This document shows positions 1-64,000 of a stretch of 64,000 nt of DNA, one piece after another. Both the position numbers and the translations under genes were made by a program. The notes beneath the pieces were generated by a model, which had not been told where the DNA came from, did not search any database, and saw only the letters and a list, made by a program, of their open reading frames with translations. Each line of letters begins with the position of its first letter. The first letter of the stretch is position 1. The stretch lies in assembly GCF_004214795.1 (NCBI RefSeq), contig NZ_CP035928.1, forward strand, positions 558,001 through 622,000, read 5' to 3'. Source of the DNA: Malaciobacter pacificus (GTDB taxonomy: Bacteria; Campylobacterota; Campylobacteria; Campylobacterales; Arcobacteraceae).

Positions 1-1527
1 CCTTTAGAAGCAACTATTATAAAAGATGGTATAAAAAAAGTTGTAGCGTTAAATAGCATAAACATTGGAGATATTGTTCAATTAAAAGCAGGGGAAAAAG
101 TTCCCGTTGATGGAAAGATAACAAAAGGTAATGCTTCATTTGATGAATCAAGTTTAACAGGTGAATCAATCCCTGTTTATAAAAATGTAGGTTCAGAGTT
201 ATATAGTGGGACAATAAATAATGATTCTTTAATTGAGTATGAAGTAACAAAAGATTTCAAAAACTCAACTTTTTCATCAATTGTTACTTTATTAGAAGAT
301 TCATTAAACTCTAAACCAAAAATTCAAAATACTGCAAATGAAATATCAAAAGGTTTTACTACAGCAATTTTATCATTATCATTATTGACTTTTTTAGTTT
401 GGTATTTTTTTGGGATTGATTTAGGTTTTGATTATGAAGGAACTAATCATTTTGAGAAATCATTTATTGTTGGAATCTCAGTGATTGTAATTGCTTGCCC
501 CTGTGCTTTAGCTTTAGCTACACCAATAGCGAGTTTAATAGGTATTTCAGAATTAGCAAAAAAAGGTTTACTATTTAAAGAAGCTAAATTTATAGAATCA
601 ATTGCAAAAAGTGATACGGTTGTTTTTGATAAAACAGGTACTTTGACAAAAGGTGAGTTATCAGTTGTAAAAATGAGAATTTTAGATGAAAATATACATA
701 AATTAAATCTATTGTACTCTTTACTAGATTCATCTTCTCATCCTATAAGTGTTTCAGTTAAAAAAGCTTTATTGAAGAAATATGATAACTTAGAGTTAAA
801 AAATTTAAATGAAGTTAAAACTATAAATGCAAAAGGTGTTACTGCAAAATATAAAAATCTAGATGATAAAGAGTTTGAACTTATTGGTGGAAATATTGAA
901 TTAATGAGAGATAATGAAATTTGGTATAAATTTGATAGTACTAGTAGTGTTTATTTATTTGCTATTAATAAAAAAGTAATTGCAACCTTTGAACTTGAAG
1001 ATGAAATTAAAGAAAATGCTCAAGATTTAATTGATTATTTAAAAGAACAAAATTTAAATATAGTAATGTTAACAGGTGATAATGAAGCAGTAGCAAAAAA
1101 AATATCGGAAAAGTTAGGTATAAAAGAGTATTATGCATCACAAACACCTATTTCAAAAGCTCAATATATAAAAGATTTAAAAGCAAAAGGTAAAACAGTT
1201 GTTATGGTTGGAGATGGATTAAATGATAGTGTAGCATTAGGTAATGCTGATGTTGCAATTGCAATGGGTAATTCAGCAGATGTTTCATTATCAATTTCTG
1301 ATATAGTTTTATTAAATTCATCATTAAAATCTTTAAAAGAGTCATTTGTTTTATCTTATAGAACATACAAATTTATTAAACAGAATCTATTAATCTCTTT
1401 ACTGTATAATGTTGTAACAATACCATTTGCAATGGCTGGATTTGTTATGCCTTTAGTTGCAGCACTTTCAATGAGTTTAAGTTCACTTATTGTTGTATTA
1501 AACTCATTAAGAATAAAAATGAAATAG
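1..1527 (+). CDS. ccoI: Copper-translocating P1B-type ATPase, CcoI-like (5' end outside the window)
   Basis: Membrane ATPase that supplies copper for assembly of cbb3-type cytochrome c oxidase. The reading frame is open from base 1, so the start, any metal-binding domain and the first membrane helices lie upstream. Visible in order: actuator-domain TGES (157-168), transmembrane metal motif CPC (496-504), phosphorylation motif DKTGT (from 628), SSHP of the nucleotide domain, hinge GDGLND, and two C-terminal helices. CPC places it in the Cu(+) group. CcoI rather than CopA is inferred because ccoS follows 11 bp later. Family knowledge: ccoI and ccoS commonly sit together in Campylobacterota. Confidence 0.9.
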   Translation, partial: PLEATIIKDGIKKVVALNSINIGDIVQLKAGEKVPVDGKITKGNASFDESSLTGESIPVYKNVGSELYSGTINNDSLIEYEVTKDFKNSTFSSIVTLLEDSLNSKPKIQNTANEISKGFTTAILSLSLLTFLVWYFFGIDLGFDYEGTNHFEKSFIVGISVIVIACPCALALATPIASLIGISELAKKGLLFKEAKFIESIAKSDTVVFDKTGTLTKGELSVVKMRILDENIHKLNLLYSLLDSSSHPISVSVKKALLKKYDNLELKNLNEVKTINAKGVTAKYKNLDDKEFELIGGNIELMRDNEIWYKFDSTSSVYLFAINKKVIATFELEDEIKENAQDLIDYLKEQNLNIVMLTGDNEAVAKKISEKLGIKEYYASQTPISKAQYIKDLKAKGKTVVMVGDGLNDSVALGNADVAIAMGNSADVSLSISDIVLLNSSLKSLKESFVLSYRTYKFIKQNLLISLLYNVVTIPFAMAGFVMPLVAALSMSLSSLIVVLNSLRIKMK

Positions 1528-1538
1528 GATGAAAATAT

Positions 1539-1781
1539 ATGATAAATGATACCTTATTTTTAATGTTGATTGTTGGGCTGATTATCACAGCTGCATTACT
1601 TTTGCTTTTTATTTGGGGTGCTAAAACGGGGCAGTTTGATGATTCAAATAAAATGGTTGATGGATTGCTTTTTGATAGTGTTGAAGATTTAAATGACGCC
1701 ATAGAAAAAGAGAAAAAATTAAAAGAGGCTAAAGAATTAAAGTCTAAAAATAAAAATAGTGAAGAAATAAAAAAAGCTTAA
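1539..1781 (+). CDS. ccoS: cbb3-type oxidase assembly protein CcoS
   Basis: Small membrane protein (80 aa) needed to make active cbb3 oxidase. One N-terminal transmembrane helix (about residues 7-29) is followed by the diagnostic WGAKTGQFDD segment and a charged, lysine/glutamate-rich tail. The start follows AGGATG at a normal distance. It lies 11 bp after ccoI in the same direction, so the two are probably cotranscribed and end at the terminator at 1771-1803. The tail is somewhat longer than in short CcoS proteins. Confidence 0.9.
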   Translation: MINDTLFLMLIVGLIITAALLLLFIWGAKTGQFDDSNKMVDGLLFDSVEDLNDAIEKEKKLKEAKELKSKNKNSEEIKKA

Positions 1782-1803
1782 AGTATTAAACTTTAAGCTT
1801 TTT
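1771..1803. terminator. Bidirectional terminator between ccoS and a cytochrome c gene
   Basis: Perfect 14-bp stem (1771-1784 with 1790-1803), loop ATTAA. A-rich on one side and T-rich on the other, so it can stop transcription from both converging genes. Its left arm runs into the ccoS stop codon. Confidence 0.85.
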
Positions 1804-1823
1804 GAAAAGTACGTAAATAAAAA

Positions 1824-2117
1824 TTATTTACCGATGTACTCTGCTAATTCTTTGATTTGCTCATCAGACAGTCTTGCAACTTGACCTTTCATAAGCATTT
1901 TCATTTTACCAGCATTAGCATAGTTTCCAGCTTTGTAACCATTTAAAGCTTCAATAACTTGAGCTTTAGTTAAATCTGCAGGGATATGTGATTTTCCACC
2001 AGTAGTAGTGTTCATTTCACCTTTAGCTCCATGACAACCTTTACATGTATTGTAAGAAGCTGGTGCAGCGAAAGCACATGATGCAGCGATAACTGTAGTT
2101 AATACAAGTTTTTTCAT
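1824..2117 (-). CDS. Periplasmic monohaem cytochrome c (c553 type)
   Basis: 97-aa secreted electron carrier. It has a signal peptide ending near AFA (residues 15-17), one haem motif CKGCH at about residues 25-29, a Met-rich segment (KMKMLMKG) that should provide the axial methionine, and a closing helix LAEYIGK typical of class I c-type cytochromes. Likely role: electron transfer between periplasmic dehydrogenases or the bc1 complex and cbb3 oxidase. It is monocistronic, with a good Shine-Dalgarno (AAGGAGAAC) before ATG. The exact donor and acceptor cannot be read from sequence. Confidence 0.9.
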   Translation of the reverse strand: MKKLVLTTVIAASCAFAAPASYNTCKGCHGAKGEMNTTTGGKSHIPADLTKAQVIEALNGYKAGNYANAGKMKMLMKGQVARLSDEQIKELAEYIGK

Positions 2118-2241
2118 TTTGTTCTCCTTAAATTTTGAAAAAATATTTTAGCTATTTTTTCTTTTGCTTAGCTTAATATTTTAAATTAAACTTTTTAGCT
2201 TTTAAAAGTATGCGTATTTATTGTAAAATAATTGTGAAATT

Positions 2242-4089
2242 TTATATTTTTATTGGTAAATATATTATGAACTCTGCTCCATAATAATTATTTTTATTAT
2301 AAGTAAAGTTCGAATTCTTTACAATCAATTTCCCTTTCATATGTTTTGTAATAATTTCATTTGACATAAATAAGCCAATTCCTGTTCCTTTACTTTTATG
2401 TTTAGTAGTAAAATATGGTTGGAATATTTTATCTATAATTTTTTCATTTACTCCATGGGCATTATCTTTTATAGATATCACAAGATTATTTTGTTTTTGA
2501 TATAGTTTAATTATTATTAATCTATCTTCATTATCACTAATATTTTGTATTAGTGCATCTTTTGCATTATTAATGATATTTAATATTACTTGAATGAATT
2601 CATTTTTAAAAGAGTTTACGTCTAATTTTTCATAATCTTTTTTTATTTGTATATTGTAATAGGGATTTGAATCAATATTTGCTAAAAATATCGCCTCATC
2701 AATACTTTTCCCTATATCAAAAAACTCTCTTGTATTAGATGGTTTAAAAAAGTTTCTAAAAACCTCAATTGTATTAGATAAATATTTTGTACTTTCAAGA
2801 ATTTTGTCTATGGATTTTAATTCTTGATCTATATCTATTATATCGAATTGCCTATTCATTTTTATTCCACTAGCACTTGTAGATATTACACTTAAAGGTT
2901 GTCTCCATTGATGGGCTATATTTTGAATCATATCTCCAAGTGCAGCCATTTTACTTTGTTGAATTAGTATTTTTTCTGTTTTATCTTTTGCATTTCTTTC
3001 ATTTATAATATCTTCATTTTTAACTTTTAACTTATTAATTAATCTTTTTCTGGAAATACTAAGATAGATTGTGAATATTAAAAATAGAACTAATATTATA
3101 AAAAGAAGAACTATTAAAATAATTTCTTTTTTATACTTTAATAACAATGAAATTTTTGATTCTAAGTTTATTATCTCAGCACTTTGTATTTTAGGAATAG
3201 AGAGGTTAAATTCCTTCAGTTTTTTATTATCTAAAATTGTTTTTGAAACTTTATAAGAGTTTTTTCTATTATTTAATAAATCATTTATAGCTTTAATAGA
3301 CTCTTTTGAAAGTAATTTACTATATAAGATATTACCACCTACTATTCCATTATTTAAATAAGTGGAATAAATTGAATAGATAGGTATTTTTGACTTTTCT
3401 GAGATTTTATTAAGAACATCTTGTGATTTAAAGATATTTCCTAATGGTTCTTTAAAATATGATAAATAAAATATGAAAGTATGACTATCTATTTTTGATG
3501 TAATATCTATTATTTCATTTAGTGGTAAATTACTTAAGTCTCTAATATTCAGATCTTTTTTTATATTTTCTATTTGCTTTTGTAAATTTATATGCTCTTC
3601 TTGATCTATAAGTATCATATTATTTGCATTAGGATTTTGGTCAATTGCTAACATTAAACTATTATATATATTTGTTGTGTTTGTTATATTAATTGTATTT
3701 GAAAAGTTTGAACTTTTTTTTTCATTGGTGTAGTAAACATAAGGTATATTTGAAAAAAGTTTAAGTCCATATTTTTGCATGAAATAAAAAGCTGGATTTG
3801 ATTCAGTTATTACACCATCTATTTTTATTGAGCTGTATTTATCTTTTATATATTCATAAAAATATTCATAATTAGAAGTTCGATTTATAAGTGAGTCTAA
3901 ATTCTCTTTATAAATATTTAAATTCTTGTGCTCTTTTTGAACTTCAAGTATTCCTTTTGTGTAGTCTATATCCCAAGGATAAGAGCTACTATAACTAGTA
4001 ATTATTAAAATATTTTTTTTTGTTTCTTGCGCGTTTATGAATGAAGTAAATAAAAATATAAAAAAGATTATTTTTATTATTTGTATCAT
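2242..4089 (-). CDS. Sensor histidine kinase with periplasmic ABC-substrate-binding-like domain
   Basis: 615-aa membrane kinase. I start it at 4089 (MIQIIKIIFF), because AAGGAAAG lies 5 bp before that ATG and a signal peptide ending INA follows directly; an in-frame ATG 60 bp upstream lacks these. Residues about 25-310 are a periplasmic region opening NILIITSYSSSYPWD, like the ABC-transporter substrate-binding type of sensor. A transmembrane helix (about 325-345) and a coiled linker follow. The H-box reads NIAHQWRQPLS, and the ATP-binding domain has the N box (NIINNAKDAL) and GTGIGLF. No response regulator is adjacent, so the ligand and output are unknown. Confidence 0.85.
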   Translation of the reverse strand: MIQIIKIIFFIFLFTSFINAQETKKNILIITSYSSSYPWDIDYTKGILEVQKEHKNLNIYKENLDSLINRTSNYEYFYEYIKDKYSSIKIDGVITESNPAFYFMQKYGLKLFSNIPYVYYTNEKKSSNFSNTINITNTTNIYNSLMLAIDQNPNANNMILIDQEEHINLQKQIENIKKDLNIRDLSNLPLNEIIDITSKIDSHTFIFYLSYFKEPLGNIFKSQDVLNKISEKSKIPIYSIYSTYLNNGIVGGNILYSKLLSKESIKAINDLLNNRKNSYKVSKTILDNKKLKEFNLSIPKIQSAEIINLESKISLLLKYKKEIILIVLLFIILVLFLIFTIYLSISRKRLINKLKVKNEDIINERNAKDKTEKILIQQSKMAALGDMIQNIAHQWRQPLSVISTSASGIKMNRQFDIIDIDQELKSIDKILESTKYLSNTIEVFRNFFKPSNTREFFDIGKSIDEAIFLANIDSNPYYNIQIKKDYEKLDVNSFKNEFIQVILNIINNAKDALIQNISDNEDRLIIIKLYQKQNNLVISIKDNAHGVNEKIIDKIFQPYFTTKHKSKGTGIGLFMSNEIITKHMKGKLIVKNSNFTYNKNNYYGAEFIIYLPIKI

Positions 4090-4214
4090 TTCTTTCCTTT
4101 TGATTATTATACATAAAATATAATAAATAATTAAAAAGTGATATATCAAAGTATATACTTTTACTAAAATAAAGAAAAATTTTTATACACTACACTTTTA
4201 AATAAGGTAAAAAT

Positions 4215-4808
4215 TTGGATAAAAATATAGTTTTAAAAGTAGAAGATTTAACATTTTATTATAAAAAAGAGAAACCAATTTATGAAAATTTTAATTTAAA
4301 TTTACATGAAGGTGAACTTATTACTATATTTGGAAAAAGTGGAAGTGGAAAGACAACACTTTTTGAACTTATTATTGGTACTTTAAAACCAATAAAAGGA
4401 ACTATTCAAAAAGAGAATATAAGTTTGATTTTTCAAGATCCATATAACTCTTTTCATCCAACTTATTCAATAATAGAGCAAATTAATGATGTAGTACAAA
4501 GAGATTATGAAAAAGAGTTACCAAGTTTACTAGAAAAACTTACACTACAAAAAGAACTACTATATAAAAAGCCATATGAATTAAGTGGAGGTCAGTTACA
4601 AAGATGTTCAATTTTAAGAGCACTTTTGATGAAACCAAAATTACTTTTGGTTGATGAACCAACTTCTGCACTTGATAATATAATTGCATATGATGTAATG
4701 AAATTATTGGTTTCTTTGCTTGATAATTGTGCAATTCTTTTAATAACACATGATATTGATATGGCTAAATGGTGTAGTGATAAAATTATAAGGTTAGAGG
4801 AAAAATGA
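4215..4808 (+). CDS. ABC transporter ATP-binding protein, oligopeptide/nickel subfamily
   Basis: 197-aa ATPase starting at TTG, 5 bp after AAGG. Walker A GKSGSGKTT, Q-loop FQDPYNSFHP, signature LSGGQLQR, Walker B LLLVDEP and the switch histidine ITHD are all present, so it should hydrolyse ATP. The FQDPYNSFHP segment resembles the DppF/NikE type. It is shorter than usual (about 250 aa or more) and lacks the C-terminal extension of that family. No permease or binding protein lies beside it. Its stop overlaps the hemH start (ATGA), so translation is probably coupled. The substrate is unknown. Confidence 0.8.
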   Translation: MDKNIVLKVEDLTFYYKKEKPIYENFNLNLHEGELITIFGKSGSGKTTLFELIIGTLKPIKGTIQKENISLIFQDPYNSFHPTYSIIEQINDVVQRDYEKELPSLLEKLTLQKELLYKKPYELSGGQLQRCSILRALLMKPKLLLVDEPTSALDNIIAYDVMKLLVSLLDNCAILLITHDIDMAKWCSDKIIRLEEK

Positions 4809-5746
4809 ACGAACAAAAAAAAGCATTAGTTTTACTAAATATGGGTGGAGCTAGAAATAAAGATGAGTTAAAAATGTTTTTAACAAATATGTTTAATGAT
4901 GAAAATATTTTAACAATTAATATTGATTTTATTAGAAGTTTAATAGCAAAATTTATTGTATCAAGAAGACTTGATGAAGCATGGAAAAATTATGAAGAGA
5001 TAGGAAATGCTTCTCCAATTAATCCCTTAACTGAAAAGTTAGTTGCAAAATGTAATGAAAAAATTGAAGGTTTCAAAACATATCAAGTTATGAGATATAC
5101 TCCTCCTTTTGCTGCTGAAGTTATTGAGCAAATTAAAGCAGATGGAATAACAGAGGTTGTTTTACTTCCTTTATATCCACAATACTCAACAACTACTACA
5201 AAATCATCAGTTCAGGATTTTATAGGTTGGGCTCCATATGATACATTTAAAATATCTTACTTTGAAGAGTTTTATAAAAATGATAAATTTAATGATTGTA
5301 TTGTAAATGAGATTATTAGAAATGTAGATGATAGTACACAATATAATCTAATTTTTTCAGCCCATGGTCTTCCTCAAAAAATAGTTGATAAGGGTGATCC
5401 TTATGAAGAGCAAATGAAAGAGCATGTAATAATGTTAAGAGAAAAACTTAAATTTATGGGTTATAACTTTAAGTCTGTAAACCTTGCATATCAATCAAAA
5501 GTAGGTCCTATGAAATGGCTAGAGCCTTCTCTTGATAATATGTTAACAAATTTTAAAGACCAAAAAGTAGTAATTTATCCAATTGCATTTATTGTGGATA
5601 ACTCTGAAACTGATTTTGAGCTTGATATTGAGTATAGAGAAATGGCTGAAGAAATAGGGGTGAGTGAATTTAAAGTTTGTAAATGTGTAAATGATAGTGA
5701 TGAATTTGTTGAAGCTATTAAGGATATAATCAAAGCATATATGTAG
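4805..5746 (+). CDS. hemH: Ferrochelatase
   Basis: Inserts Fe(2+) into protoporphyrin IX, the last step of haem b synthesis. 313 aa, the usual bacterial length. Visible signatures: N-terminal LLNMGGAR, the LPLYPQYS segment, and SAHGLPQK with the metal-handling histidine, followed by the downstream acidic region. It is coupled to the upstream ABC ATPase by a 4-bp ATGA overlap and is followed after 9 bp by an AMMECR1 gene. High haem demand fits the many c-type cytochromes in this window. Confidence 0.95.
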   Translation: MNEQKKALVLLNMGGARNKDELKMFLTNMFNDENILTINIDFIRSLIAKFIVSRRLDEAWKNYEEIGNASPINPLTEKLVAKCNEKIEGFKTYQVMRYTPPFAAEVIEQIKADGITEVVLLPLYPQYSTTTTKSSVQDFIGWAPYDTFKISYFEEFYKNDKFNDCIVNEIIRNVDDSTQYNLIFSAHGLPQKIVDKGDPYEEQMKEHVIMLREKLKFMGYNFKSVNLAYQSKVGPMKWLEPSLDNMLTNFKDQKVVIYPIAFIVDNSETDFELDIEYREMAEEIGVSEFKVCKCVNDSDEFVEAIKDIIKAYM

Positions 5747-5755
5747 GAGAAGTAA

Positions 5756-6301
5756 ATGGAAAATCAAATCTTATTAGATATTGTAAAAAAGTCTATAGAA
5801 AAAAAGTTTGATTCAAATATCAAAATAGATAAAGAGAAACTTTTAAGTGATTTTCCAAAACTTCAAAATCCTGGTGCAACTTTCGTAACTCTAAATTTAG
5901 ATGGAGAATTAAGAGGTTGTATTGGTTCACTTCAAGCTAAAAGAAGTTTAATAGATGACTTAATCTCAAATGCATATGCTGCAGCATTTGAAGATCCAAG
6001 ATTTTTGGAATTAACACCTAGTGAGTTTAAAAAAGTAGATATTGAGATCTCTATTTTAAGCTCACCTGTTGAAGTTCAATACTCTGATTTAAATGATTTA
6101 AAATCAAAAATAAAACCAAATATCCATGGTGTGATTTTAGAATACAATAGAAAGAGAAGCACCTTTTTACCCCAAGTTTGGGAACAGTTAGCAACTTTTG
6201 AAGAGTTTTTTTCTCATCTTATTTATAAAGGTAGTTTTGATGATAACTTATTTGACTATAATCCTAAAGTATTTGTCTATGAGGTTAAAAAAATCAAATG
6301 A
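5756..6301 (+). CDS. amrA: AMMECR1-domain protein (AmmeMemoRadiSam system protein A)
   Basis: 181-aa AMMECR1-fold protein. The family hallmark RGCIGSL is present (from about residue 53), followed by AFEDPRF and the VDIEISILS strand. Established knowledge: AMMECR1, Memo and a radical SAM protein form the widespread AmmeMemoRadiSam set, whose biochemical role is not settled. Its stop overlaps the start of the Memo gene by 4 bp (ATGA), supporting a joint function. The radical SAM partner is not in this window. Confidence 0.9.
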   Translation: MENQILLDIVKKSIEKKFDSNIKIDKEKLLSDFPKLQNPGATFVTLNLDGELRGCIGSLQAKRSLIDDLISNAYAAAFEDPRFLELTPSEFKKVDIEISILSSPVEVQYSDLNDLKSKIKPNIHGVILEYNRKRSTFLPQVWEQLATFEEFFSHLIYKGSFDDNLFDYNPKVFVYEVKKIK

Positions 6302-7083
6302 GTATTAGAAAAACAGTAGTTGCAGGAAGTTTTTATCCAAATGAAAAAGATGAGATTTTAAGATATATTAATCATTTTAATAGTTTTGAAGATACAGACG
6401 AAACATTTGAAGATATTAAAGCAATTATTGTTCCCCATGCTGGATATATTTATAGTGGATATACTGCAAATTTAGCATATAAAAAAGCAAGTTTAAAAAG
6501 CTACAAAAGAGTAGTTGTAATTGGTCCATCTCATAATGTTTATTTAAAGGGTGCGAGTGTAGCTTTGTATGATGAGTATGAAACACCTCTTGGAAATTTA
6601 TCTATTGACAAAGAGTTTAGTCAGTATTTAATAGATAAATATGACTTTTTAGATTTTAATATTGAGTGTGAATTTGAACACTCAACAGAAGTACAAGTTC
6701 CATTTATCAAACACTATTTTGGTGATGTTGAAATAGTAGAAATAATTTATGGTGAGATTGATTATAAAGAGATTTCCAAGATTATTGATGAGGTTTTAAA
6801 TAGCAGTGTTAATTTAGTAGTAATTAGCACTGACTTAAGTCATTTTTACACTTTAGAAGAGGCAAATAATTTGGATGGATTTTTTTTAAGTGCTGTTCAA
6901 AATAAGAATTTAGATTTGTTTAATTCTTGTGAAGCTTGTGGTAAAGTTGGTGTAAAGGCACTTATAAATTGGGCAATACAAAATAGATATGAATCAAAGT
7001 TACTTCATTACTGTACAAGTGCAGATGTTTCAAAAGACAAAAATAGAGTAGTTGGTTATACATCAGCTTTAATAGGAAGATAA
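6298..7083 (+). CDS. amrB: Memo-family protein (AmmeMemoRadiSam system protein B)
   Basis: 261 aa, the typical Memo length. The opening VVAGSFYP, then VPHAGYIYSG with a conserved histidine, VVIGPSHNVY, the STEVQVPF segment and STDLSHF all match the Memo fold, which resembles extradiol dioxygenases. The histidines in PHAGY, PSHN and DLSHF are the putative metal ligands. It is translationally coupled to the AMMECR1 gene and followed with no gap by a YdcF-like gene. The substrate is unknown for the whole family. Confidence 0.9.
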   Translation: MSIRKTVVAGSFYPNEKDEILRYINHFNSFEDTDETFEDIKAIIVPHAGYIYSGYTANLAYKKASLKSYKRVVVIGPSHNVYLKGASVALYDEYETPLGNLSIDKEFSQYLIDKYDFLDFNIECEFEHSTEVQVPFIKHYFGDVEIVEIIYGEIDYKEISKIIDEVLNSSVNLVVISTDLSHFYTLEEANNLDGFFLSAVQNKNLDLFNSCEACGKVGVKALINWAIQNRYESKLLHYCTSADVSKDKNRVVGYTSALIGR

Positions 7084-7827
7084 ATGTTTTTATTGAAAAA
7101 ATTTATTTCGGCATTTTTATTACCAATTCCAATTGGTATTTTTTTGCTGTTTTTGGCTTTTATTTTTTTAATTTCAAACTCATATAAAAAAGCAAAAGTT
7201 TTTTCTATCCTTGCACTTCTTTGGTTTATTTTATTATCTAATCAATTTATTTCAAATGCAATTTTGTCTCCTTTAGAAAATTCACATAAAGCCCTTTTAG
7301 AAACACCTAATGTGAATTATATTTTAGTTTTAGGTAGCGGACATAAAAGCGATGACAACATAAGTATTACTTCTCAAGTAAAAAGTACAGGAGTTAATAG
7401 ATTAGTTGAAGGTATAAGACACTACAACAAGCTAGAAAATGTAAAGTTTATAGTTTCTGGTTATAGTGGTTTTGATGAAAACTCACATGCCTCTATGCAA
7501 GAAAAACTTGCAATATCTTTAGGTGTAAACCCTAATGATATAATAAGGTTGGATACTCCAAAAGATACTTATTCAGAAGCAATTGAAGTAAAAAAAATAG
7601 TAGATAATCAAGCTTTTATTTTAGTTACAAGTGCATCTCATATGAAAAGATCAATGCTTCTTTTTCAAAAAGTTGGTTTAAACCCAATAGCTGCTCCAAC
7701 TCAAAACTTAGCTTATGAATCTGAAGGTTATTCTTCATATTTTAATTCAGAAAATCTAAGAAAAGTTGAAGTTGCAGTTCATGAGTATTTAGGTATTTTA
7801 TGGTCAAAGATAAGAGGACAAATTTGA
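7084..7827 (+). CDS. YdcF/ElyC-type DUF218 membrane protein
   Basis: 247 aa. Two N-terminal transmembrane helices (about 10-30 and 35-55) precede a DUF218 domain with the motif YILVLGSGHK, a central FIVSGYSG strand and LVTSASHMKRS near residue 180. ElyC-type members act at the inner membrane in envelope (lipid-carrier or peptidoglycan) metabolism; whether this protein does so is inference. The ATG begins 1 base after the Memo stop, so it is the last gene of the ABC-hemH-AMMECR1-Memo operon. Confidence 0.8.
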   Translation: MFLLKKFISAFLLPIPIGIFLLFLAFIFLISNSYKKAKVFSILALLWFILLSNQFISNAILSPLENSHKALLETPNVNYILVLGSGHKSDDNISITSQVKSTGVNRLVEGIRHYNKLENVKFIVSGYSGFDENSHASMQEKLAISLGVNPNDIIRLDTPKDTYSEAIEVKKIVDNQAFILVTSASHMKRSMLLFQKVGLNPIAAPTQNLAYESEGYSSYFNSENLRKVEVAVHEYLGILWSKIRGQI

Positions 7828-7880
7828 TTTTATTTTAATATTTAGATAATATTGCGACTTTGTTGCATAAAGAGGTAAAA

Positions 7881-8621
7881 TTGAAACTAATTGAAATAGA
7901 AAATCTTTCTTATAAATATCAAAAACAAAATGTTCTAGAAAATGTAAATTTATCAATAGATAATGATGATTTTTTAGCAATCATTGGACCAAATGGTGGC
8001 GGTAAATCAACTTTACTAAAACTAGTTTTAGGTTTATTAAAACCTCAAAATGGAAAAGTAAATAAAAATATCAAAAATGACAAAATAGGATATGTTCCTC
8101 AAAATACAAACTTAAATACTGACTTTCCTATTACTGCTCTTGAAGTAGTCCTAATGGGACATGTCTCAAAACAAAAAAGAATTTTTGGTTATTCAAGTCA
8201 TGATAAATCTTGTGCTATGAATTCCCTTAAACAAGTTGGAATGGAAGAGTTTGCAAATAGCAAAATCGGAGATTTAAGTGGAGGTCAGAGACAAAGAGTA
8301 TTTATAGCTCGGGCACTTTGTTCAACTCCTCAGATTTTACTACTTGATGAACCAACAGCAAGTATTGATGTAAAGGGACAAAAAGAGATTTATGAGTTAT
8401 TAAAAGAGCTTAATAAATCTATTTGTATAGTTGTTGTTAGTCATGATATTTCAGTTCTTTTAAACTATGCAAAAAATGTAGCCCATGTAAATAAAAATCT
8501 TGTGTATCACAAACTAGACCAAGTAACTAACAATGTATCAGCAAATGATGAACATCTTTGTGAAGTTGAACTTTTAGCAGCACTTGGTAAAACTCAAGTT
8601 TGTTGTAATCATGAGCATTAA
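7881..8621 (+). CDS. znuC: Zinc/manganese-type ABC transporter ATPase (ZnuC-like)
   Basis: 246 aa from the TTG at 7881, chosen because AGAGG sits 5 bases upstream; a TTG 21 bases further up has no such site. Walker A GPNGGGKST, signature LSGGQRQR, Walker B LLLDEPTAS and switch VSHD are intact. The GQRQRVFIARAL stretch and pairing with a ZnuB-type permease point to zinc or manganese uptake. The last about 25 residues are rich in His, Cys and Glu (NDEHLCEVE, CCNHEH), a possible metal-sensing tail. A binding protein (ZnuA) is not present in the window. Confidence 0.85.
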   Translation: MKLIEIENLSYKYQKQNVLENVNLSIDNDDFLAIIGPNGGGKSTLLKLVLGLLKPQNGKVNKNIKNDKIGYVPQNTNLNTDFPITALEVVLMGHVSKQKRIFGYSSHDKSCAMNSLKQVGMEEFANSKIGDLSGGQRQRVFIARALCSTPQILLLDEPTASIDVKGQKEIYELLKELNKSICIVVVSHDISVLLNYAKNVAHVNKNLVYHKLDQVTNNVSANDEHLCEVELLAALGKTQVCCNHEH

Positions 8622-8639
8622 AAGGTAACTCGTTACCTT
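8622..8639. promoter_or_regulatory. 18-bp palindrome after znuC
   Basis: AAGGTAAC-TC-GTTACCTT is a perfect 8-bp inverted repeat right after the znuC stop. It lacks a clear T-run, so it could be an mRNA stabiliser, a weak attenuator or an operator. A second imperfect hairpin follows at 8653-8690. Confidence 0.4.
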
Positions 8640-8705
8640 CTTTAGAATTTTGCTACTTTTAGATGAATTTACTTCATCGCTAAAAAGTAGTATTTAAATG
8701 ATTTG

Positions 8706-8735
8706 GTCCCTTAAAAAATGGGACATTTTTTAAGG
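8706..8735 (+). promoter_or_regulatory. Two mutually exclusive hairpins before znuB
   Basis: Hairpin A pairs GTCCC (8706-8710) with GGGAC (8720-8724) and is followed by ATTTTTT, a terminator shape. Hairpin B pairs 8709-8719 with 8725-8735 (11 bp, perfect, loop GGGAC) and covers the AAGG ribosome-binding site of znuB. The two cannot form together. This suggests attenuation or translational control of the permease. Confidence 0.5.
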
Positions 8736-8741
8736 ATATAT

Positions 8742-9536
8742 ATGTTTGAAGCTTTACAATATGACTTTATTCAAAATGCAATCATAGCAGGAGTTCTAAT
8801 CTCAATTGCTGCTGGTATCATTGGCTCACTTGTAGTTGTAAATAAAATCACTTTTTTAACAGGTGGAATTGCCCATAGTTCTTATGGTGGAATTGGACTT
8901 GCTATTTATTTAGGAATTCCAGTGCTTTTTGGAGCAACTGTTTTTGCAATAATCACTGCAATAATCATCGCAATACTAACCATAAATGATAAGAAAAGAA
9001 TAGACTCCATCATAGGTATGATGTGGGCTAGTGGTATGGCTATTGGTATTATATTTGTGGATTTAACACCTGGCTATAATGTGGATTTGATGTCATATCT
9101 TTTTGGTAGTATTATTGCTGTATCAAGTGATGATATAACTTATCTCTTACTTCTTGATTTATTTATCATAAGTGTAGTATCAATTTTCTATAAGCAAATA
9201 CTAGCCGTTTCTTATGATAGTGAATTTGCAAGTCTAAGAGGAATAAATGTAAAGTTCTTTTATACACTTATTTTAATCCTTGCAGGACTTTGTGTAGTTG
9301 CAGCTATCAAAGCAGTTGGGCTTATACTTGTGATTGCTCTTTTGACTATTCCTACATATTTAGCTGAAACTTTTGCTAATAAACTGTCTAAAATGATGTT
9401 TATAAGTGCTCTTTTAGCTACTTTATTTACACTTCTTGGACTTGTGATTTCTTACCTTTATGATATTAGCTCAGGGGCTAGTATTATTATCGTTGCAGTT
9501 GCTATTTTGGTTATTGTGAAGTTGATTAAAAGATAA
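8742..9536 (+). CDS. znuB: Zinc/manganese-type ABC transporter permease (ZnuB-like)
   Basis: 264-aa inner-membrane permease with about eight hydrophobic helices. The start at 8742 is preferred: AAGG lies 6 bases before it, while an in-frame ATG at 8718 is inside the hairpin region. Typical family elements are the early helix IAAGIIGSLVVVNKITFL, then GGIAHSSYGGIG, and SLRGINVKFF, which contacts the ATPase. It forms a transporter with the ZnuC-like protein 120 bp upstream. The metal (Zn or Mn) cannot be fixed from sequence. Confidence 0.88.
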   Translation: MFEALQYDFIQNAIIAGVLISIAAGIIGSLVVVNKITFLTGGIAHSSYGGIGLAIYLGIPVLFGATVFAIITAIIIAILTINDKKRIDSIIGMMWASGMAIGIIFVDLTPGYNVDLMSYLFGSIIAVSSDDITYLLLLDLFIISVVSIFYKQILAVSYDSEFASLRGINVKFFYTLILILAGLCVVAAIKAVGLILVIALLTIPTYLAETFANKLSKMMFISALLATLFTLLGLVISYLYDISSGASIIIVAVAILVIVKLIKR

Positions 9537-9619
9537 AAAAACTATTCAAATTGAGTCATTTCTGAGTCATTTGTTAGATATAATAAAATTTATTATAAAA
9601 ACAAAAGGCTCTATTTTTT

Positions 9620-9772
9620 ATGTGTATAAATCAATTTAAAGATACCAAATACCAAGAACTACAAACTATCCAAAAAGAAGCAAGAAACTTAGAGTCTCAA
9701 ATAAATGCAATAAAATTCCAAAATCAAAAACAATCTATTGTATCACCAACTGATGGATATGTAGCAAAACTA
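9620..9772 (+). pseudogene. Fragment of a HlyD-family membrane fusion protein
   Basis: About 51 codons resemble the coiled coil and lipoyl-like edge of a type I secretion adaptor: a heptad-like stretch LQTIQKEARNLESQINAIK, then the family motif SPTDGYVAKL. An intact HlyD protein is about 400 aa, and both ends are missing here; past residue 51 the frame only reads antisense of the next gene's 3' end. This is best read as debris of a deleted secretion gene. The call rests on one motif plus coiled-coil character. Confidence 0.55.
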
Positions 9773-9790
9773 ATAATAATATCTTTTCTT

Positions 9791-10510
9791 TTATTCTATA
9801 CTATCTTTTTGTTCATATAATTTTCCACATTGATTAATACTCTTTCTGCAAATTATATCTTCTATTATTATGAATTCATTTTGTTTCTTAAATTGTTCAA
9901 AAGTACCTTTCCAAAGTAAATTACTATTACAAATTCCATAGCTTTTAAGTACAATACTATTTTTAATATTATCTATGTGTAAGCTTGAAGATGTTCCTGC
10001 TCCTCCTGCTGGATTAAAAATGAAATATTTGGGTGGTAGTTTATTATTTAAAATAGGAGTGTAATTTTTTTCATTTTTGATTTTTGATATTTCTGAAAGA
10101 ATGGATAAAGAGTTATTATTAAAAATTAACTCAAGTTCTTCTTCTCTTTTTAAACCTTTGTCTTCTTTTAGACTATAAAGATATGAAACTACATTTAGAT
10201 TAACAACAAATTCACCATTTTCATTAAAATACTTTGAGTTTATTTTTTCCACATCTTTTTTGATATAAGGCCATTTTTCAATATGATCTTCTTTTAGATC
10301 TACTAATTCAAAAATTGAAATAAAACCTAAATTATTATAATTTATCTTATCTGCATATAAAGACATAATTCTACCGGTTGTTATATTTTCAAGGTAATTA
10401 TTTAATAGAATTTCTATTTTATCAGTAATTATTTTTTCATTTTTATTATTTTCGGCAAATAGAAAATTGATATAAAAACTAATTGTAAAAATTATAAATA
10501 TATTTTTCAA
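9791..10510 (-). CDS. Secreted protein with NTF2-like N-terminal half, function unknown
   Basis: 239 aa. A signal peptide (about residues 1-20, ending FAE) indicates export. Residues about 30-140 resemble a bacterial NTF2-like module: LYADKINYNNLG, an Asp/Glu-Asp-His stretch, KWPYIKKDV, then alternating strands and an ISEISK-like end. Residues about 160-239 show no family I know; they contain four cysteines and a glycine-rich PAGGAGTSSS segment. An AAAGGA site lies upstream of the ATG. It follows decayed sequence in a variable region. The NTF2 assignment is by pattern only. Confidence 0.6.
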   Translation of the reverse strand: MKNIFIIFTISFYINFLFAENNKNEKIITDKIEILLNNYLENITTGRIMSLYADKINYNNLGFISIFELVDLKEDHIEKWPYIKKDVEKINSKYFNENGEFVVNLNVVSYLYSLKEDKGLKREEELELIFNNNSLSILSEISKIKNEKNYTPILNNKLPPKYFIFNPAGGAGTSSSLHIDNIKNSIVLKSYGICNSNLLWKGTFEQFKKQNEFIIIEDIICRKSINQCGKLYEQKDSIE

Positions 10511-10799
10511 AGGAGTCCTTTTTTTATTTTAATCTCAAATACACACCAAACCCATACAAACAATAGATTTCATATGGTTTTGGGTTTTCATCATATATCC
10601 AAGAAAAGAATCTTCCACTATAGCTTACCTTAATATTTTCTTGGATAATTTTGTTTAGTTATTGCCATATCTTTATTATGAATAAAAGTATTAGCATCTG
10701 TAATTGTTAATATGGTATCATCTGTAAATTTTGATTGAGATATAAATATCTTCGTTCTTTACCAGCACTAAATGTTAACAGATAGTTTTTTTTATACCT
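10511..10799 (-). pseudogene. Decayed coding remnants on the reverse strand
   Basis: There is no intact gene. Read on the reverse strand, two short open stretches in different frames look protein-like: one reading KIFISQSKFTDDTILTITDA and one ending SYSGRFFSWIYDENPKPYEI with a final GFGVYLRLK. The second has the alternating aromatic pattern of an outer-membrane strand. These look like the broken 3' end of a surface-protein gene, but the family cannot be named. Confidence 0.35.
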
Positions 10800-11726
10800 T
10801 TAATCATTACTTTTACAATATCTAATAGTCTCTCTAAGAGATCTATCATTATATTTTTCTACTAAAGATTCACATCTTTTAATCCATTTGTTTTTTATAT
10901 TTTCTGAAAATGGTTTTTGCTTTAAAACATAAAATAGTATTACATCAAAAAATCTAATATTTTTATCCTTTAAATTCTCAAGCCAGAAGTTTAATACTTT
11001 TTCTTTATTAAAAGTTACTCTGTAATAAATAAATATAATGACATTAAGTTCTATTGGCATATCTCTGTAACTTGAAAAGTAAGCTTTTTCACTTATAATA
11101 TCATCAATATTAAATTGAATTAATTCATCTTCAATATTTTCTATTTTTTTAACTAATCTATCAGCTTCCATACAACCACATGTAGAACATGAACCAATTC
11201 CATATGCATCAGAAATACATAGTTTGTTTTCTTTTATTTTTTCAATTGCTCCTCTAAGATTTATAGAATACTCTAAGATTAAATTAACAGCTTTAATATC
11301 ATGTTTTTCTGGATTACTTTCTCTAATAAATTCATAGTTTTTAGTATATTGTCTTATTAATAGTGATGTTTTCTTCGAGATTTCTTGTTTATTGGTGTTT
11401 TCAATTCTAAATGATTGTAAAGCTATTATGTTAAATAAAACTCTATTTTTTCTAAAAATTACTACTAAATTTTCAAAGTATAATAAAGAAGAAGTTCCTG
11501 CAGCTCCTAAAACTAAAATCACTTTATTTGAATATTGAAGTAAAGTATTTAACTTTTTTTCAAAATCATTATCTTTTGGATTCAATTTAAAATTAGCTTG
11601 ACTTATTGCAAGTAGTTGTAAATCTTTTTGAATTGATAAAGTTTTAAAAGAATCATCTATTTTATCTTGAAGTAAATTGATTATATTGTTACCGCAACCA
11701 CCAAGACCTATAATTAGTTTTTTCAT
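10800..11726 (-). CDS. Divergent FtsZ/tubulin-superfamily protein
   Basis: 308 aa, function unknown. The N terminus MKKLIIGLGGCGNNIINLL matches the first nucleotide-binding loop of FtsZ (GGGGGNAVN). Residues 70-80 (ILVLGAAGTSS) sit where FtsZ has its GGGTGTG loop and are followed, as in FtsZ, by a hydrophobic helix, a strand and SFRIEN (FtsZ PFRFEG). Residues 152-190 can be laid against the FtsZ T7 and core-helix region, but the catalytic NxDxxD reads INLRGAI, so GTP hydrolysis is doubtful. An unusual CSTCGC cluster lies at 180-185. It is shorter than FtsZ (about 380) and has no FtsZ tail. AAAGG lies 6 bp before ATG. It follows two small genes that may form its operon. Confidence 0.6.
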   Translation of the reverse strand: MKKLIIGLGGCGNNIINLLQDKIDDSFKTLSIQKDLQLLAISQANFKLNPKDNDFEKKLNTLLQYSNKVILVLGAAGTSSLLYFENLVVIFRKNRVLFNIIALQSFRIENTNKQEISKKTSLLIRQYTKNYEFIRESNPEKHDIKAVNLILEYSINLRGAIEKIKENKLCISDAYGIGSCSTCGCMEADRLVKKIENIEDELIQFNIDDIISEKAYFSSYRDMPIELNVIIFIYYRVTFNKEKVLNFWLENLKDKNIRFFDVILFYVLKQKPFSENIKNKWIKRCESLVEKYNDRSLRETIRYCKSND

Positions 11727-11821
11727 ACTTTACCTTTGCAAAATTTATCTAAATACAATTTATATGAATATTTGTTATAAAATATTTTACTATTAAAAAT
11801 TGACAACTTAGTGTCTGGAAA

Positions 11822-12049
11822 TTAATTTTTAATTTCTACATACTTTGACAGTTTTGTACCTTTTCTAATTTCAGATGCCAAAGATTTTTGAGTTCCTGCA
11901 TTTTTAACAATATTTTCAATACTAAGATTACTTTCTTTTATAATATCTGCGTATTTAATCCCAAATAAATGATATTGAACATAAATTTCACCTTTTTTTG
12001 CACTTTCTATCATTTTATTTAAAATAATTGATAGCTCTATTTCATTCAT
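11822..12049 (-). CDS. Small helix-turn-helix-like protein
   Basis: 75 aa, all-helical by pattern. The segment HLFGIKYADIIKESNLSIEN, then a small GTQKSLASEIRKGTKLSKYV, looks like a compact DNA-binding-type fold; I recall similar HTH-like small proteins beside accessory genes, but cannot verify this here. Its ATG overlaps the stop of the upstream 164-aa gene (ATGA), so the two are translated together. The FtsZ-like gene begins 95 bp downstream. It is the best candidate for binding the 36-bp palindrome upstream of the operon. Confidence 0.6.
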   Translation of the reverse strand: MNEIELSIILNKMIESAKKGEIYVQYHLFGIKYADIIKESNLSIENIVKNAGTQKSLASEIRKGTKLSKYVEIKN

Positions 12050-12540
12050 TGCTTTATCTCCATTTTTTCATACTCATTAACAATAAATTCGGCCAAAGGC
12101 TCCCACAAAGTAACATCTTCATTTAGCTCACTAAATACTTTTCCATGATTCTTATATGAAATTATTTTCATTTGATTGAAATTCGTTTTGAATTTATGCT
12201 GATCCAATCCTGAAGCTTTTTCTAAATCATTTAAATTTACAGATATTTCATTTTTATTAGATATCTTCAAAAAAGCTACTAATATTTTATGGTTATATTG
12301 TTCTGGTTTAGAAAACCATGAAGGTATTTTTCTTTTTACTCTCTCAATTTCCTCTTCTTCTGTTCTTTCAGTTAGTAAAGAGGTTTTATTTTGTTTTTTA
12401 CTATTTGCTACATCTTGTAGTTTTTTTGTGTCTGTAAGTATAGACAAAAGCAATTCTTCTAACTCTTCATCTCCTAATAATATTGATTTTTTATAGGCAA
12501 GTTTAGAATTTTCAATTAAGTTCGAAACAATTTCATTCAT
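12046..12540 (-). CDS. Unknown protein, first gene of the FtsZ-like operon
   Basis: 164 aa, soluble. The N-terminal half is helical and charged (a Glu-rich TEEEEIERVKR hinge near residue 65). The C-terminal half (about 70-160) reads as a winged-helix-like unit: KIPSWFSKPEQYNHKILVAF, a central LEKASGLDQHKFKTNFNQMK and a closing KNHGKVF ... VTLWEPLAEFI. I have no firm family name. AAGGAG precedes the start, and the -10-like TATTAT and the palindrome at 12583-12618 lie just upstream. A regulatory or nucleic-acid-binding role is an inference. Confidence 0.6.
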   Translation of the reverse strand: MNEIVSNLIENSKLAYKKSILLGDEELEELLLSILTDTKKLQDVANSKKQNKTSLLTERTEEEEIERVKRKIPSWFSKPEQYNHKILVAFLKISNKNEISVNLNDLEKASGLDQHKFKTNFNQMKIISYKNHGKVFSELNEDVTLWEPLAEFIVNEYEKMEIKQ

Positions 12541-12582
12541 ATTTGACTCCTTATTTGAAACTATAATATAAACTTACTTAAT

Positions 12583-12618
12583 TTAACTTAAAAGTACTTA
12601 TAAGTATTTTTAAGTTAA
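12583..12618. promoter_or_regulatory. 36-bp near-perfect palindrome, probable operator
   Basis: Two 18-bp arms meet without a spacer (12583-12600 and 12601-12618) and match at 17 of 18 positions; the core TACTTATAAGTA is perfect. It overlaps the expected -35 region of the reverse-strand operon (-10-like TATTAT near 12564-12569). Autorepression by one of the two small operon proteins is the simplest reading. Confidence 0.6.
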
Positions 12619-12630
12619 GAAATAGGGGTC

Positions 12631-12725
12631 AAAACTACACCCCAAAAACTACACAAAACTACACCCCAGGGGTTGAATCTCCACTTTTGAAACTACACCG
12701 AAACTACACCCCAAAACTACACCCC
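12631..12725 (+). repeat. Six short AAACTACAC repeats
   Basis: AAACTACAC, often extended to AAAACTACACCCC, occurs six times in 95 bp (beginning 12631, 12645, 12655, 12690, 12701 and 12713). Copies three and six lead directly into the longer REP-like repeats. Confidence 0.75.
12655..12688 (+). repeat. REP-like repeat, copy 1
   Basis: 34-bp unit identical to the copy at 12713-12746. It carries the palindromic core CCCCAGGGG followed by a conserved arm ending CTCCACTTTT. It sits upstream of the RAYT gene, as cognate REP elements do. Confidence 0.8.
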
Positions 12726-12746
12726 AGGGGTTGAATCTCCACTTTT
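12713..12746 (+). repeat. REP-like repeat, copy 2
   Basis: Identical 34-bp direct repeat of 12655-12688, 58 bp further on, about 90 bp before the RAYT start codon. Confidence 0.8.
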
Positions 12747-12834
12747 AAATTTATGATATTACAAAATGAAATATTTTAAATGATTAATTAAAATTCTTAT
12801 TATAATTTATAAAATTATTAAATAGGGAGTATTT

Positions 12835-13623
12835 ATGCCTACAAAACCTAGAATTGATTTTGCGGGATTTCATCATATTGTAAATAGAGGAGTAAATAGA
12901 ACAAATGTCTTTAATCATCCAAATGATAAAGATATGTTTTTACAAATCATAAATAAAAGCTCAAAAGTTCATAATATCATATTACATACTTATGCTTTGA
13001 TGGAGAATCATTATCACCTTTTACTAGAAACAAAGGAAGAGAATCTATCATCATTTATGAGAATTGTAAATGCAAATTATGCAATATATTTCAACAGAAA
13101 ATATAATAGAAGTGGCCATTTGTGGCAAGATAGATATAAATCAAAATATGTTTTATCTGATAACTATTTGTATACAGTAATAAAATATATTGAGTACAAC
13201 CCTCTTGAAGCAAATATTAGCTCAAAAATTTCATCTTATCCTTTTACTTTATCATATAATATTTTTAAAGGTTTGAAATATTATCCTTGTTGCGAAAATT
13301 CAATTTTATTAAAAGATTTTGATATTAAGACATTGAGTGATTTTTTAAATAATCCACTGAATGATAAAGAAATTGAGTTACTAAGTGAAAAAGAAAATAT
13401 AGAAAAAAAGAAAAATAAAATCAATGTACTGAAAATTAAAACATTAAATGAGCATTTTAAAGATGTAGATTCAAAAGAACAAAGAAATAACTCAATTTTT
13501 AACTCTTTTTATGATGGTTATACTCAAGTTGAGATTGGAAATTATTTGAATTTATCTAAATCATCTATTTCAAAAATACTAAAAAGTGGAGATTCAACCC
13601 CTGGGGTTAAAAAATTATGCTAA
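12835..13623 (+). CDS. REP-associated tyrosine transposase (RAYT, TnpA_REP type)
   Basis: 262-aa Y1-type single-strand transposase related to IS200/IS605 TnpA. The N-terminal PRIDFAGFHHIVNRG, the metal-binding HYH in MENHYHLLLE and the catalytic tyrosine region IKYIEYNPLEA are intact. A C-terminal extension ends in a predicted helix-turn-helix (EIGNYLNLSKSSISKILK). GGGAG lies before ATG. Two direct REP-like repeats precede the gene, and an inverted copy forms its last codons (13582-13607), so the final residues GDSTPGV are encoded by the repeat. Family knowledge: RAYTs are usually domesticated single-copy genes that mobilise or maintain REP sequences. Confidence 0.9.
   Translation: MPTKPRIDFAGFHHIVNRGVNRTNVFNHPNDKDMFLQIINKSSKVHNIILHTYALMENHYHLLLETKEENLSSFMRIVNANYAIYFNRKYNRSGHLWQDRYKSKYVLSDNYLYTVIKYIEYNPLEANISSKISSYPFTLSYNIFKGLKYYPCCENSILLKDFDIKTLSDFLNNPLNDKEIELLSEKENIEKKKNKINVLKIKTLNEHFKDVDSKEQRNNSIFNSFYDGYTQVEIGNYLNLSKSSISKILKSGDSTPGVKKLC
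13582..13607 (-). repeat. REP-like repeat, inverted copy inside the RAYT 3' end
   Basis: 26 bp exactly complementary to 12663-12688 and 12721-12746. It lies in frame within the RAYT gene just before its stop. Confidence 0.8.
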
Positions 13624-13657
13624 AATACAACAACTAAATAGAAAGACGGAATAACCA

Positions 13658-14485
13658 ATGAATGAAAAAATAAAAATAGGTGAGATAAACTCACTAAAAT
13701 TAAACAGAGTTAGTGAACCAGGTGTTTACTTAATTGCAGCAGATGAAGAGGAAGTATTACTTCCAAATATATATGTTACAAAAACTATGGCTATGGGCTC
13801 AGTTATTGATGTGTTTGTTTACACTGACAGTGAAGATAGACCAGTAGCTACTACACTAAAACCTTATGCAAAGCTTGGCGAGATTGCTTTTTTAGAGATT
13901 GTTGATAGTGCTAAGTTTGGGTACTTTTTAGATATGGGATTACCAAAAGATTTATTATTACCTAAAAATAGAACTAAAAAAACTTTTAATATCGGTGAGA
14001 GAGCAATAGTTCAGTTACAACTTGATGAAAAAACAAATAGACTTATTGCATCACAAAAATATATCTTAGAGAAAAAAATCACTGGATTAGAAAGAAAAGA
14101 TGAAGTTGAAGTTATGGTTTATTCAAAAACTCCACTTGGATTTAAAGTAATAGTAAACAATCTTTATGAAGGTATGATTTTCCATAATGAAATTTTTGAA
14201 AATGTAAGTATAGGTGATAAAAAAAGAGCTTATGTAAAAACTGTAAGAAGTGATAATAAACTAGATATTACTTTACAGAAGATTGGCGAGAAAGTAAAAG
14301 ATAATGAAGTTTATGAAATCTTAGTTCAAAATGGTGGAAAGCTAGATTTTACTTATAAAAGTGACTCTACAGACATAAAAGAGATGTTTGGGGTTAGTAA
14401 GAAATCATTTAAAGCAACTCTTACTAAGTTAATACAAGAGGGTAAAATAATCCTTGATGAAACATCAATAAGAGTTAAATCGTAA
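13658..14485 (+). CDS. cvfB: CvfB-like S1-domain RNA-binding protein
   Basis: 275 aa. Repeated OB-fold modules are visible: the N-terminal unit with VLLPNIYVTKTMAMGSVIDV, a second with FGYFLDMGLPKDLLLPKN, a third with LGFKVIVNNLYEGMIFHNEI, and a C-terminal winged-helix region KEMFGVSKKSFKATLTKL. This S1-S1-S1-wHTH layout is that of CvfB, an RNA-binding regulator first described as a virulence factor in Staphylococcus. Role in this organism: post-transcriptional regulation, inferred. It stands alone between the RAYT and tpx. Confidence 0.85.
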   Translation: MNEKIKIGEINSLKLNRVSEPGVYLIAADEEEVLLPNIYVTKTMAMGSVIDVFVYTDSEDRPVATTLKPYAKLGEIAFLEIVDSAKFGYFLDMGLPKDLLLPKNRTKKTFNIGERAIVQLQLDEKTNRLIASQKYILEKKITGLERKDEVEVMVYSKTPLGFKVIVNNLYEGMIFHNEIFENVSIGDKKRAYVKTVRSDNKLDITLQKIGEKVKDNEVYEILVQNGGKLDFTYKSDSTDIKEMFGVSKKSFKATLTKLIQEGKIILDETSIRVKS

Positions 14486-14590
14486 CAGTTACATCTTGAT
14501 TGCAGTTAATTAAGACTAAATTTATCCTATTTAAATATTAAATTTTATAAAATCACTTTAATTAATTTATATTTAAAAGGAAAAACAAAT

Positions 14591-15112
14591 ATGGCAACAA
14601 CAATGTTAAAAGGAAATGTTGTAAATTTAGCTGGAACTGAAGTTAACGTAGGTGATACAGCTCCAGTAGTAAACGTAGTAGCTCAAGACTTATCAAATGT
14701 TCAAGTTGGTGGAAGTGAAAAAACTCAAATCGTAGTAGTAGTTCCATCATTAGATACTCCTGTTTGTGCAGCTGAAACTAGAAGATTCAATGAAGAAGCA
14801 GCAAAAATCGAAGGTGCAGAAGTTATCGTAGTTTCTATGGACTTACCATTTGCAATGAAAAGATTTTGTACAACTGAAGGAATTGAAAATTTAACAGTAG
14901 GATCTGACTTTAGAGCAAAAGAATTTGCAAATGCTTATGGTGTTTTAATTGCTGATGGTGCATTAGCAGGTGTTACTTGTAGAGCAATCTTTGTAATCAA
15001 AGGTGGTCAAGTAACTTATAAAGAAATTTGTCCAGAAATTACTGAAGAGCCAAACTACAATGCAGCTTTAAGTGCAGTATTATCTTGTGGTACAGGATGT
15101 GGTTGTCACTAA
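14591..15112 (+). CDS. tpx: Thiol peroxidase, atypical 2-Cys peroxiredoxin
   Basis: 173 aa. It reduces hydrogen peroxide and alkyl hydroperoxides with thioredoxin. Peroxidatic Cys59 lies in PSLDTPVCAAETRRF and resolving Cys93 in MKRFCTTEG, matching the Tpx pair. After the usual C-terminal helix there is an added CGTGCGCH tail with three cysteines and a histidine, not part of the classic Tpx core. AAAGGAAAA precedes the ATG. Its codon use is noticeably cleaner than its neighbours', suggesting high expression. Confidence 0.95.
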   Translation: MATTMLKGNVVNLAGTEVNVGDTAPVVNVVAQDLSNVQVGGSEKTQIVVVVPSLDTPVCAAETRRFNEEAAKIEGAEVIVVSMDLPFAMKRFCTTEGIENLTVGSDFRAKEFANAYGVLIADGALAGVTCRAIFVIKGGQVTYKEICPEITEEPNYNAALSAVLSCGTGCGCH

Positions 15113-15115
15113 TTT

Positions 15116-15140
15116 TTAGGGGAAACTAGTTTTCCTCTAA
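15116..15140. terminator. Hairpin after tpx
   Basis: Ten-base arms (15116-15125 and 15131-15140, one mismatch) around a 5-base loop. No strong T-run follows, so termination is only possible. Confidence 0.4.
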
Positions 15141-15196
15141 ACATATCCTTTACAAAAAATCTTTATAATTTTAAAAGATTAGTAAAGGACTCTTAA

Positions 15197-16156
15197 ATGA
15201 AAATATTTAAAAAACCTTCATGGCAATTAAGTGAAAATGAAGTAACTCCAAAAGAATTATTTGAAAAAAGAAGAGATTTTATAAAACTTGGTGCGGCTAG
15301 TTTAGTAGCAAGTTCTGCATTAACTGAGCTTCTTGCAAAAGAGAATATCCCTACACCAACTCTAAACTATATAAAAGATACAAACCCTGATAATCTAAAA
15401 CTAAACACTTTTGAGCAAATCACAAGTCATAATAACTTTTATGAATTTACCACAAATCAAAGTAGAGTAAAAGACTTAGCTCATACACTAGATACAGATA
15501 ATTGGTTAATTACTATTGATGGAGAAGTTGAAAAACCTCTTGAGATATATTTTGAAGATTTAGTAAAGATGTTTGACTTAGAAGAGAGAATTTATAGATT
15601 TAGATGTGTTGAGGGTTGGTCTATGGTTGTTCCTTGGGTTGGATTTCCATTAAAAGAGTTAGTAAAAAAAGTAAAACCTCTTTCAAGTGCAAAGTATGTA
15701 AAGTTTGAGACTTTATATGACCCATTTAGTTTTCCAGACCAAAAAAGAGGAAAACTAGGAGTGATAGATTACCCTTATGTAGAGGGTCTTAGAATTGATG
15801 AAGCCATGAATGACTTGCCACTACTTGCTGTTGGTTTATATGGTGATTCTATGCCAAAACAAAATGGTGCTCCAATTAGACTTATTGTTCCTTGGAAATA
15901 TGGTTTTAAATCTATTAAATCTGTAGTTAAAGTCTCTTTTGTAAAAGAAGAGCCTCTAAATACTTGGCAAAAAGAAAATCCAAGAGAGTATGGTTTTTAT
16001 GCAAATGTAAATCCAAATGTTGATCATCCAAGATGGTCTCAAAAAAGAGAACGTGTTTTAGGAAGTTTTTTAAAGCAAAAGACTTTGATGTACAATGGAT
16101 ATGAAAAAGAAGTTGCACATTTATACAAGGGTATGGATTTAACAAAGTATATTTAG
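15197..16156 (+). CDS. msrP: Methionine-sulfoxide reductase, molybdopterin subunit MsrP
   Basis: 319-aa periplasmic molybdoenzyme that repairs oxidised methionines in exported proteins. A Tat signal with [11 protein letters not shown] (about 24-34) fits export of a folded Mo protein. The molybdenum-ligating Cys137 lies in [15 protein letters not shown], followed by the family's [16 protein letters not shown] and [10 protein letters not shown] segments. The msrQ ATG starts right at its stop, forming the usual msrPQ operon. The N-terminal part up to residue 100 also shows the conserved NNFYEFTT region. Confidence 0.95.
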
Positions 16157-16702
16157 ATGAAGATTTTAAATTTAGTTTTACTAACACCGCTTTTATATTT
16201 ATTAGTTAGATTGTTTATATTTGAAGATGTAAATGACCCTATAAAATATATTTATACACTAACTGGTGTTAGTGCTACTGTGATTCTGTTTATATCTATT
16301 ACTTTTTCAATTATAAAAGAGAAAATAAATCTTATCAAATATAGAAAAATAGTTGGCCTTTATGGATTTTTTTATGCACTACTTCATTTACTAAATTTTA
16401 TTGGCTTTGATGCTCAGTTTGATGTGTTATTTATTTTTGAAGAGACAATTGATAAGCCATTTATTTATCTAGGAATGATTGCTTTTTTTATAGTTTTATT
16501 TATGGCTTTAACATCGAGTAAAATACTTTTTAGAAAATTTAATAAATTTCACAAACTAATTTACATAGCTTTGGTATTAATAATTATACATTGGCTTATG
16601 GCACAAAAAAGTTTAGAGTTCACAAGTTACCTATATTTGGCACTTTGTATAGTAGTTTTAATGCTAAGATTAAATAAACTTAGTATAAAAAGTAACCATT
16701 AA
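16157..16702 (+). CDS. msrQ: Haem-binding membrane subunit MsrQ
   Basis: 181 aa, about six transmembrane helices with no signal peptide. It is a ferric-reductase-like haem b protein that passes electrons from the quinone pool to MsrP. Candidate haem histidines lie in FYALLHLLNF and in the HKLIYIALVLIIIHWLMA pair. It directly abuts msrP, so the two subunits are cotranslated. Length and helix pattern fit the family. Confidence 0.92.
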   Translation: MKILNLVLLTPLLYLLVRLFIFEDVNDPIKYIYTLTGVSATVILFISITFSIIKEKINLIKYRKIVGLYGFFYALLHLLNFIGFDAQFDVLFIFEETIDKPFIYLGMIAFFIVLFMALTSSKILFRKFNKFHKLIYIALVLIIIHWLMAQKSLEFTSYLYLALCIVVLMLRLNKLSIKSNH

Positions 16703-16746
16703 CTTTTGATTAACTAAGTATTTAAAATACATTAATCATGAGCCGT

Positions 16747-16752
16747 TATAAT
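16747..16752 (+). promoter_or_regulatory. Consensus -10 box before a candidate small RNA
   Basis: Exact TATAAT preceded by an A/T-rich stretch, as in Campylobacterota sigma-70 promoters. A start near 16759 would give a transcript of about 125 nt ending at the strong terminator 16851-16884. Confidence 0.5.
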
Positions 16753-16758
16753 TTTCTT

Positions 16759-16884
16759 ATAGATAAGTTGACGCAGCGACTTATTTATATCTGTATTTTT
16801 AAGATAGAATTTCTTAAATAAATAATTTTTTTTATGTTTCCTTGTGTATTAAGGGTACCTTCCTCCAAGGGTACCCTTTTTTTT
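16759..16884 (+). ncRNA. Candidate small RNA with CCUCC terminator loop
   Basis: There is no reading frame worth calling. Elements in order: TATAAT at 16747; hairpin 16762-16783 (ATAAGT paired with ACTTAT, extended by two pairs, loop about ACGCAG); an A/U-rich linker; then a 9-bp GC-containing terminator stem with 10-base loop TTCCTCCAAG and eight T's. The loop shows an unpaired anti-Shine-Dalgarno CCUCC. The same layout, a C/U-rich terminator loop, is used by the Helicobacter RepG small RNA. Expression is unproven. Confidence 0.5.
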
Positions 16885-16886
16885 AT
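16851..16886 (+). terminator. Strong intrinsic terminator
   Basis: Stem 16851-16859 with 16870-16878 (9 bp, perfect, AAGGGTACC arm), 10-base loop, and a run of T's. It is more than 140 bp after msrQ and separated from it by a consensus -10 box, so it probably ends an independent transcript. Confidence 0.8.
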
Positions 16887-16961
16887 TTCAATCAATTTTT
16901 ATACTTTTATGCTAATATTCGCAAATGATAAATCTTTTTAAACAATCAACTAACTAATCAC

Positions 16962-19016
16962 ATGCCATTATCAAATCTAAATGAAGAACAACTAAGTGCA
17001 GCCACATGTCCTAGTGGATACAATCTTATTATCGCAAGTGCAGGAACAGGTAAGACTTCTACAATTGTAGGAAGAATTGCAAACTTAATCAATAGTGGTG
17101 TAAAACCAAATGAAATTTTATTATTAACTTTTACAAATAAAGCAGCTGCTGAAATGGTTCAACGGGTTGCTAAATTTTTTGGTAAAGATATAGCCAAACA
17201 AATTATGGCTGGAACTTTTCACTCTGTTTCATATAAATTATTAAAAGAGTTAAATGTAAATATCACATTAAAACAACCAAGTGAGTTGAAAACACTTTTT
17301 AGATCAGTATATGAAAAAAGAGTTTTTTATGAAAGACAAGAGGATGTAAATCCATATGATGGTGGATATTTATATGATATGTATTCACTTTTTTTAAACT
17401 CAAATGAGGGTGAAGATTTTGCTACTTGGATTAAGAATAAAAATCCAGATCATGAATTATATACTATGATTTATGAAGATGTAGTTGATGAGTTTAATCA
17501 ATTAAAACTAAAATATGGATATGCAAATTTCGATGATTTATTAACTATTATGTTAACAACTTTGGAAGAAAAAGAGTTTGATTTTAAAGAGATATTAGTT
17601 GATGAGTACCAAGATACAAATCCTTTACAAGGTAGACTTTTAGATGCTTTTAAACCTAAATCACTATTTTGTGTAGGTGATTATGACCAAAGTATTTATG
17701 CTTTTAATGGTTCAGATATTGGAATTATTTCAACATTTGCTAAAAGATATAATGATGCTGAAGTTTTTACATTAAGAAAAAATTATCGTTCAACAAAACC
17801 AATATTAGATTTAGCTACAAAGGTAATTGAACATAATGAAAGAGTTTATGAAAAGAAACTTGAAGTTATTAGAACTGAGAGTGAATATAAACCTAAACTT
17901 TTAGCCTTTAATGAATTATTTAATCAATACCATTACATTTCAGAACTAATTTCAAAAAGCTCAACTCCCCATGAAGAAATAGCTATTATATATAGAAACA
18001 ACTCAAGTGCAGATGGAATTGAAACAAACTTAAGAGAGTACAATATACCAGCTAAAAGAAAAGGTGGTATGAGTTTCTTTGATTCTGTAGAGATAAAATT
18101 TATTATTGATATTTTAGTTATGCAAATTTCCCACAATGATATGATGGCTTTTATTCACGTAATAGAGCATGGAAAAGGGATTGGAAAAGCAATAGCAAAA
18201 GATATTTTTGATGCTTTAATAAAATTAGGACAAGGTGATTTATTAGAAGGTTTATTTCATCCAGACCAAAATATTAAAAATCCCTATGAAACAGGAAGAA
18301 TAAAGAATGTTCAATTAGGTCTATTTGATGATTTTATAGAATTAGGTTCTATTTCTAAATTCAAAGATTGTAATTTTGAAGAAGGTTTTTTGTCAAATCC
18401 TATATTAAAGCATCCAAAATTAAATGTTGATGGAGCTAAGTTTTTATACGATTTTTATCTTTTAATGAAACATTTAAGAAGAACAAAAAATCCATCAACA
18501 CTTGTTAAAAGTATTACTTCATCTATGATTTACTCAAAAATTAAAGAGTTTTTATCTACAAAAAGAGCAACTCAAAAAGATGGAACAGTAAATCCTATGC
18601 AAAAAACAAAATCTTTAGCAAGATTAAATAGAAAAGTTCTACTTTTAATAAATCTTTCAAAAAATTTCAATGATTTATCCAAATTTATTAATTCAATGAT
18701 TCTTGGTGGTGGGGAGATGAGTGAAGGTGAAGGAGTTAATCTTTTATCAATTCATGCTAGTAAAGGCCTAGAATTCAAGGAAGTTTACGTTATTGATTTA
18801 ATGGATGGAAGATTTCCTAATAGAAAATTAATGAGTAAAGGTGGTAGCATAGAAGAAGAGAGAAGACTTTTTTATGTTGCAGTTACTAGAGCTAAAGATA
18901 TACTATATTTGAGTTATGCAAAGTATGATAAAATCAAAAAACTTACCTTTGTAGCAAGTCCTTTTTTACATGAAGCAGGACTGATAAAAGAAGAAAAAGA
19001 AGAAGATTCTTTATAA
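16962..19016 (+). CDS. UvrD/Rep-family ATP-dependent DNA helicase
   Basis: 684-aa superfamily 1A 3'-5' helicase. Motifs in order: Q motif LNEEQLSAA, Walker A ASAGTGKTSTI, Ia LTFTNKAAAEM, Walker B LVDEYQDTN, III GDYDQSIYAFNGSD, IV LRKNYRST, V LSIHASKGLEF and VI RRLFYVAVTRAKD. All catalytic residues are present. It is about the length of Rep/PcrA but slightly short at the C terminus. Role: DNA repair or replication restart. The upstream ribosome-binding site is weak. Whether it is the organism's UvrD or an accessory paralogue cannot be told from this window. Confidence 0.92.
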   Translation: MPLSNLNEEQLSAATCPSGYNLIIASAGTGKTSTIVGRIANLINSGVKPNEILLLTFTNKAAAEMVQRVAKFFGKDIAKQIMAGTFHSVSYKLLKELNVNITLKQPSELKTLFRSVYEKRVFYERQEDVNPYDGGYLYDMYSLFLNSNEGEDFATWIKNKNPDHELYTMIYEDVVDEFNQLKLKYGYANFDDLLTIMLTTLEEKEFDFKEILVDEYQDTNPLQGRLLDAFKPKSLFCVGDYDQSIYAFNGSDIGIISTFAKRYNDAEVFTLRKNYRSTKPILDLATKVIEHNERVYEKKLEVIRTESEYKPKLLAFNELFNQYHYISELISKSSTPHEEIAIIYRNNSSADGIETNLREYNIPAKRKGGMSFFDSVEIKFIIDILVMQISHNDMMAFIHVIEHGKGIGKAIAKDIFDALIKLGQGDLLEGLFHPDQNIKNPYETGRIKNVQLGLFDDFIELGSISKFKDCNFEEGFLSNPILKHPKLNVDGAKFLYDFYLLMKHLRRTKNPSTLVKSITSSMIYSKIKEFLSTKRATQKDGTVNPMQKTKSLARLNRKVLLLINLSKNFNDLSKFINSMILGGGEMSEGEGVNLLSIHASKGLEFKEVYVIDLMDGRFPNRKLMSKGGSIEEERRLFYVAVTRAKDILYLSYAKYDKIKKLTFVASPFLHEAGLIKEEKEEDSL

Positions 19017-19137
19017 TTATTTTATAATTTTTTTCCAATAATAACTATTTTTGCTAATCTAATATAATTAAATAAGATATGAATTAAATAGCCTAAGTAT
19101 AGCGTTTTATGAATCTTGACAAAAAAACTCTTCATTT

Positions 19138-19166
19138 ACTTTTAAAAAAATAATTTTTTTAAAAGT
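19138..19166. repeat. 13-bp perfect inverted repeat upstream of the sox cluster
   Basis: 19138-19150 pairs with 19154-19166 (loop TAA); the arms are ACTTTT plus seven A's. It lies 122 bp after the helicase gene within the 435-bp soxC leader. It may end helicase transcription, although an A-run rather than a T-run follows on the + strand. Confidence 0.5.
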
Positions 19167-19230
19167 AAAAAAAATAAGAATATATTAGAATATTTTTTAA
19201 TCAAAAAAATCTCTTTAATTTTTATTGAAA

Positions 19231-19244
19231 TGAATATATATTCA
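19231..19244. promoter_or_regulatory. Palindrome TGAATATATATTCA in the soxC leader
   Basis: Perfect 14-bp dyad about 210 bp before soxC; a further TAGTC/GACTA pair lies at 19276-19291. These are candidate operator sites for control of sox transcription; no regulator gene is adjacent. The rest of 19017-19451 is A/T-rich without genes. Confidence 0.35.
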
Positions 19245-19451
19245 CTAAAAAAGTCAACTTATAATTATCATAAATTAGTCTAATATGACTATTTTATGGG
19301 TGCTACGTGAATGCTATGAATCAATTGAGTATTTTCATTATTCCATAAGAAAAACTAATAAATTAAGTTTTATTTTAAGTTATTAGAACTATAATATATG
19401 TCGATAAAGATTTTTTATAAGTATTGTCAAATAATTTTAGGAGGTACTCAC

Positions 19452-20789
19452 TTGAAAAAAATTAATATTTTCAATAAAGAGTCAAATAGTCCTTCTTTAG
19501 AAGCATCTTCAAGAAGAGAGTTTTTTAAGAAAACAGCTGTTTACTCTGCTGGAGCCTTAAGTGCTGCAAGTGTAATATCACCAGTTTCTGCGAAAGCTGA
19601 TGATCCTGCAATCATGAATGAAGCACCTTGGGGACAAAAGTTAGGTGATCCTGTAGATAAGAATCTATATGGTATGCCATCACCTTATGAACACAATAAC
19701 ATTAGAAGAACACATCCAATTTTCTCTTCTGGAGATTATTATGCTTCTGTTGCTATGTGTCCAATTCACGAATCAGAAGGAATTATTACTCCTAATGGTT
19801 TATTCTTTGTAAGAGATCATGGTGGAACAGCTCATATTGATCCAAAAGAGTGGAGATTAATGATTCATGGTAAAGTTAAAAAAGAGATCGTTTTAACTTT
19901 AGAAGATTTACAAAGATATCCAAGTGAAACTAGAATTTACTTTATGGAATGTCCAGCTAATGGTGCTCCAGAATGGAGAGGACCACAGTTTAATAACTTA
20001 CAATTTATGAAAGGTTTAATGAGTGCTGCAGCATGGACTGGTGTAATGCTTAAAACTATTTTAGAAGATGTAGGTCTAGATAAAGATGCTGTATGGATGT
20101 TAGCAGAAGGTAGTGATAATGCTTCAAATCCAAGAACAATTCCAGTTGAAAAAGCTTTAGATGATGTAATGGTTGTTTGGGCTCAAAATGGTGAAGCATT
20201 AAGAGCAGAGCAAGGTTATCCTGTAAGACTTATCGTTCCAGGATGGGAAGGTAACTTAAATACTAAATGGTTAAGAAGATTAGAGTTTAGTGATAAGCCA
20301 TGGCACTCAAAAGAAGAAACTTCTAAATATACTATGTTACAAAAATCAGGAAAAGCGATTAGATATTTCTGGGTTAATGAAGTTAACTCTGTAATTACTT
20401 CTCCATGTCCTGAAAAACCATGGACACACTTGAAAAAAGGTGATATGGTTGAAATTGAAGGTATAGCATGGTCAGGACATGGAACTATCACTGGTGTTGA
20501 TATTTCACTTGATGGTGGTAACAACTGGAAAAAAGCTAGCTTAAAAGGTTTAGTTTTACCTAAATCTTGGACTAGATTTAGTTATGTAATAAAATGGGAT
20601 GGCAAGCCATTATTATTAGCTTCTAGAGCTACTGATGACTTTGGAAATATCCAACCTACAATTGATGAAGAGACATCTGCTGTTGGTGTTGAGTCAGTAT
20701 ATCACAGAAATGCTATTGTAACATGGGAAATTAATAAGAAAGGAGAATGTAACAATGTTCAAATTAGAAAACATAACAAAAAAGCTTAA
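19452..20789 (+). CDS. soxC: Sulfane dehydrogenase SoxC (molybdopterin subunit)
   Basis: 445 aa from the TTG at 19452, chosen because AGGAGGT lies 6 bases before it and a Tat signal (SRREFFKK, about residues 20-27) follows; the in-frame ATG 54 bp upstream lacks a site. A sulfite-oxidase-fold Mo protein, with the Mo-ligating Cys167 in YFMECPANGAPEWRG and a C-terminal dimerisation domain. With SoxD it oxidises SoxY-bound sulfane sulfur in the periplasm, allowing full thiosulfate oxidation to sulfate. It overlaps soxD by 35 bp, so the pair is tightly coupled. Confidence 0.95.
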   Translation: MKKINIFNKESNSPSLEASSRREFFKKTAVYSAGALSAASVISPVSAKADDPAIMNEAPWGQKLGDPVDKNLYGMPSPYEHNNIRRTHPIFSSGDYYASVAMCPIHESEGIITPNGLFFVRDHGGTAHIDPKEWRLMIHGKVKKEIVLTLEDLQRYPSETRIYFMECPANGAPEWRGPQFNNLQFMKGLMSAAAWTGVMLKTILEDVGLDKDAVWMLAEGSDNASNPRTIPVEKALDDVMVVWAQNGEALRAEQGYPVRLIVPGWEGNLNTKWLRRLEFSDKPWHSKEETSKYTMLQKSGKAIRYFWVNEVNSVITSPCPEKPWTHLKKGDMVEIEGIAWSGHGTITGVDISLDGGNNWKKASLKGLVLPKSWTRFSYVIKWDGKPLLLASRATDDFGNIQPTIDEETSAVGVESVYHRNAIVTWEINKKGECNNVQIRKHNKKA

Positions 20790-21960
20790 TTCTTCTATTC
20801 TTGCACTAGGAGCTTCAGCTTTATTAGCAAGTTCGTTATATGCTGCTAATGGTGTATCTGTTGATGGTGCTGTTAAATATCCAACAAAAGATGGTAAATA
20901 TGGACCATACTATGTTCCTACAACTGATGGTAAAAATTTTAATAATGGAAGAGCTGCAACTAAAAATGAAATTGCAGTTTGGAATATTGATGTAAGACCT
21001 GATGGTGAAGGTTTACCAAAATATGATATGAAACATGGAAAACCAGTTATGGAAGATGGAGAGCCTAAAAAAGCTGAAGGTTCAGTTGAATGGGGTGAAG
21101 AGTTATATGATGCTCAATGTGCTATGTGTCATGGTGAGTATGGAATTGGTGGAAAAGGTTATCCAATGCTTGCTGGAGGAACTGTAGCGTCATTAAAGAT
21201 TCAAAGACTTAATCCAGCCGATGAAAATCCTAATCCAGAAACTCCAATTAGAACAATTGGTTCTTATTGGCCATATGCAAGTACTGTATATTGGTATGTG
21301 CAAGATTCAATGCCATTTAATCATCCTAAGAGTTTAACTAATAGTGAGACTTATGCTATTACTGCATATTTATTATCTATTAATAATGTTAAATACGAAG
21401 GTGAAGAGATGGATTATGAATTCGTATTAGATAGAGAAAAAATGATGAAAATCAAAATGCCAAATGCAGATGGTTTCTATCCTGAAGTAGATACGAAAAA
21501 TCCTCAAGATGGTATTGAAAATATGAGAAAACTTTTATCTGATCCAACGATTTATGGAAAAGGTACTAAGTGTATGACTAATTGTTTTGAAAAACAATAT
21601 GGAAAAGGTACAACTGTTGATGATTTATTAATGAAAATTAAAATACCATTAGATGATGGAATTGTTCAACCAGTTTCTACTGAAAGAAGTTTACCTGAGA
21701 AAAAAGCTGAAGGTTCAGTTCATCCTGGTAAAGCAGGATATGAAGCTAAATGTTCTGCATGTCATGCAAATCAAGCAATTGGAGCACCAGTTCTTGGTGA
21801 TAAAGATGCATGGGCAAAAGTGATGAACAAAGGGCTTGATGCTGTTTATAAAAATGCTTTAAATGGTATTAATGCAATGCCTCCAAAAGGTGGGCATATG
21901 GATACACCAGATGATGAAATCAAACAAATTGTTGATTACATGATTGAAGCAAGTAAATAA
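20755..21960 (+). CDS. soxD: Dihaem cytochrome c subunit SoxD
   Basis: 401 aa. A signal peptide (cleavage near SLYAAN, about residue 31) is followed by a cytochrome c domain with CAMCH (122-126), and the second, CSACH (333-337), lies near the C terminus. SoxD accepts the electrons released by SoxC. A ribosome-binding site AAGGAG lies inside the end of soxC. Between the haem domains an insert with CMTNCFEKQYG may form a disulfide. Length and dihaem layout match the SoxD family. Confidence 0.95.
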   Translation: MFKLENITKKLNSSILALGASALLASSLYAANGVSVDGAVKYPTKDGKYGPYYVPTTDGKNFNNGRAATKNEIAVWNIDVRPDGEGLPKYDMKHGKPVMEDGEPKKAEGSVEWGEELYDAQCAMCHGEYGIGGKGYPMLAGGTVASLKIQRLNPADENPNPETPIRTIGSYWPYASTVYWYVQDSMPFNHPKSLTNSETYAITAYLLSINNVKYEGEEMDYEFVLDREKMMKIKMPNADGFYPEVDTKNPQDGIENMRKLLSDPTIYGKGTKCMTNCFEKQYGKGTTVDDLLMKIKIPLDDGIVQPVSTERSLPEKKAEGSVHPGKAGYEAKCSACHANQAIGAPVLGDKDAWAKVMNKGLDAVYKNALNGINAMPPKGGHMDTPDDEIKQIVDYMIEASK

Positions 21961-21979
21961 ATAAAATTAAGGAGAGAGC

Positions 21980-22333
21980 ATGATTTTAATTAAGAAAATA
22001 CTAGCTGCGACTGCAGTTAGTGGTTTTATTGCTATTAATGGATTTGCATCAGATGCAGATTTAATTAAAGAGGGTGAGAAGATTTTTAATAGTAAAAATT
22101 TAGGTAACTGTCTTGCGTGTCACGGTGCAAATGGTAAAAACATTGATGGACCAGGAAGTATGGGACCTAATCTTCAATATTTATCAGCTTGGCCAGAACA
22201 AGCATTGTATGATAAAATTTATGACCCATATGTAACAAATCCAATTTCAGCAATGCCAGCATTTGGTAAAAATGGTTGGTTAAGTGATCAAGAAATTAAA
22301 GCAGTTGTAGCTTATATTAAAACAATAAATTAA
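21980..22333 (+). CDS. soxX: Sulfur-oxidising cytochrome c subunit SoxX
   Basis: 117 aa. The signal peptide ends near GFASDA; there is a single haem motif CLACH (44-48) preceded by GN, as is usual in SoxX; then GPNLQYLSAW and MPAFGKNGWLSDQEI carry the axial methionine and the closing helix. With SoxA it forms the SoxAX cytochrome that couples thiosulfate to the SoxY cysteine. GGAGAG precedes the start, 19 bp after soxD. Confidence 0.93.
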   Translation: MILIKKILAATAVSGFIAINGFASDADLIKEGEKIFNSKNLGNCLACHGANGKNIDGPGSMGPNLQYLSAWPEQALYDKIYDPYVTNPISAMPAFGKNGWLSDQEIKAVVAYIKTIN

Positions 22334-22355
22334 ATTAATAAAAAAGGAATTTAAA

Positions 22356-22811
22356 ATGATGAATAGAAGAAATTTTTTAGGACTAGGATTAGGTGCATTA
22401 GCAGTTGCTGCTGCAGTTCCTTCACAATTAAGTGCTGTTAACTTTAGAGAGACTAAGCCAAAAGCTTGGACTGCAACAAAAGTTGATGAAGCTATAAAAG
22501 AGATTTTTGGTACAACAGATGCAACAGAGGGTGGAATTAATTTAAGTGCTCCAGATATTGCAGAAAATGGTGCGGTAATTCCTGTTTCATTTGATACAGA
22601 ATTAAAAGCTTCAAAAATAGCTGTATTCCAAGATGCAAACCCAGAATCTGCAGTTGCTGTATTTACTATTCCAGAAGCTGGAATTATTGATTATGGTATT
22701 AGAATCAAAATGGCAAAAACAGGTACTGTTACAGTAGTTGCAGATGTAAATGGAAAATTACATAAAGTTTCTAAACTTGTAAAAGTAACAATCGGTGGTT
22801 GTGGTGGTTGA
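22356..22811 (+). CDS. soxY: Sulfur carrier protein SoxY
   Basis: 151 aa. A Tat-type leader NRRNFLGLGLGA fits export as a folded complex with SoxZ. The protein ends in the swinging-arm motif VTIGGCGG, whose cysteine carries the sulfur intermediates of the pathway. The mature domain is an Ig-like beta sandwich. It lies directly upstream of soxZ, its obligate partner. Only one soxYZ pair is seen here, serving both SoxAX/SoxB and SoxCD. Confidence 0.96.
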   Translation: MMNRRNFLGLGLGALAVAAAVPSQLSAVNFRETKPKAWTATKVDEAIKEIFGTTDATEGGINLSAPDIAENGAVIPVSFDTELKASKIAVFQDANPESAVAVFTIPEAGIIDYGIRIKMAKTGTVTVVADVNGKLHKVSKLVKVTIGGCGG

Positions 22812-22882
22812 TTTAGTTTCAACAAACCAATAAATACAACAAATAGAAAAATATAAAATAGAAAATTAAAAGGATTTTTAAA

Positions 22883-23191
22883 ATGGCAAAAACAAGAATT
22901 AAAGCAAAATTAAAAAAAGGTGTTGTAACTGTTAAAGCTTTATCAAAGCACCCAATGTTAAGTTACCAAGAAGCAAAAAGAGCTAATAAAGAGACTAATT
23001 TTATTACTTATTATAAAGCAGAAGTAAATGGTAAAATTGTATTTGAAGCATCAACTTCTCAATTCTTATCAAAAGATCCTTACATGAAGTTTTTATTCAA
23101 AGGTGATGATGTAAAAAAAGGTGACACAATTACTATTACTTGGTCAGACCTTAAAGGTAAAACTGAAGTAAGTGACGCAAAAATCAAATAA
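22883..23191 (+). CDS. soxZ: SoxY partner protein SoxZ
   Basis: 102 aa, no signal peptide of its own, consistent with export piggy-backed on SoxY's Tat leader. It has the family pattern ARIKAKLKKG..., with KHPM, an ITYYKAEVNGK strand and a GDTITITWSDLKG end. It binds SoxY and presents the GGCGG arm to the enzymes. AAAAGGA precedes ATG, 71 bp after soxY. Confidence 0.95.
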   Translation: MAKTRIKAKLKKGVVTVKALSKHPMLSYQEAKRANKETNFITYYKAEVNGKIVFEASTSQFLSKDPYMKFLFKGDDVKKGDTITITWSDLKGKTEVSDAKIK

Positions 23192-23226
23192 TTGCAATTA
23201 AATAGTAAATAACCTAAGGAGAGAGC

Positions 23227-24162
23227 ATGTTATCAAAGTTAGTTAAATCTACAGCTTTAGTTGCAATTATAACTTGTGCTGCTAATGCTGGAGAGTATAA
23301 TAAAGAACCAGAGAATGATAGAAAAGAGCTAGTAAAATATTTTGAGGCAAAGTTTGCTGATGCTGAAAAAAATAGATATGCTTTTTTCCCATATTCAACT
23401 GATGATGAGTTAAAAAACAATATTATGAAGGGTGTAAAATTTGAAGAGTTCTCAAAAGGAAACTACGCATTTTCTAAAAATGGTAGAGCCTCTTATGATG
23501 AAATCAAAGAATTCCCTCCAACTGAAGAGTTTGTAGAAAAAGGTGAAGCTTTATATGAAGAACCATTTGCAAATGGTAAGTCATTTAAAGATTGTTTCCC
23601 TGATCCAGAAATCGGTGGACAATATCCTTATTTTGATGAAAAAAGAAAAGATGTTGTATCTTTGACTCAAGCAATTAATGAGTGTTTAGAAACTAATGGT
23701 GAAAAGCCGTGGAATACTAAAAAAGGTAAAATGGCACATTTAGAAGCTTATTTTGCTTTTGCTACGGGTGAAGCTGAAAAGAAAGTTGATATTAAAGTTA
23801 ATAGTGCAGATGCATTAGCAGCTTATCAAAGAGGTAAAGAGTATTACTATTCTCAAAGAGGATATTTAAAACTTTCTTGTGCAACTTGTCACGTTCAAGG
23901 TGCAGGTCAAAGGGTTAGAAATGAGTCTTTATCTCAGTTCTTAGGTCAAACTACTCACTTCCCTGTTTATAGATTAAAATGGGCAGCTGCAAGTGCAGAT
24001 AATGATGGTTTAGGAACATTAGAAAGAAGAATGTCTGGATGTATTAAAGATCAAGGTCAAGTGCCACCAGGTGATACTTCAAAAACTATGAAAGAGTTGC
24101 TATACTTTATGGCTTATATGTCAAATGGAATGACTGTTGACGGTCCAGATATTAGAAAATAA
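23227..24162 (+). CDS. soxA: L-cysteine S-thiosulfotransferase SoxA
   Basis: 311 aa with an N-terminal signal peptide. One haem motif, CATCH (218-222), and the catalytic cysteine of MSGCIKDQ (Cys272), which in SoxA carries a persulfide that ligates haem. The N-terminal domain lacks a second CxxCH (only KDCFPD), so this is the single-haem SoxA type. With SoxX it attaches thiosulfate to SoxY. GGAGAG lies before the start. Confidence 0.95.
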   Translation: MLSKLVKSTALVAIITCAANAGEYNKEPENDRKELVKYFEAKFADAEKNRYAFFPYSTDDELKNNIMKGVKFEEFSKGNYAFSKNGRASYDEIKEFPPTEEFVEKGEALYEEPFANGKSFKDCFPDPEIGGQYPYFDEKRKDVVSLTQAINECLETNGEKPWNTKKGKMAHLEAYFAFATGEAEKKVDIKVNSADALAAYQRGKEYYYSQRGYLKLSCATCHVQGAGQRVRNESLSQFLGQTTHFPVYRLKWAAASADNDGLGTLERRMSGCIKDQGQVPPGDTSKTMKELLYFMAYMSNGMTVDGPDIRK

Positions 24163-24177
24163 TAAAAGGTGAAGATT

Positions 24178-24606
24178 ATGAAAAAATTATCAATTAAAAT
24201 AGCTACATCTATTGCATTATTAACTACTGGATTAGTATCAGCTAACGCAGCAGAATATTCAAAAATTGATGTTGAAAAAGTTTGTAATGTTAAAGAGAAT
24301 GGAATTTCAAAAGTTATTGAAACTGCAAAACAATATAATGAAATTGCTATAAAAGAGGGTTTAGAGTTTAGAAGACTTGGTGTTAATAACTCTGGATTAA
24401 TTACTTCTGTTGAAGAAGCAATTAAAACAGGAGCTAAAGAAGTTAATCCAAAAGATTTTAAAGGTAAAGCTTCAAAAACTAAATTAGAAACAAATTTTGC
24501 AGCACACAGATCTTGTAAATTTGCTATAAGAGCATTACAACAAGCTGAGGAAGCAAAATCTACTTGGAGATTAGCAATCCCTGGAGATGGATATAAGTAT
24601 AAATAA
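24178..24606 (+). CDS. Unknown secreted Sox-cluster protein (position of SoxK)
   Basis: 142 aa from the ATG at 24178, preferred over a GTG 9 bases upstream because AAGGTG is then well spaced. A signal peptide ends near SANAAEY. The mature part is mostly helical, with two cysteines (one near the start, in KVCNVKEN, and one in HRSCKFAIRALQQ) and a C-terminal WRLAIPGDGYKYK. In some organisms the SoxAX-binding protein SoxK/SAXB sits after soxA; this one is larger, and I see no clear sequence proof. It ends 19 bp before a terminator. Confidence 0.7.
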   Translation: MKKLSIKIATSIALLTTGLVSANAAEYSKIDVEKVCNVKENGISKVIETAKQYNEIAIKEGLEFRRLGVNNSGLITSVEEAIKTGAKEVNPKDFKGKASKTKLETNFAAHRSCKFAIRALQQAEEAKSTWRLAIPGDGYKYK

Positions 24607-24624
24607 TAAAATTATTTATACTTC

Positions 24625-24655
24625 AAAAGTCAAGGTTATCCTTGGCTTTTTTTTT
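24625..24655 (+). terminator. Terminator inside the sox cluster
   Basis: 11-base arms (24625-24635 and 24640-24650, one G-T pair), 4-base loop, then nine T's. It lies between the soxA-side genes and rhodanese-soxB, so it should reduce or separate expression of soxB from soxCDXYZA. Confidence 0.8.
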
Positions 24656-24678
24656 ACAAATTTTTAAGGAAAAACTAT

Positions 24679-25335
24679 ATGAAACTATTAAAAAAATTAG
24701 TTCTTACAGCAGCTATTACTACTTTATATTCTACTTCTTCTTTTGCTTCAGAAGGTAATGACAATTTTGTTGCCATATCTCCAGGTGTAAAATCAGTTGA
24801 TATAACATTAAATGGTGAATCTTTTACTATTATGAGAAATCAATCAAAAGATAGCAAAATTTCATCACTTTATGATACAACTTTTAGAGGAACTCCTCAG
24901 CCAATTAGTTTAGGAGCTGGTATTGAAACTCTAGGTGAGATTGAATTTATAGAGTATATGAAAAAAGCTCAAAATGATAAATCAATAGCAATTATTGATT
25001 CAAGAAAGCCAGGTTGGTTTGCAAAATTAAGAATTCCAGGTGCAGTGAATGTGCCATTTACTAATTTCAATGAAAAAGACACAGCTATTGAAATGATGGA
25101 AGATGAAATGGGTGTGGTTGAAAAAGAAGATGGTACTTTAGATTTTTCAAATGCAAAAACTTTAGTGTTATATTGTAATGGATATTGGTGTGGTCAAACA
25201 CCAGGTATGGTTAAAAATGCTGAATACGCACTTTTAAAAATGGGGTATCCAGCTGAAAAAATTAAGTACTACAGAGGTGGTATGCAAGCTTGGACTTCAT
25301 TAGGTTTTACTGTTATTGGTGAAGCCTCTAAATAA
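24679..25335 (+). CDS. Periplasmic rhodanese-like sulfurtransferase
   Basis: 218 aa. A signal peptide ends near SSFASEG. An about 80-residue N-terminal module is followed by a rhodanese domain: IIDSRKPGWF, IPGAVNVPF and the active loop CNGYWCGQTP with catalytic Cys166 and a second cysteine at 171. It probably moves sulfane sulfur in the periplasm next to the Sox enzymes. It shares its whole architecture with the reverse-strand gene at 33304. It starts after AAGGAAAA and precedes soxB by 16 bp. Confidence 0.88.
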   Translation: MKLLKKLVLTAAITTLYSTSSFASEGNDNFVAISPGVKSVDITLNGESFTIMRNQSKDSKISSLYDTTFRGTPQPISLGAGIETLGEIEFIEYMKKAQNDKSIAIIDSRKPGWFAKLRIPGAVNVPFTNFNEKDTAIEMMEDEMGVVEKEDGTLDFSNAKTLVLYCNGYWCGQTPGMVKNAEYALLKMGYPAEKIKYYRGGMQAWTSLGFTVIGEASK

Positions 25336-25351
25336 TTAAGGGAAATTTATA

Positions 25352-27130
25352 ATGAGTAAATTAAGTAGAAGAGAATTTGTTTATATGATGGCAATGCTAG
25401 GAGCAGCGCCTGTATTTGCAAACTCTCATACAAGAATGGTAGAAACTTCTCAAAAATTAGAAGATTACTATAAATTAAAGCCATTTGGTAATGCAAGATT
25501 TTTACATATGACTGACTCTCATGCTCAGTTATTACCAGTATACTTTAGAGAACCAAGTGTTAATATTGGTTTACATGGTAACTTAGGTAAACCACCACAT
25601 ATTGTTGGTGAAAAGCTTTTAGATTACTATGGAATTAAAGGTAATAAAAGACTTGAATACGCATATTCATGTGTTGATTTTGAAAAGCATGCAAAAGTAA
25701 TGGGAAGAACTGGTGGTTTTGCTCAAATTAAAACAGTTGTTGATTATTTAAGAGAATCTTTTGGTAAAGACAAAACTTTATTAATGGATGGTGGTGATAC
25801 TTGGCAAGGTAGTGCAACTGCATTATATACAAGAGGTAAAGACATGGTTGGTGCTATGAACTTACTAGGTGTTGATGTTGCTGTTGGACACTGGGAGTTT
25901 ACTTATAAAGCAGAAGAAGTTCTTGAAAACGTAAAAATGTTAGATGCAGAATTCTTAGCACAAAATGTTAAAGTAAAAGAAGATGCATTATTTGAGGAAA
26001 CTGATGTTGCAATGGCAGCATATGATCAAGATTCTGGTCATGCATTTAAACCATATACTATTAAGAAAATGGGTAATGCAAGAGTTGCTATTATTGGTCA
26101 AGCATTCCCTTATACTACAATTGCAAATCCACAAAGATTTATTCCTGATTGGACATTTGGTATTAATGATGAAGGTATGCAAGAAATAGTTGATGAAGTA
26201 AGAGAAACTGAAAAACCTGATGCAGTTATTGTATTATCTCATAATGGTTATGATACAGATAAAAAAATGGCAGAAGTTGTTACTGGTATTGACTTTATTA
26301 TGGGTGGACACACTCACGATGGTGTTCCAGAAGCATATCCAGTTAAAAATGCTGAAGGTACAACTTATGTATGTAATGCAGGTTCAAATGGTAAATTCTT
26401 AAATGTTCTTGATTTAGATATTCAAAATGGAAAGATCAAAGACTTTAAATTTACTCTATTACCAATTTTCTCTGATTTAATTCCAGAAGAAAAATCTATG
26501 AAGAAATATATCGAAGATGTAAGAGCTCCATTTATGAAAGAATTAACTAGAGAGATTGCAACAACTGATGTAACTTTATTTAGAAGAGGTAACTTTAATG
26601 GTTCTTGGGATCAAATCATTTGTGATGCATTATTAGAAGTAAAAGATGCAGAGATTTCATTATCTCCTGGATTTAGATGGGGAACATCTGTAATTCCTGG
26701 TCAAGCGATTACATTTGATGATTTAATGACTCAAACAGCTATGACATATCCAGAAACTTATGCTAGAGATATCTCTGGTAAAGATATTAAGCTAATCTTA
26801 GAAGATGTTGCAGATAACTTATTTAATGAAGATCCATTCTACCAACAAGGTGGAGATATGGTTAGAACAGGTGGAATCTCTTATAAAATTAATCCAAAAG
26901 CAAAAATGGGTGAAAGAATTTCAGATATTACTCTAACTAGAAATGGACAAAAAATTGATGCAAGTAAATCTTATAAAGTTGCAGGTTGGTCAACTGTTGG
27001 TGCTAAATCTCCAGGTGAACCAGTTTGGGAAACTGTTGAGACTTACTTAAAAAATGTAAAACACATTTCAAAATTAAATGTAGATACTCCAGATATCGTT
27101 GGAGTAAAAGGAAACCCTGGAATTGTTTAA
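25352..27130 (+). CDS. soxB: S-sulfosulfanyl-L-cysteine sulfohydrolase SoxB
   Basis: 592 aa, a 5'-nucleotidase-fold dimanganese enzyme that releases sulfate from SoxY-bound S-sulfonate. The Tat-like leader is SRREFVYMMAMLGAAP. Metal motifs: MTDSHAQLLP, the DGGDTWQGS segment, VGHWEFTYK in place of the nucleotidase GNHEFD, SHNGYDTD and GGHTHDG. The C-terminal domain (about 400 on) binds the SoxY arm. It follows the rhodanese gene closely and ends at a terminator. Confidence 0.96.
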   Translation: MSKLSRREFVYMMAMLGAAPVFANSHTRMVETSQKLEDYYKLKPFGNARFLHMTDSHAQLLPVYFREPSVNIGLHGNLGKPPHIVGEKLLDYYGIKGNKRLEYAYSCVDFEKHAKVMGRTGGFAQIKTVVDYLRESFGKDKTLLMDGGDTWQGSATALYTRGKDMVGAMNLLGVDVAVGHWEFTYKAEEVLENVKMLDAEFLAQNVKVKEDALFEETDVAMAAYDQDSGHAFKPYTIKKMGNARVAIIGQAFPYTTIANPQRFIPDWTFGINDEGMQEIVDEVRETEKPDAVIVLSHNGYDTDKKMAEVVTGIDFIMGGHTHDGVPEAYPVKNAEGTTYVCNAGSNGKFLNVLDLDIQNGKIKDFKFTLLPIFSDLIPEEKSMKKYIEDVRAPFMKELTREIATTDVTLFRRGNFNGSWDQIICDALLEVKDAEISLSPGFRWGTSVIPGQAITFDDLMTQTAMTYPETYARDISGKDIKLILEDVADNLFNEDPFYQQGGDMVRTGGISYKINPKAKMGERISDITLTRNGQKIDASKSYKVAGWSTVGAKSPGEPVWETVETYLKNVKHISKLNVDTPDIVGVKGNPGIV

Positions 27131-27140
27131 TTCCTAATTT

Positions 27141-27172
27141 AAAGTATAAAGTATTTACTTTATACTTTTTCC
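27141..27172 (+). terminator. Terminator after soxB
   Basis: 13-bp perfect stem (27141-27153 with 27156-27168), two-base loop written as TT, followed by T's. It marks the end of the core sox transcript. Confidence 0.8.
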
Positions 27173-27225
27173 TTTTAGTAAGTTTTTCTTTAAAGATTTA
27201 CTAATTTGAAAAAAAGGAAACTACC

Positions 27226-28026
27226 TTGTTTAAAAAACCACTTCTTATTATTTCAATGTTATGTTTCAATCTATTTGCAAGTAGTGAATATGAAGAGGGC
27301 AAAAAAGTTTTTGAAGCGAAATGTTCATCTTGTCACACATCATATGTATCTATAAATAAATTAAAAGAGAATTTTTTTGAAAAAAATAATAAGCTACTTA
27401 ATTTAAAAGCTCCAACAGTTAATATGTTAGCATATGCTATTATGGATAGTTCAAAAAAAATTGGTGATCCAACTGACCCTGAGATGAGACAGATTGAGAT
27501 TGAAGAGTTCTTAAAATCATATTTAGAAAAACCAGATATCTTTAACTCTATTTGTGATGAACATATATTAAAATTCTACGATGTTAAGCCTTCTATGAAA
27601 GGTGAATTAAGTGATGATGATTATATTAATTTATCATATTTTTTTATGGAGTATAAAGAGAATTTAGACATAAAACAAGAGATAGTTTTAGATAGTGATT
27701 TTGATGAAGATGAAATAATTTTAAATGCACAAAAAGATAATAAACTTATAATGGTTTATGCAACTTCACAAGATTGTTATTTTTGTAGAAAAATGGAGAA
27801 AAATGTTCTAAGTTATAATGATATTAAAAAACAGATTGACAAGAATTATATTTATATTAAAGTAGATGTTGAAAAAATGGGCTTACCATTTAATTTAGTT
27901 GAAAAATATAAAAAAATTACACCATCATTTTTCGTTTTAGATAGTGATGGAAAGTTTATTACACAATATCCTGGAAGTTGGACTAAGTCAGATTTTAAAG
28001 AGATTTTACAAGAGAATATAAAATAG
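27226..28026 (+). CDS. Cytochrome c / thioredoxin-fold fusion protein
   Basis: 266 aa from TTG, 6 bases after AAGGAAA. A signal peptide (about 1-19) is followed by a cytochrome c-like part with CSSCH (33-37), an extended helical linker, and a thioredoxin-fold domain (about 160-266) with CYFC (184-187), KVDVEK and the cis-proline region TPSFFVLD. A periplasmic thiol reductase with a haem in the same chain is consistent with a SoxW-like role, reducing or protecting SoxY thiols, with the haem as electron entry or exit. This is inference. It leads a three-gene operon with MOSC and DsrE genes. Confidence 0.8.
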   Translation: MFKKPLLIISMLCFNLFASSEYEEGKKVFEAKCSSCHTSYVSINKLKENFFEKNNKLLNLKAPTVNMLAYAIMDSSKKIGDPTDPEMRQIEIEEFLKSYLEKPDIFNSICDEHILKFYDVKPSMKGELSDDDYINLSYFFMEYKENLDIKQEIVLDSDFDEDEIILNAQKDNKLIMVYATSQDCYFCRKMEKNVLSYNDIKKQIDKNYIYIKVDVEKMGLPFNLVEKYKKITPSFFVLDSDGKFITQYPGSWTKSDFKEILQENIK

Positions 28027-28479
28027 ATGACAAATATAGGAAAAGTAATACAGACATTTAGTGCTGATAAAAATAGTAGTGGTTTACCAAGACCAATAGT
28101 TAGTAGTTTAAATCTAATAGTTGACTATGGGATAGAAAATGATAAGTTTGCACTAAAAGATTTAGACCAAACAGTTATGATGGTAGGATTAAAATCATAT
28201 GATATTGCAAAGCAAGAAGGCATTAATTTAGTTCACGGTGCACTTGGAGAGAATATTTTAGTTGATTTTGACCCACATGAGTATAAAATCGGTGATGTAT
28301 TTTATATTGGAGATAGTGCAATTGAAATCACACAAATATGTACCGTTTGTAATCATCTAAGTGTTTTTGATAAAAAACTACCAAAGTTATTAAAATCCCA
28401 TAGAGGTTTATATTGTAAAATATTAAATAGTGGTATTATCACTAAAGAAAAAGAAGTATTATTTAAGGAAGATAGATGA
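28027..28479 (+). CDS. MOSC-domain protein
   Basis: 150 aa, cytoplasmic. The core GALGENILVDFD, then the IGDVFYIGDSAIEITQIC strand pair with a conserved cysteine and CNHLS, match the MOSC (molybdenum cofactor sulfurase C-terminal) domain. MOSC proteins handle Mo-bound or cysteine-derived sulfur; the specific partner is unknown. Its ATG follows the fusion-gene stop directly, and its end overlaps the DsrE gene by 4 bp (ATGA). It may connect Mo enzymes (SoxC, MsrP) to sulfur metabolism. Confidence 0.85.
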   Translation: MTNIGKVIQTFSADKNSSGLPRPIVSSLNLIVDYGIENDKFALKDLDQTVMMVGLKSYDIAKQEGINLVHGALGENILVDFDPHEYKIGDVFYIGDSAIEITQICTVCNHLSVFDKKLPKLLKSHRGLYCKILNSGIITKEKEVLFKEDR

Positions 28480-28913
28480 AAAAGTTTTTATTAGTTTTAT
28501 TTTTAGGATTATTCAGTTTGGCAAATGCAGAGTTTTCAGAACCAAAGCCAAGTTTTGAAAATCCTAGAAAAGTTGTTTATTCTTTACATGTAGGAGATTT
28601 AGACACAGTTAGTCATACAATTGGTTCTATGTATAATATTTTAAAAGAGTATCCTGCTGAGAGTTTAAAGATAGTTGTTGTAGCTTATGGGAAAGGTGTA
28701 AGAGCCTTGAAAAAAGATTATGATGAAAGAACTTTAACAAGAATTAAATCTTTAATGGAATATGACGTGGAGTTTATTGTATGTAAAAATACAATAGAGA
28801 CTATGAAATGGACTGAAGAGGATTTTATAGATGGTGTTGATTATACACAAGCTGGAATTGTTGAAGTAATAGAGAGACAAGTTGATGGATTTATAGGAAT
28901 TACTGCTTATTAA
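28476..28913 (+). CDS. Secreted DsrE-like sulfurtransferase
   Basis: 145 aa. The signal peptide ends at LANAEF; the mature domain has the DsrE/TusD fold pattern (VVYSLHVGD, a helix, IVVVAYGKGVRAL, a second helix, VEFIVCKNT). Cys103 in EFIVCKNTIE is at the family's active position. Periplasmic location and Sox context suggest binding or transfer of persulfide sulfur. It is the last gene of the cytochrome/thioredoxin-MOSC-DsrE operon and is followed by a strong terminator. Confidence 0.85.
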   Translation: MKKFLLVLFLGLFSLANAEFSEPKPSFENPRKVVYSLHVGDLDTVSHTIGSMYNILKEYPAESLKIVVVAYGKGVRALKKDYDERTLTRIKSLMEYDVEFIVCKNTIETMKWTEEDFIDGVDYTQAGIVEVIERQVDGFIGITAY

Positions 28914-28914
28914 T

Positions 28915-28947
28915 ATATGAAAAGCTTTAGCTTTTCATATATTTTAT
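28915..28947. terminator. Terminator between converging DsrE and MBL genes
   Basis: 11-bp perfect stem (28915-28925 with 28930-28940), loop TTTA, A/T-rich on both sides, so usable from either strand. Confidence 0.8.
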
Positions 28948-30230
28948 TCAAACTCCATTTTCTTAAAGACTCTAGCAACATTTCTAAGTGCTAGCTGTTT
29001 AAATGTATCTAGGTGGGCATATTCACTTTGATCTATCTTATAAGCATCTTCAAGTGTTCCATCATTATCTAAAACTTCTTCCACTTTTGTTCTTAAAAAT
29101 TCTAAATAACCTTTTGTGTATTTTCTAACTTCAGTCATATTTGTAACATCACCGTGTCCTGGAATTACGATTTGAGCATTTAGTTCTTCTAATTTATCCC
29201 AAGCTTCAAGCCATAAAGCAGTATCAGTAATTTCAAATATTGGAAGCATTCTTTGATGAAAAGCTAAATCCCCAGCAAATAATATTTTCTCTTTTGGTAA
29301 CCAAATAGCTATATCACTATATTCGTGGGCATATCCAAAATATTTTAATTCAACAGTTTTATTCCCTAAATCTATTTTATAGGTATCTTGAAAAGTTATA
29401 TCAGGAATCACTACTTTTGTGCCAATCATTTTATCTTTTAGAACTTGTTTTTGTCTTTGGTAAATTTTTTCACCTTTTTTCTCAATTTCATCTTTTGCTA
29501 ATTCATGAGAAATGATTTGAGCATTTTGTTCTTTCCAGTATGAACTTCCTAACATAGCATGACCTTGAGAGTTTTCTAAAACTACATATTTAACAGGTTT
29601 ATTAGTAATTTTTTTTATCTCTTCATGAAAGTTTTTTGCAAGTAAATAGTTTGCTCCTGCATTCCAAACTAAAACTGACTCATCTCCAACAATAAAACCA
29701 AAATTATTGTTATGACCTGAGTTTTCATATGTTGAAGGTTGAGTTGCTCCAATTGATGTGTATACATCTTTTGATACTTCTTTTACTTTATTATATAAAA
29801 TTGAATTAGTATCATAATCAAGTGATGAAATAGTTTGCTTAGCTTCGCTCCAGCCTTTATAACTATCTTGGTACCAAATAGCATTTTTGTATCCCATATC
29901 ATTTAATCTTTTAGTTGCTAATAATGATATATTCCCATTAAAGCAGTAAACTACAACTTTTTTATCTTTAGAAATTTCATTTTCTACTAAATATTCAAGT
30001 TTGTCTCTTGATATATTTGTATACTTATTGGCTTTAATATATCCACCTTGTTTTACAATATCTTCTTTTATTCTTACATCCAAAACTACAGTGTTAGGTT
30101 TTTCATCCAATAATTTTATTAAGTCTTGTGTATTAATAGCTTTAACTTCTTTTTTTATTTTATCAATTGAGAAATTTTGTCCAAAAATTGATGTCATTAG
30201 AATTGCTATAAAAACGATGCTTCGTAACAT
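28944..30230 (-). CDS. Periplasmic rhodanese / metallo-beta-lactamase fusion with altered metal site
   Basis: 428 aa with a signal peptide. Residues 30-135 are a rhodanese domain with catalytic Cys96 (VVYCFNGNIS). Residues 145-428 are a metallo-beta-lactamase fold. Aligned with the reverse-strand paralogue at 31121, the first zinc motif THGHDDH is replaced by ENSQGHA (residues 219-225), while later ligands (GYAHEYSD, AGDLAFH, PGHGD) are kept. A SoxH-like role is suggested by context. Whether it binds one metal or none is open. A CTCC-type ribosome site precedes ATG, and the gene is divergent from the hydrolase gene. Confidence 0.85.
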   Translation of the reverse strand: MLRSIVFIAILMTSIFGQNFSIDKIKKEVKAINTQDLIKLLDEKPNTVVLDVRIKEDIVKQGGYIKANKYTNISRDKLEYLVENEISKDKKVVVYCFNGNISLLATKRLNDMGYKNAIWYQDSYKGWSEAKQTISSLDYDTNSILYNKVKEVSKDVYTSIGATQPSTYENSGHNNNFGFIVGDESVLVWNAGANYLLAKNFHEEIKKITNKPVKYVVLENSQGHAMLGSSYWKEQNAQIISHELAKDEIEKKGEKIYQRQKQVLKDKMIGTKVVIPDITFQDTYKIDLGNKTVELKYFGYAHEYSDIAIWLPKEKILFAGDLAFHQRMLPIFEITDTALWLEAWDKLEELNAQIVIPGHGDVTNMTEVRKYTKGYLEFLRTKVEEVLDNDGTLEDAYKIDQSEYAHLDTFKQLALRNVARVFKKMEFE

Positions 30231-30339
30231 TTTTACTCTCCTTTTAGTATTATAAATAATTATATTGAAAAATCACTTGTTTGAAACTTTTTAAAAGTGT
30301 ATAATTATCTAATAATAAATTTTATTAAGGAGATATAAA

Positions 30340-31119
30340 ATGTTTAAAAAGAGTTTATTAATGTCATTTTTATTTGGAGCGACACTTAGTTTAAGTGCTG
30401 CAAATATTTCAAATGATGAGTGTTCAAAAAAAGGTGATAATTTTATTTTTGCAGGAAATGAGTGCATTGAGTACAAAGCATATACAGGCGATACTGATGA
30501 GAGTTTAAATATTATTGTTCATGGTTCTTGGAAAGAGGGAACTAATATTTTAGGAAGATATGCTCCTTTTGCTGAAAGTATAGCTTTTCAAACTGATGTT
30601 ACAACAGTAGCTGTGGCACTTCCTGGATATTCTGGAAGCTCAACTAATAATTTCCCTTCACTTTTAAATTCAAAAGGAATTGAGAATTTATCTTCAAATA
30701 AAGAGTATTTAGCTTTTGTAGAAGATTTAGTATCAAAAATAAAAGAGAAATATGAAGCAACAAATGTAACTTATATTGGTCATAGTGCTGGTTGTGCAAT
30801 GGGTGCTACGCTTCTTGGTTTAAATAATGAATTAGTTTCAAATCTTTTATGTGCTGGTGGAAGTTTTAAAAAAGATAAAGATGGTTTAATTAAAGCAACT
30901 GATGTAATTGATAATATTTCTAAAGATGTAAAAATTGCATTAGTTTATGGAACAAAAGATGATATCTCAGAACCACAAAAAACAATAGATTTTTATAATT
31001 TAGCAAAAGAAAAAGGTTTAAATGTTGAACTTATAAAAGTTGAGGGGGCTGGACATCTAGATTTAGATATGACAGATCCTTCTGTTGCAGCAATTATAAA
31101 ATTAAATGAAGAAGAGTAA
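30340..31119 (+). CDS. Secreted alpha/beta hydrolase
   Basis: 259 aa. A signal peptide ends near LSAANIS. Hydrolase-fold signs: IIVHGSWKEG as the oxyanion loop, the nucleophile elbow IGHSAGCAMG, ALVYGTKDDIS with the likely acid, and EGAGHLDLD with the catalytic histidine. Cysteines at the mature N terminus and after the elbow may form disulfides. The substrate is unknown. It starts after AAGGAG and converges on a metallo-beta-lactamase gene one base past its own stop. Confidence 0.85.
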   Translation: MFKKSLLMSFLFGATLSLSAANISNDECSKKGDNFIFAGNECIEYKAYTGDTDESLNIIVHGSWKEGTNILGRYAPFAESIAFQTDVTTVAVALPGYSGSSTNNFPSLLNSKGIENLSSNKEYLAFVEDLVSKIKEKYEATNVTYIGHSAGCAMGATLLGLNNELVSNLLCAGGSFKKDKDGLIKATDVIDNISKDVKIALVYGTKDDISEPQKTIDFYNLAKEKGLNVELIKVEGAGHLDLDMTDPSVAAIIKLNEEE

Positions 31120-31120
31120 T

Positions 31121-32041
31121 TTACTCTCCTTCATAAAATTCTAACTCTCTAAAAGCATCAAATACGTTTCTACTATTTAATTGTTCATATAAAGGTTTAT
31201 TTTTAAACTCATCCATTGTAACAATTTTTGTGATTTCATCTGCTCCAATGTCTTCTTCAATAGCTTCAATAACTCTTTGTTTTAAAAGTGTAAAGTATTC
31301 TACAAACTCTTTTGTTGCTGTTTTTGAAGTATCTGTTCCATGACCTGGAACTAACACATCCCATTTTTGATTATTGATGATTTCTAAGGCTTTTAAAGCA
31401 CCAATTACAGAACCATCTCTATTTGATGTAACTCTTCCATTCATAACCATATCACCTGAGAATAATACTTTATCATCTGGCAAATAAACATATAAATCAT
31501 CAGAAGTATGAGCCTTAACACCAATTGGTACAATCATGATTTTTTTAGAGCCAATATTTAATGTAGTAGCTTCTTTTATATCATTATCTATCTTTATAAA
31601 CTTAGTTTTTAAAGCATTATCTCCTTGAAGAATTTTAACACCTCTTATTTCACTATTTTCGTTATATTCTTTATTAATTAAACTTGGTCCATAAAGTTTT
31701 GCATCAAATTTTTCTTTATAAAAACTATTACCTAGCCAGTGGTCATCATGACCATGAGTAATCAAAACATTTTTAACAGGTAAGTCTGCAATTTTTTTCA
31801 TTTGTTCATAAGATTGTTTAGCAAACTCATAACTAGCACCTGTATCAACTAAAACAAAGCTATCAGAAGTTTTTATATAACAACTGTTTGACATAAAACC
31901 ACCATTTTCTTTTTTAGGCATGTCTAATTCACCAAAAAAACACCAAACATCATTTGAAACTTTTGTGGGTTTTAAGTTATAATCAAATGCAAATGTGTAG
32001 ATTGAAGTTAAAATCAGTGAACCTAATACTTTTTTTAACAT
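31121..32041 (-). CDS. Secreted metallo-beta-lactamase hydrolase (SoxH-like)
   Basis: 306 aa. A signal peptide (about 1-18) is followed by a complete metallo-beta-lactamase fold with THGHDDH (95-101), the KAHTSDDL histidine, SGDMVMNG and PGHGTD. SoxH-type proteins and sulfur dioxygenase or persulfide hydrolases are plausible relatives. It has extra cysteines (WCFF, NSCY). AGGAG precedes the ATG. The divergent gap to the HD-GYP-like gene is 88 bp. Confidence 0.88.
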   Translation of the reverse strand: MLKKVLGSLILTSIYTFAFDYNLKPTKVSNDVWCFFGELDMPKKENGGFMSNSCYIKTSDSFVLVDTGASYEFAKQSYEQMKKIADLPVKNVLITHGHDDHWLGNSFYKEKFDAKLYGPSLINKEYNENSEIRGVKILQGDNALKTKFIKIDNDIKEATTLNIGSKKIMIVPIGVKAHTSDDLYVYLPDDKVLFSGDMVMNGRVTSNRDGSVIGALKALEIINNQKWDVLVPGHGTDTSKTATKEFVEYFTLLKQRVIEAIEEDIGADEITKIVTMDEFKNKPLYEQLNSRNVFDAFRELEFYEGE

Positions 32042-32129
32042 ATTTCTCCTTTTTATTATAATTTTTTATTATAATACAAAACTACTTTTATATAAGTAAC
32101 AGTTTTAATCAATTATTAGGAAATATTTA

Positions 32130-33290
32130 ATGGATAAAAAGAAACAAATTAAATTTAATATGAACAATTTTTTAATTTCAACTAGTGTAGCTTTAGATTT
32201 TATGCAATTTCATAGAATTGGTACATCTATGGGACATTCAAAAAGAGTTGCATATATAGCACTTAAACTTGGTGAAAAGTATAATTTAGATTCAAAAGAT
32301 TTATCAGATTTATGCTCTTATGCATTAGCTTCAAATTTAGGATTAAGTGGATGTTTTAATGAAAAAAGTTTTTGTGAAATTGCAAATGAAAGTGTAAAAG
32401 ATTTTGTATTCCAAAATGAGAAACAAGATATTTTGTTATATCAAAAAGAGTGTTTTGATGGCTCTGGTCCTTATGAATTAAAAGCTAATGATATACCACT
32501 TTTTTCTCAAATTATATTTTTAGCTAAAACTTTAGATGATAAGTTTGATTTAGGAACTAGAAATATTCAAAAAAGATTTGAAGCAGTTGAGTTTGTAAAA
32601 GAAAACATAAATACACTTTTTTGTGAAGATTTAGTTGATAAGTTTTTTGAGTGTGTAAATGATGTTTCATTTTGGGAAAATATGTATAATGAAGCTGATA
32701 CATTAATGTTTATTTACTCTTCATTTGAAGATTATACTGCACCAGTTGATTTTGAAACAGTTGTAAAAATAGCAAGGGTATATCATCTTTTAGAGAACTT
32801 TAGTTCAAGATTTTTAGATGTGTGTGCTTTAGTTTGTGATTTTTATGAGTTTGACCATAAAGATAAAATGACTTTTTTAATAGCTGCAAGTTTTGCAAAT
32901 ATTGGAAAACTATCAATTGGTAGAAGAATTTTAGATAAAAAAGAGCCTTTAGATGTTTATGAAATTGAGATTATAAAAGCTTATCCATTTTATACAAATA
33001 AAATATTATCAAATATTATTGGATTTGCAGATATTACATCTTGGGCAATTAAAGTTCAAGAAAGACTTGATGGAAGTGGCTATATAAACTCACTTGATGC
33101 AAAAGAATTAGCTTTTAAAGATAGATTATTAGCTGTTTTATATGCATATAATGCCCTAAGAGAAAGAAGAGAGTATAGGGATTCCTATTCACATAAAGAT
33201 GCAATTGAAGTTTTAAAATTTGAAGCTAGTGAAAATAAATTTGATGAAGTAATAATCAAAGATATTGAAGAGATTTTTAAAGAGAGTTAA
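32130..33290 (+). CDS. Tandem, degenerate HD-GYP-like protein
   Basis: 386 aa, cytoplasmic. Two HD-GYP-type halves can be seen. The second (about 205-386) has AASFANIGKLSIGRRIL where active proteins have HDIGK, then QERLDGSGYINSLDAKEL for HHE-DGSGYP, and AVLYAYNALRERREYRDS. The first half (about 20-180) has FDGSGPYELKANDIPL. The HD dyad is missing in both, so c-di-GMP hydrolysis is unlikely; a binding or scaffold role is possible. AGGAAA precedes the start. Confidence 0.75.
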   Translation: MDKKKQIKFNMNNFLISTSVALDFMQFHRIGTSMGHSKRVAYIALKLGEKYNLDSKDLSDLCSYALASNLGLSGCFNEKSFCEIANESVKDFVFQNEKQDILLYQKECFDGSGPYELKANDIPLFSQIIFLAKTLDDKFDLGTRNIQKRFEAVEFVKENINTLFCEDLVDKFFECVNDVSFWENMYNEADTLMFIYSSFEDYTAPVDFETVVKIARVYHLLENFSSRFLDVCALVCDFYEFDHKDKMTFLIAASFANIGKLSIGRRILDKKEPLDVYEIEIIKAYPFYTNKILSNIIGFADITSWAIKVQERLDGSGYINSLDAKELAFKDRLLAVLYAYNALRERREYRDSYSHKDAIEVLKFEASENKFDEVIIKDIEEIFKES

Positions 33291-33300
33291 AACTCTCTTT
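33279..33300. terminator. Bidirectional terminator between HD-GYP-like and rhodanese genes
   Basis: 10-bp perfect stem (33279-33288 with 33291-33300) whose loop is the AA of the stop codon TAA; flanked by A/T runs. Confidence 0.7.
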
Positions 33301-33303
33301 AAA

Positions 33304-33981
33304 TTATGGTTTAACCACAGGTAAACCTAAGCTTAGCCAAGCTTGAATTCCACCTCTATACCATTTCATTTTTTCTTCTGGATAACCAATTTCTACTAAA
33401 TATTTCATAGATTCAGGTGATTGACCACACCATGCTCCATTACAGAACATTAAAAGTTCTTTTGCTTCACTAAAATCATATTTACCATTTATTACTTTTA
33501 CCCCAAGTTTTGCAATCGATTCTTCAAACTCTTCAGGGAATTGAGATTTTTTTAGATATCTATATGGAACATTTATAGCTCCTGGAATCGTTTCGTGGTA
33601 GAACCAATCTTCAGTTCTAGAGTCTATTAAAAGCATATTTTTATTTTCACTTGCTTTTTCTAAAAACTCCATTACTTCAACTTCTCCAACAGTTTCTACT
33701 TTTTCAGAGAATTTCATTTTTGAGATTTTTCCCATATATGTAACAAATGATCTTTTACAGTTTTCATTTACACTTTTTGCTGCTTGATTTTGCCCTCCAT
33801 AAACAACTTCAGGGGCAAATTTCACACTTAAACACTCACTTGGTTTTACTCTTTTTACTAGTATACTTTTTTGTTCATCATCAGAGTTTGTGTATGAAAC
33901 TTCAACTCCCTCTTTTTGGATATCAAATGCCAATAGTAAAGTAGAACTAAGTGCTAATCCTGTTAAAATATTTTTCATCAT
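33304..33981 (-). CDS. Periplasmic rhodanese-like protein, paralogue of the sox-cluster one
   Basis: 225 aa. A signal peptide (ends near LLAFDI), an about 90-residue N-terminal module with two cysteines, then a rhodanese domain: LLIDSRTEDWFYHETIPGA, and CNGAWCGQSP with Cys180 and Cys185. The loop and overall layout match the protein at 24679, so the two arose by duplication. AAGGAG lies 7 bp before the ATG at 33981. It is divergent from valS. Confidence 0.87.
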   Translation of the reverse strand: MMKNILTGLALSSTLLLAFDIQKEGVEVSYTNSDDEQKSILVKRVKPSECLSVKFAPEVVYGGQNQAAKSVNENCKRSFVTYMGKISKMKFSEKVETVGEVEVMEFLEKASENKNMLLIDSRTEDWFYHETIPGAINVPYRYLKKSQFPEEFEESIAKLGVKVINGKYDFSEAKELLMFCNGAWCGQSPESMKYLVEIGYPEEKMKWYRGGIQAWLSLGLPVVKP

Positions 33982-34092
33982 ATCATTACTCCTTATATTT
34001 AAAAAATTAAAAATAGTTATATCAATTGTACACTATAAAATTATAAAAATAAAGCAAAAAAAGATAAAAATCATACTTAAGAAAAATGTGGG

Positions 34093-34098
34093 TATAAT
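34093..34098 (+). promoter_or_regulatory. -10 box of valS
   Basis: Exact TATAAT 36 bases before the valS ATG, followed by CGCGAC; the upstream part is the A/T-rich, periodic type of Campylobacterota promoters. Confidence 0.6.
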
Positions 34099-34134
34099 CG
34101 CGACTAATTAAAGAAAATTTATAGGAAATTTTAA

Positions 34135-36756
34135 ATGAGCGAAAAATACGAACCATCAATTGTAGAAGATAAATTTTATAAAATATGGGAAGATAGAGGT
34201 TACTTTGAGGTAGATGGAAACAAATCTATCCAAGAAGAGGGTAAAAACTTCTCTATTATGATGCCACCGCCAAATGTAACTGGAAGTTTACATATTGGGC
34301 ATGCTTTAACATTCACATTACAAGATATTATTACTAGATATAAAAGAATGGATGGGTTTAAAACTCTTTGGCAACCAGGAACTGACCATGCTGGTATTGC
34401 AACTCAAAACGTTGTTGAAAAACAATTATTAGCTGAAGGTACAACTAAAGAAGAGATTGGAAGAGAGAAGTTTTTAGAGCGAGCTTGGCTTCAAAAAGAA
34501 ACTTCAGGTGGTAATATTGTTCACCAAATGAGAAAGTTAGGTGTAACACCTGCTTGGAAGCGTGAGCGATTTACAATGGATGAAGGTCTTAAAGAGGCTG
34601 TAAAAGAAGCCTTTGTAAGACTATATAATGATGGATTCATCACTCAAAATAACTACATGGTAAACTGGTGTACTCATGATGGTGCATTATCTGATATTGA
34701 AGTTGAACATGAAGAAGTAAATGGTAAGTTCTATCATATGAATTATCATTTTGCAGATGGCTCTGGACATGTTACAGTTGCAACAACTAGACCTGAAACT
34801 TATTTTGGGGATACAGCTATTATGGTTCACCCTGATGATGAAAGGTATACTTCAATTGTAGGTAAAGAAGTAGTTTTACCATTAACTAATAGAAAAATTA
34901 AAGTTATTACTGATTCTCACGTTGATATGGATTTTGGAACTGGTGTTGTTAAAGTTACTCCAGCTCATGACCAAAATGACTACGAAGTTGGGAAAAGACA
35001 CGATTTAGAGTTTATTACTTGTTTTGATGACAAAGGTATTTTAAATGAGTATTGTGGAGAATTCGCAGGGTTAGAGAGACTAGAAGCTAGAGAACCAATA
35101 GTTAAAAAACTTCAAGAAGAAGGATTTATAGTAAAAATTGAAGAGCATACTCATCAAGTAGGTCATTGTTATAGATGTAAAAATATTGTTGAACCATTTA
35201 TTTCTCAACAATGGTTTTTATCTGAAAAAGTTGCTCAAAGTTCAATTGAAAAAACAAAAGCACACAATAACTTCCACCCTCAACACTGGATTAATTCATA
35301 TACAGCATGGATGGATGAGTTAAGACCTTGGTGTATCTCAAGACAGTTATGGTGGGGACATAGAATTCCTGTGTTTACTTGTGACTCTTGTAATCATCAA
35401 TGGGCAGACCAAGCAGATGAACCAGAGAAGTGTCCAAAATGTGGTGAAAAACACTATACTCAAGACCCAGATGTACTTGATACTTGGTTTAGTTCAGCTC
35501 TTTGGGCTATGTCACCATTAGGTTGGGGAAATAATGGAAAATTACCTGAGTTATATGATTTTGAACAAGATATGAAAGACTTCTATCCAAACTCATTACT
35601 TATCACTGGATTTGATATTATGTTCTTCTGGGTAGCTAGAATGATGATGATGGGTGATCACTTCCAAGGCGAATTACCATTTAAAGATATTTATATGCAT
35701 GCACTAGTTAGAGATGAACATGGGGCAAAAATGTCTAAATCAAAAGGAAATGTAATTGACCCTCTTGATATGGTAAATGAGCACTCTGCTGATATTATTA
35801 GATTTACATTAGCATATCTTGCAGTTCAAGGTAGAGATATTAAACTAGGGGCTAAAAACTTAGAGCAATTTAGAAACTTTACAAATAAAATCTACAATGC
35901 TTCTAATTTCTTAACATTAAATGTTGATACATTCCCTGATTTAAAAGATTTAGAGATTAAAACACCACTTGGAAAGTATATGCAATCAAGACTTTCAAGT
36001 GCAGTTGAAGAGGTAAGAGAAACTTTAGAGAGCTTTAAATTCAATGAAGCTGCTTCAACTTTATACAGATTTGTTTGGACAGAGTTTTGTGATTGGGGTA
36101 TTGAGTACTCAAAAGCTAGTAAAGACTCTATTGTAGAACTTGGTGCAATTTTTAAAGAGACTTTAAAAATGGTATCTCCATTTATGCCATTTATTTCTGA
36201 TTTCTTATATCATAAGTTATCTGGAACTTCATTAGAAGAGGGTGATGCTTCTTTAATGGTTTGTAACTTCCCTAAAGATGTTAAAAAAGATGAAGAAATA
36301 GAATCTATGTTTGCTATTATTGAAGAAGCAATTACTGCAATTAGAAGAGCAAAAGTTGTTATTGATATGGGTAATAGCAAAATTGCAAAAGCTTATGTAA
36401 AATTAGATAAATCAATTGATACAGCAGTTGCAAAACCATTTATTGAAAAACTTGCAAAAGTTGAAGATATTGAGTTTGTAGAAGCTAAAGTTGAAAATAG
36501 TATCACTGATGTATCTGATAACTTAGAGGTTTATTTACCAACTGGTGAAATTGATATGACGCCAATTATTTCTAAACTTACAAAACAAAAAGAGAAGTTA
36601 GAAAAAGAGATTAACAAACTAAACGGTATGTTATCAAATGAAAAATTCGTAGCAAATGCACCTGCAAATGTTATTGAAGAAAATAGGGCTGGATTAGCAC
36701 AAGCAGTAGAAAAAATGGCTAAGGTAGAGAACGAACTTAAAGCTTTAGGAGCTTAA
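34135..36756 (+). CDS. valS: Valyl-tRNA synthetase
   Basis: 873-aa class I synthetase, the usual length. PPPNVTGSLHIGHAL contains the HIGH motif, and MSKSKGNV is the KMSKS loop. The editing domain (about 190-340) carries TTRPETYFGDTA, and two cysteine pairs (CDSCNHQW, CPKCGEKH) form a zinc-ribbon-like insert. The C-terminal coiled coil (EKEINKLNGML) completes the enzyme. AGGAAAT precedes the start. Confidence 0.98.
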   Translation: MSEKYEPSIVEDKFYKIWEDRGYFEVDGNKSIQEEGKNFSIMMPPPNVTGSLHIGHALTFTLQDIITRYKRMDGFKTLWQPGTDHAGIATQNVVEKQLLAEGTTKEEIGREKFLERAWLQKETSGGNIVHQMRKLGVTPAWKRERFTMDEGLKEAVKEAFVRLYNDGFITQNNYMVNWCTHDGALSDIEVEHEEVNGKFYHMNYHFADGSGHVTVATTRPETYFGDTAIMVHPDDERYTSIVGKEVVLPLTNRKIKVITDSHVDMDFGTGVVKVTPAHDQNDYEVGKRHDLEFITCFDDKGILNEYCGEFAGLERLEAREPIVKKLQEEGFIVKIEEHTHQVGHCYRCKNIVEPFISQQWFLSEKVAQSSIEKTKAHNNFHPQHWINSYTAWMDELRPWCISRQLWWGHRIPVFTCDSCNHQWADQADEPEKCPKCGEKHYTQDPDVLDTWFSSALWAMSPLGWGNNGKLPELYDFEQDMKDFYPNSLLITGFDIMFFWVARMMMMGDHFQGELPFKDIYMHALVRDEHGAKMSKSKGNVIDPLDMVNEHSADIIRFTLAYLAVQGRDIKLGAKNLEQFRNFTNKIYNASNFLTLNVDTFPDLKDLEIKTPLGKYMQSRLSSAVEEVRETLESFKFNEAASTLYRFVWTEFCDWGIEYSKASKDSIVELGAIFKETLKMVSPFMPFISDFLYHKLSGTSLEEGDASLMVCNFPKDVKKDEEIESMFAIIEEAITAIRRAKVVIDMGNSKIAKAYVKLDKSIDTAVAKPFIEKLAKVEDIEFVEAKVENSITDVSDNLEVYLPTGEIDMTPIISKLTKQKEKLEKEINKLNGMLSNEKFVANAPANVIEENRAGLAQAVEKMAKVENELKALGA

Positions 36757-36759
36757 ATT

Positions 36760-37521
36760 ATGAAAGAATTAAAACAATTAAGAGTTTTACTTTTTATTGT
36801 TTTGATTTTTAGTTTTCAAGCTTGTGTATCAACATCAAGTATAAAAAGTATTGCCCAAACAAATTCTGCTTCACAAATAGAAGAGTATAAAAGCGAAGTT
36901 TTAAAACTTCTTTTAAAATATAAAGAGAAATTAGATTTAAGAAATCCATACTCATGCAATAAAGATCTAGCTTCAAATATTAATCATCAAATTAGGTCCA
37001 AACAAGATTATATAAATATCATTGAAAATGATAAAAAACTAAAAACTTATGAAGAGTATTTACACTACGCTTTTAGTGAAAATGAGATTAGAAATAGAAA
37101 TGATTTTTTAATTTTAGGAATGTATAAACTTATCTATCAAGCTTTTGCTTATCAAAAAAATCATACTTTTGCTGCAAGTCAATATGATAAAAAATCAATG
37201 ATTAAACTTTATGAAACACTTCAAGTTATAAGATGGAAAGTTAGAACAAATAAAGATAAAAACAATCAATATCTTTTTAAAACTTGGCAAAATAATTGGC
37301 AGCTAGAACTAGAAAATAGTGACCTAAATGATTTAAATATTATAAAACAGTTAAAATATATTAAAAACAATCAAGAGAGTATTTTTGATCATTCAAACTT
37401 CTCTTTTGAGATTTTAATTTCAAGTATGCTTGTAAATATAGAGCATATTTTAAGAAAAATAAATATTGAACCATATGAGATGGGAATCTCAGCAATAAAA
37501 AGTTTTGTGTTTATTCTATAA
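36760..37521 (+). CDS. Predicted lipoprotein, function unknown
   Basis: 253 aa. A lipoprotein signal with lipobox FQAC (Cys about residue 22). The mature part is helical with a conserved-looking ATYDKKSMIKLYETLQ-type region (AASQYDKKSM) and a tryptophan-rich middle (RWKVRTNK, WQNNWQLELE). No family recognised. It starts 3 bases after valS, so it is read through from it, and stops at the shared terminator 37521-37553. Confidence 0.75.
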   Translation: MKELKQLRVLLFIVLIFSFQACVSTSSIKSIAQTNSASQIEEYKSEVLKLLLKYKEKLDLRNPYSCNKDLASNINHQIRSKQDYINIIENDKKLKTYEEYLHYAFSENEIRNRNDFLILGMYKLIYQAFAYQKNHTFAASQYDKKSMIKLYETLQVIRWKVRTNKDKNNQYLFKTWQNNWQLELENSDLNDLNIIKQLKYIKNNQESIFDHSNFSFEILISSMLVNIEHILRKINIEPYEMGISAIKSFVFIL

Positions 37522-37553
37522 AAAGATATAGTTATTTTTTAACTATATCTTTT
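37521..37553. terminator. Bidirectional terminator between lipoprotein and RND genes
   Basis: 14-bp perfect stem (37521-37534 with 37540-37553) around five T's. It overlaps the last codons of the RND gene on the reverse strand. Confidence 0.8.
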
Positions 37554-40500
37554 CTTAATTTGTGAGTTAACGTAAATAATACTGGAAGATAAATTAGATT
37601 TAAAATCGTTCCCCATGCTAATCCAAAACCAAGGGCGATACCAATTGGTTGGAAAATAACAGCTTGTCCTGATGGGAAGAAAATCAGTGTACTCATACCA
37701 ATAAGTGTTGTTACTGTTGTAATAATAATTGGTCTAAACCTTTTAGTTGCTCTTTGGAAAATTTCTTCTAGTGTTTTTGCTTTTTTAAGATAAGTCATCA
37801 TAATAATACCATCATTAATAACAACCCCCGCAAGTCCAAGTGCTCCAATCATTGAAGGCATAGATAAATTAAGACCCATAATTTGATGTCCAATTAGAAC
37901 GCCAAGTAAAGAGAAAGGAATTACACTCATTACAATAAATGTCTCTCTAAATGAGTTAAATAAATAAAGCATTGAAAGCATGATAAGTACTAAAGCCAGA
38001 GCTGTTGCTAAAAGCATATCTCTTTTTAATTCAGCTTTTTTCTCAGCTTCACCCTTAAATTTAAAACTTACACCATTTTCTTTTAATTTTTCAATAGTTT
38101 TTTGAAGTCTTTGTTCTGCTTCAGTGGCTGTTAGAACATCTGGATTAACATTTGCAAATACATAGAAATTTTTAATTCCATCATCTTTAATTAGCTGTTC
38201 AAAGGCTCTAATAGAGTTTAAATCAACTACATTTTGTAGACTTACAAAGCTTCCATCATTTAGAGGAATTTTTGTATTTTTAAAGCTTTCAAAATCATCT
38301 TTATCTTTTGATTTGATTTTAATATCAAGCATCTCTTTATCATCAAAAGAGACTGCTTTTTTCTTTGATAAATAAAGATTTGATAGATAATTTCCAATAA
38401 ATGCTTCACTTAGTCCTAATTGCTCACCATAAGCATTTACTTTTAATTTTATCTCATCAATTCCAAATTTTAATGAATTTGATGCAGATTTAACTCCATT
38501 CATTTGTGATAGTTCATTTGTTAGAAGTTCAACAGCTTGAATTGCTTTTTGATTATCTGCTGTTATAACACCAATTTTTATATCTGATTTAATTGGGCCT
38601 ACTTTTCTTTCTAATACTGCAATCTCTTCAAGATTATATTGAGTTTTATAATCTCTTTTTTCTAAATATTTTTTTAACTTACTTGCAATTTCTTGAGATT
38701 TTAACTCTCTAGTTCTACCATCTTCATCATAATAAAAACTTAGAGTTGGGGTTACAAATTTATCAACAAAATTTGAAGGTTTATTTTTCATTAACTCAAT
38801 AGTCATATACATAGCATAAGGGAAGTTTTCTGTGTTATCTCCTAAATCTTTTCTATATCCAGCAATTGAGTTGATATTTCTTATATAAAACTCATCTTTA
38901 TTTTTTAAGATATCTGCTTCAATTCCTTTTACAATCTCAAATGCCTCTTCTAAAGTTGTATTAGCATTAGCTTTTAGTGTAATTTTTATATTTGTTGAGT
39001 CAAATTTAGGGAACATTTGAAATCTTGATTCTTTTATAAAATAAAAAGTTAAAAAAGGAACTAATATCACAAATAAAACTATAAATGTCTTTTTAAAATG
39101 CATAAAGAAATGAATGATTTTATTGTAAATAGCATTTGCTTTTTCCCACGATGTAACTTTTGCTTTATTTTTAAGTGTATGGGCTGCATGAATTGGTAAA
39201 AATATAAAAGATTCAATTAATGAAGCGACAACAAGGGCACTTAATGCAATAGGAATAAGCTTCATAACCTCACCCATAGTTCCACTAATCATTAAAATTG
39301 GTAAGAATGAGAATAAAGTAGTAAGTGAAGCAATTGTAACAGGTTGAACCATCTCCTTTGCACCCATTAGTGCAGCCTCTTTAGGAGGATACCCCTCTTC
39401 TATATGTTGTTGAATATTTTCACTAACTACAATTGCATCATCAACTACAATACCAATTGCTATTAAAACTCCAACTAATGAAATCATATTAATTGTATAT
39501 CCAGATAAGTACATATAAACAGCTGCAATTACAAAAGAAGTTGGAATACCAACTGCAATAATTAAAGACATTCTTCCATTAATTAAAATTGCTACTAAAA
39601 TAGTAATCATTATAATTCCAAATAGAATATTTGAAGTTACGATATTTAATCTATCTACAATTCTCTCAGAGTTATCATCAGATATCTCTATATTTATATC
39701 TGGGTTTTCTTTTGCAATTTTTGGTAGAAGTTTTTTAATTCCTTCAACTATTTTTATAGCATCTGCACTACTTGCTTGAACAACTTGAAGTGAAATAGAA
39801 TTTTTCCCATTTAATGAGTACATAGTAGAAGAGTCTTCATACTTCTTACTTATCTTTGCAATATCTTTTACATATACATTTGTATTTGATATTCTAAGTA
39901 AAGTATTTCCAAAATCAACTGCATTTTTAGCCCCATTATATGTAGAAATATAGTAGTGTTTCTTTGGATCTTCAATTTTTCCTATTGGAAAAATATATGA
40001 AATAGTTGAGATTGCATCAAAAACTTGGGATTTATTTAATCCCAAAGCATCAATCTTTTTATCATCAAGTAAAACTTCAAAATATTTATCTGAATCTCCA
40101 AAAACATTAATCTCATTTATTCCACTAATATTTAAAAATTGACTTTTTATTTTATCAGCAAGTGGTTTTAAGTCATCAAGATTTAATTTTTCACTTGTAA
40201 TTGCAATATCAACTAATGTTCTTGTTCTATCTAAAGTTTTAACAGTTGGTTCATCCATATCGCTTGGAAGATTTGATTTTGTTAAAGCAATAATATCTTT
40301 GATTTTATCACTTTCTTGATACTTATCAAATCCTTTTTTTAATTCTAAAACAATAGAAAAACGTCCCGGACTTATGATTGTAGTCATAGTATCAACAGAG
40401 TCTACATTTTTTAAATTATCCTCTATCTCTGTAACTGCCATTTTATCTAAGATATCAACTGAAGCACCTGTATATGAGCCTTTTATTGATATCATATCTA

Positions 40501-40630
40501 ATTCAAAACTTGGAAAAATCTCTTTTGGTGTTTTTGTATATGACCAAATACCTATTGCAAAAATCAGTACAAATAAAGTATAGTTAACCCTAGAGTTATC
40601 TATAAAAAACTTTAATAATTTCTCAAACAT
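37532..40630 (-). CDS. RND-family efflux permease (AcrB/HAE1-like)
   Basis: 1032 aa with the RND layout: one N-terminal helix, a large periplasmic domain (about 40-330), six helices, a second periplasmic domain (about 550-850) and five more helices. The proton-relay region IGIVVDDAIVVSENIQ shows the paired aspartates, and the second half has GLAGVVINDGIIMM. No membrane fusion protein or outer-membrane channel lies beside it. It starts 3 bases after lapD, making it the last gene of the MFS-lapG-lapD-RND operon. The substrate is unknown. Confidence 0.92.
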   Translation of the reverse strand: MFEKLLKFFIDNSRVNYTLFVLIFAIGIWSYTKTPKEIFPSFELDMISIKGSYTGASVDILDKMAVTEIEDNLKNVDSVDTMTTIISPGRFSIVLELKKGFDKYQESDKIKDIIALTKSNLPSDMDEPTVKTLDRTRTLVDIAITSEKLNLDDLKPLADKIKSQFLNISGINEINVFGDSDKYFEVLLDDKKIDALGLNKSQVFDAISTISYIFPIGKIEDPKKHYYISTYNGAKNAVDFGNTLLRISNTNVYVKDIAKISKKYEDSSTMYSLNGKNSISLQVVQASSADAIKIVEGIKKLLPKIAKENPDINIEISDDNSERIVDRLNIVTSNILFGIIMITILVAILINGRMSLIIAVGIPTSFVIAAVYMYLSGYTINMISLVGVLIAIGIVVDDAIVVSENIQQHIEEGYPPKEAALMGAKEMVQPVTIASLTTLFSFLPILMISGTMGEVMKLIPIALSALVVASLIESFIFLPIHAAHTLKNKAKVTSWEKANAIYNKIIHFFMHFKKTFIVLFVILVPFLTFYFIKESRFQMFPKFDSTNIKITLKANANTTLEEAFEIVKGIEADILKNKDEFYIRNINSIAGYRKDLGDNTENFPYAMYMTIELMKNKPSNFVDKFVTPTLSFYYDEDGRTRELKSQEIASKLKKYLEKRDYKTQYNLEEIAVLERKVGPIKSDIKIGVITADNQKAIQAVELLTNELSQMNGVKSASNSLKFGIDEIKLKVNAYGEQLGLSEAFIGNYLSNLYLSKKKAVSFDDKEMLDIKIKSKDKDDFESFKNTKIPLNDGSFVSLQNVVDLNSIRAFEQLIKDDGIKNFYVFANVNPDVLTATEAEQRLQKTIEKLKENGVSFKFKGEAEKKAELKRDMLLATALALVLIMLSMLYLFNSFRETFIVMSVIPFSLLGVLIGHQIMGLNLSMPSMIGALGLAGVVINDGIIMMTYLKKAKTLEEIFQRATKRFRPIIITTVTTLIGMSTLIFFPSGQAVIFQPIGIALGFGLAWGTILNLIYLPVLFTLTHKLRKDIVKK

Positions 40631-40633
40631 TTA

Positions 40634-42853
40634 CTACCTACTTGAACCATCAAGGTTATATTCTTTTATTATTTCAAAATCGCAATCTTCTTTTACATTT
40701 TCTGCATATACTTTGATATTTAGTAAGTTTGCTAAATCTTGGATGGATTCTACAAAGCTTTGTTTTGCTAAATCAGTTGCAATTCCATTTGTATAATCTC
40801 TTGCTAATCTTATACTATCAAGATTAATGTTTTTTAAACAATCAAGTGCAATAAACTTAGTTTCAAATCTTTTCATAATTACTTTAGCGCCACATTTATG
40901 AATTTCATCAACAAAGAATTTAAATTTTTCTATATCTTTTGCTACGGCGTATGCAGTTACAGAAAATACTAATTGATTAGAAATATCTTTATGTTTTAAA
41001 ATAGTTTTTTCAAGCCAAGCAATAAATGCAGTATTATTAATAGATTCTAATGAAAGATTAATTGAAATTTCATGTTTTATATTGTTTATTAAAATATGAT
41101 TTATTACTTTTGTAATTACTTTTTGATCAAACTCAATAATTTTTTCATATTTTTCTGCAATTGAAACAAAAGTACCAATAGGGATATCTTTATTTTCATC
41201 ATCTTTAATTGAAGTAAATGCTTCTTGCATAAGAAGTTTAGTTGAGTCACATAATGAGTAGCAATCTCCAATATATCTCACATCAAATTTGGAATTATCA
41301 ATAATATCAAATACTAAATCTTTCCATTGAGTCATTGTTCTTGATTGGCTACTCTCTTTACAGATAAATGCCTCGTTTGAACCAATTAAAGTAGCTTTTT
41401 CATAAGATTCAGTTGCACTTTGAAGTAATTCAGGTATTGTACAAAATGGTGTGATTTTAGAAGCTCCAATATGCATAATATCTTTTTTATTACAAGCATA
41501 TGAAAATTTGTTTATTTGATTTTGGAGTAATTTGATAAATTTTACTATGTCTTCATCATTAAAATTCTTTGCAATAATTGCAAATTCAGATCCAAAAAAT
41601 CTATAAACTTTACTCTCTTTGTTTTTATCTTCAAGTTGAGTCTCTTTTAAAATATTAGCAAATGCTTTTATGTACTCATTTATCTCTTTATTTGTATGAG
41701 ATTTTGCAAAACTTGATAGTTCAAAGAGTCTGATAATTAGTACATAACCCTCAAGTTTATTTATAAATAGATCTTTCATATCTGTTTCAAAGTTTTGTTT
41801 TAAAGGAAGAGAAGTTAATTCATCTTTTGATAATTTCTTTGTTATTTTAGATAGATTTCTATTTAATTTATCAATCATATTTTCAATTTTTAGACTCATA
41901 TCATTAAATGCTATTGAAACAGCTTTTATTTCAGTAGTAAAAGGTAATTCTTCAATTTGAGTGAATTTACCTTGTGCAATATTATTTGCAAGTTTTTCAA
42001 GTTTTTTTAATGGTTTTAATAAATATTGTACAAAAACAAATAATATAGCAATTGAAATAAGAAAGGCTATAAAAGAATATATAGTTGCTGTTTTTACTTG
42101 ATTATAAAGTTTTGCATATGCTTCACCTGCATTAGCACTTACATAAATAACAGCTGTTTTTTGCCAGCCATCATTTATTTCACTATATTGTTCTGGAAGA
42201 CTTAAGGATATTAAATTTATAAACCAACTTGGTACATAGTCAAATTTTTCATCTCTTTTTACTTGAACTAATATTTTATCTATATTTAAAATTACTGTAG
42301 AATCAACCTTTAATCCTTTTTCATTAGTTGCTCTAAAAGAAAAAGGTATTTCTCCACCATTTATATATTTTTCTGATGGAATAAAACTATAAGTACTTTC
42401 ATCTATTTCACTTACAGGTTCTTCATGATAATCTGGATTTTCAAGGGCTAAAAGTTCTTGGTTCATCTCTAAATCACTAGTAATCTTTTCTATTTTACCA
42501 TATTCATTAGGAGTTTTTAAATTTGAGATTTTCCAAATAGAATTGTCTAAATCATTTGAGGCAATAATTAAATCACTCTCACTAAATGTAAATAGAGAGT
42601 TTTCTAGTCTTATCTCTTTATAAAATCCACTATTAGCAATTGATTTTATTATAGTTTCGATTTCGGGGTTTGTTTTATCTTTAATAATATTCTTTAAACT
42701 CATTCCTAAAGAAGTTGCTGTATCTTGTGCTTTTGTGATTGATTCACTAACTAAATACTCTTTAGTGTTTTTAATACTTATTAAAAAATTACCTGCAAAA
42801 ATCATAAAAAATATTATCGAAATGATAATATAAAGCTGTTTTGATAAAGACAT
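40634..42853 (-). CDS. lapD: LapD-like c-di-GMP receptor (degenerate GGDEF-EAL)
   Basis: 739 aa. Helix 1 (about 5-26), a periplasmic LapD/MoxY-type domain (about 27-250), helix 2 (about 255-275) and HAMP. The GGDEF site reads FGSEF, and the EAL site reads MQEAF with no intact catalytic set, so it should bind rather than make or cut c-di-GMP. The partner LapG is the gene just upstream. Established model: c-di-GMP-loaded LapD holds LapG and so keeps a large adhesin on the surface; when c-di-GMP falls, LapG cuts it off. Confidence 0.88.
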   Translation of the reverse strand: MSLSKQLYIIISIIFFMIFAGNFLISIKNTKEYLVSESITKAQDTATSLGMSLKNIIKDKTNPEIETIIKSIANSGFYKEIRLENSLFTFSESDLIIASNDLDNSIWKISNLKTPNEYGKIEKITSDLEMNQELLALENPDYHEEPVSEIDESTYSFIPSEKYINGGEIPFSFRATNEKGLKVDSTVILNIDKILVQVKRDEKFDYVPSWFINLISLSLPEQYSEINDGWQKTAVIYVSANAGEAYAKLYNQVKTATIYSFIAFLISIAILFVFVQYLLKPLKKLEKLANNIAQGKFTQIEELPFTTEIKAVSIAFNDMSLKIENMIDKLNRNLSKITKKLSKDELTSLPLKQNFETDMKDLFINKLEGYVLIIRLFELSSFAKSHTNKEINEYIKAFANILKETQLEDKNKESKVYRFFGSEFAIIAKNFNDEDIVKFIKLLQNQINKFSYACNKKDIMHIGASKITPFCTIPELLQSATESYEKATLIGSNEAFICKESSQSRTMTQWKDLVFDIIDNSKFDVRYIGDCYSLCDSTKLLMQEAFTSIKDDENKDIPIGTFVSIAEKYEKIIEFDQKVITKVINHILINNIKHEISINLSLESINNTAFIAWLEKTILKHKDISNQLVFSVTAYAVAKDIEKFKFFVDEIHKCGAKVIMKRFETKFIALDCLKNINLDSIRLARDYTNGIATDLAKQSFVESIQDLANLLNIKVYAENVKEDCDFEIIKEYNLDGSSR

Positions 42854-42867
42854 TATTAATTCCTTTT

Positions 42868-43509
42868 TTAAAATCTACTCATAAGGTCTTTCCAAGACCT
42901 AAGATTATTACTTCCAACTTTTACAGAACCTCTATTTTTAGCTTGCCAAAGTCCTGTTGCATTAAAACTATATACTGGTTTTAAATCTGGTCTTTTTGTT
43001 GCTAATTTTAGTGTTTTGTTAATATTATCTAAAACAACAGGAGTTGCACCTGGTTTATGATAATAAGTTAATACCATATGAGCTTGTTCATACTTAGAGT
43101 TTGTGCGTTTATATGTAACATATGTGATACGCAATTTTTCATCAGGCACTCCAAGCTCTCGTAAGCTAAAATATTTTGCAATAGCATAATCTTCACAATC
43201 ACCAGCTCCTGTTCCCATAAATTCAAATGGTGTAGCCCAATAATCTTTTTTCTTCCAATGGGATAAATCTGATTTATATTTAATTTTATTAAAAAAATCA
43301 TTTACATTTTTTAGTTTATTTAGAATTTTTTCGTTTTTAGAAGACTCCATCATAGAATCCCAAAGTTCAACTCTTATTTTAGCACTAGAGCCATATTTTT
43401 TTTCAATTTTAGAGAGTTTTTCAGAAGTTAAAGTAAAGTTACTAGATGCAACTATTCCAATGGTAATAACAGAGATGATAAGAATTGATTTTAGTAAGAC
43501 TTTATTCAA
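42868..43509 (-). CDS. lapG: LapG-like periplasmic cysteine protease
   Basis: 213 aa from TTG, preceded by AGGAGA at 7 bases; there is no in-frame ATG nearby. A signal peptide or anchor (about 5-22) precedes a transglutaminase-like protease domain with the triad Cys105 (GAGDCEDYA), His144 (QAHMVL) and Asp161 (VVLDN). It cleaves LapA-type biofilm adhesins when not sequestered by LapD, which follows 14 bp downstream. No adhesin gene is in the window. Confidence 0.92.
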   Translation of the reverse strand: MNKVLLKSILIISVITIGIVASSNFTLTSEKLSKIEKKYGSSAKIRVELWDSMMESSKNEKILNKLKNVNDFFNKIKYKSDLSHWKKKDYWATPFEFMGTGAGDCEDYAIAKYFSLRELGVPDEKLRITYVTYKRTNSKYEQAHMVLTYYHKPGATPVVLDNINKTLKLATKRPDLKPVYSFNATGLWQAKNRGSVKVGSNNLRSWKDLMSRF

Positions 43510-43543
43510 ACCATCTCTCCTAATTTTTATTGTTTATTATTTA

Positions 43544-44857
43544 TTATTTTAACAAACTCTTTATTTCATCTTCACTAATTTTATCACCATCATATTTAAT
43601 AGCGATTACATTTTCAGTATTATTTAAATACCACTCATCAATAGCCTCATTTGAAGATAGATTAACACTATTTTCTAAATGATACTCTTCAAGTGATAAG
43701 TAAACAAATTTTTTCTTAGCTGGATTTGGCATAGTAAAAATTAAAATTGCCCATAAAATACAAATTATAGCAATTGTAATAACTAATGTAGACATTGATA
43801 CATCTTGGTAAAATGCTCCACCAATTAAACCACCTAAGAATGTACCTAAATAACCAAATGAGTTAAAGAAACCTAATACTAATCCTCTTTGGTGAACTTT
43901 TGCAAATTTTGTAGCAAGTGATTGCATAATTGGTTCGTGCATATTAAAACCTATGAAGAAAATTGCTACACCAATAATGAAAGCTGTACTTCCTGTACTA
44001 AATCCAATAATTAAATATGAAATTGCAAAAAGTGCAATACCAATAATTAAAATCTCTTTGAATTTTCCTTTTTTCTCAGCTAATATAGCAGCTGGAGCCA
44101 TAGCAAGAAAACCTAAAATCATAGCCGGTAGATAAACTTTCCAAAGCTCTGTCATATCCCACTCGTATGCTTTTGTTAGAGTAATTGGAATAATCATAAA
44201 TGCAAATGTCATTAAACCCTTTTGTAAAAAGTTTGTGATATTCATTTTAATTAGATTTGTATTCCCTAAAACTTGTCCAAAATCAGGTTTTGCGTTGTAT
44301 GTGTGAGTAATCTTTGGTGGATTTGGAACTTTTTTAAGAATAATAAAAATTGAAGCCAATGCTAAAACCATAGTAATAACAAATAAAGATTCAACTCCTA
44401 AATAAGCACCTACAAGTGGTCCTGCTAACATTGAAACAGCAAATGAAATACCAATAAACATTCCCATCATAGCCATAGCTTTTGGTCTTTGCTCTTCTTT
44501 AACTAAGTCACTAATAGTTGCAGTTACAACTGCCCCAATAGCTCCAGCACCTTGCAGTAATCTACCAAGCATAAGTGTGTAAATATCTGTTGAAAGTGCA
44601 CAAATTAATGAACCAATAGCAAAAATAATAAGTCCTGTAACAATAGTACCTTTTCTTCCTAATTTATCACTCATAATTCCAAAAGGAACTTGGAATATCA
44701 TTTGAGTTAATGCATATCCTCCAACAACGATCCCTACAAGTGTTGGTGTTGCTCCTTGTAAATTTAATGCATAAACTGATATCACTGGTAAAACTAAAAA
44801 TAAACCTAAAAATCTAAGCGCAATAATTAAACTTAGAGGTAAAACTGATTTAATCAT
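43544..44857 (-). CDS. MFS transporter, YajR-like
   Basis: 437 aa, 12 hydrophobic helices. The helix 2-3 loop motif GIMSDKLGRK (motif A) and the RLLQGAGAIGAV stretch are typical of drug-type MFS carriers. After helix 12, about 60 residues form a small soluble domain (VNLSSNEAIDEWYLNN ... KYDGDKISEDEI), like the C-terminal YAM domain of YajR. The substrate is unknown. It is the first gene of the operon with lapG, lapD and the RND pump; the gap to lapG is 34 bp. Confidence 0.85.
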   Translation of the reverse strand: MIKSVLPLSLIIALRFLGLFLVLPVISVYALNLQGATPTLVGIVVGGYALTQMIFQVPFGIMSDKLGRKGTIVTGLIIFAIGSLICALSTDIYTLMLGRLLQGAGAIGAVVTATISDLVKEEQRPKAMAMMGMFIGISFAVSMLAGPLVGAYLGVESLFVITMVLALASIFIILKKVPNPPKITHTYNAKPDFGQVLGNTNLIKMNITNFLQKGLMTFAFMIIPITLTKAYEWDMTELWKVYLPAMILGFLAMAPAAILAEKKGKFKEILIIGIALFAISYLIIGFSTGSTAFIIGVAIFFIGFNMHEPIMQSLATKFAKVHQRGLVLGFFNSFGYLGTFLGGLIGGAFYQDVSMSTLVITIAIICILWAILIFTMPNPAKKKFVYLSLEEYHLENSVNLSSNEAIDEWYLNNTENVIAIKYDGDKISEDEIKSLLK

Positions 44858-44933
44858 TTATAATCCTAAACATAATATAATTTGTCGAGATTATAGTTAA
44901 AAAATAGTTAAGTATGGCTTGAAAAGGATATAA

Positions 44934-45533
44934 GTGAAAATAATTTTAGCAACAGGTAATAAAGGCAAAATTGAAGAGTTTAAAAAATTAATGCCTAATG
45001 ATGAGGTAATCGCTTTTAAGGAACTTTTAGGAGATATTGAAGTTGTTGAAGATAAAGATAGCTTTCAAGGAAATGCAGTAAAAAAAGCTGTTGAAATCTA
45101 TGATGAATTAATTAAAAATGGTTATAAAGATATTGTAGTAATTTCAGATGATAGTGGATTAACAGTGCCAGCTTTAAATAATGAACCTGGAATTTATTCT
45201 GCTAGATATGCAGGTGAGAATGCTAGTGATTTAGAAAATAATAAAAAATTAATTTCTAAATTAAATGAGAAAAAATTGACAAAAACACCTGCTTTTTATA
45301 CTGCTTGCATAGCAATTGTTTATAAAGGACACCCTTATAGTGTTCATGGTTGGATGAATGGAAATGTAATAAATGAGCAAAGAGGAGATGGAGGTTTTGG
45401 ATATGACCCAATGTTTATAGCTAATGGTTTTGATAAAACTTTAGGAGAACTTGGATATGAAATAAAAAAAGATTTTTCTCATAGAACAAAAGCATTGAAT
45501 TTAGCTAAAAAAGTTTTAGATGTAATTATTTAG
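44934..45533 (+). CDS. rdgB: dITP/XTP pyrophosphatase (RdgB/HAM1)
   Basis: 199 aa from GTG, 6 bases after AAGG. It removes non-canonical purine nucleoside triphosphates from the pool. Family motifs: [42 protein letters not shown] and [11 protein letters not shown], closed by SHRTKAL. Its 3' end overlaps the converging pseudopilin-like gene by 8 bp. Confidence 0.96.
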
Positions 45534-45837
45534 CTAATTCTTCATAAATAGATATATTATGTGATTTAGCTTTCACATAAATATCTATTTTATCTTCATT
45601 AACACTTGCAAATATATCAAAAACATTATCATCAATTTTTATTGTGTTTATGTTTGTCAAATCCTTAGTTTTTAAATACTCTTTAAAAAAACTCATGTGA
45701 TTTTTTGCTTGTATGTATAAATATTGGTTTTGAATATTTTTTATTTGTATAGATTTTGTTTGCATAATATAAATAAGTAAATATGAAAATAAAGAAACTA
45801 ACAAAAGTGTGATTAAAAGAGTAAATGATTTTTTCAT
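45526..45837 (-). CDS. Small pseudopilin-like membrane protein (third of three)
   Basis: 103 aa. The N terminus [21 protein letters not shown] is a positively charged start, SFTLL, and one hydrophobic helix, like a type IV pilin or pseudopilin leader but without the usual glutamate at +5. A short soluble part of strands and helices follows. It lies 1 base after the 111-aa gene. No assembly ATPase or prepilin peptidase is in the window. Confidence 0.65.
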
Positions 45838-45838
45838 C

Positions 45839-46174
45839 TTAAAAACTCCATTTTTGTTTTATTGTATTATCTAAATTTATTTCTATAAAAATTATGTTAT
45901 CCACAATATTTAAATTAAAGTTTTTTATATTTTCCAATAATAAATTATTATCAAAATATAAATTACTATTTTTATAGCTAAGTTTGGAGATATCTTTTTT
46001 ATGTTTTTGTAAAAATACTTTAGTACTTAATAAATTTGTTTTTTTAACTTCTAATTCATAAGCTTTTTTATTTGTTTCTAATAACTCTTTTGAGTAAGCT
46101 AGGGAGTAGATAATTACTAATGAACTTATAATTATGGATAATATTATTTCAAAAAGAGTAAAACTATTTTTCAT
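45839..46174 (-). CDS. Pseudopilin-like protein (second of three)
   Basis: 111 aa. The leader MKNSFTLFEIILSIIISSLV has the prepilin methylation pattern, F-T-L-x-E with the glutamate (residue 9), followed by one hydrophobic helix and a charged, helical then beta-rich body. Far shorter than major pilins, so a minor pilin or pseudopilin is more likely. It overlaps the 95-aa gene by 11 bp. Confidence 0.7.
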   Translation of the reverse strand: MKNSFTLFEIILSIIISSLVIIYSLAYSKELLETNKKAYELEVKKTNLLSTKVFLQKHKKDISKLSYKNSNLYFDNNLLLENIKNFNLNIVDNIIFIEINLDNTIKQKWSF

Positions 46175-46451
46175 ATTTTAATATCTTTATATCTTCATTT
46201 TCAAAAACATATTTTTTGACAGTCAAAAACTCAACTTCTGTGTCGTTTATTGTAATTTTTAAGTTTTTTGAAGATTTTTGTAATCCAGAGTAGTCTTTAA
46301 TATCAAATTTATTTTCTATAGAGTTTAAAAGCATAAAGTTTTGATGATTTGTTTGGTCATAGTAAGATGAGTTTAAAAACCCACTTACTATTAAAATTAG
46401 TAATGTAATACTTAGAAGTGTTTCAAAAAGAGTAAAACTATTTTTTTCCAA
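46164..46451 (-). CDS. Pseudopilin-like protein (first of three)
   Basis: 95 aa. The leader MEKNSFTLFETLLSITLLIL carries the same SFTLFE methylation motif and a single hydrophobic helix; the rest is a small soluble domain ending VKKYVFENEDIKILKYEK. It overlaps the 3' end of proC by 14 bp and is followed by two similar genes, so all are in one operon with proC. The three may form a minor-pilin tip. Confidence 0.7.
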   Translation of the reverse strand: MEKNSFTLFETLLSITLLILIVSGFLNSSYYDQTNHQNFMLLNSIENKFDIKDYSGLQKSSKNLKITINDTEVEFLTVKKYVFENEDIKILKYEK

Positions 46452-47202
46452 GCTCTTGTGCTTTATTATATGTTTGCTCTATTGTATCCATCATAGCATT
46501 TCTCACACCATTTTTTTCTAAGACACCATAGCCAACTGCTGTTGTTCCACCTGGACTCATAACTGAATCTTTAATAAGTGCAGGATGTTGTGTTTCAAGT
46601 AAAGTTGAAGTACCAGTAAATAATCCTTGAACAAGTTTTGAGCTTAAATCTCTTGGAAGTCCAGCTCTAACAGCCCCATCAGTTAACCCTTCTGCAATTA
46701 AAGCTAAAAATGCAGGTCCACTTCCAGCTACTGCTGTTGCAATATCAAGTTGCTTTTCACTCTCTAACCAAAGTGTTTGGCCAATTGATGTAAAAATTTC
46801 TAATGCTTCATTTTTAACCTCTTCATCCCCTGTTAAAGTTGTCATTGATTTTAGAACTGATGCAGCCACATTTGGCATTGTTCTAACATAATATTTAGCT
46901 TCGATATGCTTTTTTAAAGAATCCAAAGTAGTTCCAGCTAAAATTGAAAATAGTATATTTGCTTTTCCACTAAGTCTTGCAGATACAGTTTGAAGTACAT
47001 ATGGCTTTACACAAAAAAGTATATTTTTCCCTGTGATATCTTCAACATCATCTAATTCTTTTATAGAAATTTGAGGAATTGTTTTTTGAACTTCTTTTAA
47101 TTTATTTATATTCCTTCCTATTATTTCTACTTCATGGTTGGCAACTAGTCCTTTTGCTAAAGATTGAGCCATAGTACCATTTCCAATTAAAGTTAGTTTC
47201 AT
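46438..47202 (-). CDS. proC: Pyrroline-5-carboxylate reductase
   Basis: 254 aa. Last step of proline synthesis, NAD(P)H-dependent. The Rossmann start is LTLIGNGTMAQSLAKGL, followed by ILFCVKPYVL, MPNVAASVLKSMT and the C-terminal dimer and substrate signature around AGSGPAFLALIAEGLTDGA and SPGGTTAVGYGVLE. Slightly short compared with about 270 aa. AAGG lies before ATG. It leads the operon that contains the pseudopilin-like genes. Confidence 0.95.
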   Translation of the reverse strand: MKLTLIGNGTMAQSLAKGLVANHEVEIIGRNINKLKEVQKTIPQISIKELDDVEDITGKNILFCVKPYVLQTVSARLSGKANILFSILAGTTLDSLKKHIEAKYYVRTMPNVAASVLKSMTTLTGDEEVKNEALEIFTSIGQTLWLESEKQLDIATAVAGSGPAFLALIAEGLTDGAVRAGLPRDLSSKLVQGLFTGTSTLLETQHPALIKDSVMSPGGTTAVGYGVLEKNGVRNAMMDTIEQTYNKAQELGKK

Positions 47203-47307
47203 TTAGTAACCTTTTTTATTATGATAATAATTATTTTTTATGATTATAGCAAATAAAACATAAGCTACAATTAGCTAAAATATTTTTTTTTTACAAAGGA
47301 TGTTTTT

Positions 47308-47964
47308 ATGAATAAAGTCTTTAAGTTTAGAGATATACTATTGGTTGTTTGTGCAGCACTATTTTTTACAGCGTGTTCAAGTAAAAATGAAATTCAAGAG
47401 TATAATAAACCAGCAATGTATTGGTACAACAAAATGTTAACACAAATATCAACTGGTGATTTGGATTCTGCTGATGATACATACACATCACTAGAAAGTG
47501 AGCATAGAAATTCTCCTTTTATTCCAACATCTTTATTAATTTTGGTTAATGCTCATATGGATGAGGAAGAGTATGCATTAGCAAATTTTTATTTAGATGA
47601 ATATATTAAAAGATTTGGATTAAGTAAAAATATTGACTATGTTAGATATTTGAAAATCAAAGCAAACTTTTTAGGGTTTAAATATCAAAATAGAGACCAA
47701 GAATTAATTGAAAATACAATAGTTGAAATTAATGAATTTAAAGCAAAATATAAAACTTCTCCATATATGCCTTTAGTTGATACTATTAATGCAAGACTTT
47801 ATATGGCTAAGGCAGCTATGGATAAAGAAATAGCAGATTTATACGAAAGAACAGGTAAAGAAAAAGCTTCAGAAATTTACAATGAAAAAGTAAAACAATC
47901 ATGGGTTAATCCAAATGAGATTGTAGAAGTTGATGTTCCTTGGTATAGATCAATTTTTGAATAA
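47308..47964 (+). CDS. bamD: Outer-membrane assembly lipoprotein BamD
   Basis: 218 aa. A lipoprotein signal with lipobox FTAC (Cys about 23). The mature part holds tetratricopeptide-like helices: MYWYNKMLTQISTGDLDSA, then LLILVNAHMDEEEYALANFY and YIKRFG, as in BamD/ComL. It helps BamA insert beta-barrel proteins. It stands alone before lon, with AAAGGA upstream of ATG. Confidence 0.9.
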   Translation: MNKVFKFRDILLVVCAALFFTACSSKNEIQEYNKPAMYWYNKMLTQISTGDLDSADDTYTSLESEHRNSPFIPTSLLILVNAHMDEEEYALANFYLDEYIKRFGLSKNIDYVRYLKIKANFLGFKYQNRDQELIENTIVEINEFKAKYKTSPYMPLVDTINARLYMAKAAMDKEIADLYERTGKEKASEIYNEKVKQSWVNPNEIVEVDVPWYRSIFE

Positions 47965-47994
47965 ATATAAACAATTTTTAGGAGTGTAAGATAG

Positions 47995-50415
47995 ATGGAA
48001 TTAGAAAATTATGATGAATTTCCTCAAACAATACCATTAATAATAGAGGATGAAATATTTTTATATCCTTTTATGATTGCTCCGCTTTTTTTAAGTAATC
48101 AAGAAAATATAAAAGCAGTGGAGTATGCAATGGAACACAACACTTTAGTTGTGGTTGCAGTGTCAAAACAAGGGAAAGAAGATAAAAGAGAAGAAGACTC
48201 TTTCTATGATGTGGGAGTTATTGGAAATATTATGAGAAAAGTATCTTTACCTGATGGTAAAATAAAAGTACTTTTTCAAGGATTAGCTAAAGGTAGAATA
48301 AATGATTTTGCAATTGAACAACCACTATTTGCAAAAGTTGACATTTTAGAAAATGAAGTATCAAGTGATGAATCTATCAAATCTGTAATTGATGTATTAA
48401 TTGAAAATGTAAAAAAACTTTCAAAATTAAATACAAAGTTTCCAGCAGATTTAATTAAGACAATTGAAGAGAATGATGATGCAACAAGAATTGCAGATTT
48501 AATATCATCAGTTTTAAAAGTTAAAAAAGATGAAGCTTATAAACTATTTTCTCAAACAAGTGTTGAGCAAAGACTTTTAGATATTATTGAAGTAATTAAA
48601 AAAGAGATTGAGTCTTTTAAAATTCAAAAAGAGATTACTCAAAAAGTAAATTCTAAAATTGAAAAAACTCATAAAGATTACTTCTTAAAAGAGCAAATTA
48701 AAGCTATTCAAAAAGAGCTTGGTGCTGATAATCAAAAAGATGAAGAGATTAAGTCGTACAAAAAGAGACTTAAAAAAATCAAGAAGTTTATGGATAAAGA
48801 AGGGTACAAAGAGACTAAAAAACAAATTGAAAAATTAAGTAGAATGAACCCAGATTCTCCTGATGCATCATTACTTCAAACTTATGTTGAACAAGTTTTA
48901 GATATACCATTTGGACAATATGCTGATGAAAAAATCTCAGTAGCTGCTGTAGAAGAGCAATTAAATAAAGATCACTACTCTTTAAAAAAACCAAAAGAGA
49001 GAATTTCAGAATACTTTGCAGTTAAACAGATGTTAGAGCAAAGAAATTTAGAAGATTTAAAATCAAAAGGGACTGTTTTATGTTTTGTAGGACCTCCTGG
49101 TGTTGGTAAAACTTCACTTGCTAACTCTATTTCAAAAGCCTTACAAAGACCGCTAGTTAGAGTTGCTCTTGGTGGTATGGAAGATGTAAATGAATTAAGA
49201 GGTCATAGAAGAACATATGTTGGAGCGATGCCTGGACGACTTGTAAAAGGATTAATCGATGCTAAAAAGATGAATCCTGTAATGGTTTTAGATGAAATTG
49301 ATAAACTTGGAGCAAACCACAGAGGTGACCCAACAGCTGTTATGTTAGAGATTTTAGACCCTGAGCAAAATCATGAGTTTAGAGATTTATATTTAAATTT
49401 CCCAATTGATTTATCTCAAATTATATTTGTATCAACAGCAAATGATGTAAGAAGAATTCCAGCACCCCTAAGAGATAGAATGGAGTTTATTGAAATCTCT
49501 TCTTATACACCAAATGAGAAGTATCATATTGCTAAAGATTATTTAATTCCTCAAGAGTTAGAAAAACATGGATTAAAGAGAAGTGAAGTTGCTTTAAGTA
49601 AAACTACTATTGATTTAATCATCTCTAAATATACAAGAGAAGCAGGAGTTAGAAATCTAAGACGTGTGTTTGCAAAACTATTTAGAAAAGTTGTAAGACA
49701 AATCTTAATGGATGATTCTATTAAAAAAGTATCAATAAATACTAAAAATATCAAAGAGTATTTAGATAATCCAATATTTGAAATTGACCCAGCTGATAAG
49801 AAAAACTCTATTGGTATTGCAAATGGATTAGCATGGACTTCAGTTGGTGGAGATGTTTTAAAAACTGAAGCTATTAAGTTAAAAGGTAAGGGTATTTTAT
49901 CTGTAACTGGTAATCTTGGTGAAGTTATGAAAGAGTCTTCAAGAATCTCTTACTCTGTTGTAAAAGTTTTAATTGATAATGGAGCATTATTAATTGATAA
50001 TGAAATTATTCCAAAGTTTCCAAAAGAGGAAGAAGAAAAAATTATAGTTAATCCAAGTGAAGTTTATAAAAGATATGATATTCACTTACATATTCCAGAA
50101 GGTGCAACTCCAAAAGATGGTCCAAGTGCAGGTATTACTATGGCTTTAACTATTGCTTCAGTTTTAAGCGAAAAAGCTATTAAATCTGATGTTGCAATGA
50201 CTGGTGAGTTAACACTATCTGGAAAAGTTTTACCAATTGGTGGATTAAAAGAGAAGTTAATTGCTGCATATAAAGCAAAAATGAAAAAAGCATTAATTCC
50301 TAGAAAGAACTTTGAAAGAGATTTAGATGAAATTCCTGATGAGGTTAAAGATGCTATGGAAATTAAGCCTGTTGACGTTATCGAAGATGTATTAAAAGAG
50401 GCATTAGTTCTGTAA
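47995..50415 (+). CDS. lon: ATP-dependent protease Lon
   Basis: 806 aa, full length. The N-terminal LON substrate domain (about 10-205), a coiled coil, the AAA+ module with Walker A GPPGVGKTS and Walker B VMVLDEIDK, and the protease domain with the Ser711-Lys754 dyad (KDGPSAGITMA and GGLKEKLIAA). It degrades misfolded and regulatory proteins. AGGAG lies about 10 bases before ATG. The downstream unknown membrane gene starts in the stop codon (TAATG). Confidence 0.97.
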   Translation: MELENYDEFPQTIPLIIEDEIFLYPFMIAPLFLSNQENIKAVEYAMEHNTLVVVAVSKQGKEDKREEDSFYDVGVIGNIMRKVSLPDGKIKVLFQGLAKGRINDFAIEQPLFAKVDILENEVSSDESIKSVIDVLIENVKKLSKLNTKFPADLIKTIEENDDATRIADLISSVLKVKKDEAYKLFSQTSVEQRLLDIIEVIKKEIESFKIQKEITQKVNSKIEKTHKDYFLKEQIKAIQKELGADNQKDEEIKSYKKRLKKIKKFMDKEGYKETKKQIEKLSRMNPDSPDASLLQTYVEQVLDIPFGQYADEKISVAAVEEQLNKDHYSLKKPKERISEYFAVKQMLEQRNLEDLKSKGTVLCFVGPPGVGKTSLANSISKALQRPLVRVALGGMEDVNELRGHRRTYVGAMPGRLVKGLIDAKKMNPVMVLDEIDKLGANHRGDPTAVMLEILDPEQNHEFRDLYLNFPIDLSQIIFVSTANDVRRIPAPLRDRMEFIEISSYTPNEKYHIAKDYLIPQELEKHGLKRSEVALSKTTIDLIISKYTREAGVRNLRRVFAKLFRKVVRQILMDDSIKKVSINTKNIKEYLDNPIFEIDPADKKNSIGIANGLAWTSVGGDVLKTEAIKLKGKGILSVTGNLGEVMKESSRISYSVVKVLIDNGALLIDNEIIPKFPKEEEEKIIVNPSEVYKRYDIHLHIPEGATPKDGPSAGITMALTIASVLSEKAIKSDVAMTGELTLSGKVLPIGGLKEKLIAAYKAKMKKALIPRKNFERDLDEIPDEVKDAMEIKPVDVIEDVLKEALVL

Positions 50416-50999
50416 TGAGAAGAGGAATGAGGCAGAGTTTAATAGTAAACAACTTTTTTACTCTTGCTTCGATAATTATAATCTCAGTTACAATTACTTT
50501 ATATACAAAGTATTTTTCTGACCCTGAACCTACAAAAGAGATTGTCACGCCACTTGCTTGTCAAGATGAAAGCTTTTTTACATTAAAAGTATTTAATCAA
50601 AAACTCTTAAATGAATCAATGAAAGCTTTAAACAAAGGTTTTTATAAACTTGATGGTGGATATATAAAAGCTCAATATTCTGATAGTATTATTGAGGAGT
50701 TTATAAAACTTGATGAAGTTAATAATTACTACATAAAAGCTATCTCAAAATCTCCAAAAGATGATATATCAAAATATCTAACAATAAATTATGAATTGAT
50801 TGAAAATGATAGAAAAGACCCAAATAAAAAATCAAAGGATTGTAAACTTTGTAGTGGTTCAATCCAAACCTCTTTTAGAGCAGGAAATGTTGAGATATTT
50901 AGGTATTACACTGATTTTTTAATTTTTAATAAAAAAGAGATAGAATCAAGAATAGATTGTACAATAAAGGTATACAAAAATCATGTTAAGAAACTTTAG
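50415..50999 (+). CDS. Unknown membrane-anchored protein
   Basis: 194 aa. One N-terminal helix (about 12-30) anchors a soluble, probably periplasmic domain with five cysteines, including a CKLCSG pair, that could form a disulfide or metal site. No family recognised. It starts in the lon stop codon and overlaps the rhomboid gene by 17 bp, so the three genes are coupled; a link to membrane-protein quality control is inference only. Confidence 0.7.
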   Translation: MRRGMRQSLIVNNFFTLASIIIISVTITLYTKYFSDPEPTKEIVTPLACQDESFFTLKVFNQKLLNESMKALNKGFYKLDGGYIKAQYSDSIIEEFIKLDEVNNYYIKAISKSPKDDISKYLTINYELIENDRKDPNKKSKDCKLCSGSIQTSFRAGNVEIFRYYTDFLIFNKKEIESRIDCTIKVYKNHVKKL

Positions 51000-51525
51000 A
51001 ACAACAAATAATTATACAGCAACAAATGTGCTAGTTGCTATTACAGTGTTGATGTATATTATTCAAATTAATATACCTCAAGGGTCATTATTTTTAGGAT
51101 TAAATCTATACTTTAGTGTATATGATTTTTGGTGGCAACCTTTAAGCACTATTTTTGCTCACGGTGGAATAGCACACTTGGCTATGAATATGTTTGTTTT
51201 ATGGCAATTTGGTAATTTAATAGAGAGATATAAGGGAACAAAAGAGTTTTTAGCTTTATATTTTATTTGTGGGATTACCACATCAATTCTTTCTTATGGA
51301 TATATCTATTATTTAGACCACCAAGTAAATTTAGTAGGAGCATCAGGAGCTATATGTGCACTTTTAGGATATGTAGCATATCTTGATAAGGCTCAAAGAA
51401 GTGGGATTATTACTTGGGTTTTATTAATAAGTGTTGCACCCCTACTTATTGGACTTCCTATTGCTTGGTATGCACACTTTATAGGACTAGGGGTGGGTTT
51501 TTTATACGCGATTATTAGAAGATAA
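50983..51525 (+). CDS. Rhomboid intramembrane serine protease
   Basis: 180 aa, six transmembrane helices. The catalytic pair is Ser121 in VGASGA and His165 in WYAHFIG; Asn69 in HLAMNMFVLW completes the oxyanion hole. The N-terminal part is short, so this is the minimal bacterial type. The substrate is unknown. It lies downstream of lon and an unknown membrane protein, with which it overlaps. Confidence 0.93.
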   Translation: MLRNFRTTNNYTATNVLVAITVLMYIIQINIPQGSLFLGLNLYFSVYDFWWQPLSTIFAHGGIAHLAMNMFVLWQFGNLIERYKGTKEFLALYFICGITTSILSYGYIYYLDHQVNLVGASGAICALLGYVAYLDKAQRSGIITWVLLISVAPLLIGLPIAWYAHFIGLGVGFLYAIIRR

Positions 51526-51603
51526 CAAAATAATTTAATATGTTAATCTTTCATTAAAAATATTGGGATAAAATTCATTTTTAAATTTTTAAAAAGGTCG
51601 AAA

Positions 51604-52011
51604 ATGAATTTAAATAGTATTTGTACATATACAAATGAAGATTTAGGAAAATTAGTATTAAGATTTGCTGTTGCTATACTAATGTTATTTCATGGAGTAG
51701 CAAAACTACAAAGCGGACTTGATGGAATTATTAGTACAGTAGAAAGTAATGGTCTACCAACTTTTGTTGCTTATGGAGTATATTTAGGTGAAATTCTAGC
51801 ACCAATTATGTTATTAATTGGGTATAGAGTTAAATTAGCTTCTATTTTGATTATTGGAACAATGGGATTTATTCTATTTTTCTATTCTGATAGTATTTTA
51901 GCTTTAAATAAATATGGAGCATGGGCTATTGAGTTACAAATGTTTTATATTACAACTTCAATTACAATTTTCTTTTTAGGTGCTGGAAAATATAGTTTAG
52001 ATAAAAGATAA
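51604..52011 (+). CDS. DoxX-family membrane protein
   Basis: 135 aa, four predicted transmembrane helices. The DoxX pattern is visible: LVLRFAVAILMLFHGVAKL, then a central VYLGEILAPIMLLIGY and a third helix IMGFILFF. DoxX proteins are membrane partners of quinone-linked oxidoreductases in some archaea and have been linked to thiosulfate and redox stress in bacteria; the role here is not settled. AAAGG lies before ATG. Confidence 0.85.
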   Translation: MNLNSICTYTNEDLGKLVLRFAVAILMLFHGVAKLQSGLDGIISTVESNGLPTFVAYGVYLGEILAPIMLLIGYRVKLASILIIGTMGFILFFYSDSILALNKYGAWAIELQMFYITTSITIFFLGAGKYSLDKR

Positions 52012-52014
52012 TTG

Positions 52015-52176
52015 TTACATATTTACTATAATAGTTACAATACTCATTATAATTAAAACAATTGCCATACTTATAAATATATCTTTTAAGGTAACAGTGG
52101 GGTTTAATATCCCACAGTATGGACATTGTCTCTTTTTAGCTTCAATTTCTCTTTTACAATTTTTACAAGTAGCTAT
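52015..52176 (-). CDS. Zinc-ribbon/transmembrane micro-protein with apparent AUA start
   Basis: 53 codons. Protein (first residue read as initiator): ATCKNCKREIEAKKRQC, then PYCG, forms a C-x2-C ... C-x2-C zinc ribbon; about 20 hydrophobic residues (MAIVLIIMSIVTIIV) follow. AAAGG lies 7 bases before the ATA codon at 52176-52174, the natural start position, and an in-frame stop lies 7 codons upstream with no ATG, GTG or TTG between. Either initiation at AUA occurs or the start codon was lost and the gene is dead. It converges on the DoxX gene. Confidence 0.55.
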   Translation of the reverse strand: MATCKNCKREIEAKKRQCPYCGILNPTVTLKDIFISMAIVLIIMSIVTIIVNM

Positions 52177-52341
52177 TTTATATCCTTTTATTTTTTAGAT
52201 TTTATCAAAAATTGATTTAACACAAGTTATTTTTAATTAATAATAAATATATATTTACAAAAATACTATTTTATAGTAATATAAAAATATTTAAAAGTTA
52301 AATACTATATAAAATAATTTTTTAAACTATGTGAGCACAAA

Positions 52342-55300
52342 ATGAAAAACTTATCAATAAAATTAAAACTAATTCTCTTGTTTATTTTAATTAAAATATT
52401 ACCTTTAATTCTAATCTTAACTATAGTTTACATAGGAATTACAAAACTTCAAACATATATTGAAGAGAGTACAAAATATCAGTTTAATACAAACAAAGAA
52501 ATTATTTTAAAAACAGCAGATGCATCAATTGAAGATAGTATCAAAAATTTAGATGAAAAATCAAAAGTATCACTAGAGAGGATCTCTTATGAAATAGCAA
52601 ATAAAGTTGCAGATTTTTTATATGAAAGGGACAGAGATATACTATTTTTATCAAAAATAGATTTAAATGAGAAAATATTAAAAGAGTTTTTTGAAAGTAA
52701 AAATAGAGATATTTTAATTCATAATCAATATATGTATAATGATAAAAGCTCTTCTTGGATAAATAGTTTTGACATACAAAAAGAGGAGCGAAAAAATAAA
52801 ATCTTAGTTTTAAAAGATAATCAAGAGGAGTTTAATTATACAGACCCATTTATTTTTTCAAAGAAAAGTATTCCAATTTATAAAGAGGTAACTTTTTTTG
52901 ATTTAGTTGGTATGGAAAAATATAAAATATCAAATATAAATAAAGAACTTTTAGATATTTCAAATAGAAAAAATACATATATAAACTCTGAAAACTATTT
53001 TAATAGAATTTCTAAACTCAAAAAAGGTGAAATCTACGTTTCAGAAGTTATTGGAGAGTATGTTAGCTCTAAAGTAATTGGAACTTTTACGAAAGAAAAA
53101 GCAAAAAAAGCAAATATAGAATTTAAACCTGAAGATCATGCATATGCAGGAAAAGAAAATCCACTAGGTAAAAAATTTGAAGGTATTGTTAGATTTGTTA
53201 CTCCTGTTTTCAAAGATAATATAAAAGTTGGATATGTCTCTTTAGCACTAGACCATGAACACATTATGCAGTTTACTGATACTTCAAATCCTACTAGTAA
53301 AGATGCATTACAAGATATTTCAGATGCAAGTTTAGGTAATTATGCTTTTATGTGGGATAGTGTTGGAAGAAGTATCTCTCACCCAAGAGACTATTTTATT
53401 TCTGGATTTAACTCAAAAACTGGAAAAAGAGAGATGCCATGGCTTAGTAAAGATGTAGCTGATAAATTCTATGCTTCAAATTTAGAGATAAATGAATTTT
53501 TGAAGAGTTATCCAACTTTTGAAAATCAAACATTAAAGAAAAAACCAAATATAAAACAGCTTAAAGATGATGGTAATATTGGTTTAGATTGTAGATATTT
53601 AAATTTTGCTCCTCAATGTGAAGGGTGGATGCAATTAACAGAAAATGGAGGTTATGGTTCTTTTGTAATCTTTTGGAGTGGAGTTTGGAAACTTGTAACA
53701 GCTGCTGCTATTCCATATTATACTGGGGATTATGCTAACAGTAAAAGAGGTTTTGGATTTGTTACAATTGGAGCTAATGTAGATGAATTTCATATGGCTG
53801 CAAATAATACAAAAAGAAAAGTACAAGAGGTTTTAGAAGAGCAAACAGCTTTAATGAAAGAGAATATAGAAATAAATTCAAAGGAAGTAGAAGATTTTAT
53901 TGAATTAATTAAAAATGAACTTTTTATAGTAACATTTATCATGATAATATTAGTAATATTTATAGCTATATTAATGTCAAATTTCATAAGTAGTAAAATT
54001 AAAAATCTATTAAAAGGTACACATAAATTTTCAAATAATGAGTTTGATTATAAAATAAAAGTAAATAGTAATGATGAAATTGGTGAACTTGAAAACTCTT
54101 TTAATTTAATGGCAAAGAAAATTAATCAAAGAACTGATGAATTAAATGAAGCATTGAAAGAAGCAAAAGATGCAAATGAAGCAAAATCAATTTTTCTTGC
54201 TAATATGTCCCATGAAATAAGAACACCACTTAATGCTATTATTGGTTTTTCAAAAGTTTTAGTTAATAATAAAAATCTAGATGAAAAAACTATTAAACAA
54301 GTAAGTTTAATTGAATCAAGTGCCCATGGTTTGCTTTCTATTATTAATGATATTTTAGATATTTCAAAAATAAAAAGTGGGAATTTTAATATATCAAAAG
54401 AGAAAGTTAATCTTTTTAAGTTGAATGAAGAGTTAGTTGAACTATTTTCAAGTAGGGCTTTAGAAAAAAACATTAGGCTCTTTTTCTATATGGATAATAA
54501 TATTCCTTCATGTGTTTATTGTGATGATATAAGAATAAAACAAGTAATCTCAAATATTTTAAGTAATGCTATTAAATTTACTCAGGATTATGGAAATATT
54601 AAATTTAATGTAGAGTTACTTAAAAAAGATGAATTATCTCAAAAAGTTTCTCTTAGATTTGAAATAGAAGACACAGGAATCGGAATTCCAGAAAGTAAGT
54701 TAAAAAATATCTTTGAGGCATTTATTCAAGCGGATAATGAAGCAACTAAAAACTATCAAGGAACAGGCTTAGGTTTATCAATTAGTTCTCATATAGTTAA
54801 TCTATTTGAATCAAAACTTGAAGTTAATAGTGTAGTAGGAGAGGGAACTAAATTTTGGTTTGATTTAAATTTAGATTTTTGTACTAGTAGTGATACATTA
54901 CAAGAATTAAAAAATGATAATATAAAAAAAGAGACTATTATTGTAAGTGAAAATAATAGTTTTAATGGAAAACTTTTAATAGCAGAAGATAATTTAGCTA
55001 ACCAAGAATTAATCAAAGCAATTTTAGAAAATATGGAAATAGAGTTTACTATAGTAAACAATGGTCTTGAAGCATTAGAAACATACAAACAAAATAGCTA
55101 TGATTTAATTTTTATGGATATAAATATGCCTATTATGGATGGGGTTGAGTCTTTTAATAAAATTAGAGAGTATGAATCTAGTATAAATAAAAAACAAACT
55201 CCTATTTGTGCCCTAACAGCAAATGCAATAAAAGGAGACAGAGAAAAATTCTTAGAGTTAGGGATGAATGATTATTTAAGCAAACCTATAAATACAAAAG

Positions 55301-55665
55301 AGTTATTAAGAGTTTTAAATAAGTATTTAGTTTTTACTAAGATTGAAAAAGAGGTTGTTAATAATAAAATAGAAGTGCAGAAGGTTTGTAAAACTTTGAG
55401 TGTAAGTGAAAAAATTGCTATTAAGATAATAGAAAAATTTGAAAAAGATATTAAAAAAGATATTTTTGAATTAGAGAAATTTATTGAATCTAATGATGAA
55501 GTAAATATTAAAGAAAAAGCTCATTATATAAAAAATTCTTGTTTAAATGTTGCATTAGATGATATTTGTAATTTCTTGCAAGAGTTAGAATCTGAAAAAA
55601 CAACAACTAGTGAAAAACAGAGTTTATTTAAGAATATTAAAGAGAAATTATCAAATTATTTATAG
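52342..55665 (+). CDS. Hybrid sensor histidine kinase with Cache-type sensor, receiver and Hpt domains
   Basis: 1107 aa. A transmembrane helix (about 8-28), a large periplasmic sensor of the double-Cache/PDC kind (about 30-525, with GKKFEGIVRFVTPVF and a cysteine pair CRYLNFAPQC), a second helix (about 528-550) and HAMP. The histidine kinase H624 lies in MSHEIRTPLN, then the ATPase N box and GTGLGLS. A receiver domain has Asp926, and an Hpt domain at the end has His1061 (KAHYIKNSC). A complete phosphorelay in one chain. The signal is unknown. It lies 14 bp before the H-NOX gene. Confidence 0.93.
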   Translation: MKNLSIKLKLILLFILIKILPLILILTIVYIGITKLQTYIEESTKYQFNTNKEIILKTADASIEDSIKNLDEKSKVSLERISYEIANKVADFLYERDRDILFLSKIDLNEKILKEFFESKNRDILIHNQYMYNDKSSSWINSFDIQKEERKNKILVLKDNQEEFNYTDPFIFSKKSIPIYKEVTFFDLVGMEKYKISNINKELLDISNRKNTYINSENYFNRISKLKKGEIYVSEVIGEYVSSKVIGTFTKEKAKKANIEFKPEDHAYAGKENPLGKKFEGIVRFVTPVFKDNIKVGYVSLALDHEHIMQFTDTSNPTSKDALQDISDASLGNYAFMWDSVGRSISHPRDYFISGFNSKTGKREMPWLSKDVADKFYASNLEINEFLKSYPTFENQTLKKKPNIKQLKDDGNIGLDCRYLNFAPQCEGWMQLTENGGYGSFVIFWSGVWKLVTAAAIPYYTGDYANSKRGFGFVTIGANVDEFHMAANNTKRKVQEVLEEQTALMKENIEINSKEVEDFIELIKNELFIVTFIMIILVIFIAILMSNFISSKIKNLLKGTHKFSNNEFDYKIKVNSNDEIGELENSFNLMAKKINQRTDELNEALKEAKDANEAKSIFLANMSHEIRTPLNAIIGFSKVLVNNKNLDEKTIKQVSLIESSAHGLLSIINDILDISKIKSGNFNISKEKVNLFKLNEELVELFSSRALEKNIRLFFYMDNNIPSCVYCDDIRIKQVISNILSNAIKFTQDYGNIKFNVELLKKDELSQKVSLRFEIEDTGIGIPESKLKNIFEAFIQADNEATKNYQGTGLGLSISSHIVNLFESKLEVNSVVGEGTKFWFDLNLDFCTSSDTLQELKNDNIKKETIIVSENNSFNGKLLIAEDNLANQELIKAILENMEIEFTIVNNGLEALETYKQNSYDLIFMDINMPIMDGVESFNKIREYESSINKKQTPICALTANAIKGDREKFLELGMNDYLSKPINTKELLRVLNKYLVFTKIEKEVVNNKIEVQKVCKTLSVSEKIAIKIIEKFEKDIKKDIFELEKFIESNDEVNIKEKAHYIKNSCLNVALDDICNFLQELESEKTTTSEKQSLFKNIKEKLSNYL

Positions 55666-55679
55666 ATAGGAGATAGAGT

Positions 55680-56219
55680 ATGAAAGGTATAGTTTTTACA
55701 GAATTAATTGAGTTTGTTGAGGATGCTTTAGGTTTTGACGTAGCTGATAAGATGATAGAAAAAGCAAAGTTAGAAAATGATGGAGCCTTTACTCAAGGTG
55801 GTAATTATCCTTTTTCTCAAATGTTAAAATTGCTAGGGGCTTTATCTGAGATTACAGCTAAAAAGCCAAATGAGTTACTTTTTATTTTTGGAAAACATTT
55901 ATTTAGTGTTTTAGTAAAACTTTATAATAAAGATATACAAAAAGTTGGAGGAGCTTTAGAGTTTATTGATAGTGTAGAACAATTAGTTCATGTGGAAGTA
56001 AAAAAGCTTTATCCCGATGTTGATTTACCTACTTTCCAAACAGTTTCTAAAGATGAGAATAGTATGGTATTAGTATATAAATCAGAAAAAAGGTTAGAAT
56101 CTTTTGCCCATGGTTTGATGATAGCTTGTGGAGAATATTTCAATGAAAATTTAGATATAAGTTATAAAACAATTAGTCAAGAGCCTTATGAGGTTCAATT
56201 TAATATAAAGAAAAGTTAA
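55680..56219 (+). CDS. H-NOX haem sensor (NO-binding)
   Basis: 179 aa, the usual length. Proximal haem ligand His104 in QLVHVEVKKLYPDVDLP, and the conserved proline after it. The haem-propionate motif usually YxSxR reads YKSEKR (133-138): the arginine is shifted by one or replaced by lysine. H-NOX proteins bind NO (or O2 in some anaerobes) and control a partner kinase. It lies between two hybrid kinases, and the downstream soluble kinase is 4 bp away, so it is the likely partner. GGAG is before the start. Confidence 0.93.
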   Translation: MKGIVFTELIEFVEDALGFDVADKMIEKAKLENDGAFTQGGNYPFSQMLKLLGALSEITAKKPNELLFIFGKHLFSVLVKLYNKDIQKVGGALEFIDSVEQLVHVEVKKLYPDVDLPTFQTVSKDENSMVLVYKSEKRLESFAHGLMIACGEYFNENLDISYKTISQEPYEVQFNIKKS

Positions 56220-56223
56220 AAAG

Positions 56224-57546
56224 ATGGAAGAGAAAAATCCTTGGCAGGCTCGTTTTGAAAGAGAAAGAAAAGCTAGAAAAGAGAGTGAGAGACTTCTTGA
56301 AGAAAAAAGTTTAGAACTTTGGAAAATAAATCAAGACCTTGAAGCTTTAGTTGAGAAAAGAACTAAGTCTTTGCAAAAAGCTTTAGAAAAAGCTAAAAAA
56401 GCAGATAAAGTTAAATCAGACTTTTTAGCTAATATGTCTCATGAAATAAGAACACCTTTAAATTCTATTATAGGTTTTTCTCAATTTTTAGTAAATGATA
56501 AAACTATAGGTGATAAAAATATTAAAAGTGCATCAATTATCGAATCAAGTGCAAATTCATTATTAACAATAATTAATGATATACTTGATTTTTCTAAAAT
56601 TGAAAGTGGAAACTTTGATATATCAATGTCACAAACTAATATAAATGAAGTTTGTAATGAAGTAGTTGATTTATTATCAAATAAAATTGAGAAAAAACAA
56701 CTGAAGTTTGATTATAAATATGATAGTAAAATTCCAAAATATATATTAACAGATGGTTTAAGATTAAAACAAGTTTTACTAAATCTTTTAAGCAATGCTA
56801 TAAAATTTACCCCAGAATCAAAAAACATTAGTTTTTTTGTTAATTTAGTAGATGAAGACTCTTCAAAGGTTTCAATAGAGTTTGAAGTTAGTGATACTGG
56901 AATTGGTATACCAAATGATAAATTACAAACAATTTTTAATCCTTTTATACAACTTGAAAATATTGAAAATAAACATCATACAGGTACAGGTTTAGGTCTA
57001 AGTATTTGTAGAAATATCTTAGAAAAATTAGATTCAGAATTTCAAATTAAAAGTAAGATTAATCATGGAACTACTTTTAAATTCATTTTGAATGTAGAAG
57101 TTTGCCAGAGTGATAAAGTAGAAATAAAAGAAAAGGAGCAAAAAATTAAAACTGATGAACAGATTATAAAAGGTAAAATCTTAATAGCTGAGGATAATAG
57201 TGCAAATCAACAATTAATTGATATTGTGTTTGAAGAACTAGGAGTTGATTATAAACTTGCTATAAATGGCCAAGATGTAATTGATATTTATAAAAAATAT
57301 CATGAAGATTTTGACTTAATTTTAATGGATATAAATATGCCAATAATGAATGGAATTGAGGCTTTTTATGAGATTAGAGAATATGAAGAGAATCAAAGCT
57401 TAAATCCTATTCCAGTAGTTGCTTTAACTGCTAATGCAATAAAAGGAGATAGGGAAAAGTTCATTTCCTTGGGAATGAATGATTATTTAAGTAAGCCAAT
57501 TAATCTAGATGAATTAGAAAAACTACTACAAAAATATACAAAATAA
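56224..57546 (+). CDS. hnoK: Soluble hybrid histidine kinase, probable H-NOX partner
   Basis: 440 aa, no membrane helix. An N-terminal coiled coil (about 10-65) precedes the H-box with His73 (MSHEIRTPLN), the ATP-binding domain (NAIKFTPES, DTGIGIP, GTGLGLS) and a C-terminal receiver with Asp369 (LILMDINMP). Having no sensor of its own, it should take its input from the H-NOX protein encoded 4 bp upstream; this is the HnoK-type arrangement. The output regulator is not in the window. The symbol is given by context. Confidence 0.85.
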   Translation: MEEKNPWQARFERERKARKESERLLEEKSLELWKINQDLEALVEKRTKSLQKALEKAKKADKVKSDFLANMSHEIRTPLNSIIGFSQFLVNDKTIGDKNIKSASIIESSANSLLTIINDILDFSKIESGNFDISMSQTNINEVCNEVVDLLSNKIEKKQLKFDYKYDSKIPKYILTDGLRLKQVLLNLLSNAIKFTPESKNISFFVNLVDEDSSKVSIEFEVSDTGIGIPNDKLQTIFNPFIQLENIENKHHTGTGLGLSICRNILEKLDSEFQIKSKINHGTTFKFILNVEVCQSDKVEIKEKEQKIKTDEQIIKGKILIAEDNSANQQLIDIVFEELGVDYKLAINGQDVIDIYKKYHEDFDLILMDINMPIMNGIEAFYEIREYEENQSLNPIPVVALTANAIKGDREKFISLGMNDYLSKPINLDELEKLLQKYTK

Positions 57547-57603
57547 AATATTTCAATATGTAATAATATTGTAATTTGAGATAAAATAGTGTAAAATAGC
57601 TTT

Positions 57604-58881
57604 ATGTTTTTGCACTTAGATTTAGATTGCTTTTTTGTTTCTGCTCATAGAACCTTAGATGATAGTTTGTTTCATATTCCAGTTGCTGTTGGAGGACGAA
57701 GTAATCTTAATATATTTTCTTCTAAAAAAGAGGTTAGAAAAATATCTTCTAATAGTGGAGCTTTTGTAAGTACTATTCTTACAAATGAGGGTATGAAAAG
57801 CTTCAAAGATTACTTTGTTGATGAGAATGGAAAAATCAGAGGTATTGTAACTACATCTTCTTATGAGGCAAGAGCATATGGAGTTAAAACAGCAATGAGC
57901 GTAAATGAGGCATTAAAATTATGTCCTCATTTAAAAATGTTAGCACCAAACTATCCTTTATACCATGACTTATCAAATAAATTAAAAGAATTACTAATAA
58001 AAGAAATACCACTTGTAGAACAGTTTTCAATCGATGAATTTTTTGGAGATGTTACTGGATATATTGATGAGGATGAGATTGTAGAGTTTGCTTATAAGCT
58101 AAAGAGAAAAATACAAAAAGAGTTAAAACTGCCTGTTTCAATAGGAATAGCTAATACAAAGTATCTTTCCAAACTTATCACAGAATATGCAAAACCAGAT
58201 GGTGTTAAGTATGTGAGTCGTGACCATATTGCAAATTTTATAAAAAATATCCCAATTGAAGAGTTCCCTGGTATTGGAAAAGGTTTTCAATCAAGATTAA
58301 AAGGATATGGAATACGAACACTTGGTGATGTGAAAAATAATCAAAAGCTTTTTTATTCATGGAAAAAACCAGGTATTGATTTATATAACCGTATTTGTGG
58401 AATAAGGGATAATAAGCTTACTACTTTTAGAGAAAAAAAATCTATAGGAATAGGGCGAACCTTTGATGTATTATATGATAGAGAAGAGTTAAGAAGAAGG
58501 GTAATTATTCTTTCTAGGTATCTTTGTTTTTTAGTTAAAAAAGCAAATGTAAATCCACTAAGTTATCATATAAAGATAAAATATGAATCAAGAATAAAAT
58601 CAAAAAATTATATAAATGTAAATACAATTTTTAATGAACTTGATTTTAAAAAACATATGGCAAAGCTTTTTGAAGAAAATGATAACCATCCAAGTCATGG
58701 AGTAGTTCAGCTTATGATTAGTGTTACCAATTTTGCAAAAATAAATGAATATACCTATAATCTCTTTGAATATGAAGATAATCTAAAAAAAAGAGAGTTA
58801 ACAAATCAGCTTCAAAAAGTTAGGGCAAAATATGGGGTAGATGTGATAAAGTCATTGAGTGAAATTAAAAATGATGATTAG
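57604..58881 (+). CDS. dinB: Y-family DNA polymerase (DinB/Pol IV type)
   Basis: 425 aa. The catalytic start is LDLDCFFVSAH, SIDEFFGDV carries the second acidic pair, and PVSIGIANTKYLSKL and GIGKGFQSRL (helix-hairpin-helix) follow. It performs translesion synthesis. Between VAVGG (about 27-31) and TSSYEARAYGV (84 on) there is an insertion of about 45 residues in the fingers not present in standard Pol IV. A strong ribosome-binding site is not seen. No lexA-type box was recognised. Confidence 0.92.
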   Translation: MFLHLDLDCFFVSAHRTLDDSLFHIPVAVGGRSNLNIFSSKKEVRKISSNSGAFVSTILTNEGMKSFKDYFVDENGKIRGIVTTSSYEARAYGVKTAMSVNEALKLCPHLKMLAPNYPLYHDLSNKLKELLIKEIPLVEQFSIDEFFGDVTGYIDEDEIVEFAYKLKRKIQKELKLPVSIGIANTKYLSKLITEYAKPDGVKYVSRDHIANFIKNIPIEEFPGIGKGFQSRLKGYGIRTLGDVKNNQKLFYSWKKPGIDLYNRICGIRDNKLTTFREKKSIGIGRTFDVLYDREELRRRVIILSRYLCFLVKKANVNPLSYHIKIKYESRIKSKNYINVNTIFNELDFKKHMAKLFEENDNHPSHGVVQLMISVTNFAKINEYTYNLFEYEDNLKKRELTNQLQKVRAKYGVDVIKSLSEIKNDD

Positions 58882-59168
58882 AATTTAGTTTTATTAATAA
58901 ATAGTTTTTTTTAGTTATTATTGCACAAAGAAAAAGCCTTTTTATAAAGGATAACTTAAAGAGGAAGTAGTTTTAAAAATAGACAATAATTTATTAACAA
59001 TATATTTTAAAAGAACATAGCAAGTATTTTTACTTGCTAATGTTTGATTTTTGAAGTACTTGTTTTTTGCAATTATCTAGAATTTTGCAGAAGTATTTCC
59101 ATAATCAAACAAATATGTTTGGTTAACAATTTAGTATGAAGATAGCTTTATTGTATTGCTATCATAAT
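58882..59168. other. Non-coding region between dinB and the IS110 end
   Basis: A/T-rich, no gene. Hairpins: 59019-59038 (8-bp perfect stem AGCAAGTA/TACTTGCT, loop TTTT), CAAAC/GTTTG at 59106-59121, and GATAGC/GCTATC at 59141-59163. Some may belong to the IS right end or end dinB transcription; the element boundary cannot be placed exactly. Confidence 0.4.
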
Positions 59169-59217
59169 GATTTAAGTACTAACTTGTGATCTTTTACAAT
59201 TTACTGTTTATGACTTT
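59169..59217 (+). repeat. IS110 terminal inverted repeat, transposase 3' side
   Basis: Matches the reverse complement of 60643-60691 at 41 of 49 positions. It covers the last codons and stop of the transposase gene. Confidence 0.75.
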
Positions 59218-60437
59218 GCAAATACACGAGCAGGATCATAAGGTGTGTTATACTTAAATATAGAGTAGATAATTGTTGCAAGTTTCCTTGAAACAGCGAT
59301 TAGTCCCTCTTGTTTAGATTTGCCTTGTGACCTTTTGGTATCATAGTATTGCTTGAGTTCTTTGTTGTGTATCATACAACTAACACTTGCTAAATATAAT
59401 GCATGCTTAGCTAAAGAAGAACCTCTTTTAGAAAGCTTTCCAGTTGATTTAGAATTACCAGAACTATTTTCTGTAGGAAATAATCCTAAATAACCAATAA
59501 ATTTAGTAGGTTTAGAGAATCTTGATAAGTCACCACATTCACTAATAATTGCAGCAATAGTTTTAGAAGAAACTCCAGGAATTGTTTTTAAGTTCTCAAT
59601 TAAAGAGTTAGTTGGAACATCTTCTTCTTTACTAATACCTTGTTTGTCTAAAAGAGCTAGTATCTCATCTTCTAAGATGGATAACTCTTCTTGGTACATT
59701 TTAAGTAATCTAATAGAGCTTTTAATTGCAATAGCTCTTGCATCTTTGGCTTTACCAGAATATATTGAAGATTTAGCTAGTTCTAAAACCTTTAAAGCTT
59801 TTTCATTATTAAAATTATTACCTTGAATATGACGAAATATCTTCATAATTCTGTCAACACTACTGTGTTTATAGTGGTGAGATGTTGGATACTTATCTAA
59901 AAGAGCTAAACCACAGATACTAAAAATATCTAAAAAGTTTTCAAGCTCTGGAAAGGTAACAGTTACTTGAGTTAAAATTCTCTTTTTAACCTCTTTCATA
60001 TCAGATTGAATAGAAGCTCTATTTCTATAAAGAGTTCGTAAAGATTGATATTCATCATCTGTAACATAACCTGAACTAAACTTGCCATCTTTTAAAAATA
60101 AAGCTATGATCCAAGAATCTATATTATCATTTTTAACTTTTTTCATTGTGTGTTGTTCTCTATATCTTGTTGTCTGAAATGGATTTAATAGTTTAACATT
60201 AAACCCATGAGAGTTTAAAAATTCCCAAAGGTTTTCACCATAGATTCCAGTTGCTTCAAGACCAATAATAAAATCATTTGTATTTAATGATAGTTTTTCA
60301 AGTTTAGTAATAAACTTTTTAAATCCATTAATACAGTTTGTGATCCTTAAGGGCTTTGTAGTAACTTTTACTTCATCTTCATCAATGATAGTAACAACAT
60401 GAAAGTTTTTAGCAATATCAATTCCAACATAATACAT
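59208..60437 (-). CDS. IS110-family transposase
   Basis: 409 aa, DEDD type. The N-terminal RuvC-like domain: YVGIDIAKNFHVV (first Asp), GLEATGIYGENLW (Glu) and NDNIDSWIIALF (Asp residues). A long coiled helix connects to the C-terminal Tnp20 domain: LKTIPGVSSKTIAAIISE, FIGYLGLFPTENSSG and KLSKRGSSLAKHALY with the catalytic serine region. Length normal, no frameshift, so probably functional. Established knowledge: these recombinases use an element-encoded bridge (seeker) RNA to choose target and donor. AGCGAGGTATAAATT precedes the ATG. Confidence 0.93.
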   Translation of the reverse strand: MYYVGIDIAKNFHVVTIIDEDEVKVTTKPLRITNCINGFKKFITKLEKLSLNTNDFIIGLEATGIYGENLWEFLNSHGFNVKLLNPFQTTRYREQHTMKKVKNDNIDSWIIALFLKDGKFSSGYVTDDEYQSLRTLYRNRASIQSDMKEVKKRILTQVTVTFPELENFLDIFSICGLALLDKYPTSHHYKHSSVDRIMKIFRHIQGNNFNNEKALKVLELAKSSIYSGKAKDARAIAIKSSIRLLKMYQEELSILEDEILALLDKQGISKEEDVPTNSLIENLKTIPGVSSKTIAAIISECGDLSRFSKPTKFIGYLGLFPTENSSGNSKSTGKLSKRGSSLAKHALYLASVSCMIHNKELKQYYDTKRSQGKSKQEGLIAVSRKLATIIYSIFKYNTPYDPARVFAKS

Positions 60438-60443
60438 AATTTA

Positions 60444-60642
60444 TACCTCGCTTATAATAATCTTTAGTTGCCTAGCCTAAGCTAGATTCACAGCCTCGTT
60501 AATCTATATGTAGTAGATGCTATACAGCTATCTCTACAGCTTTTAATAAATGATTAACAACTAAAGATATCAACAGGCTTAAATATTGTAGTTTGTTAGA
60601 TAAATCTTCCATTGCTACAAGGAGAAAAATGTTGTTATATCT
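60444..60642 (-). ncRNA. Candidate bridge RNA of the IS110 element
   Basis: Non-coding stretch upstream of the transposase on the reverse strand. An 11-bp perfect inverted repeat (60460-60470 with 60558-60568) encloses about 87 nt holding smaller stems: CTAGCctaaGCTAG at 60472-60485, and GTAGATGC/GCATCTAC-like pairs near 60510-60535. Structured RNA between the left end and the transposase start is where IS110-group bridge RNAs are found. No direct evidence of transcription. Confidence 0.5.
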
Positions 60643-60691
60643 AAAGTCATAGACTGTAAAAAGTAAAAGATTTGAAGTTAGTACTTCAATC
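60643..60691 (-). repeat. IS110 terminal inverted repeat, transposase 5' side
   Basis: Partner of 59169-59217 (41 of 49). It lies 69 bp before the pldA start. Confidence 0.75.
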
Positions 60692-60760
60692 TTAGAAGAA
60701 TATATTTTTTAGCTAAAAATCTAAGTTATATATTCTTAATTTATTATACGAGGAGTTTAA

Positions 60761-61741
60761 ATGAAAAAGTTTTCTATTTTACTATTTATTGTTTTTTCAC
60801 TTAATGCACAAGAGTTTGATAAACTTTATAAAGAAGCTGAAAAATTAGAACTTCAAGGAAAATATAAAGAAGCAAATAAAATTTACAAAGAGATTATAAA
60901 AAAAGAGAAAACTATAAATAGTATTTATATAGATGAAGATAAAAAAAGTGAAATAACAGCTATGAAAGATACAATAGATGAGGTAGATGATAAAGAAACA
61001 AATGAAACTATCGCTCAAATTATAGCTTCAAAATTTGATATTTATCCCCACCATGAAAACTATTTTTTCCCAATTTCTTATGATACAAATAAAAGATCAG
61101 ATGGTAGAGATAGTTTAGAAACTAAATTTCAATTAAGTATTAAAAAGCCAATAATCCATGATTTTTTTGGTTTTGATGAAACTATAAATTTTGGTTACAC
61201 TCAAACTTCATGGTGGCAATTATATAAAGATTCTTCTCCTTTTAGGGAAACAAATTATAAGCCAGAAATATTTGTAACAATACCTTATGGGAAGAAAGAT
61301 AAGACATCATTAAAAGCATTTACTTTTGGTTTTTTACATGAATCAAATGGACAAGCAGAACCAAAGTCTAGGTCATGGAATAGAATATATTTAGAGAGTT
61401 ATTTCCAAGTTGGAAATCTATTTGCAGTTCCAAGAGTATGGTATAGAATACCAGAAGAGGAAAAAGATGATGATAATCCAGATATTGAAGATTATATGGG
61501 TTATGGAGATTTTACTTTAATTTATCCCTATAAAAAACATACTTTTAAAGCTTTGTTTAGAAATAATCTAAAATTTGATGAAGATAATAAAGGTTTTGTT
61601 CAATTTGATTGGACATTTCCATTTTTCAATTCAAAAAATACATTTGGCTATCTTCAATTATCAAGTGGATATGGGGATAGTTTAATTGATTATGATAAAG
61701 AGATAAATAGAATAAATTTTGGTATCTCTCTTTCTAGATAA
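60761..61741 (+). CDS. pldA: Outer-membrane phospholipase A
   Basis: 326 aa. A signal peptide (ends LNAQ) and a TPR-like helical segment (20-90, KLYKEAEKLELQGKYKEA) come before the beta-barrel. Barrel motifs: YTQTSWWQLYKDSSPFRETN, catalytic HESNGQ (His-Ser), SRSWNRIY and SGYGDSLIDYD with the Ca(2+)-site region. It hydrolyses phospholipids in the outer leaflet under stress. The TPR-like N-terminal extension is not in classic PldA. GAGGAG lies before the start. Confidence 0.92.
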   Translation: MKKFSILLFIVFSLNAQEFDKLYKEAEKLELQGKYKEANKIYKEIIKKEKTINSIYIDEDKKSEITAMKDTIDEVDDKETNETIAQIIASKFDIYPHHENYFFPISYDTNKRSDGRDSLETKFQLSIKKPIIHDFFGFDETINFGYTQTSWWQLYKDSSPFRETNYKPEIFVTIPYGKKDKTSLKAFTFGFLHESNGQAEPKSRSWNRIYLESYFQVGNLFAVPRVWYRIPEEEKDDDNPDIEDYMGYGDFTLIYPYKKHTFKALFRNNLKFDEDNKGFVQFDWTFPFFNSKNTFGYLQLSSGYGDSLIDYDKEINRINFGISLSR

Positions 61742-61800
61742 AAATTATAATATTTCGTTAATTCTCTAATGTTATAATTAAATAAAAAATAGGTTAGCAA

Positions 61801-62082
61801 ATGGGAATAAAAGATAAAATAAAAGATAAATCAAGTAAATTATTAGATTATCCTAAAGTAAAAAGCGAACAGCTAAAGGATATGATTGATGCAAAAATTA
61901 GAGAAAAAGCAGTATTAGCAACAAAAGCTAGACTTGCAGAAAATCATAAGACTTTTGATGATTATAGTGATGAGCAATTAGAAGTAATTATTGCTGATGA
62001 AGAGAGAAAAATTATTGATGACTTAAAAACAAAATCCCTTGTTGTAGCTCTTGCTGCACTTGGAATAAATATGTTTGTTTAG
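61801..62082 (+). CDS. Unknown small protein
   Basis: 93 aa, mostly charged helix (KIKDKSSKLLDYPKVKSEQL, EQLEVIIADEERKIIDDLK) and a short hydrophobic C terminus SLVVALAALGINMFV that may anchor it to the membrane. No family known. The start follows AGGTTAG. It precedes a second small gene by 9 bp, so the two form a pair. Confidence 0.6.
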   Translation: MGIKDKIKDKSSKLLDYPKVKSEQLKDMIDAKIREKAVLATKARLAENHKTFDDYSDEQLEVIIADEERKIIDDLKTKSLVVALAALGINMFV

Positions 62083-62091
62083 GATTATAAA

Positions 62092-62487
62092 ATGTTTAAA
62101 CAAGTAAAATCTGCACTTTTTTGGTACTACTTATTTAAATTTAGAAGAAGAGTTATTTTAATAGTATTACTTTTAATTGTTGCTCTTTTTGCAAATGCAA
62201 TTTATTCTGATGTAGTTCAGTATTTGACATTGAAAGAAAAACTTGAATTTTTAGAAGCAGTACTTATTGCAAAATGGATAATTATAATTTTTAATATAGT
62301 TTTTTCAATCTATTTAATTCTTACAATGTTTAAAAAAGAAGAAGATAAAGTTGTAAAAAAAGTGCAAAAAGAAGATAAAAAAATAAAAACTGAAATTAAA
62401 AAAACTGATAAGTTTTCAAATAGAGAAAAAGAGTTTCTAAATAAAAAAAAGTTAAGAACTAAAGCTGATATCTTATTAGAAAAGTAA
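62092..62487 (+). CDS. Unknown membrane protein
   Basis: 131 aa. Two predicted transmembrane helices (about 22-38 and 60-82) with a short loop, followed by a strongly basic and acidic tail (EEDKVVKKVQKEDKKIK). No family recognised. It follows the 93-aa gene by 9 bp and ends in the shared terminator at 62482-62509. Confidence 0.65.
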   Translation: MFKQVKSALFWYYLFKFRRRVILIVLLLIVALFANAIYSDVVQYLTLKEKLEFLEAVLIAKWIIIIFNIVFSIYLILTMFKKEEDKVVKKVQKEDKKIKTEIKKTDKFSNREKEFLNKKKLRTKADILLEK

Positions 62488-62509
62488 AGAGATTTAAATC
62501 TCTTTACTT
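62482..62509. terminator. Bidirectional terminator, 28-bp palindrome
   Basis: 14-bp arms (62482-62495 and 62496-62509), perfect, with the centre TTTAAA forming the loop. It serves the converging 131-aa and mscS genes. Confidence 0.8.
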
Positions 62510-64000
62510 ATTTTCTGTTCTTGCATACTTGCAATTTCAAGTGGATTTTTGATTGCAATTGCTTGTGTTGGATAAGCAAATTCACAATTATTTTTTTCTA
62601 CTAATTGAGCTATTTTTATTAGTACATCCTCTTTTGTTATCAACCACTCTTCCCATGCTGGACTTTTTGAGAAACAATAAATTAAGATATTGATTGATGA
62701 ACCTGCAAACTCATCAATATATACTAATAAAGTATTTTTAATACCTTTTAAGTCCTCTTTTTTTGCAACCTCAAAAGCTTTTGTCCTAGTGATATGTGTA
62801 TTAAAATCAGTTGCTATATCAGGATGATTTTTTAACATATCTAATATATCTTCTTTTAAATTTTTAATATCACTCATTTTACTTTCATAAGTAATACCAA
62901 GACTCATTTTTATTCTTCTTCCAACTACTCTTTTTGACCAGTTCATAATATGAGAGTTTGCAAGTTGAGAATTTGGAATAGTAATCATAGCATTATCAAA
63001 AGTTCTAATTCTTGTAGTTCTCATTCTAATATCAACAACAGTTCCTTCTATATCTGGAGTTTTTATCCAATCGCCTTGAGAAAAAGAGTTATCTGTCATA
63101 ATATTTAAAGACCCAAAGAAGTTCGCAAGTGTATCTTTAGATGCAAGTGCAACAGCAATACCACCAACTCCAAGAGAAGCTGCTATTGCTTTAATATCAA
63201 TTCCAAGTTGAGAAAGTAAGAAGAGTAATACAAGCATAATAAGTATGATTTTTACAATTCTTAGTAAAAATACAATCATCTCTTTTCTAACATTTGGATA
63301 TTTTTCTAATAATGTGTGTGCATAGATATTTATACTATTATTGATTATTGCATAGATGGCCCATGTTAAAATTGCTATGTATACTGTGTTAATCCATGGT
63401 AATAATGTATTAATAAGCTCTTCATCTTTTACTAAAATAAATACAGATATATGAATAGATAGAGTATAAAGTGCGTACTTTAAAGGTGAGTCAATAGACA
63501 TTCTTAAGTATTGTCTTATACTTTCACTATCTTCATCCTTTACTTTTACAAAAACTCTTGATATAAAGTTTGCTAAAAGTGAAATTATATATTTATTTAA
63601 AAATCTAAAGAACACTATGATAAATAAAACTACAACAATTTCACCAATTGAAAATTTTAAATAATAAGAAGTTAGTTTAGATACAAAAGATACTCCTTTT
63701 ACTGAATCAATTTTATCAACTAAATATTGTAAATTAAATTCATCAATAATAAAATTAGTTGGTCTGTAAACTGACATATTTTCTAAAAGATAAGTTAATA
63801 CAAATTGTTGAGTATTTGTCTGATTATATGCATCAATATAATTTTCTACAAATTGGTTTGATATTCTATTATCAACTTTTTTTTCTGATTCATATAGTAC
63901 TTTGTATTCCTCAAAGTTTACTTGTGAAAGAGAATCTAAATTTTTATTTAATAAGTCAATAAAATATTTTTTATCTTTATACTCTTGTTTTGCAATTATT
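62494..64000 (-). CDS. MscS-family mechanosensitive channel (5' end outside the window)
   Basis: The frame is open from 62494 to the window end, 75 codons beyond the first visible internal ATG at 63777, so the start is outside. The visible part: a soluble N-terminal region (AKQEYKDKKYFIDLLNKN ...), then about five transmembrane helices, the pore helix GVGGIAVALASKDTLANFFG, the beta domain (MTDNSFSQGDWIKTPDIEGT, RTTRIRTFDN) and the C-terminal alpha/beta part. It releases solutes on osmotic downshock. An extended N-terminal domain suggests the larger MscK/YbdG-like class. Confidence 0.92.
   Translation of the reverse strand, partial: IIAKQEYKDKKYFIDLLNKNLDSLSQVNFEEYKVLYESEKKVDNRISNQFVENYIDAYNQTNTQQFVLTYLLENMSVYRPTNFIIDEFNLQYLVDKIDSVKGVSFVSKLTSYYLKFSIGEIVVVLFIIVFFRFLNKYIISLLANFISRVFVKVKDEDSESIRQYLRMSIDSPLKYALYTLSIHISVFILVKDEELINTLLPWINTVYIAILTWAIYAIINNSINIYAHTLLEKYPNVRKEMIVFLLRIVKIILIMLVLLFLLSQLGIDIKAIAASLGVGGIAVALASKDTLANFFGSLNIMTDNSFSQGDWIKTPDIEGTVVDIRMRTTRIRTFDNAMITIPNSQLANSHIMNWSKRVVGRRIKMSLGITYESKMSDIKNLKEDILDMLKNHPDIATDFNTHITRTKAFEVAKKEDLKGIKNTLLVYIDEFAGSSINILIYCFSKSPAWEEWLITKEDVLIKIAQLVEKNNCEFAYPTQAIAIKNPLEIASMQEQKISKEI

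Follow-up and report, generated by a model that had tools for sequence, protein, structure and literature searches.

A strongly diverged FtsZ relative in a defence-type accessory locus of a Campylobacterota chromosome

The window analysed here, a 64-kb stretch (G000:C1:558001-622000) of the 2.66-Mb single-contig chromosome of a Campylobacterota bacterium whose relatives include Arcobacter and other Arcobacteraceae, encodes a 308-aa protein that sequence comparison and structural modelling identify as a genuine, strongly diverged relative of FtsZ. The defence-type context of its operon is fairly well supported, by three routes: an ortholog encoded beside mcrB, fusions of a partner gene's HTH_73 domain to McrB, and relatives located in defence loci. 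As to the exact role and mechanism of the protein, we infer, tentatively, a sensor or adaptor presenting an FtsZ-like surface: the operon would be a defence-type accessory unit in which the FtsZ-derived protein acts as a sensor of the division machinery or of a phage protein attacking it, a reading that leads the alternatives considered below and to which we nevertheless give somewhat less than an even chance.

The gene lies in an insertion at a junction where znuC, znuB and an S1-domain gene are directly contiguous in at least 8 relatives, bearing out the initial annotation's description of an accessory locus. The principal features are as follows.

9537-13657, no strand assigned: accessory insertion of 4.1 kb, between znuB (8718-9536) and the S1-domain gene (13658-14485)
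10800-11726, minus strand: FtsZ-derived protein, 308 aa (sequence searches, profiles, AlphaFold model, fold search)
11822-12049, minus strand: HTH_73-domain protein, 75 aa (Pfam HTH_73, 1.3e-20)
12046-12540, minus strand: 164-aa protein, predicted to be probably a winged-helix DNA-binding autoregulator (homologs, HNH fusion, common upstream element)
12583-12618, no strand assigned: palindrome of 36 bp, probable operator (17 of 18 pairs; 42 bp before the first start codon)
12596-12605, no strand assigned: ACTTATAAG element, common to the upstream regions of three 164-aa-family genes, at about -57 to -66

The initial annotation had delimited the 308-aa ORF correctly, and had described two overlapping small genes upstream, one of them HTH-like, with a palindrome in front. 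The small genes do overlap, by 4 nt, the 75-aa product carries the HTH domain, and the palindrome is the only one of its kind in the 64 kb, with none found in 10 Markov replicates. Grouping all three genes in an operon is likely, but unproven for the third, as 95 bp separate the stop codon of the 75-aa gene from the start of the 308-aa gene. A conserved three-gene system did not emerge: the set occurs together at no other locus examined, and no homologue of the 308-aa protein was found beside either small gene, among homologues that are few and include a full-length ortholog whose contig starts only 44 bp upstream of the gene.

Beyond the trio, the insertion contains a Y1 (IS200-like) transposase gene, a 239-aa ORF (9791-10510, minus strand) that begins like a signal peptide and matches nothing in Pfam, and, between the trio's operator and the transposase gene, two 58-nt copies (12632-12747) carrying six AAACTACAC repeats. 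Transposon ends, operators and iterons of a centromere-like kind are all candidates for what these copies represent.

Ancestry of the 308-aa protein was established by several lines of comparison. Single-sequence searches gave weak, N-terminal matches to the FtsZ family TIGR00065 (5.4e-4) and to PDB entry 1w5f (0.086). An intermediate is provided by a 170-aa protein of a relative (L002/L053), which matches the 308-aa protein at 3.9e-7 and also lies above the curated cut-off for Pfam Tubulin. A profile of three short FtsZ-like relatives, built without the window protein, retrieved it at 2.7e-9, and retrieved canonical FtsZ at ~1e-18 in nearly all of 104 family genomes. A further profile, made from the window protein, its ortholog and three short relatives, scored 5e-18 against solved FtsZ structures, compared with 0.17 against TubZ/RepX. 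In the AlphaFold model (mean pLDDT 79, pTM 0.58), strands and helices follow one another in residues 1-152 much as they do in FtsZ, and a PDB fold search with this model returned FtsZ as all 50 of the 50 hits listed, with E values from 1.2e-7. Together, the single-sequence match, the independent profile and the predicted-fold match place the likeness to FtsZ beyond chance. The very divergent FtsZ/tubulin-like protein first proposed is thus upheld by profile and by fold, the predicted fold being tubulin-like rather than of another kind. In a tree, the window protein and its ortholog come out together at the end of a single long branch, 3.3 changes per column in length, and the tree does not place their origin within FtsZ.

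The anatomy of the protein can be set out as follows.

11232-11726, minus strand: FtsZ-type nucleotide-binding half, residues 1-165 (AlphaFold model, PDB fold search, alignment)
11685-11708, minus strand: T1 loop GLGGCGNN, residues 7-14, intact (alignment with canonical FtsZ)
11487-11507, minus strand: degenerate T4 loop GAAGTSS, residues 74-80, at the tubulin-signature position (alignment)
10803-11231, minus strand: all-helical C-terminal domain in place of FtsZ_C, residues 166-308 (model; stand-alone relative in L048)
11172-11189, minus strand: CSTCGC cluster, residues 180-185, at the start of the C-terminal domain; candidate metal site (identical in the ortholog L115; CTTCG in L048)

All four motifs named in the initial annotation, GGCGNN (9-14), GAAGTSS (74-80), SFRIEN (105-110) and the CSTCGC cluster (180-185), are present at those residues, and alignment with canonical and short FtsZ-like proteins assigns the first three to the T1, T4 and T5 positions, in agreement with the loop order and spacing it had recognised. 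In common with FtsZ (TIGR00065, PF00091/PF12327), the protein has an N-terminal Rossmann-like nucleotide fold and keeps the T1 sequence GxGGxGxN; the T5 glutamate is likewise retained in the alignment with canonical FtsZ. In contrast to FtsZ, its T4 loop is degenerate: GAAGTSS stands where canonical FtsZ has GMGGGTG, and neither it nor the ortholog's GTAGNSS fits the tubulin signature GGGTG(S/T)G. Further differences are the absence of T3 and the loss of the T6 ND motif (alignment with canonical FtsZ), the lack of a T7 NxDxxD motif in both alignment and model, the lack of a match to FtsZ_C (PF12327), the added helical domain with its CSTCGC cluster, and the accessory location of the gene. The stretch INLRGAI (155-161), initially read as the NxDxxD catalytic region, sits instead in helix H7.

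The C-terminal domain is modelled as several short helices over 143 aa, and a fold search with it gave nothing significant (best E 0.45). Relatives were found only in the ortholog (L115) and in L048 (genome G459), the latter as a stand-alone protein (9.0e-7). The CSTCGC cluster, identical in the ortholog and represented by CTTCG in L048, is a possible metal site.

Lacking T3, T6 and T7 as well as the C-terminal domain for polymerisation, the protein should, judging from the known structure and function of FtsZ, be unable to polymerise or to hydrolyse GTP in the FtsZ manner. This runs against the filament system that had been suggested; the accompanying idea of a perhaps non-hydrolysing protein is probably right as regards FtsZ-type hydrolysis. 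Nucleotide binding may itself be gone, as T4 is degenerate and T6 lost.

Divergent FtsZ families are known, among them FtsZl1 and FtsZl2, which like the window protein are FtsZ-like proteins outside division (PMC2875224), and the trio might accordingly be compared with an active FtsZ-like filament or membrane-remodelling protein of that type. An FtsZ-type nucleotide fold is shared, and FtsZl1 is likewise without a recognisable T6-H7 (PMC2875224). However, the window protein differs in its C-terminal region and gene neighbours: the FtsZl1 traits of a coiled coil after the FtsZ domain and of vWA, GTPase or OmpA neighbours were not recognised at the trio, the Tubulin_2 match is weak (0.008, below cut-off), and whereas FtsZl2 has all of T1-T7 and a 300-aa alpha/beta C-terminal region, the window protein lacks T6 and T7 and ends in ~143 helical residues. 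We therefore consider a filament or membrane-remodelling role, the latter an option raised initially, highly improbable.

The main functional rival to a sensor or adaptor is a division-arrest effector, in which the half-FtsZ would bind host FtsZ filaments at their exposed plus-end face and so block division as part of an abortive response, in a mode likened to that of MciZ, SulA and MinC. T3 belongs to the FtsZ contact face, and it is missing from the window protein and, by alignment, from its soluble half-FtsZ relatives as well, so that canonical docking may be lost too; this weakens the case for capping, and we judge division arrest rather unlikely. It would be in keeping with the retention of the nucleotide-side half alone, and a half-FtsZ could in principle occupy the plus-end (C-terminal) face, to which FtsZ inhibitors commonly bind (PMC11938149).

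Plasmid-type partition, another of the options raised initially, would make the trio a TubZ/TubR-like module captured in the chromosome. A tubulin-superfamily gene, small DNA-binding genes and the local array of six AAACTACAC repeats, found at one place in the genome, would suit such a module, as would broken half-FtsZ genes elsewhere (L046:5900-6600, L091:5600-5830), which lie in plasmid-like regions near ParA and a plasmid-type replication gene, with one or two AAACTACAC 9-mers nearby. Against this, the profile similarity noted above is to FtsZ and not to TubZ/RepX, neither T7 nor a polymerisation domain is present, mcrB is the gene that follows the ortholog, and a search of 72,556 plasmids with the 308-aa protein and with the ortholog gave no match. 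The repeats, moreover, are chromosomal and also adjoin the Y1 transposase gene. With the parts for polymerisation missing, partition is very unlikely. The initial statement that neither FtsZl nor TubZ/TubR systems fit exactly is thus sustained by loops, C-terminal region, neighbours and profile scores alike.

The two small genes add evidence on the context of the locus. Among Campylobacterota genomes, HTH_73 is fused to McrB-like AAA+ proteins in L004 and L006, a fusion seen in Campylobacter; at L012/L107 and L013 it makes up the N-terminal part of a protein encoded amid type I restriction genes, and in L105 it is found close to a PtuA/AriA-like ATPase gene. Two stand-alone homologs of the 164-aa protein (L094, L095) share 41-43% identity with it; the C-terminal half of its family is fused to an HNH nuclease in L096, and relatives of its N-terminal half occur in plasmid-like DNA (L097, L099). 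A weak match to MobC fell below cut-off. Although the collected loci contain only about one copy of the 9-mer ACTTATAAG per 36 kb, each of the three homologous genes has a copy 57-66 bp ahead of its start codon; from that density we estimate the chance of such placement in the two homologs at ~1e-5. It is thus likely to be a regulatory site common to the 164-aa family, most simply an autoregulatory operator, through which the 164-aa protein probably represses its own operon. PADLOC gave no family match better than 0.01 for any protein of the trio. Hits to Imm17 and hydA fell below cut-off and were taken as chance.

A single full-length ortholog was found, a protein of 310 aa on contig PDTW01000039.1 (L115), 62% identical to the window protein over 306 aa and first reached via the profile of short relatives. 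A McrB-type AAA+ gene, encoding a restriction GTPase, begins at the base right after the ortholog's stop codon; this neighbour is known from one MAG contig of 3.1 kb, which ends within mcrB and whose taxon label is doubtful. The label reads Candidatus Gracilibacteria; given the shortness of the contig and the close relatives of its genes in Campylobacterota, it may be misbinned. Regions related to its McrB AAA+ part, at up to ~70% identity, are present in 92 of 200 Campylobacterota genomes. Other searches with the 308-aa protein were empty: an exact-peptide search of genome contigs found no relative, nor did a phage search or scans of viral contigs, the last made with its relatives as well.

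Nevertheless, no McrB was detected in the window genome, and the window contains neither McrB nor McrC. This could mean that the operon is an orphaned remnant of a larger McrB-type system which has lost its effector and is drifting or serving as spare parts, and broken half-FtsZ copies at several other loci (L046, L047, L091) would fit such a history. All three ORFs are however intact, the predicted operator is well preserved, and dN/dS between the window protein and the ortholog is ~0.23 (NG86; 0.27/1.15), which indicates purifying selection between both lineages, although as an average it could hide recent relaxation. An orphaned remnant is on balance unlikely.

Half-FtsZ genes are scattered over Campylobacterota, some encoding soluble proteins (L045, L051, L053, L086), of which those compared are 23-29% identical to the window protein, and others proteins with an N-terminal membrane helix (L088-L090). 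Candidates at L049 and L050 proved unrelated or a fragment of canonical FtsZ. The short proteins resemble the window protein in consisting of the GTPase half only, in lacking T7, in their patchy distribution and in their frequent location in defence-type loci; the window protein differs in its extra helical C-terminal domain, its more degenerate T4 and its loss of T6. The T4 loop is better kept in the membrane-helix forms (L088:6062-6730, L089:6293-6982, L090:6089-6868).

Neighbours of half-FtsZ genes include integrases and, in L045, L088 and L090 (thus in two of the three membrane-helix loci), WYL regulator genes. In L045/L093 the half-FtsZ gene lies beside a DruE-type helicase gene (L093, 4e-207 to DruE3) as well as the WYL regulator; in L051, beside an HNH protein and a helicase that is hit by models for PbeA and for type IV restriction; in L086, beside a PD-(D/E)XK protein matching PDC-S26; and in L090, beside a NERD-UvrD helicase. 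Across ~10 independent loci, these neighbourhoods support turnover in a mobile, defence-type gene pool, and do not prove a defence function gene by gene.

Three further observations concern FtsZ-related genes. The half-FtsZ gene of L053 (1834-3136) is flanked by an exonuclease-like gene and by another piece related to division, an FtsK gamma domain standing alone (1.2e-20). In L087 (5214-10028, minus strand), a 1604-aa protein contains a complete FtsZ (Tubulin 1.9e-46, FtsZ_C 7.9e-25) that closely resembles the FtsZ proper to the family; behind it come a uracil-DNA glycosylase domain and a weak match to HEPN, and the gene adjoins a MoxR-like AAA+ gene. Two large Pseudoalteromonas plasmids (L055:5909-8050, L056:3914-6056) share a gene order in which a second FtsZ of ~362 aa stands between a WYL-annotated regulator and a tyrosine integrase.

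Among the options first listed, defence is thus the best, through the ortholog's McrB neighbour and the defence-type contexts of relatives. As we picture it, the sensor or adaptor would work in a mobile, defence-type operon repressed by the 164-aa protein bound to the palindrome, with the 75-aa HTH_73 protein as a DNA-binding or docking partner. The N-terminal half, keeping the FtsZ fold and the T1 phosphate-binding loop, would act as a monomeric module, since the loops and domain for polymerisation and GTP hydrolysis are lost. Most likely it would present an FtsZ-like surface to which host FtsZ or a phage FtsZ inhibitor could bind, and the helical C-terminal domain with its cysteines would pass the signal of this binding on to an effector, which in the relative L115 would be the McrB-type restriction motor. 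Computation supports directly the fold, the lost loops, the insertion, the McrB neighbour, the HTH_73-McrB fusions and the common upstream element; the binding of nucleotide and of partners, the signalling and the part played in defence are inferences. Weighing against this picture are the origin of the McrB neighbour in a single short contig, the lack of a detected McrB in the window genome, the lack of a homologue beside either small gene, the possible loss of nucleotide binding and the failure of PADLOC to match the trio.

Known systems offer partial parallels. Tubulin-family domains occur in predicted NTP-dependent conflict operons (Kaur et al. 2020, PMC7159879), including rare FtsZ effectors and actinobacterial tubulin forms that, like the window protein, carry a C-terminal alpha-helical domain; the partners in those systems are GAP1-N2 GTPases, vWA or HSP70, of which none was recognised at the trio, nor were the genes of a GAP1-N2 or MoxR plus vWA core recognised near it. 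With McrBC type IV restriction the locus shares the ortholog's position before an McrB gene and the fusion of HTH_73 to McrB elsewhere, but itself has neither McrB nor McrC. A tie between McrB-family proteins and FtsZ is known from PcdA, a McrB-derived protein that binds host FtsZ in Staphylococcus (PMC10602043), whereas here an FtsZ relative adjoins a McrB gene (L115). The literature searched, the coverage of which was incomplete, yielded no description of an FtsZ GTPase half that stands alone beside mcrB, Druantia-type or WYL genes.

Two recent lines already join FtsZ to phage defence. The PcdA study raised the question of how a restriction protein came to serve in division, its authors guessing that the septum is the site of action of some McrB systems (PMC10602043), and the defence toxin CapRel is activated by FtsZ complexed with the phage T7 protein Gp0.4 (PMC13423816). 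The FtsZ-derived gene before mcrB, together with the half-FtsZ genes beside Druantia-type and other defence genes, provides natural systems for testing those ideas. It is conceivable, if doubtful, that half-FtsZ proteins constitute an as yet undescribed class of immune sensors, serving as bait or docking modules that couple the division apparatus to defences directed at DNA, of the McrB type and others; if so, restriction would be triggered or localised when a phage attacks FtsZ, or by the division site as such.

What the first reader, a model, noticed from the sequence alone, without database searches (positions are those of the whole stretch)
60438..60760. Possible bridge RNA in the IS110 left end
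An 11-bp long-range inverted repeat encloses nested stems upstream of an intact IS110 transposase. This is where bridge RNAs that program target choice are encoded. It would be a bridge system from a low-GC Campylobacterota background.
Basis: partly seen in the sequence, partly recalled or inferred. Interest (0 to 1): 0.6.

Follow-up and report, generated by a model that had tools for sequence, protein, structure and literature searches.

The report
Jumping gene guided to ribosome-binding sites
A small mobile DNA element in this bacterium appears to carry its own guide RNA, and the guide imitates the tail of ribosomal RNA, so the element inserts next to the start codons of genes.

Summary
The 11-bp repeat (60460-60470/60558-60568) is the outer helix of the donor-binding loop; the target-binding loop lies just upstream (60571-60634). 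By length alone the repeat is borderline (59 of 1000 shuffles reach 11 bp); conservation, covariation and donor matches make the case. Fourteen identical copies in a relative (G015) and empty sites in G027 fix the ends: 58935-60750, core CT, no target duplication. The unexpected part is the target: the left target guide UUUUUCUCCU is an anti-Shine-Dalgarno sequence, and 38 of 42 distinct junctions sit in a ribosome-binding site with ATG 10-12 nt away; the window copy sits at AGGAG of a phospholipase A gene. One natural guide base (C/U) tracks the target base (P = 0.004, chosen post hoc). A second IS110 in the same genome does the same (6 of 6). Insertion at translation starts is published for IS900; the guide explanation was not found in my searches. 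Also seen: complementarity between the bridge RNA 5' part and the sequence after the transposase stop, kept in 15 of 15 relatives with unrelated sequences.

The parts
58935..60750 (-). whole IS110 element, 1816 bp, one CT core counted at the right end
   Evidence: ends from 14 identical copies in G015 and empty sites in G027; window ends read by the same motifs
59208..60437 (-). IS110 transposase, 409 aa, D7 E61 D104 D107 and S326-G327 at the positions of the IS621 catalytic residues
60438..60750 (-). left end, 313 nt, holds the bridge RNA
60743..60748 (-). TATAAT, -10-like box 2 nt inside the left end; at the joined ends it would face the bridge RNA
   Evidence: sequence; inferred promoter, no clear -35
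60696..60737 (-). 5' stem-loop of the bridge RNA
60667..60693 (-). second 5' hairpin, conserved in near relatives
60643..60691 (-). left arm of the long LE/RE complementarity
60571..60634 (-). target-binding loop, closed by CAACA/TGTTG
60620..60629 (-). left target guide UUUUUCUCCU (ends in core CU), anti-Shine-Dalgarno
60578..60585 (-). right target guide UAUUUAAG (ends in core complement AG); weak match to observed targets
60538..60549 (-). left donor guide UUAUUAAAAGCU
60509..60538 (-). inner hairpin of the donor loop, with compensatory changes
60495..60504 (-). right donor guide GAUUAACGAG, complementary to core plus left end
58935..59207 (-). right end, 273 nt, with several hairpins
58935..58948 (-). 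left donor half-site TTTATAAAAAGGCT at the right end
59169..59217 (-). right arm of the long LE/RE complementarity, from the last codons of the transposase into its 3' flank
60751..60755 (+). target: Shine-Dalgarno AGGAG of the phospholipase A gene; core AG at 60751-60752
60761..61741 (+). target gene, phospholipase A1 family (PF02253), start codon 10 nt from the core
58920..58934 (-). right target half-site (flank beyond the right end)

Best explanation
This is an IS110-family insertion sequence whose left end encodes a bridge RNA of roughly 270-290 nt. The donor loop pairs with the joined ends of the excised circle. The target loop presents UUUUUCUCCU, an imitation of the anti-Shine-Dalgarno tail of 16S rRNA, and so directs insertion into ribosome-binding sites, antisense to the gene, at the AG of AGGAG. 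The SD and start codon stay whole while the upstream leader is displaced by about 1.8 kb. Shown: the anatomy, exact ends without duplication, the SD location of insertions, donor-guide matches that change together with the ends, and covarying helices. Inferred: that the RNA is made, binds the transposase and works by pairing. The long arm after the transposase stop, complementary to the bridge RNA 5' part, is most likely a brake: a full-length transcript folds the arm back onto the bridge RNA, so that only shorter RNAs form an active guide (inference, perhaps even odds).
For: Multi-copy ends; 10 of 13 orthologous sites in G027 align across the joined flanks, core present once. SD location: 39 of 43 junction rows, 38 of 42 distinct; G015 background sites that score as well on a motif without the ATG: 65 SD, 85 intergenic, 266 coding of 416, against 13 of 14 insertions at SD. 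Left guide: 10 of 14 G015 insertions match 7 or more of 9 guide positions, against 2,796 of 46,474 background AG sites. Guide base C/U against target base C or not: 4/0 and 3/16, P = 0.004; all 36 sites 6/1 and 4/25, P = 0.0007. RDG matches the reverse complement of core plus left end over 5-7 nt in 11 of 11 rows, including CT-to-TT core and CG-to-CC changes. Structure: 8 pairs with both-side changes, 0 of 500 shuffles as high. Arms: 15 of 15 elements; window score 60 against a shuffle maximum of 38.
Against: No transcript or binding data. The window's own target matches the left guide in only 7 of 10 bases and the right guide in core plus one. Guide matching alone does not explain the SD bias: equally matching sites are mostly coding, so selection against harmful insertions or an unrecognised recognition step must add to it. 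A site-by-site matrix of left targets against guides did not discriminate. The LDG matches of the window's own lineage are short (5 nt). A -35 box is not evident. The proximal donor-loop helix gave no signal over swaps (1274 of 20000).
Confidence: 0.87

Rival explanations
1. The left end is only a structured 5' leader that controls transposase translation; target choice is by the protein recognising SD-like DNA.
For: The transposase starts 22 nt after the donor loop; the IS110-type ISPpu9 has a leader that hides its ribosome-binding site (PMC8450116, passages). The targets of all Campylobacterota relatives studied are alike, so a shared protein preference would look similar.
Against: Guides that match the element's own ends change in step with those ends; a guide base tracks the target base between closely related elements.
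Confidence: 0.07
2. Insertions are random with respect to guide, and SD sites are simply the survivors because insertion elsewhere is harmful.
For: One of 14 G015 insertions (L038; no ATG in the empty site of G027 either) and one of 5 distinct G005 insertions (L031) are not at an SD, so other places can be hit.
Against: The core and CCT are nearly fixed and left-guide matches far exceed background; even among non-coding sites that score as well, SD is only 65 of 150.
Confidence: 0.05
3. For the LE/RE complementarity: it acts in DNA, as an internal inverted repeat bound by the recombinase or as a remnant of an old inverted duplication, not as RNA.
For: It flanks the junction in the circle; IS1111-group elements have (shorter, subterminal) inverted repeats (PMC11208160 section 12).
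Against: The arms lie far from the ends, and the left arm coincides with the bridge RNA 5' part and, in several elements, runs into the 5' strand of the target loop. Not decisive.
Confidence: 0.35

Closest known systems
IS621 bridge RNA system (IS110 group; PMC11208160, PMC11208158)
   Same: bridge RNA in the left end upstream of the transposase, target loop before donor loop, CT core, no duplication, DEDD plus serine recombinase
   Different: longer RNA, target is the Shine-Dalgarno sequence instead of REP elements, right end 273 nt with an arm complementary to the bridge RNA
IS900 of Mycobacterium avium subsp. paratuberculosis (IS110 family)
   Same: published target motif CATGNNNNNNTCTCCTT (PMC8141618, passages) and a 1997 paper titled 'IS900 targets translation initiation signals...' (title seen in that reference list; paper not read)
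   Different: the passages I read describe no guide RNA for IS900; its sequence was not compared here
seekRNA of IS1111/IS110 elements (PMC11187229, passages)
   Same: a noncoding RNA with short stretches matching both strands of the target
   Different: the IS1111 type has the RNA downstream of tnp; here it is upstream
ISPpu9 Asr9/Ssr9 (PMC8450116, passages)
   Same: IS110-type element with mutually complementary RNAs encoded up- and downstream of tnp
   Different: there the upstream RNA is antisense to the leader and the downstream RNA is its partial complement; here the sense-strand sequence after the tnp stop is complementary to the bridge RNA itself

Membership tests
IS110 family | DEDD recombinase with Transposase_20 domain | tested here: met
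   Pfam PF01548 and PF02371; IS621 hit 8wt6 E 3e-19; D7, E61, D104, D107, S326 aligned
IS110 family | no terminal inverted repeat at the extreme ends, no target duplication, shared core dinucleotide | tested here: met
IS110-group bridge RNA | noncoding RNA in left end with target loop then donor loop | tested here: met
   by sequence and covariation only
IS110-group bridge RNA | donor guides match the joined ends | tested here: met
   RDG 11 of 11 rows over 5-7 nt, LDG common words 4-9 nt
IS110-group bridge RNA | target guides match the insertion site | tested here: met
   left guide; right guide weak; site-by-site matrix uninformative
IS110-group bridge RNA | RNA expressed and bound by the recombinase | not testable with these tools
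   no RNA data
Any Rfam 15 family | match at gathering score | tested here: not met
   none in window; only a chance-level hit below threshold
IS1111 group | bridge/seek RNA downstream of tnp and 7-17-bp subterminal repeats | tested here: not met
   RNA is upstream; the long internal arms are 230 nt or more from the right end
IS900-type target | insertion in the ribosome-binding site next to a start codon | tested here: met

The most novel reading that the evidence does not exclude
A cross-phylum group of IS110 elements (Campylobacterota and Bacillota here, plausibly IS900 in Actinomycetota) has kept its programmable guide as a mimic of the 16S rRNA anti-Shine-Dalgarno tail, giving a landing site in front of genes in any bacterium; the Campylobacterota branch adds a co-evolving antisense arm in the transposase 3' flank that switches the bridge RNA off.
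Probability: 0.45. Interest if true: 0.78.

Novelty: new variant of a known kind. Interest (0 to 1): 0.62.

Why it matters
It offers a molecular reason, a guide that copies the anti-Shine-Dalgarno sequence, for the insertion of IS110-type elements at translation starts reported for IS900 since 1997. It shows a programmable guide held to one kind of target across elements whose transposases are down to about 46% identical, while other IS110 guides are known to vary. The co-evolving arms suggest an RNA control of a bridge system that could be tested with two compensatory mutations. It also gives a small, low-GC bridge system with 14 natural insertion sites, most with their empty counterparts.

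Tried and rejected
Rfam gave no family. CAT next to the left target guide (ACATTTTTCTCCT) was considered as a direct copy of the start codon; rejected, because CA lies in the closing helix and the ATG of the targets lies 10-12 nt from the core, never at 9 as a rigid match would need. Matching each left target against each guide did not discriminate. RNAalifold on all 15 left ends aligned together gave almost no structure, so two subgroups were folded apart; the comparison of helices across groups used arms chosen by eye, which inflates own pairing. The LE/RE arm was sought and not found in 5 Bacillota elements or in 3 of the second IS110 type. Of 8 plasmid loci looked at, 5 have a clear CAT-spacer-CCT junction (L089 from Aliarcobacter; L091, L092, L094, L095 from Bacillota), L093 is weak, L090 and L096 do not show it; those left ends, except L089, are inferred from one copy each. 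Only 8 of 31 plasmid records with a hit were opened. A hed-like reverse ORF was not pursued. Literature: nine of ten searches used; 'bridge RNA' with 'Shine-Dalgarno' gave 4 unrelated papers, 'anti-Shine-Dalgarno' with 'insertion sequence' and 'guide RNA' none, 'IS110' with 'bridge recombinase' none; the library is open-access only and holds no preprints.

Full report
Observation. The stretch 60438-60760 lies between an intact IS110 transposase (59208-60437, minus) and a phospholipase A1 gene (60761-61741, plus). The 11-bp repeat is real. Alone it is borderline against shuffles (59 of 1000), but the left end folds far better than shuffles (z -4.2, 0 of 200).

Ends of the element. A protein search of 104 genomes of the family found the same element at 90% transposase identity in G015 (14 copies) and G010 (3 copies), and 47-50% relatives. 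The fourteen G015 copies are one identical sequence of 1834 bp. Their flanks show that the left end begins CGTATAAT directly after CT and the right end stops at AAAAAGGCT. G027, a close relative of G015 with no match at the threshold, holds 13 of the 14 sites; in 10 of the 13 the joined flanks align over all 300 nt (or all but 1-2) with the core once and no duplication. By the same motifs the window element is 58935-60750.

Bridge RNA anatomy. I used the published rules: the left target guide equals the top strand of the left target plus core; the right guide is complementary to core plus right target; likewise for the donor (PMC11208160 passages). The target loop is then 60571-60634, with guides UUUUUCUCCU and UAUUUAAG on either side of an inner stem, and the donor loop is 60460-60568, with guides UUAUUAAAAGCU and GAUUAACGAG. 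The consensus fold of six near relatives recovers both loops, with 8 pairs changed on both sides; none of 500 shuffles reaches this and all slid controls are lower. Four more distant relatives fold into an analogous target loop and donor hairpin with 7 such pairs; there the outer donor helix, by my reading, competes with the outer target helix for the same stretch. Across 15 elements the closing helix of the target loop, and across 12 the outer donor helix, have different but complementary arms (4 of 20000 permutations each, arms chosen by hand; the proximal donor helix showed no signal).

Donor guides. In 11 rows from four subgroups, the right donor guide ends in a 5-7 nt match to the reverse complement of core plus left end. 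It follows two natural changes: core CT to TT (guide CGAG to CGAA) and left end CG to CC (guide CGAG to GGAG). Left donor guides share words of 4-9 nt with the right end; for the window's lineage only 5 nt.

Target. The sequence outside the left end is the reverse complement of a Shine-Dalgarno sequence and start codon. Of 43 junction rows (42 distinct), 39 (38) have an ATG 10-12 nt from the core, opening a frame of 25 codons or more or running to the contig end. The four others: L038 (by my reading inside a gene, antisense), L031 (no start codon nearby), L045 (ATG at the place, short frame), L048 (contig end). Each of the 15 left ends examined (and L089) holds T[TC][TC]CCTT exactly once, in the target loop. 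The host 16S tail reads GGATCACCTCCTTTCAG, sharing CTCCTT with the window guide. In 400 kb of G015 (20 stretches of a 2.02-Mb genome), AG sites that match 8 of 9 guide positions are at an SD in 33 of 451 cases; all SD sites are 740 of 46,474 AG sites. A motif built from the 14 sites without the ATG passes 416 background sites at its lower quartile: 65 SD, 85 intergenic, 266 coding; the insertions are 13 at an SD and 1 not. So sequence gives part of the bias, and something else, most simply loss of harmful insertions, gives the rest. In the window's own lineage (8 elements, 23 sites), insertions by elements with guide C have C at that place in 4 of 4, and those with guide U have C in 3 of 19 (P = 0.004); all 36 sites: 6 of 7 and 4 of 29 (P = 0.0007). 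I picked this position after seeing the data.

Window copy. Left target TTAAACTCCT matches the guide in 7 of 10 positions; the best copy, L016 in G010, in 10 of 10. The insertion keeps AGGAG and ATG of the phospholipase gene and separates them from what lay upstream.

A second case. The same genome holds six copies of a 30%-identical IS110, all six at AGGA(G)-spacer-ATG, and five of seven relatives' loci show CAT-spacer-CTCCT before the same left-end motif (the other two had no recognisable left end). Its left end holds UCUCC directly followed by AAGGAG, a different arrangement that I did not resolve.

Complementary arms. 60643-60691 and 59169-59217 are 84% complementary. Between each element's left end and its own sequence after the transposase stop, such a match exists in 15 of 15 elements, in five sequence types that do not match each other; own and same-type scores are 31-71, cross-type scores 16-31 (the weakest own score, L057, is 31). 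For the window element the score is 60 against a maximum of 38 in 500 shuffles. The left arm is the bridge RNA 5' part and in several elements reaches into the 5' strand of the target loop. I think a full-length transcript folds on itself through these arms and cannot form the target loop, which would limit active guide; this is inference, and a role in DNA is not excluded. The arm was absent from 5 Bacillota and 3 second-type elements.

Known and new. IS900 inserts at CATGNNNNNNTCTCCTT (PMC8141618, passages), and a 1997 title in its reference list says that it targets translation initiation signals (that paper not read). Bridge RNAs in left ends are predicted for most IS110-group elements (PMC11208160 section 12). 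I found no paper that links a bridge RNA guide to the Shine-Dalgarno sequence, in an open-access library only. I therefore file this as a new variant of a known kind.

Noticed in passing
L047 (Sulfurimonas sp. KA11), about 180 nt before the transposase start: The right-end sequence of the second IS110 type sits at the left target guide of this element's bridge RNA: one SD-seeking element has apparently inserted into the SD-like guide of another, and the left end is gone.
   Followed up: partly
L056 (G438), left end: The left end is missing from the core to the target guide, with an SD-like target sequence fused to the guide, as if the element had recombined on its own guide.
   Followed up: no
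L105 (G042): A transposase-less derivative: left-end start joined to right-end-like hairpins, at a site that ends in CATATTATTTTC.
   Followed up: no
window 58935-59207: The right end carries several hairpins, one of them a terminator-like site on both strands at 59018-59039.
   Followed up: no
L029 and L090, right flanks: The flank after the right end begins CGTATATT, like the start of a left end, suggesting tandem or junction-targeted events.
   Followed up: no
LE and RE arms alignments: The two arms differ by a recurrent mismatch (ACAGT against ACTGT or ATTGT) in several sequence types.
   Followed up: no
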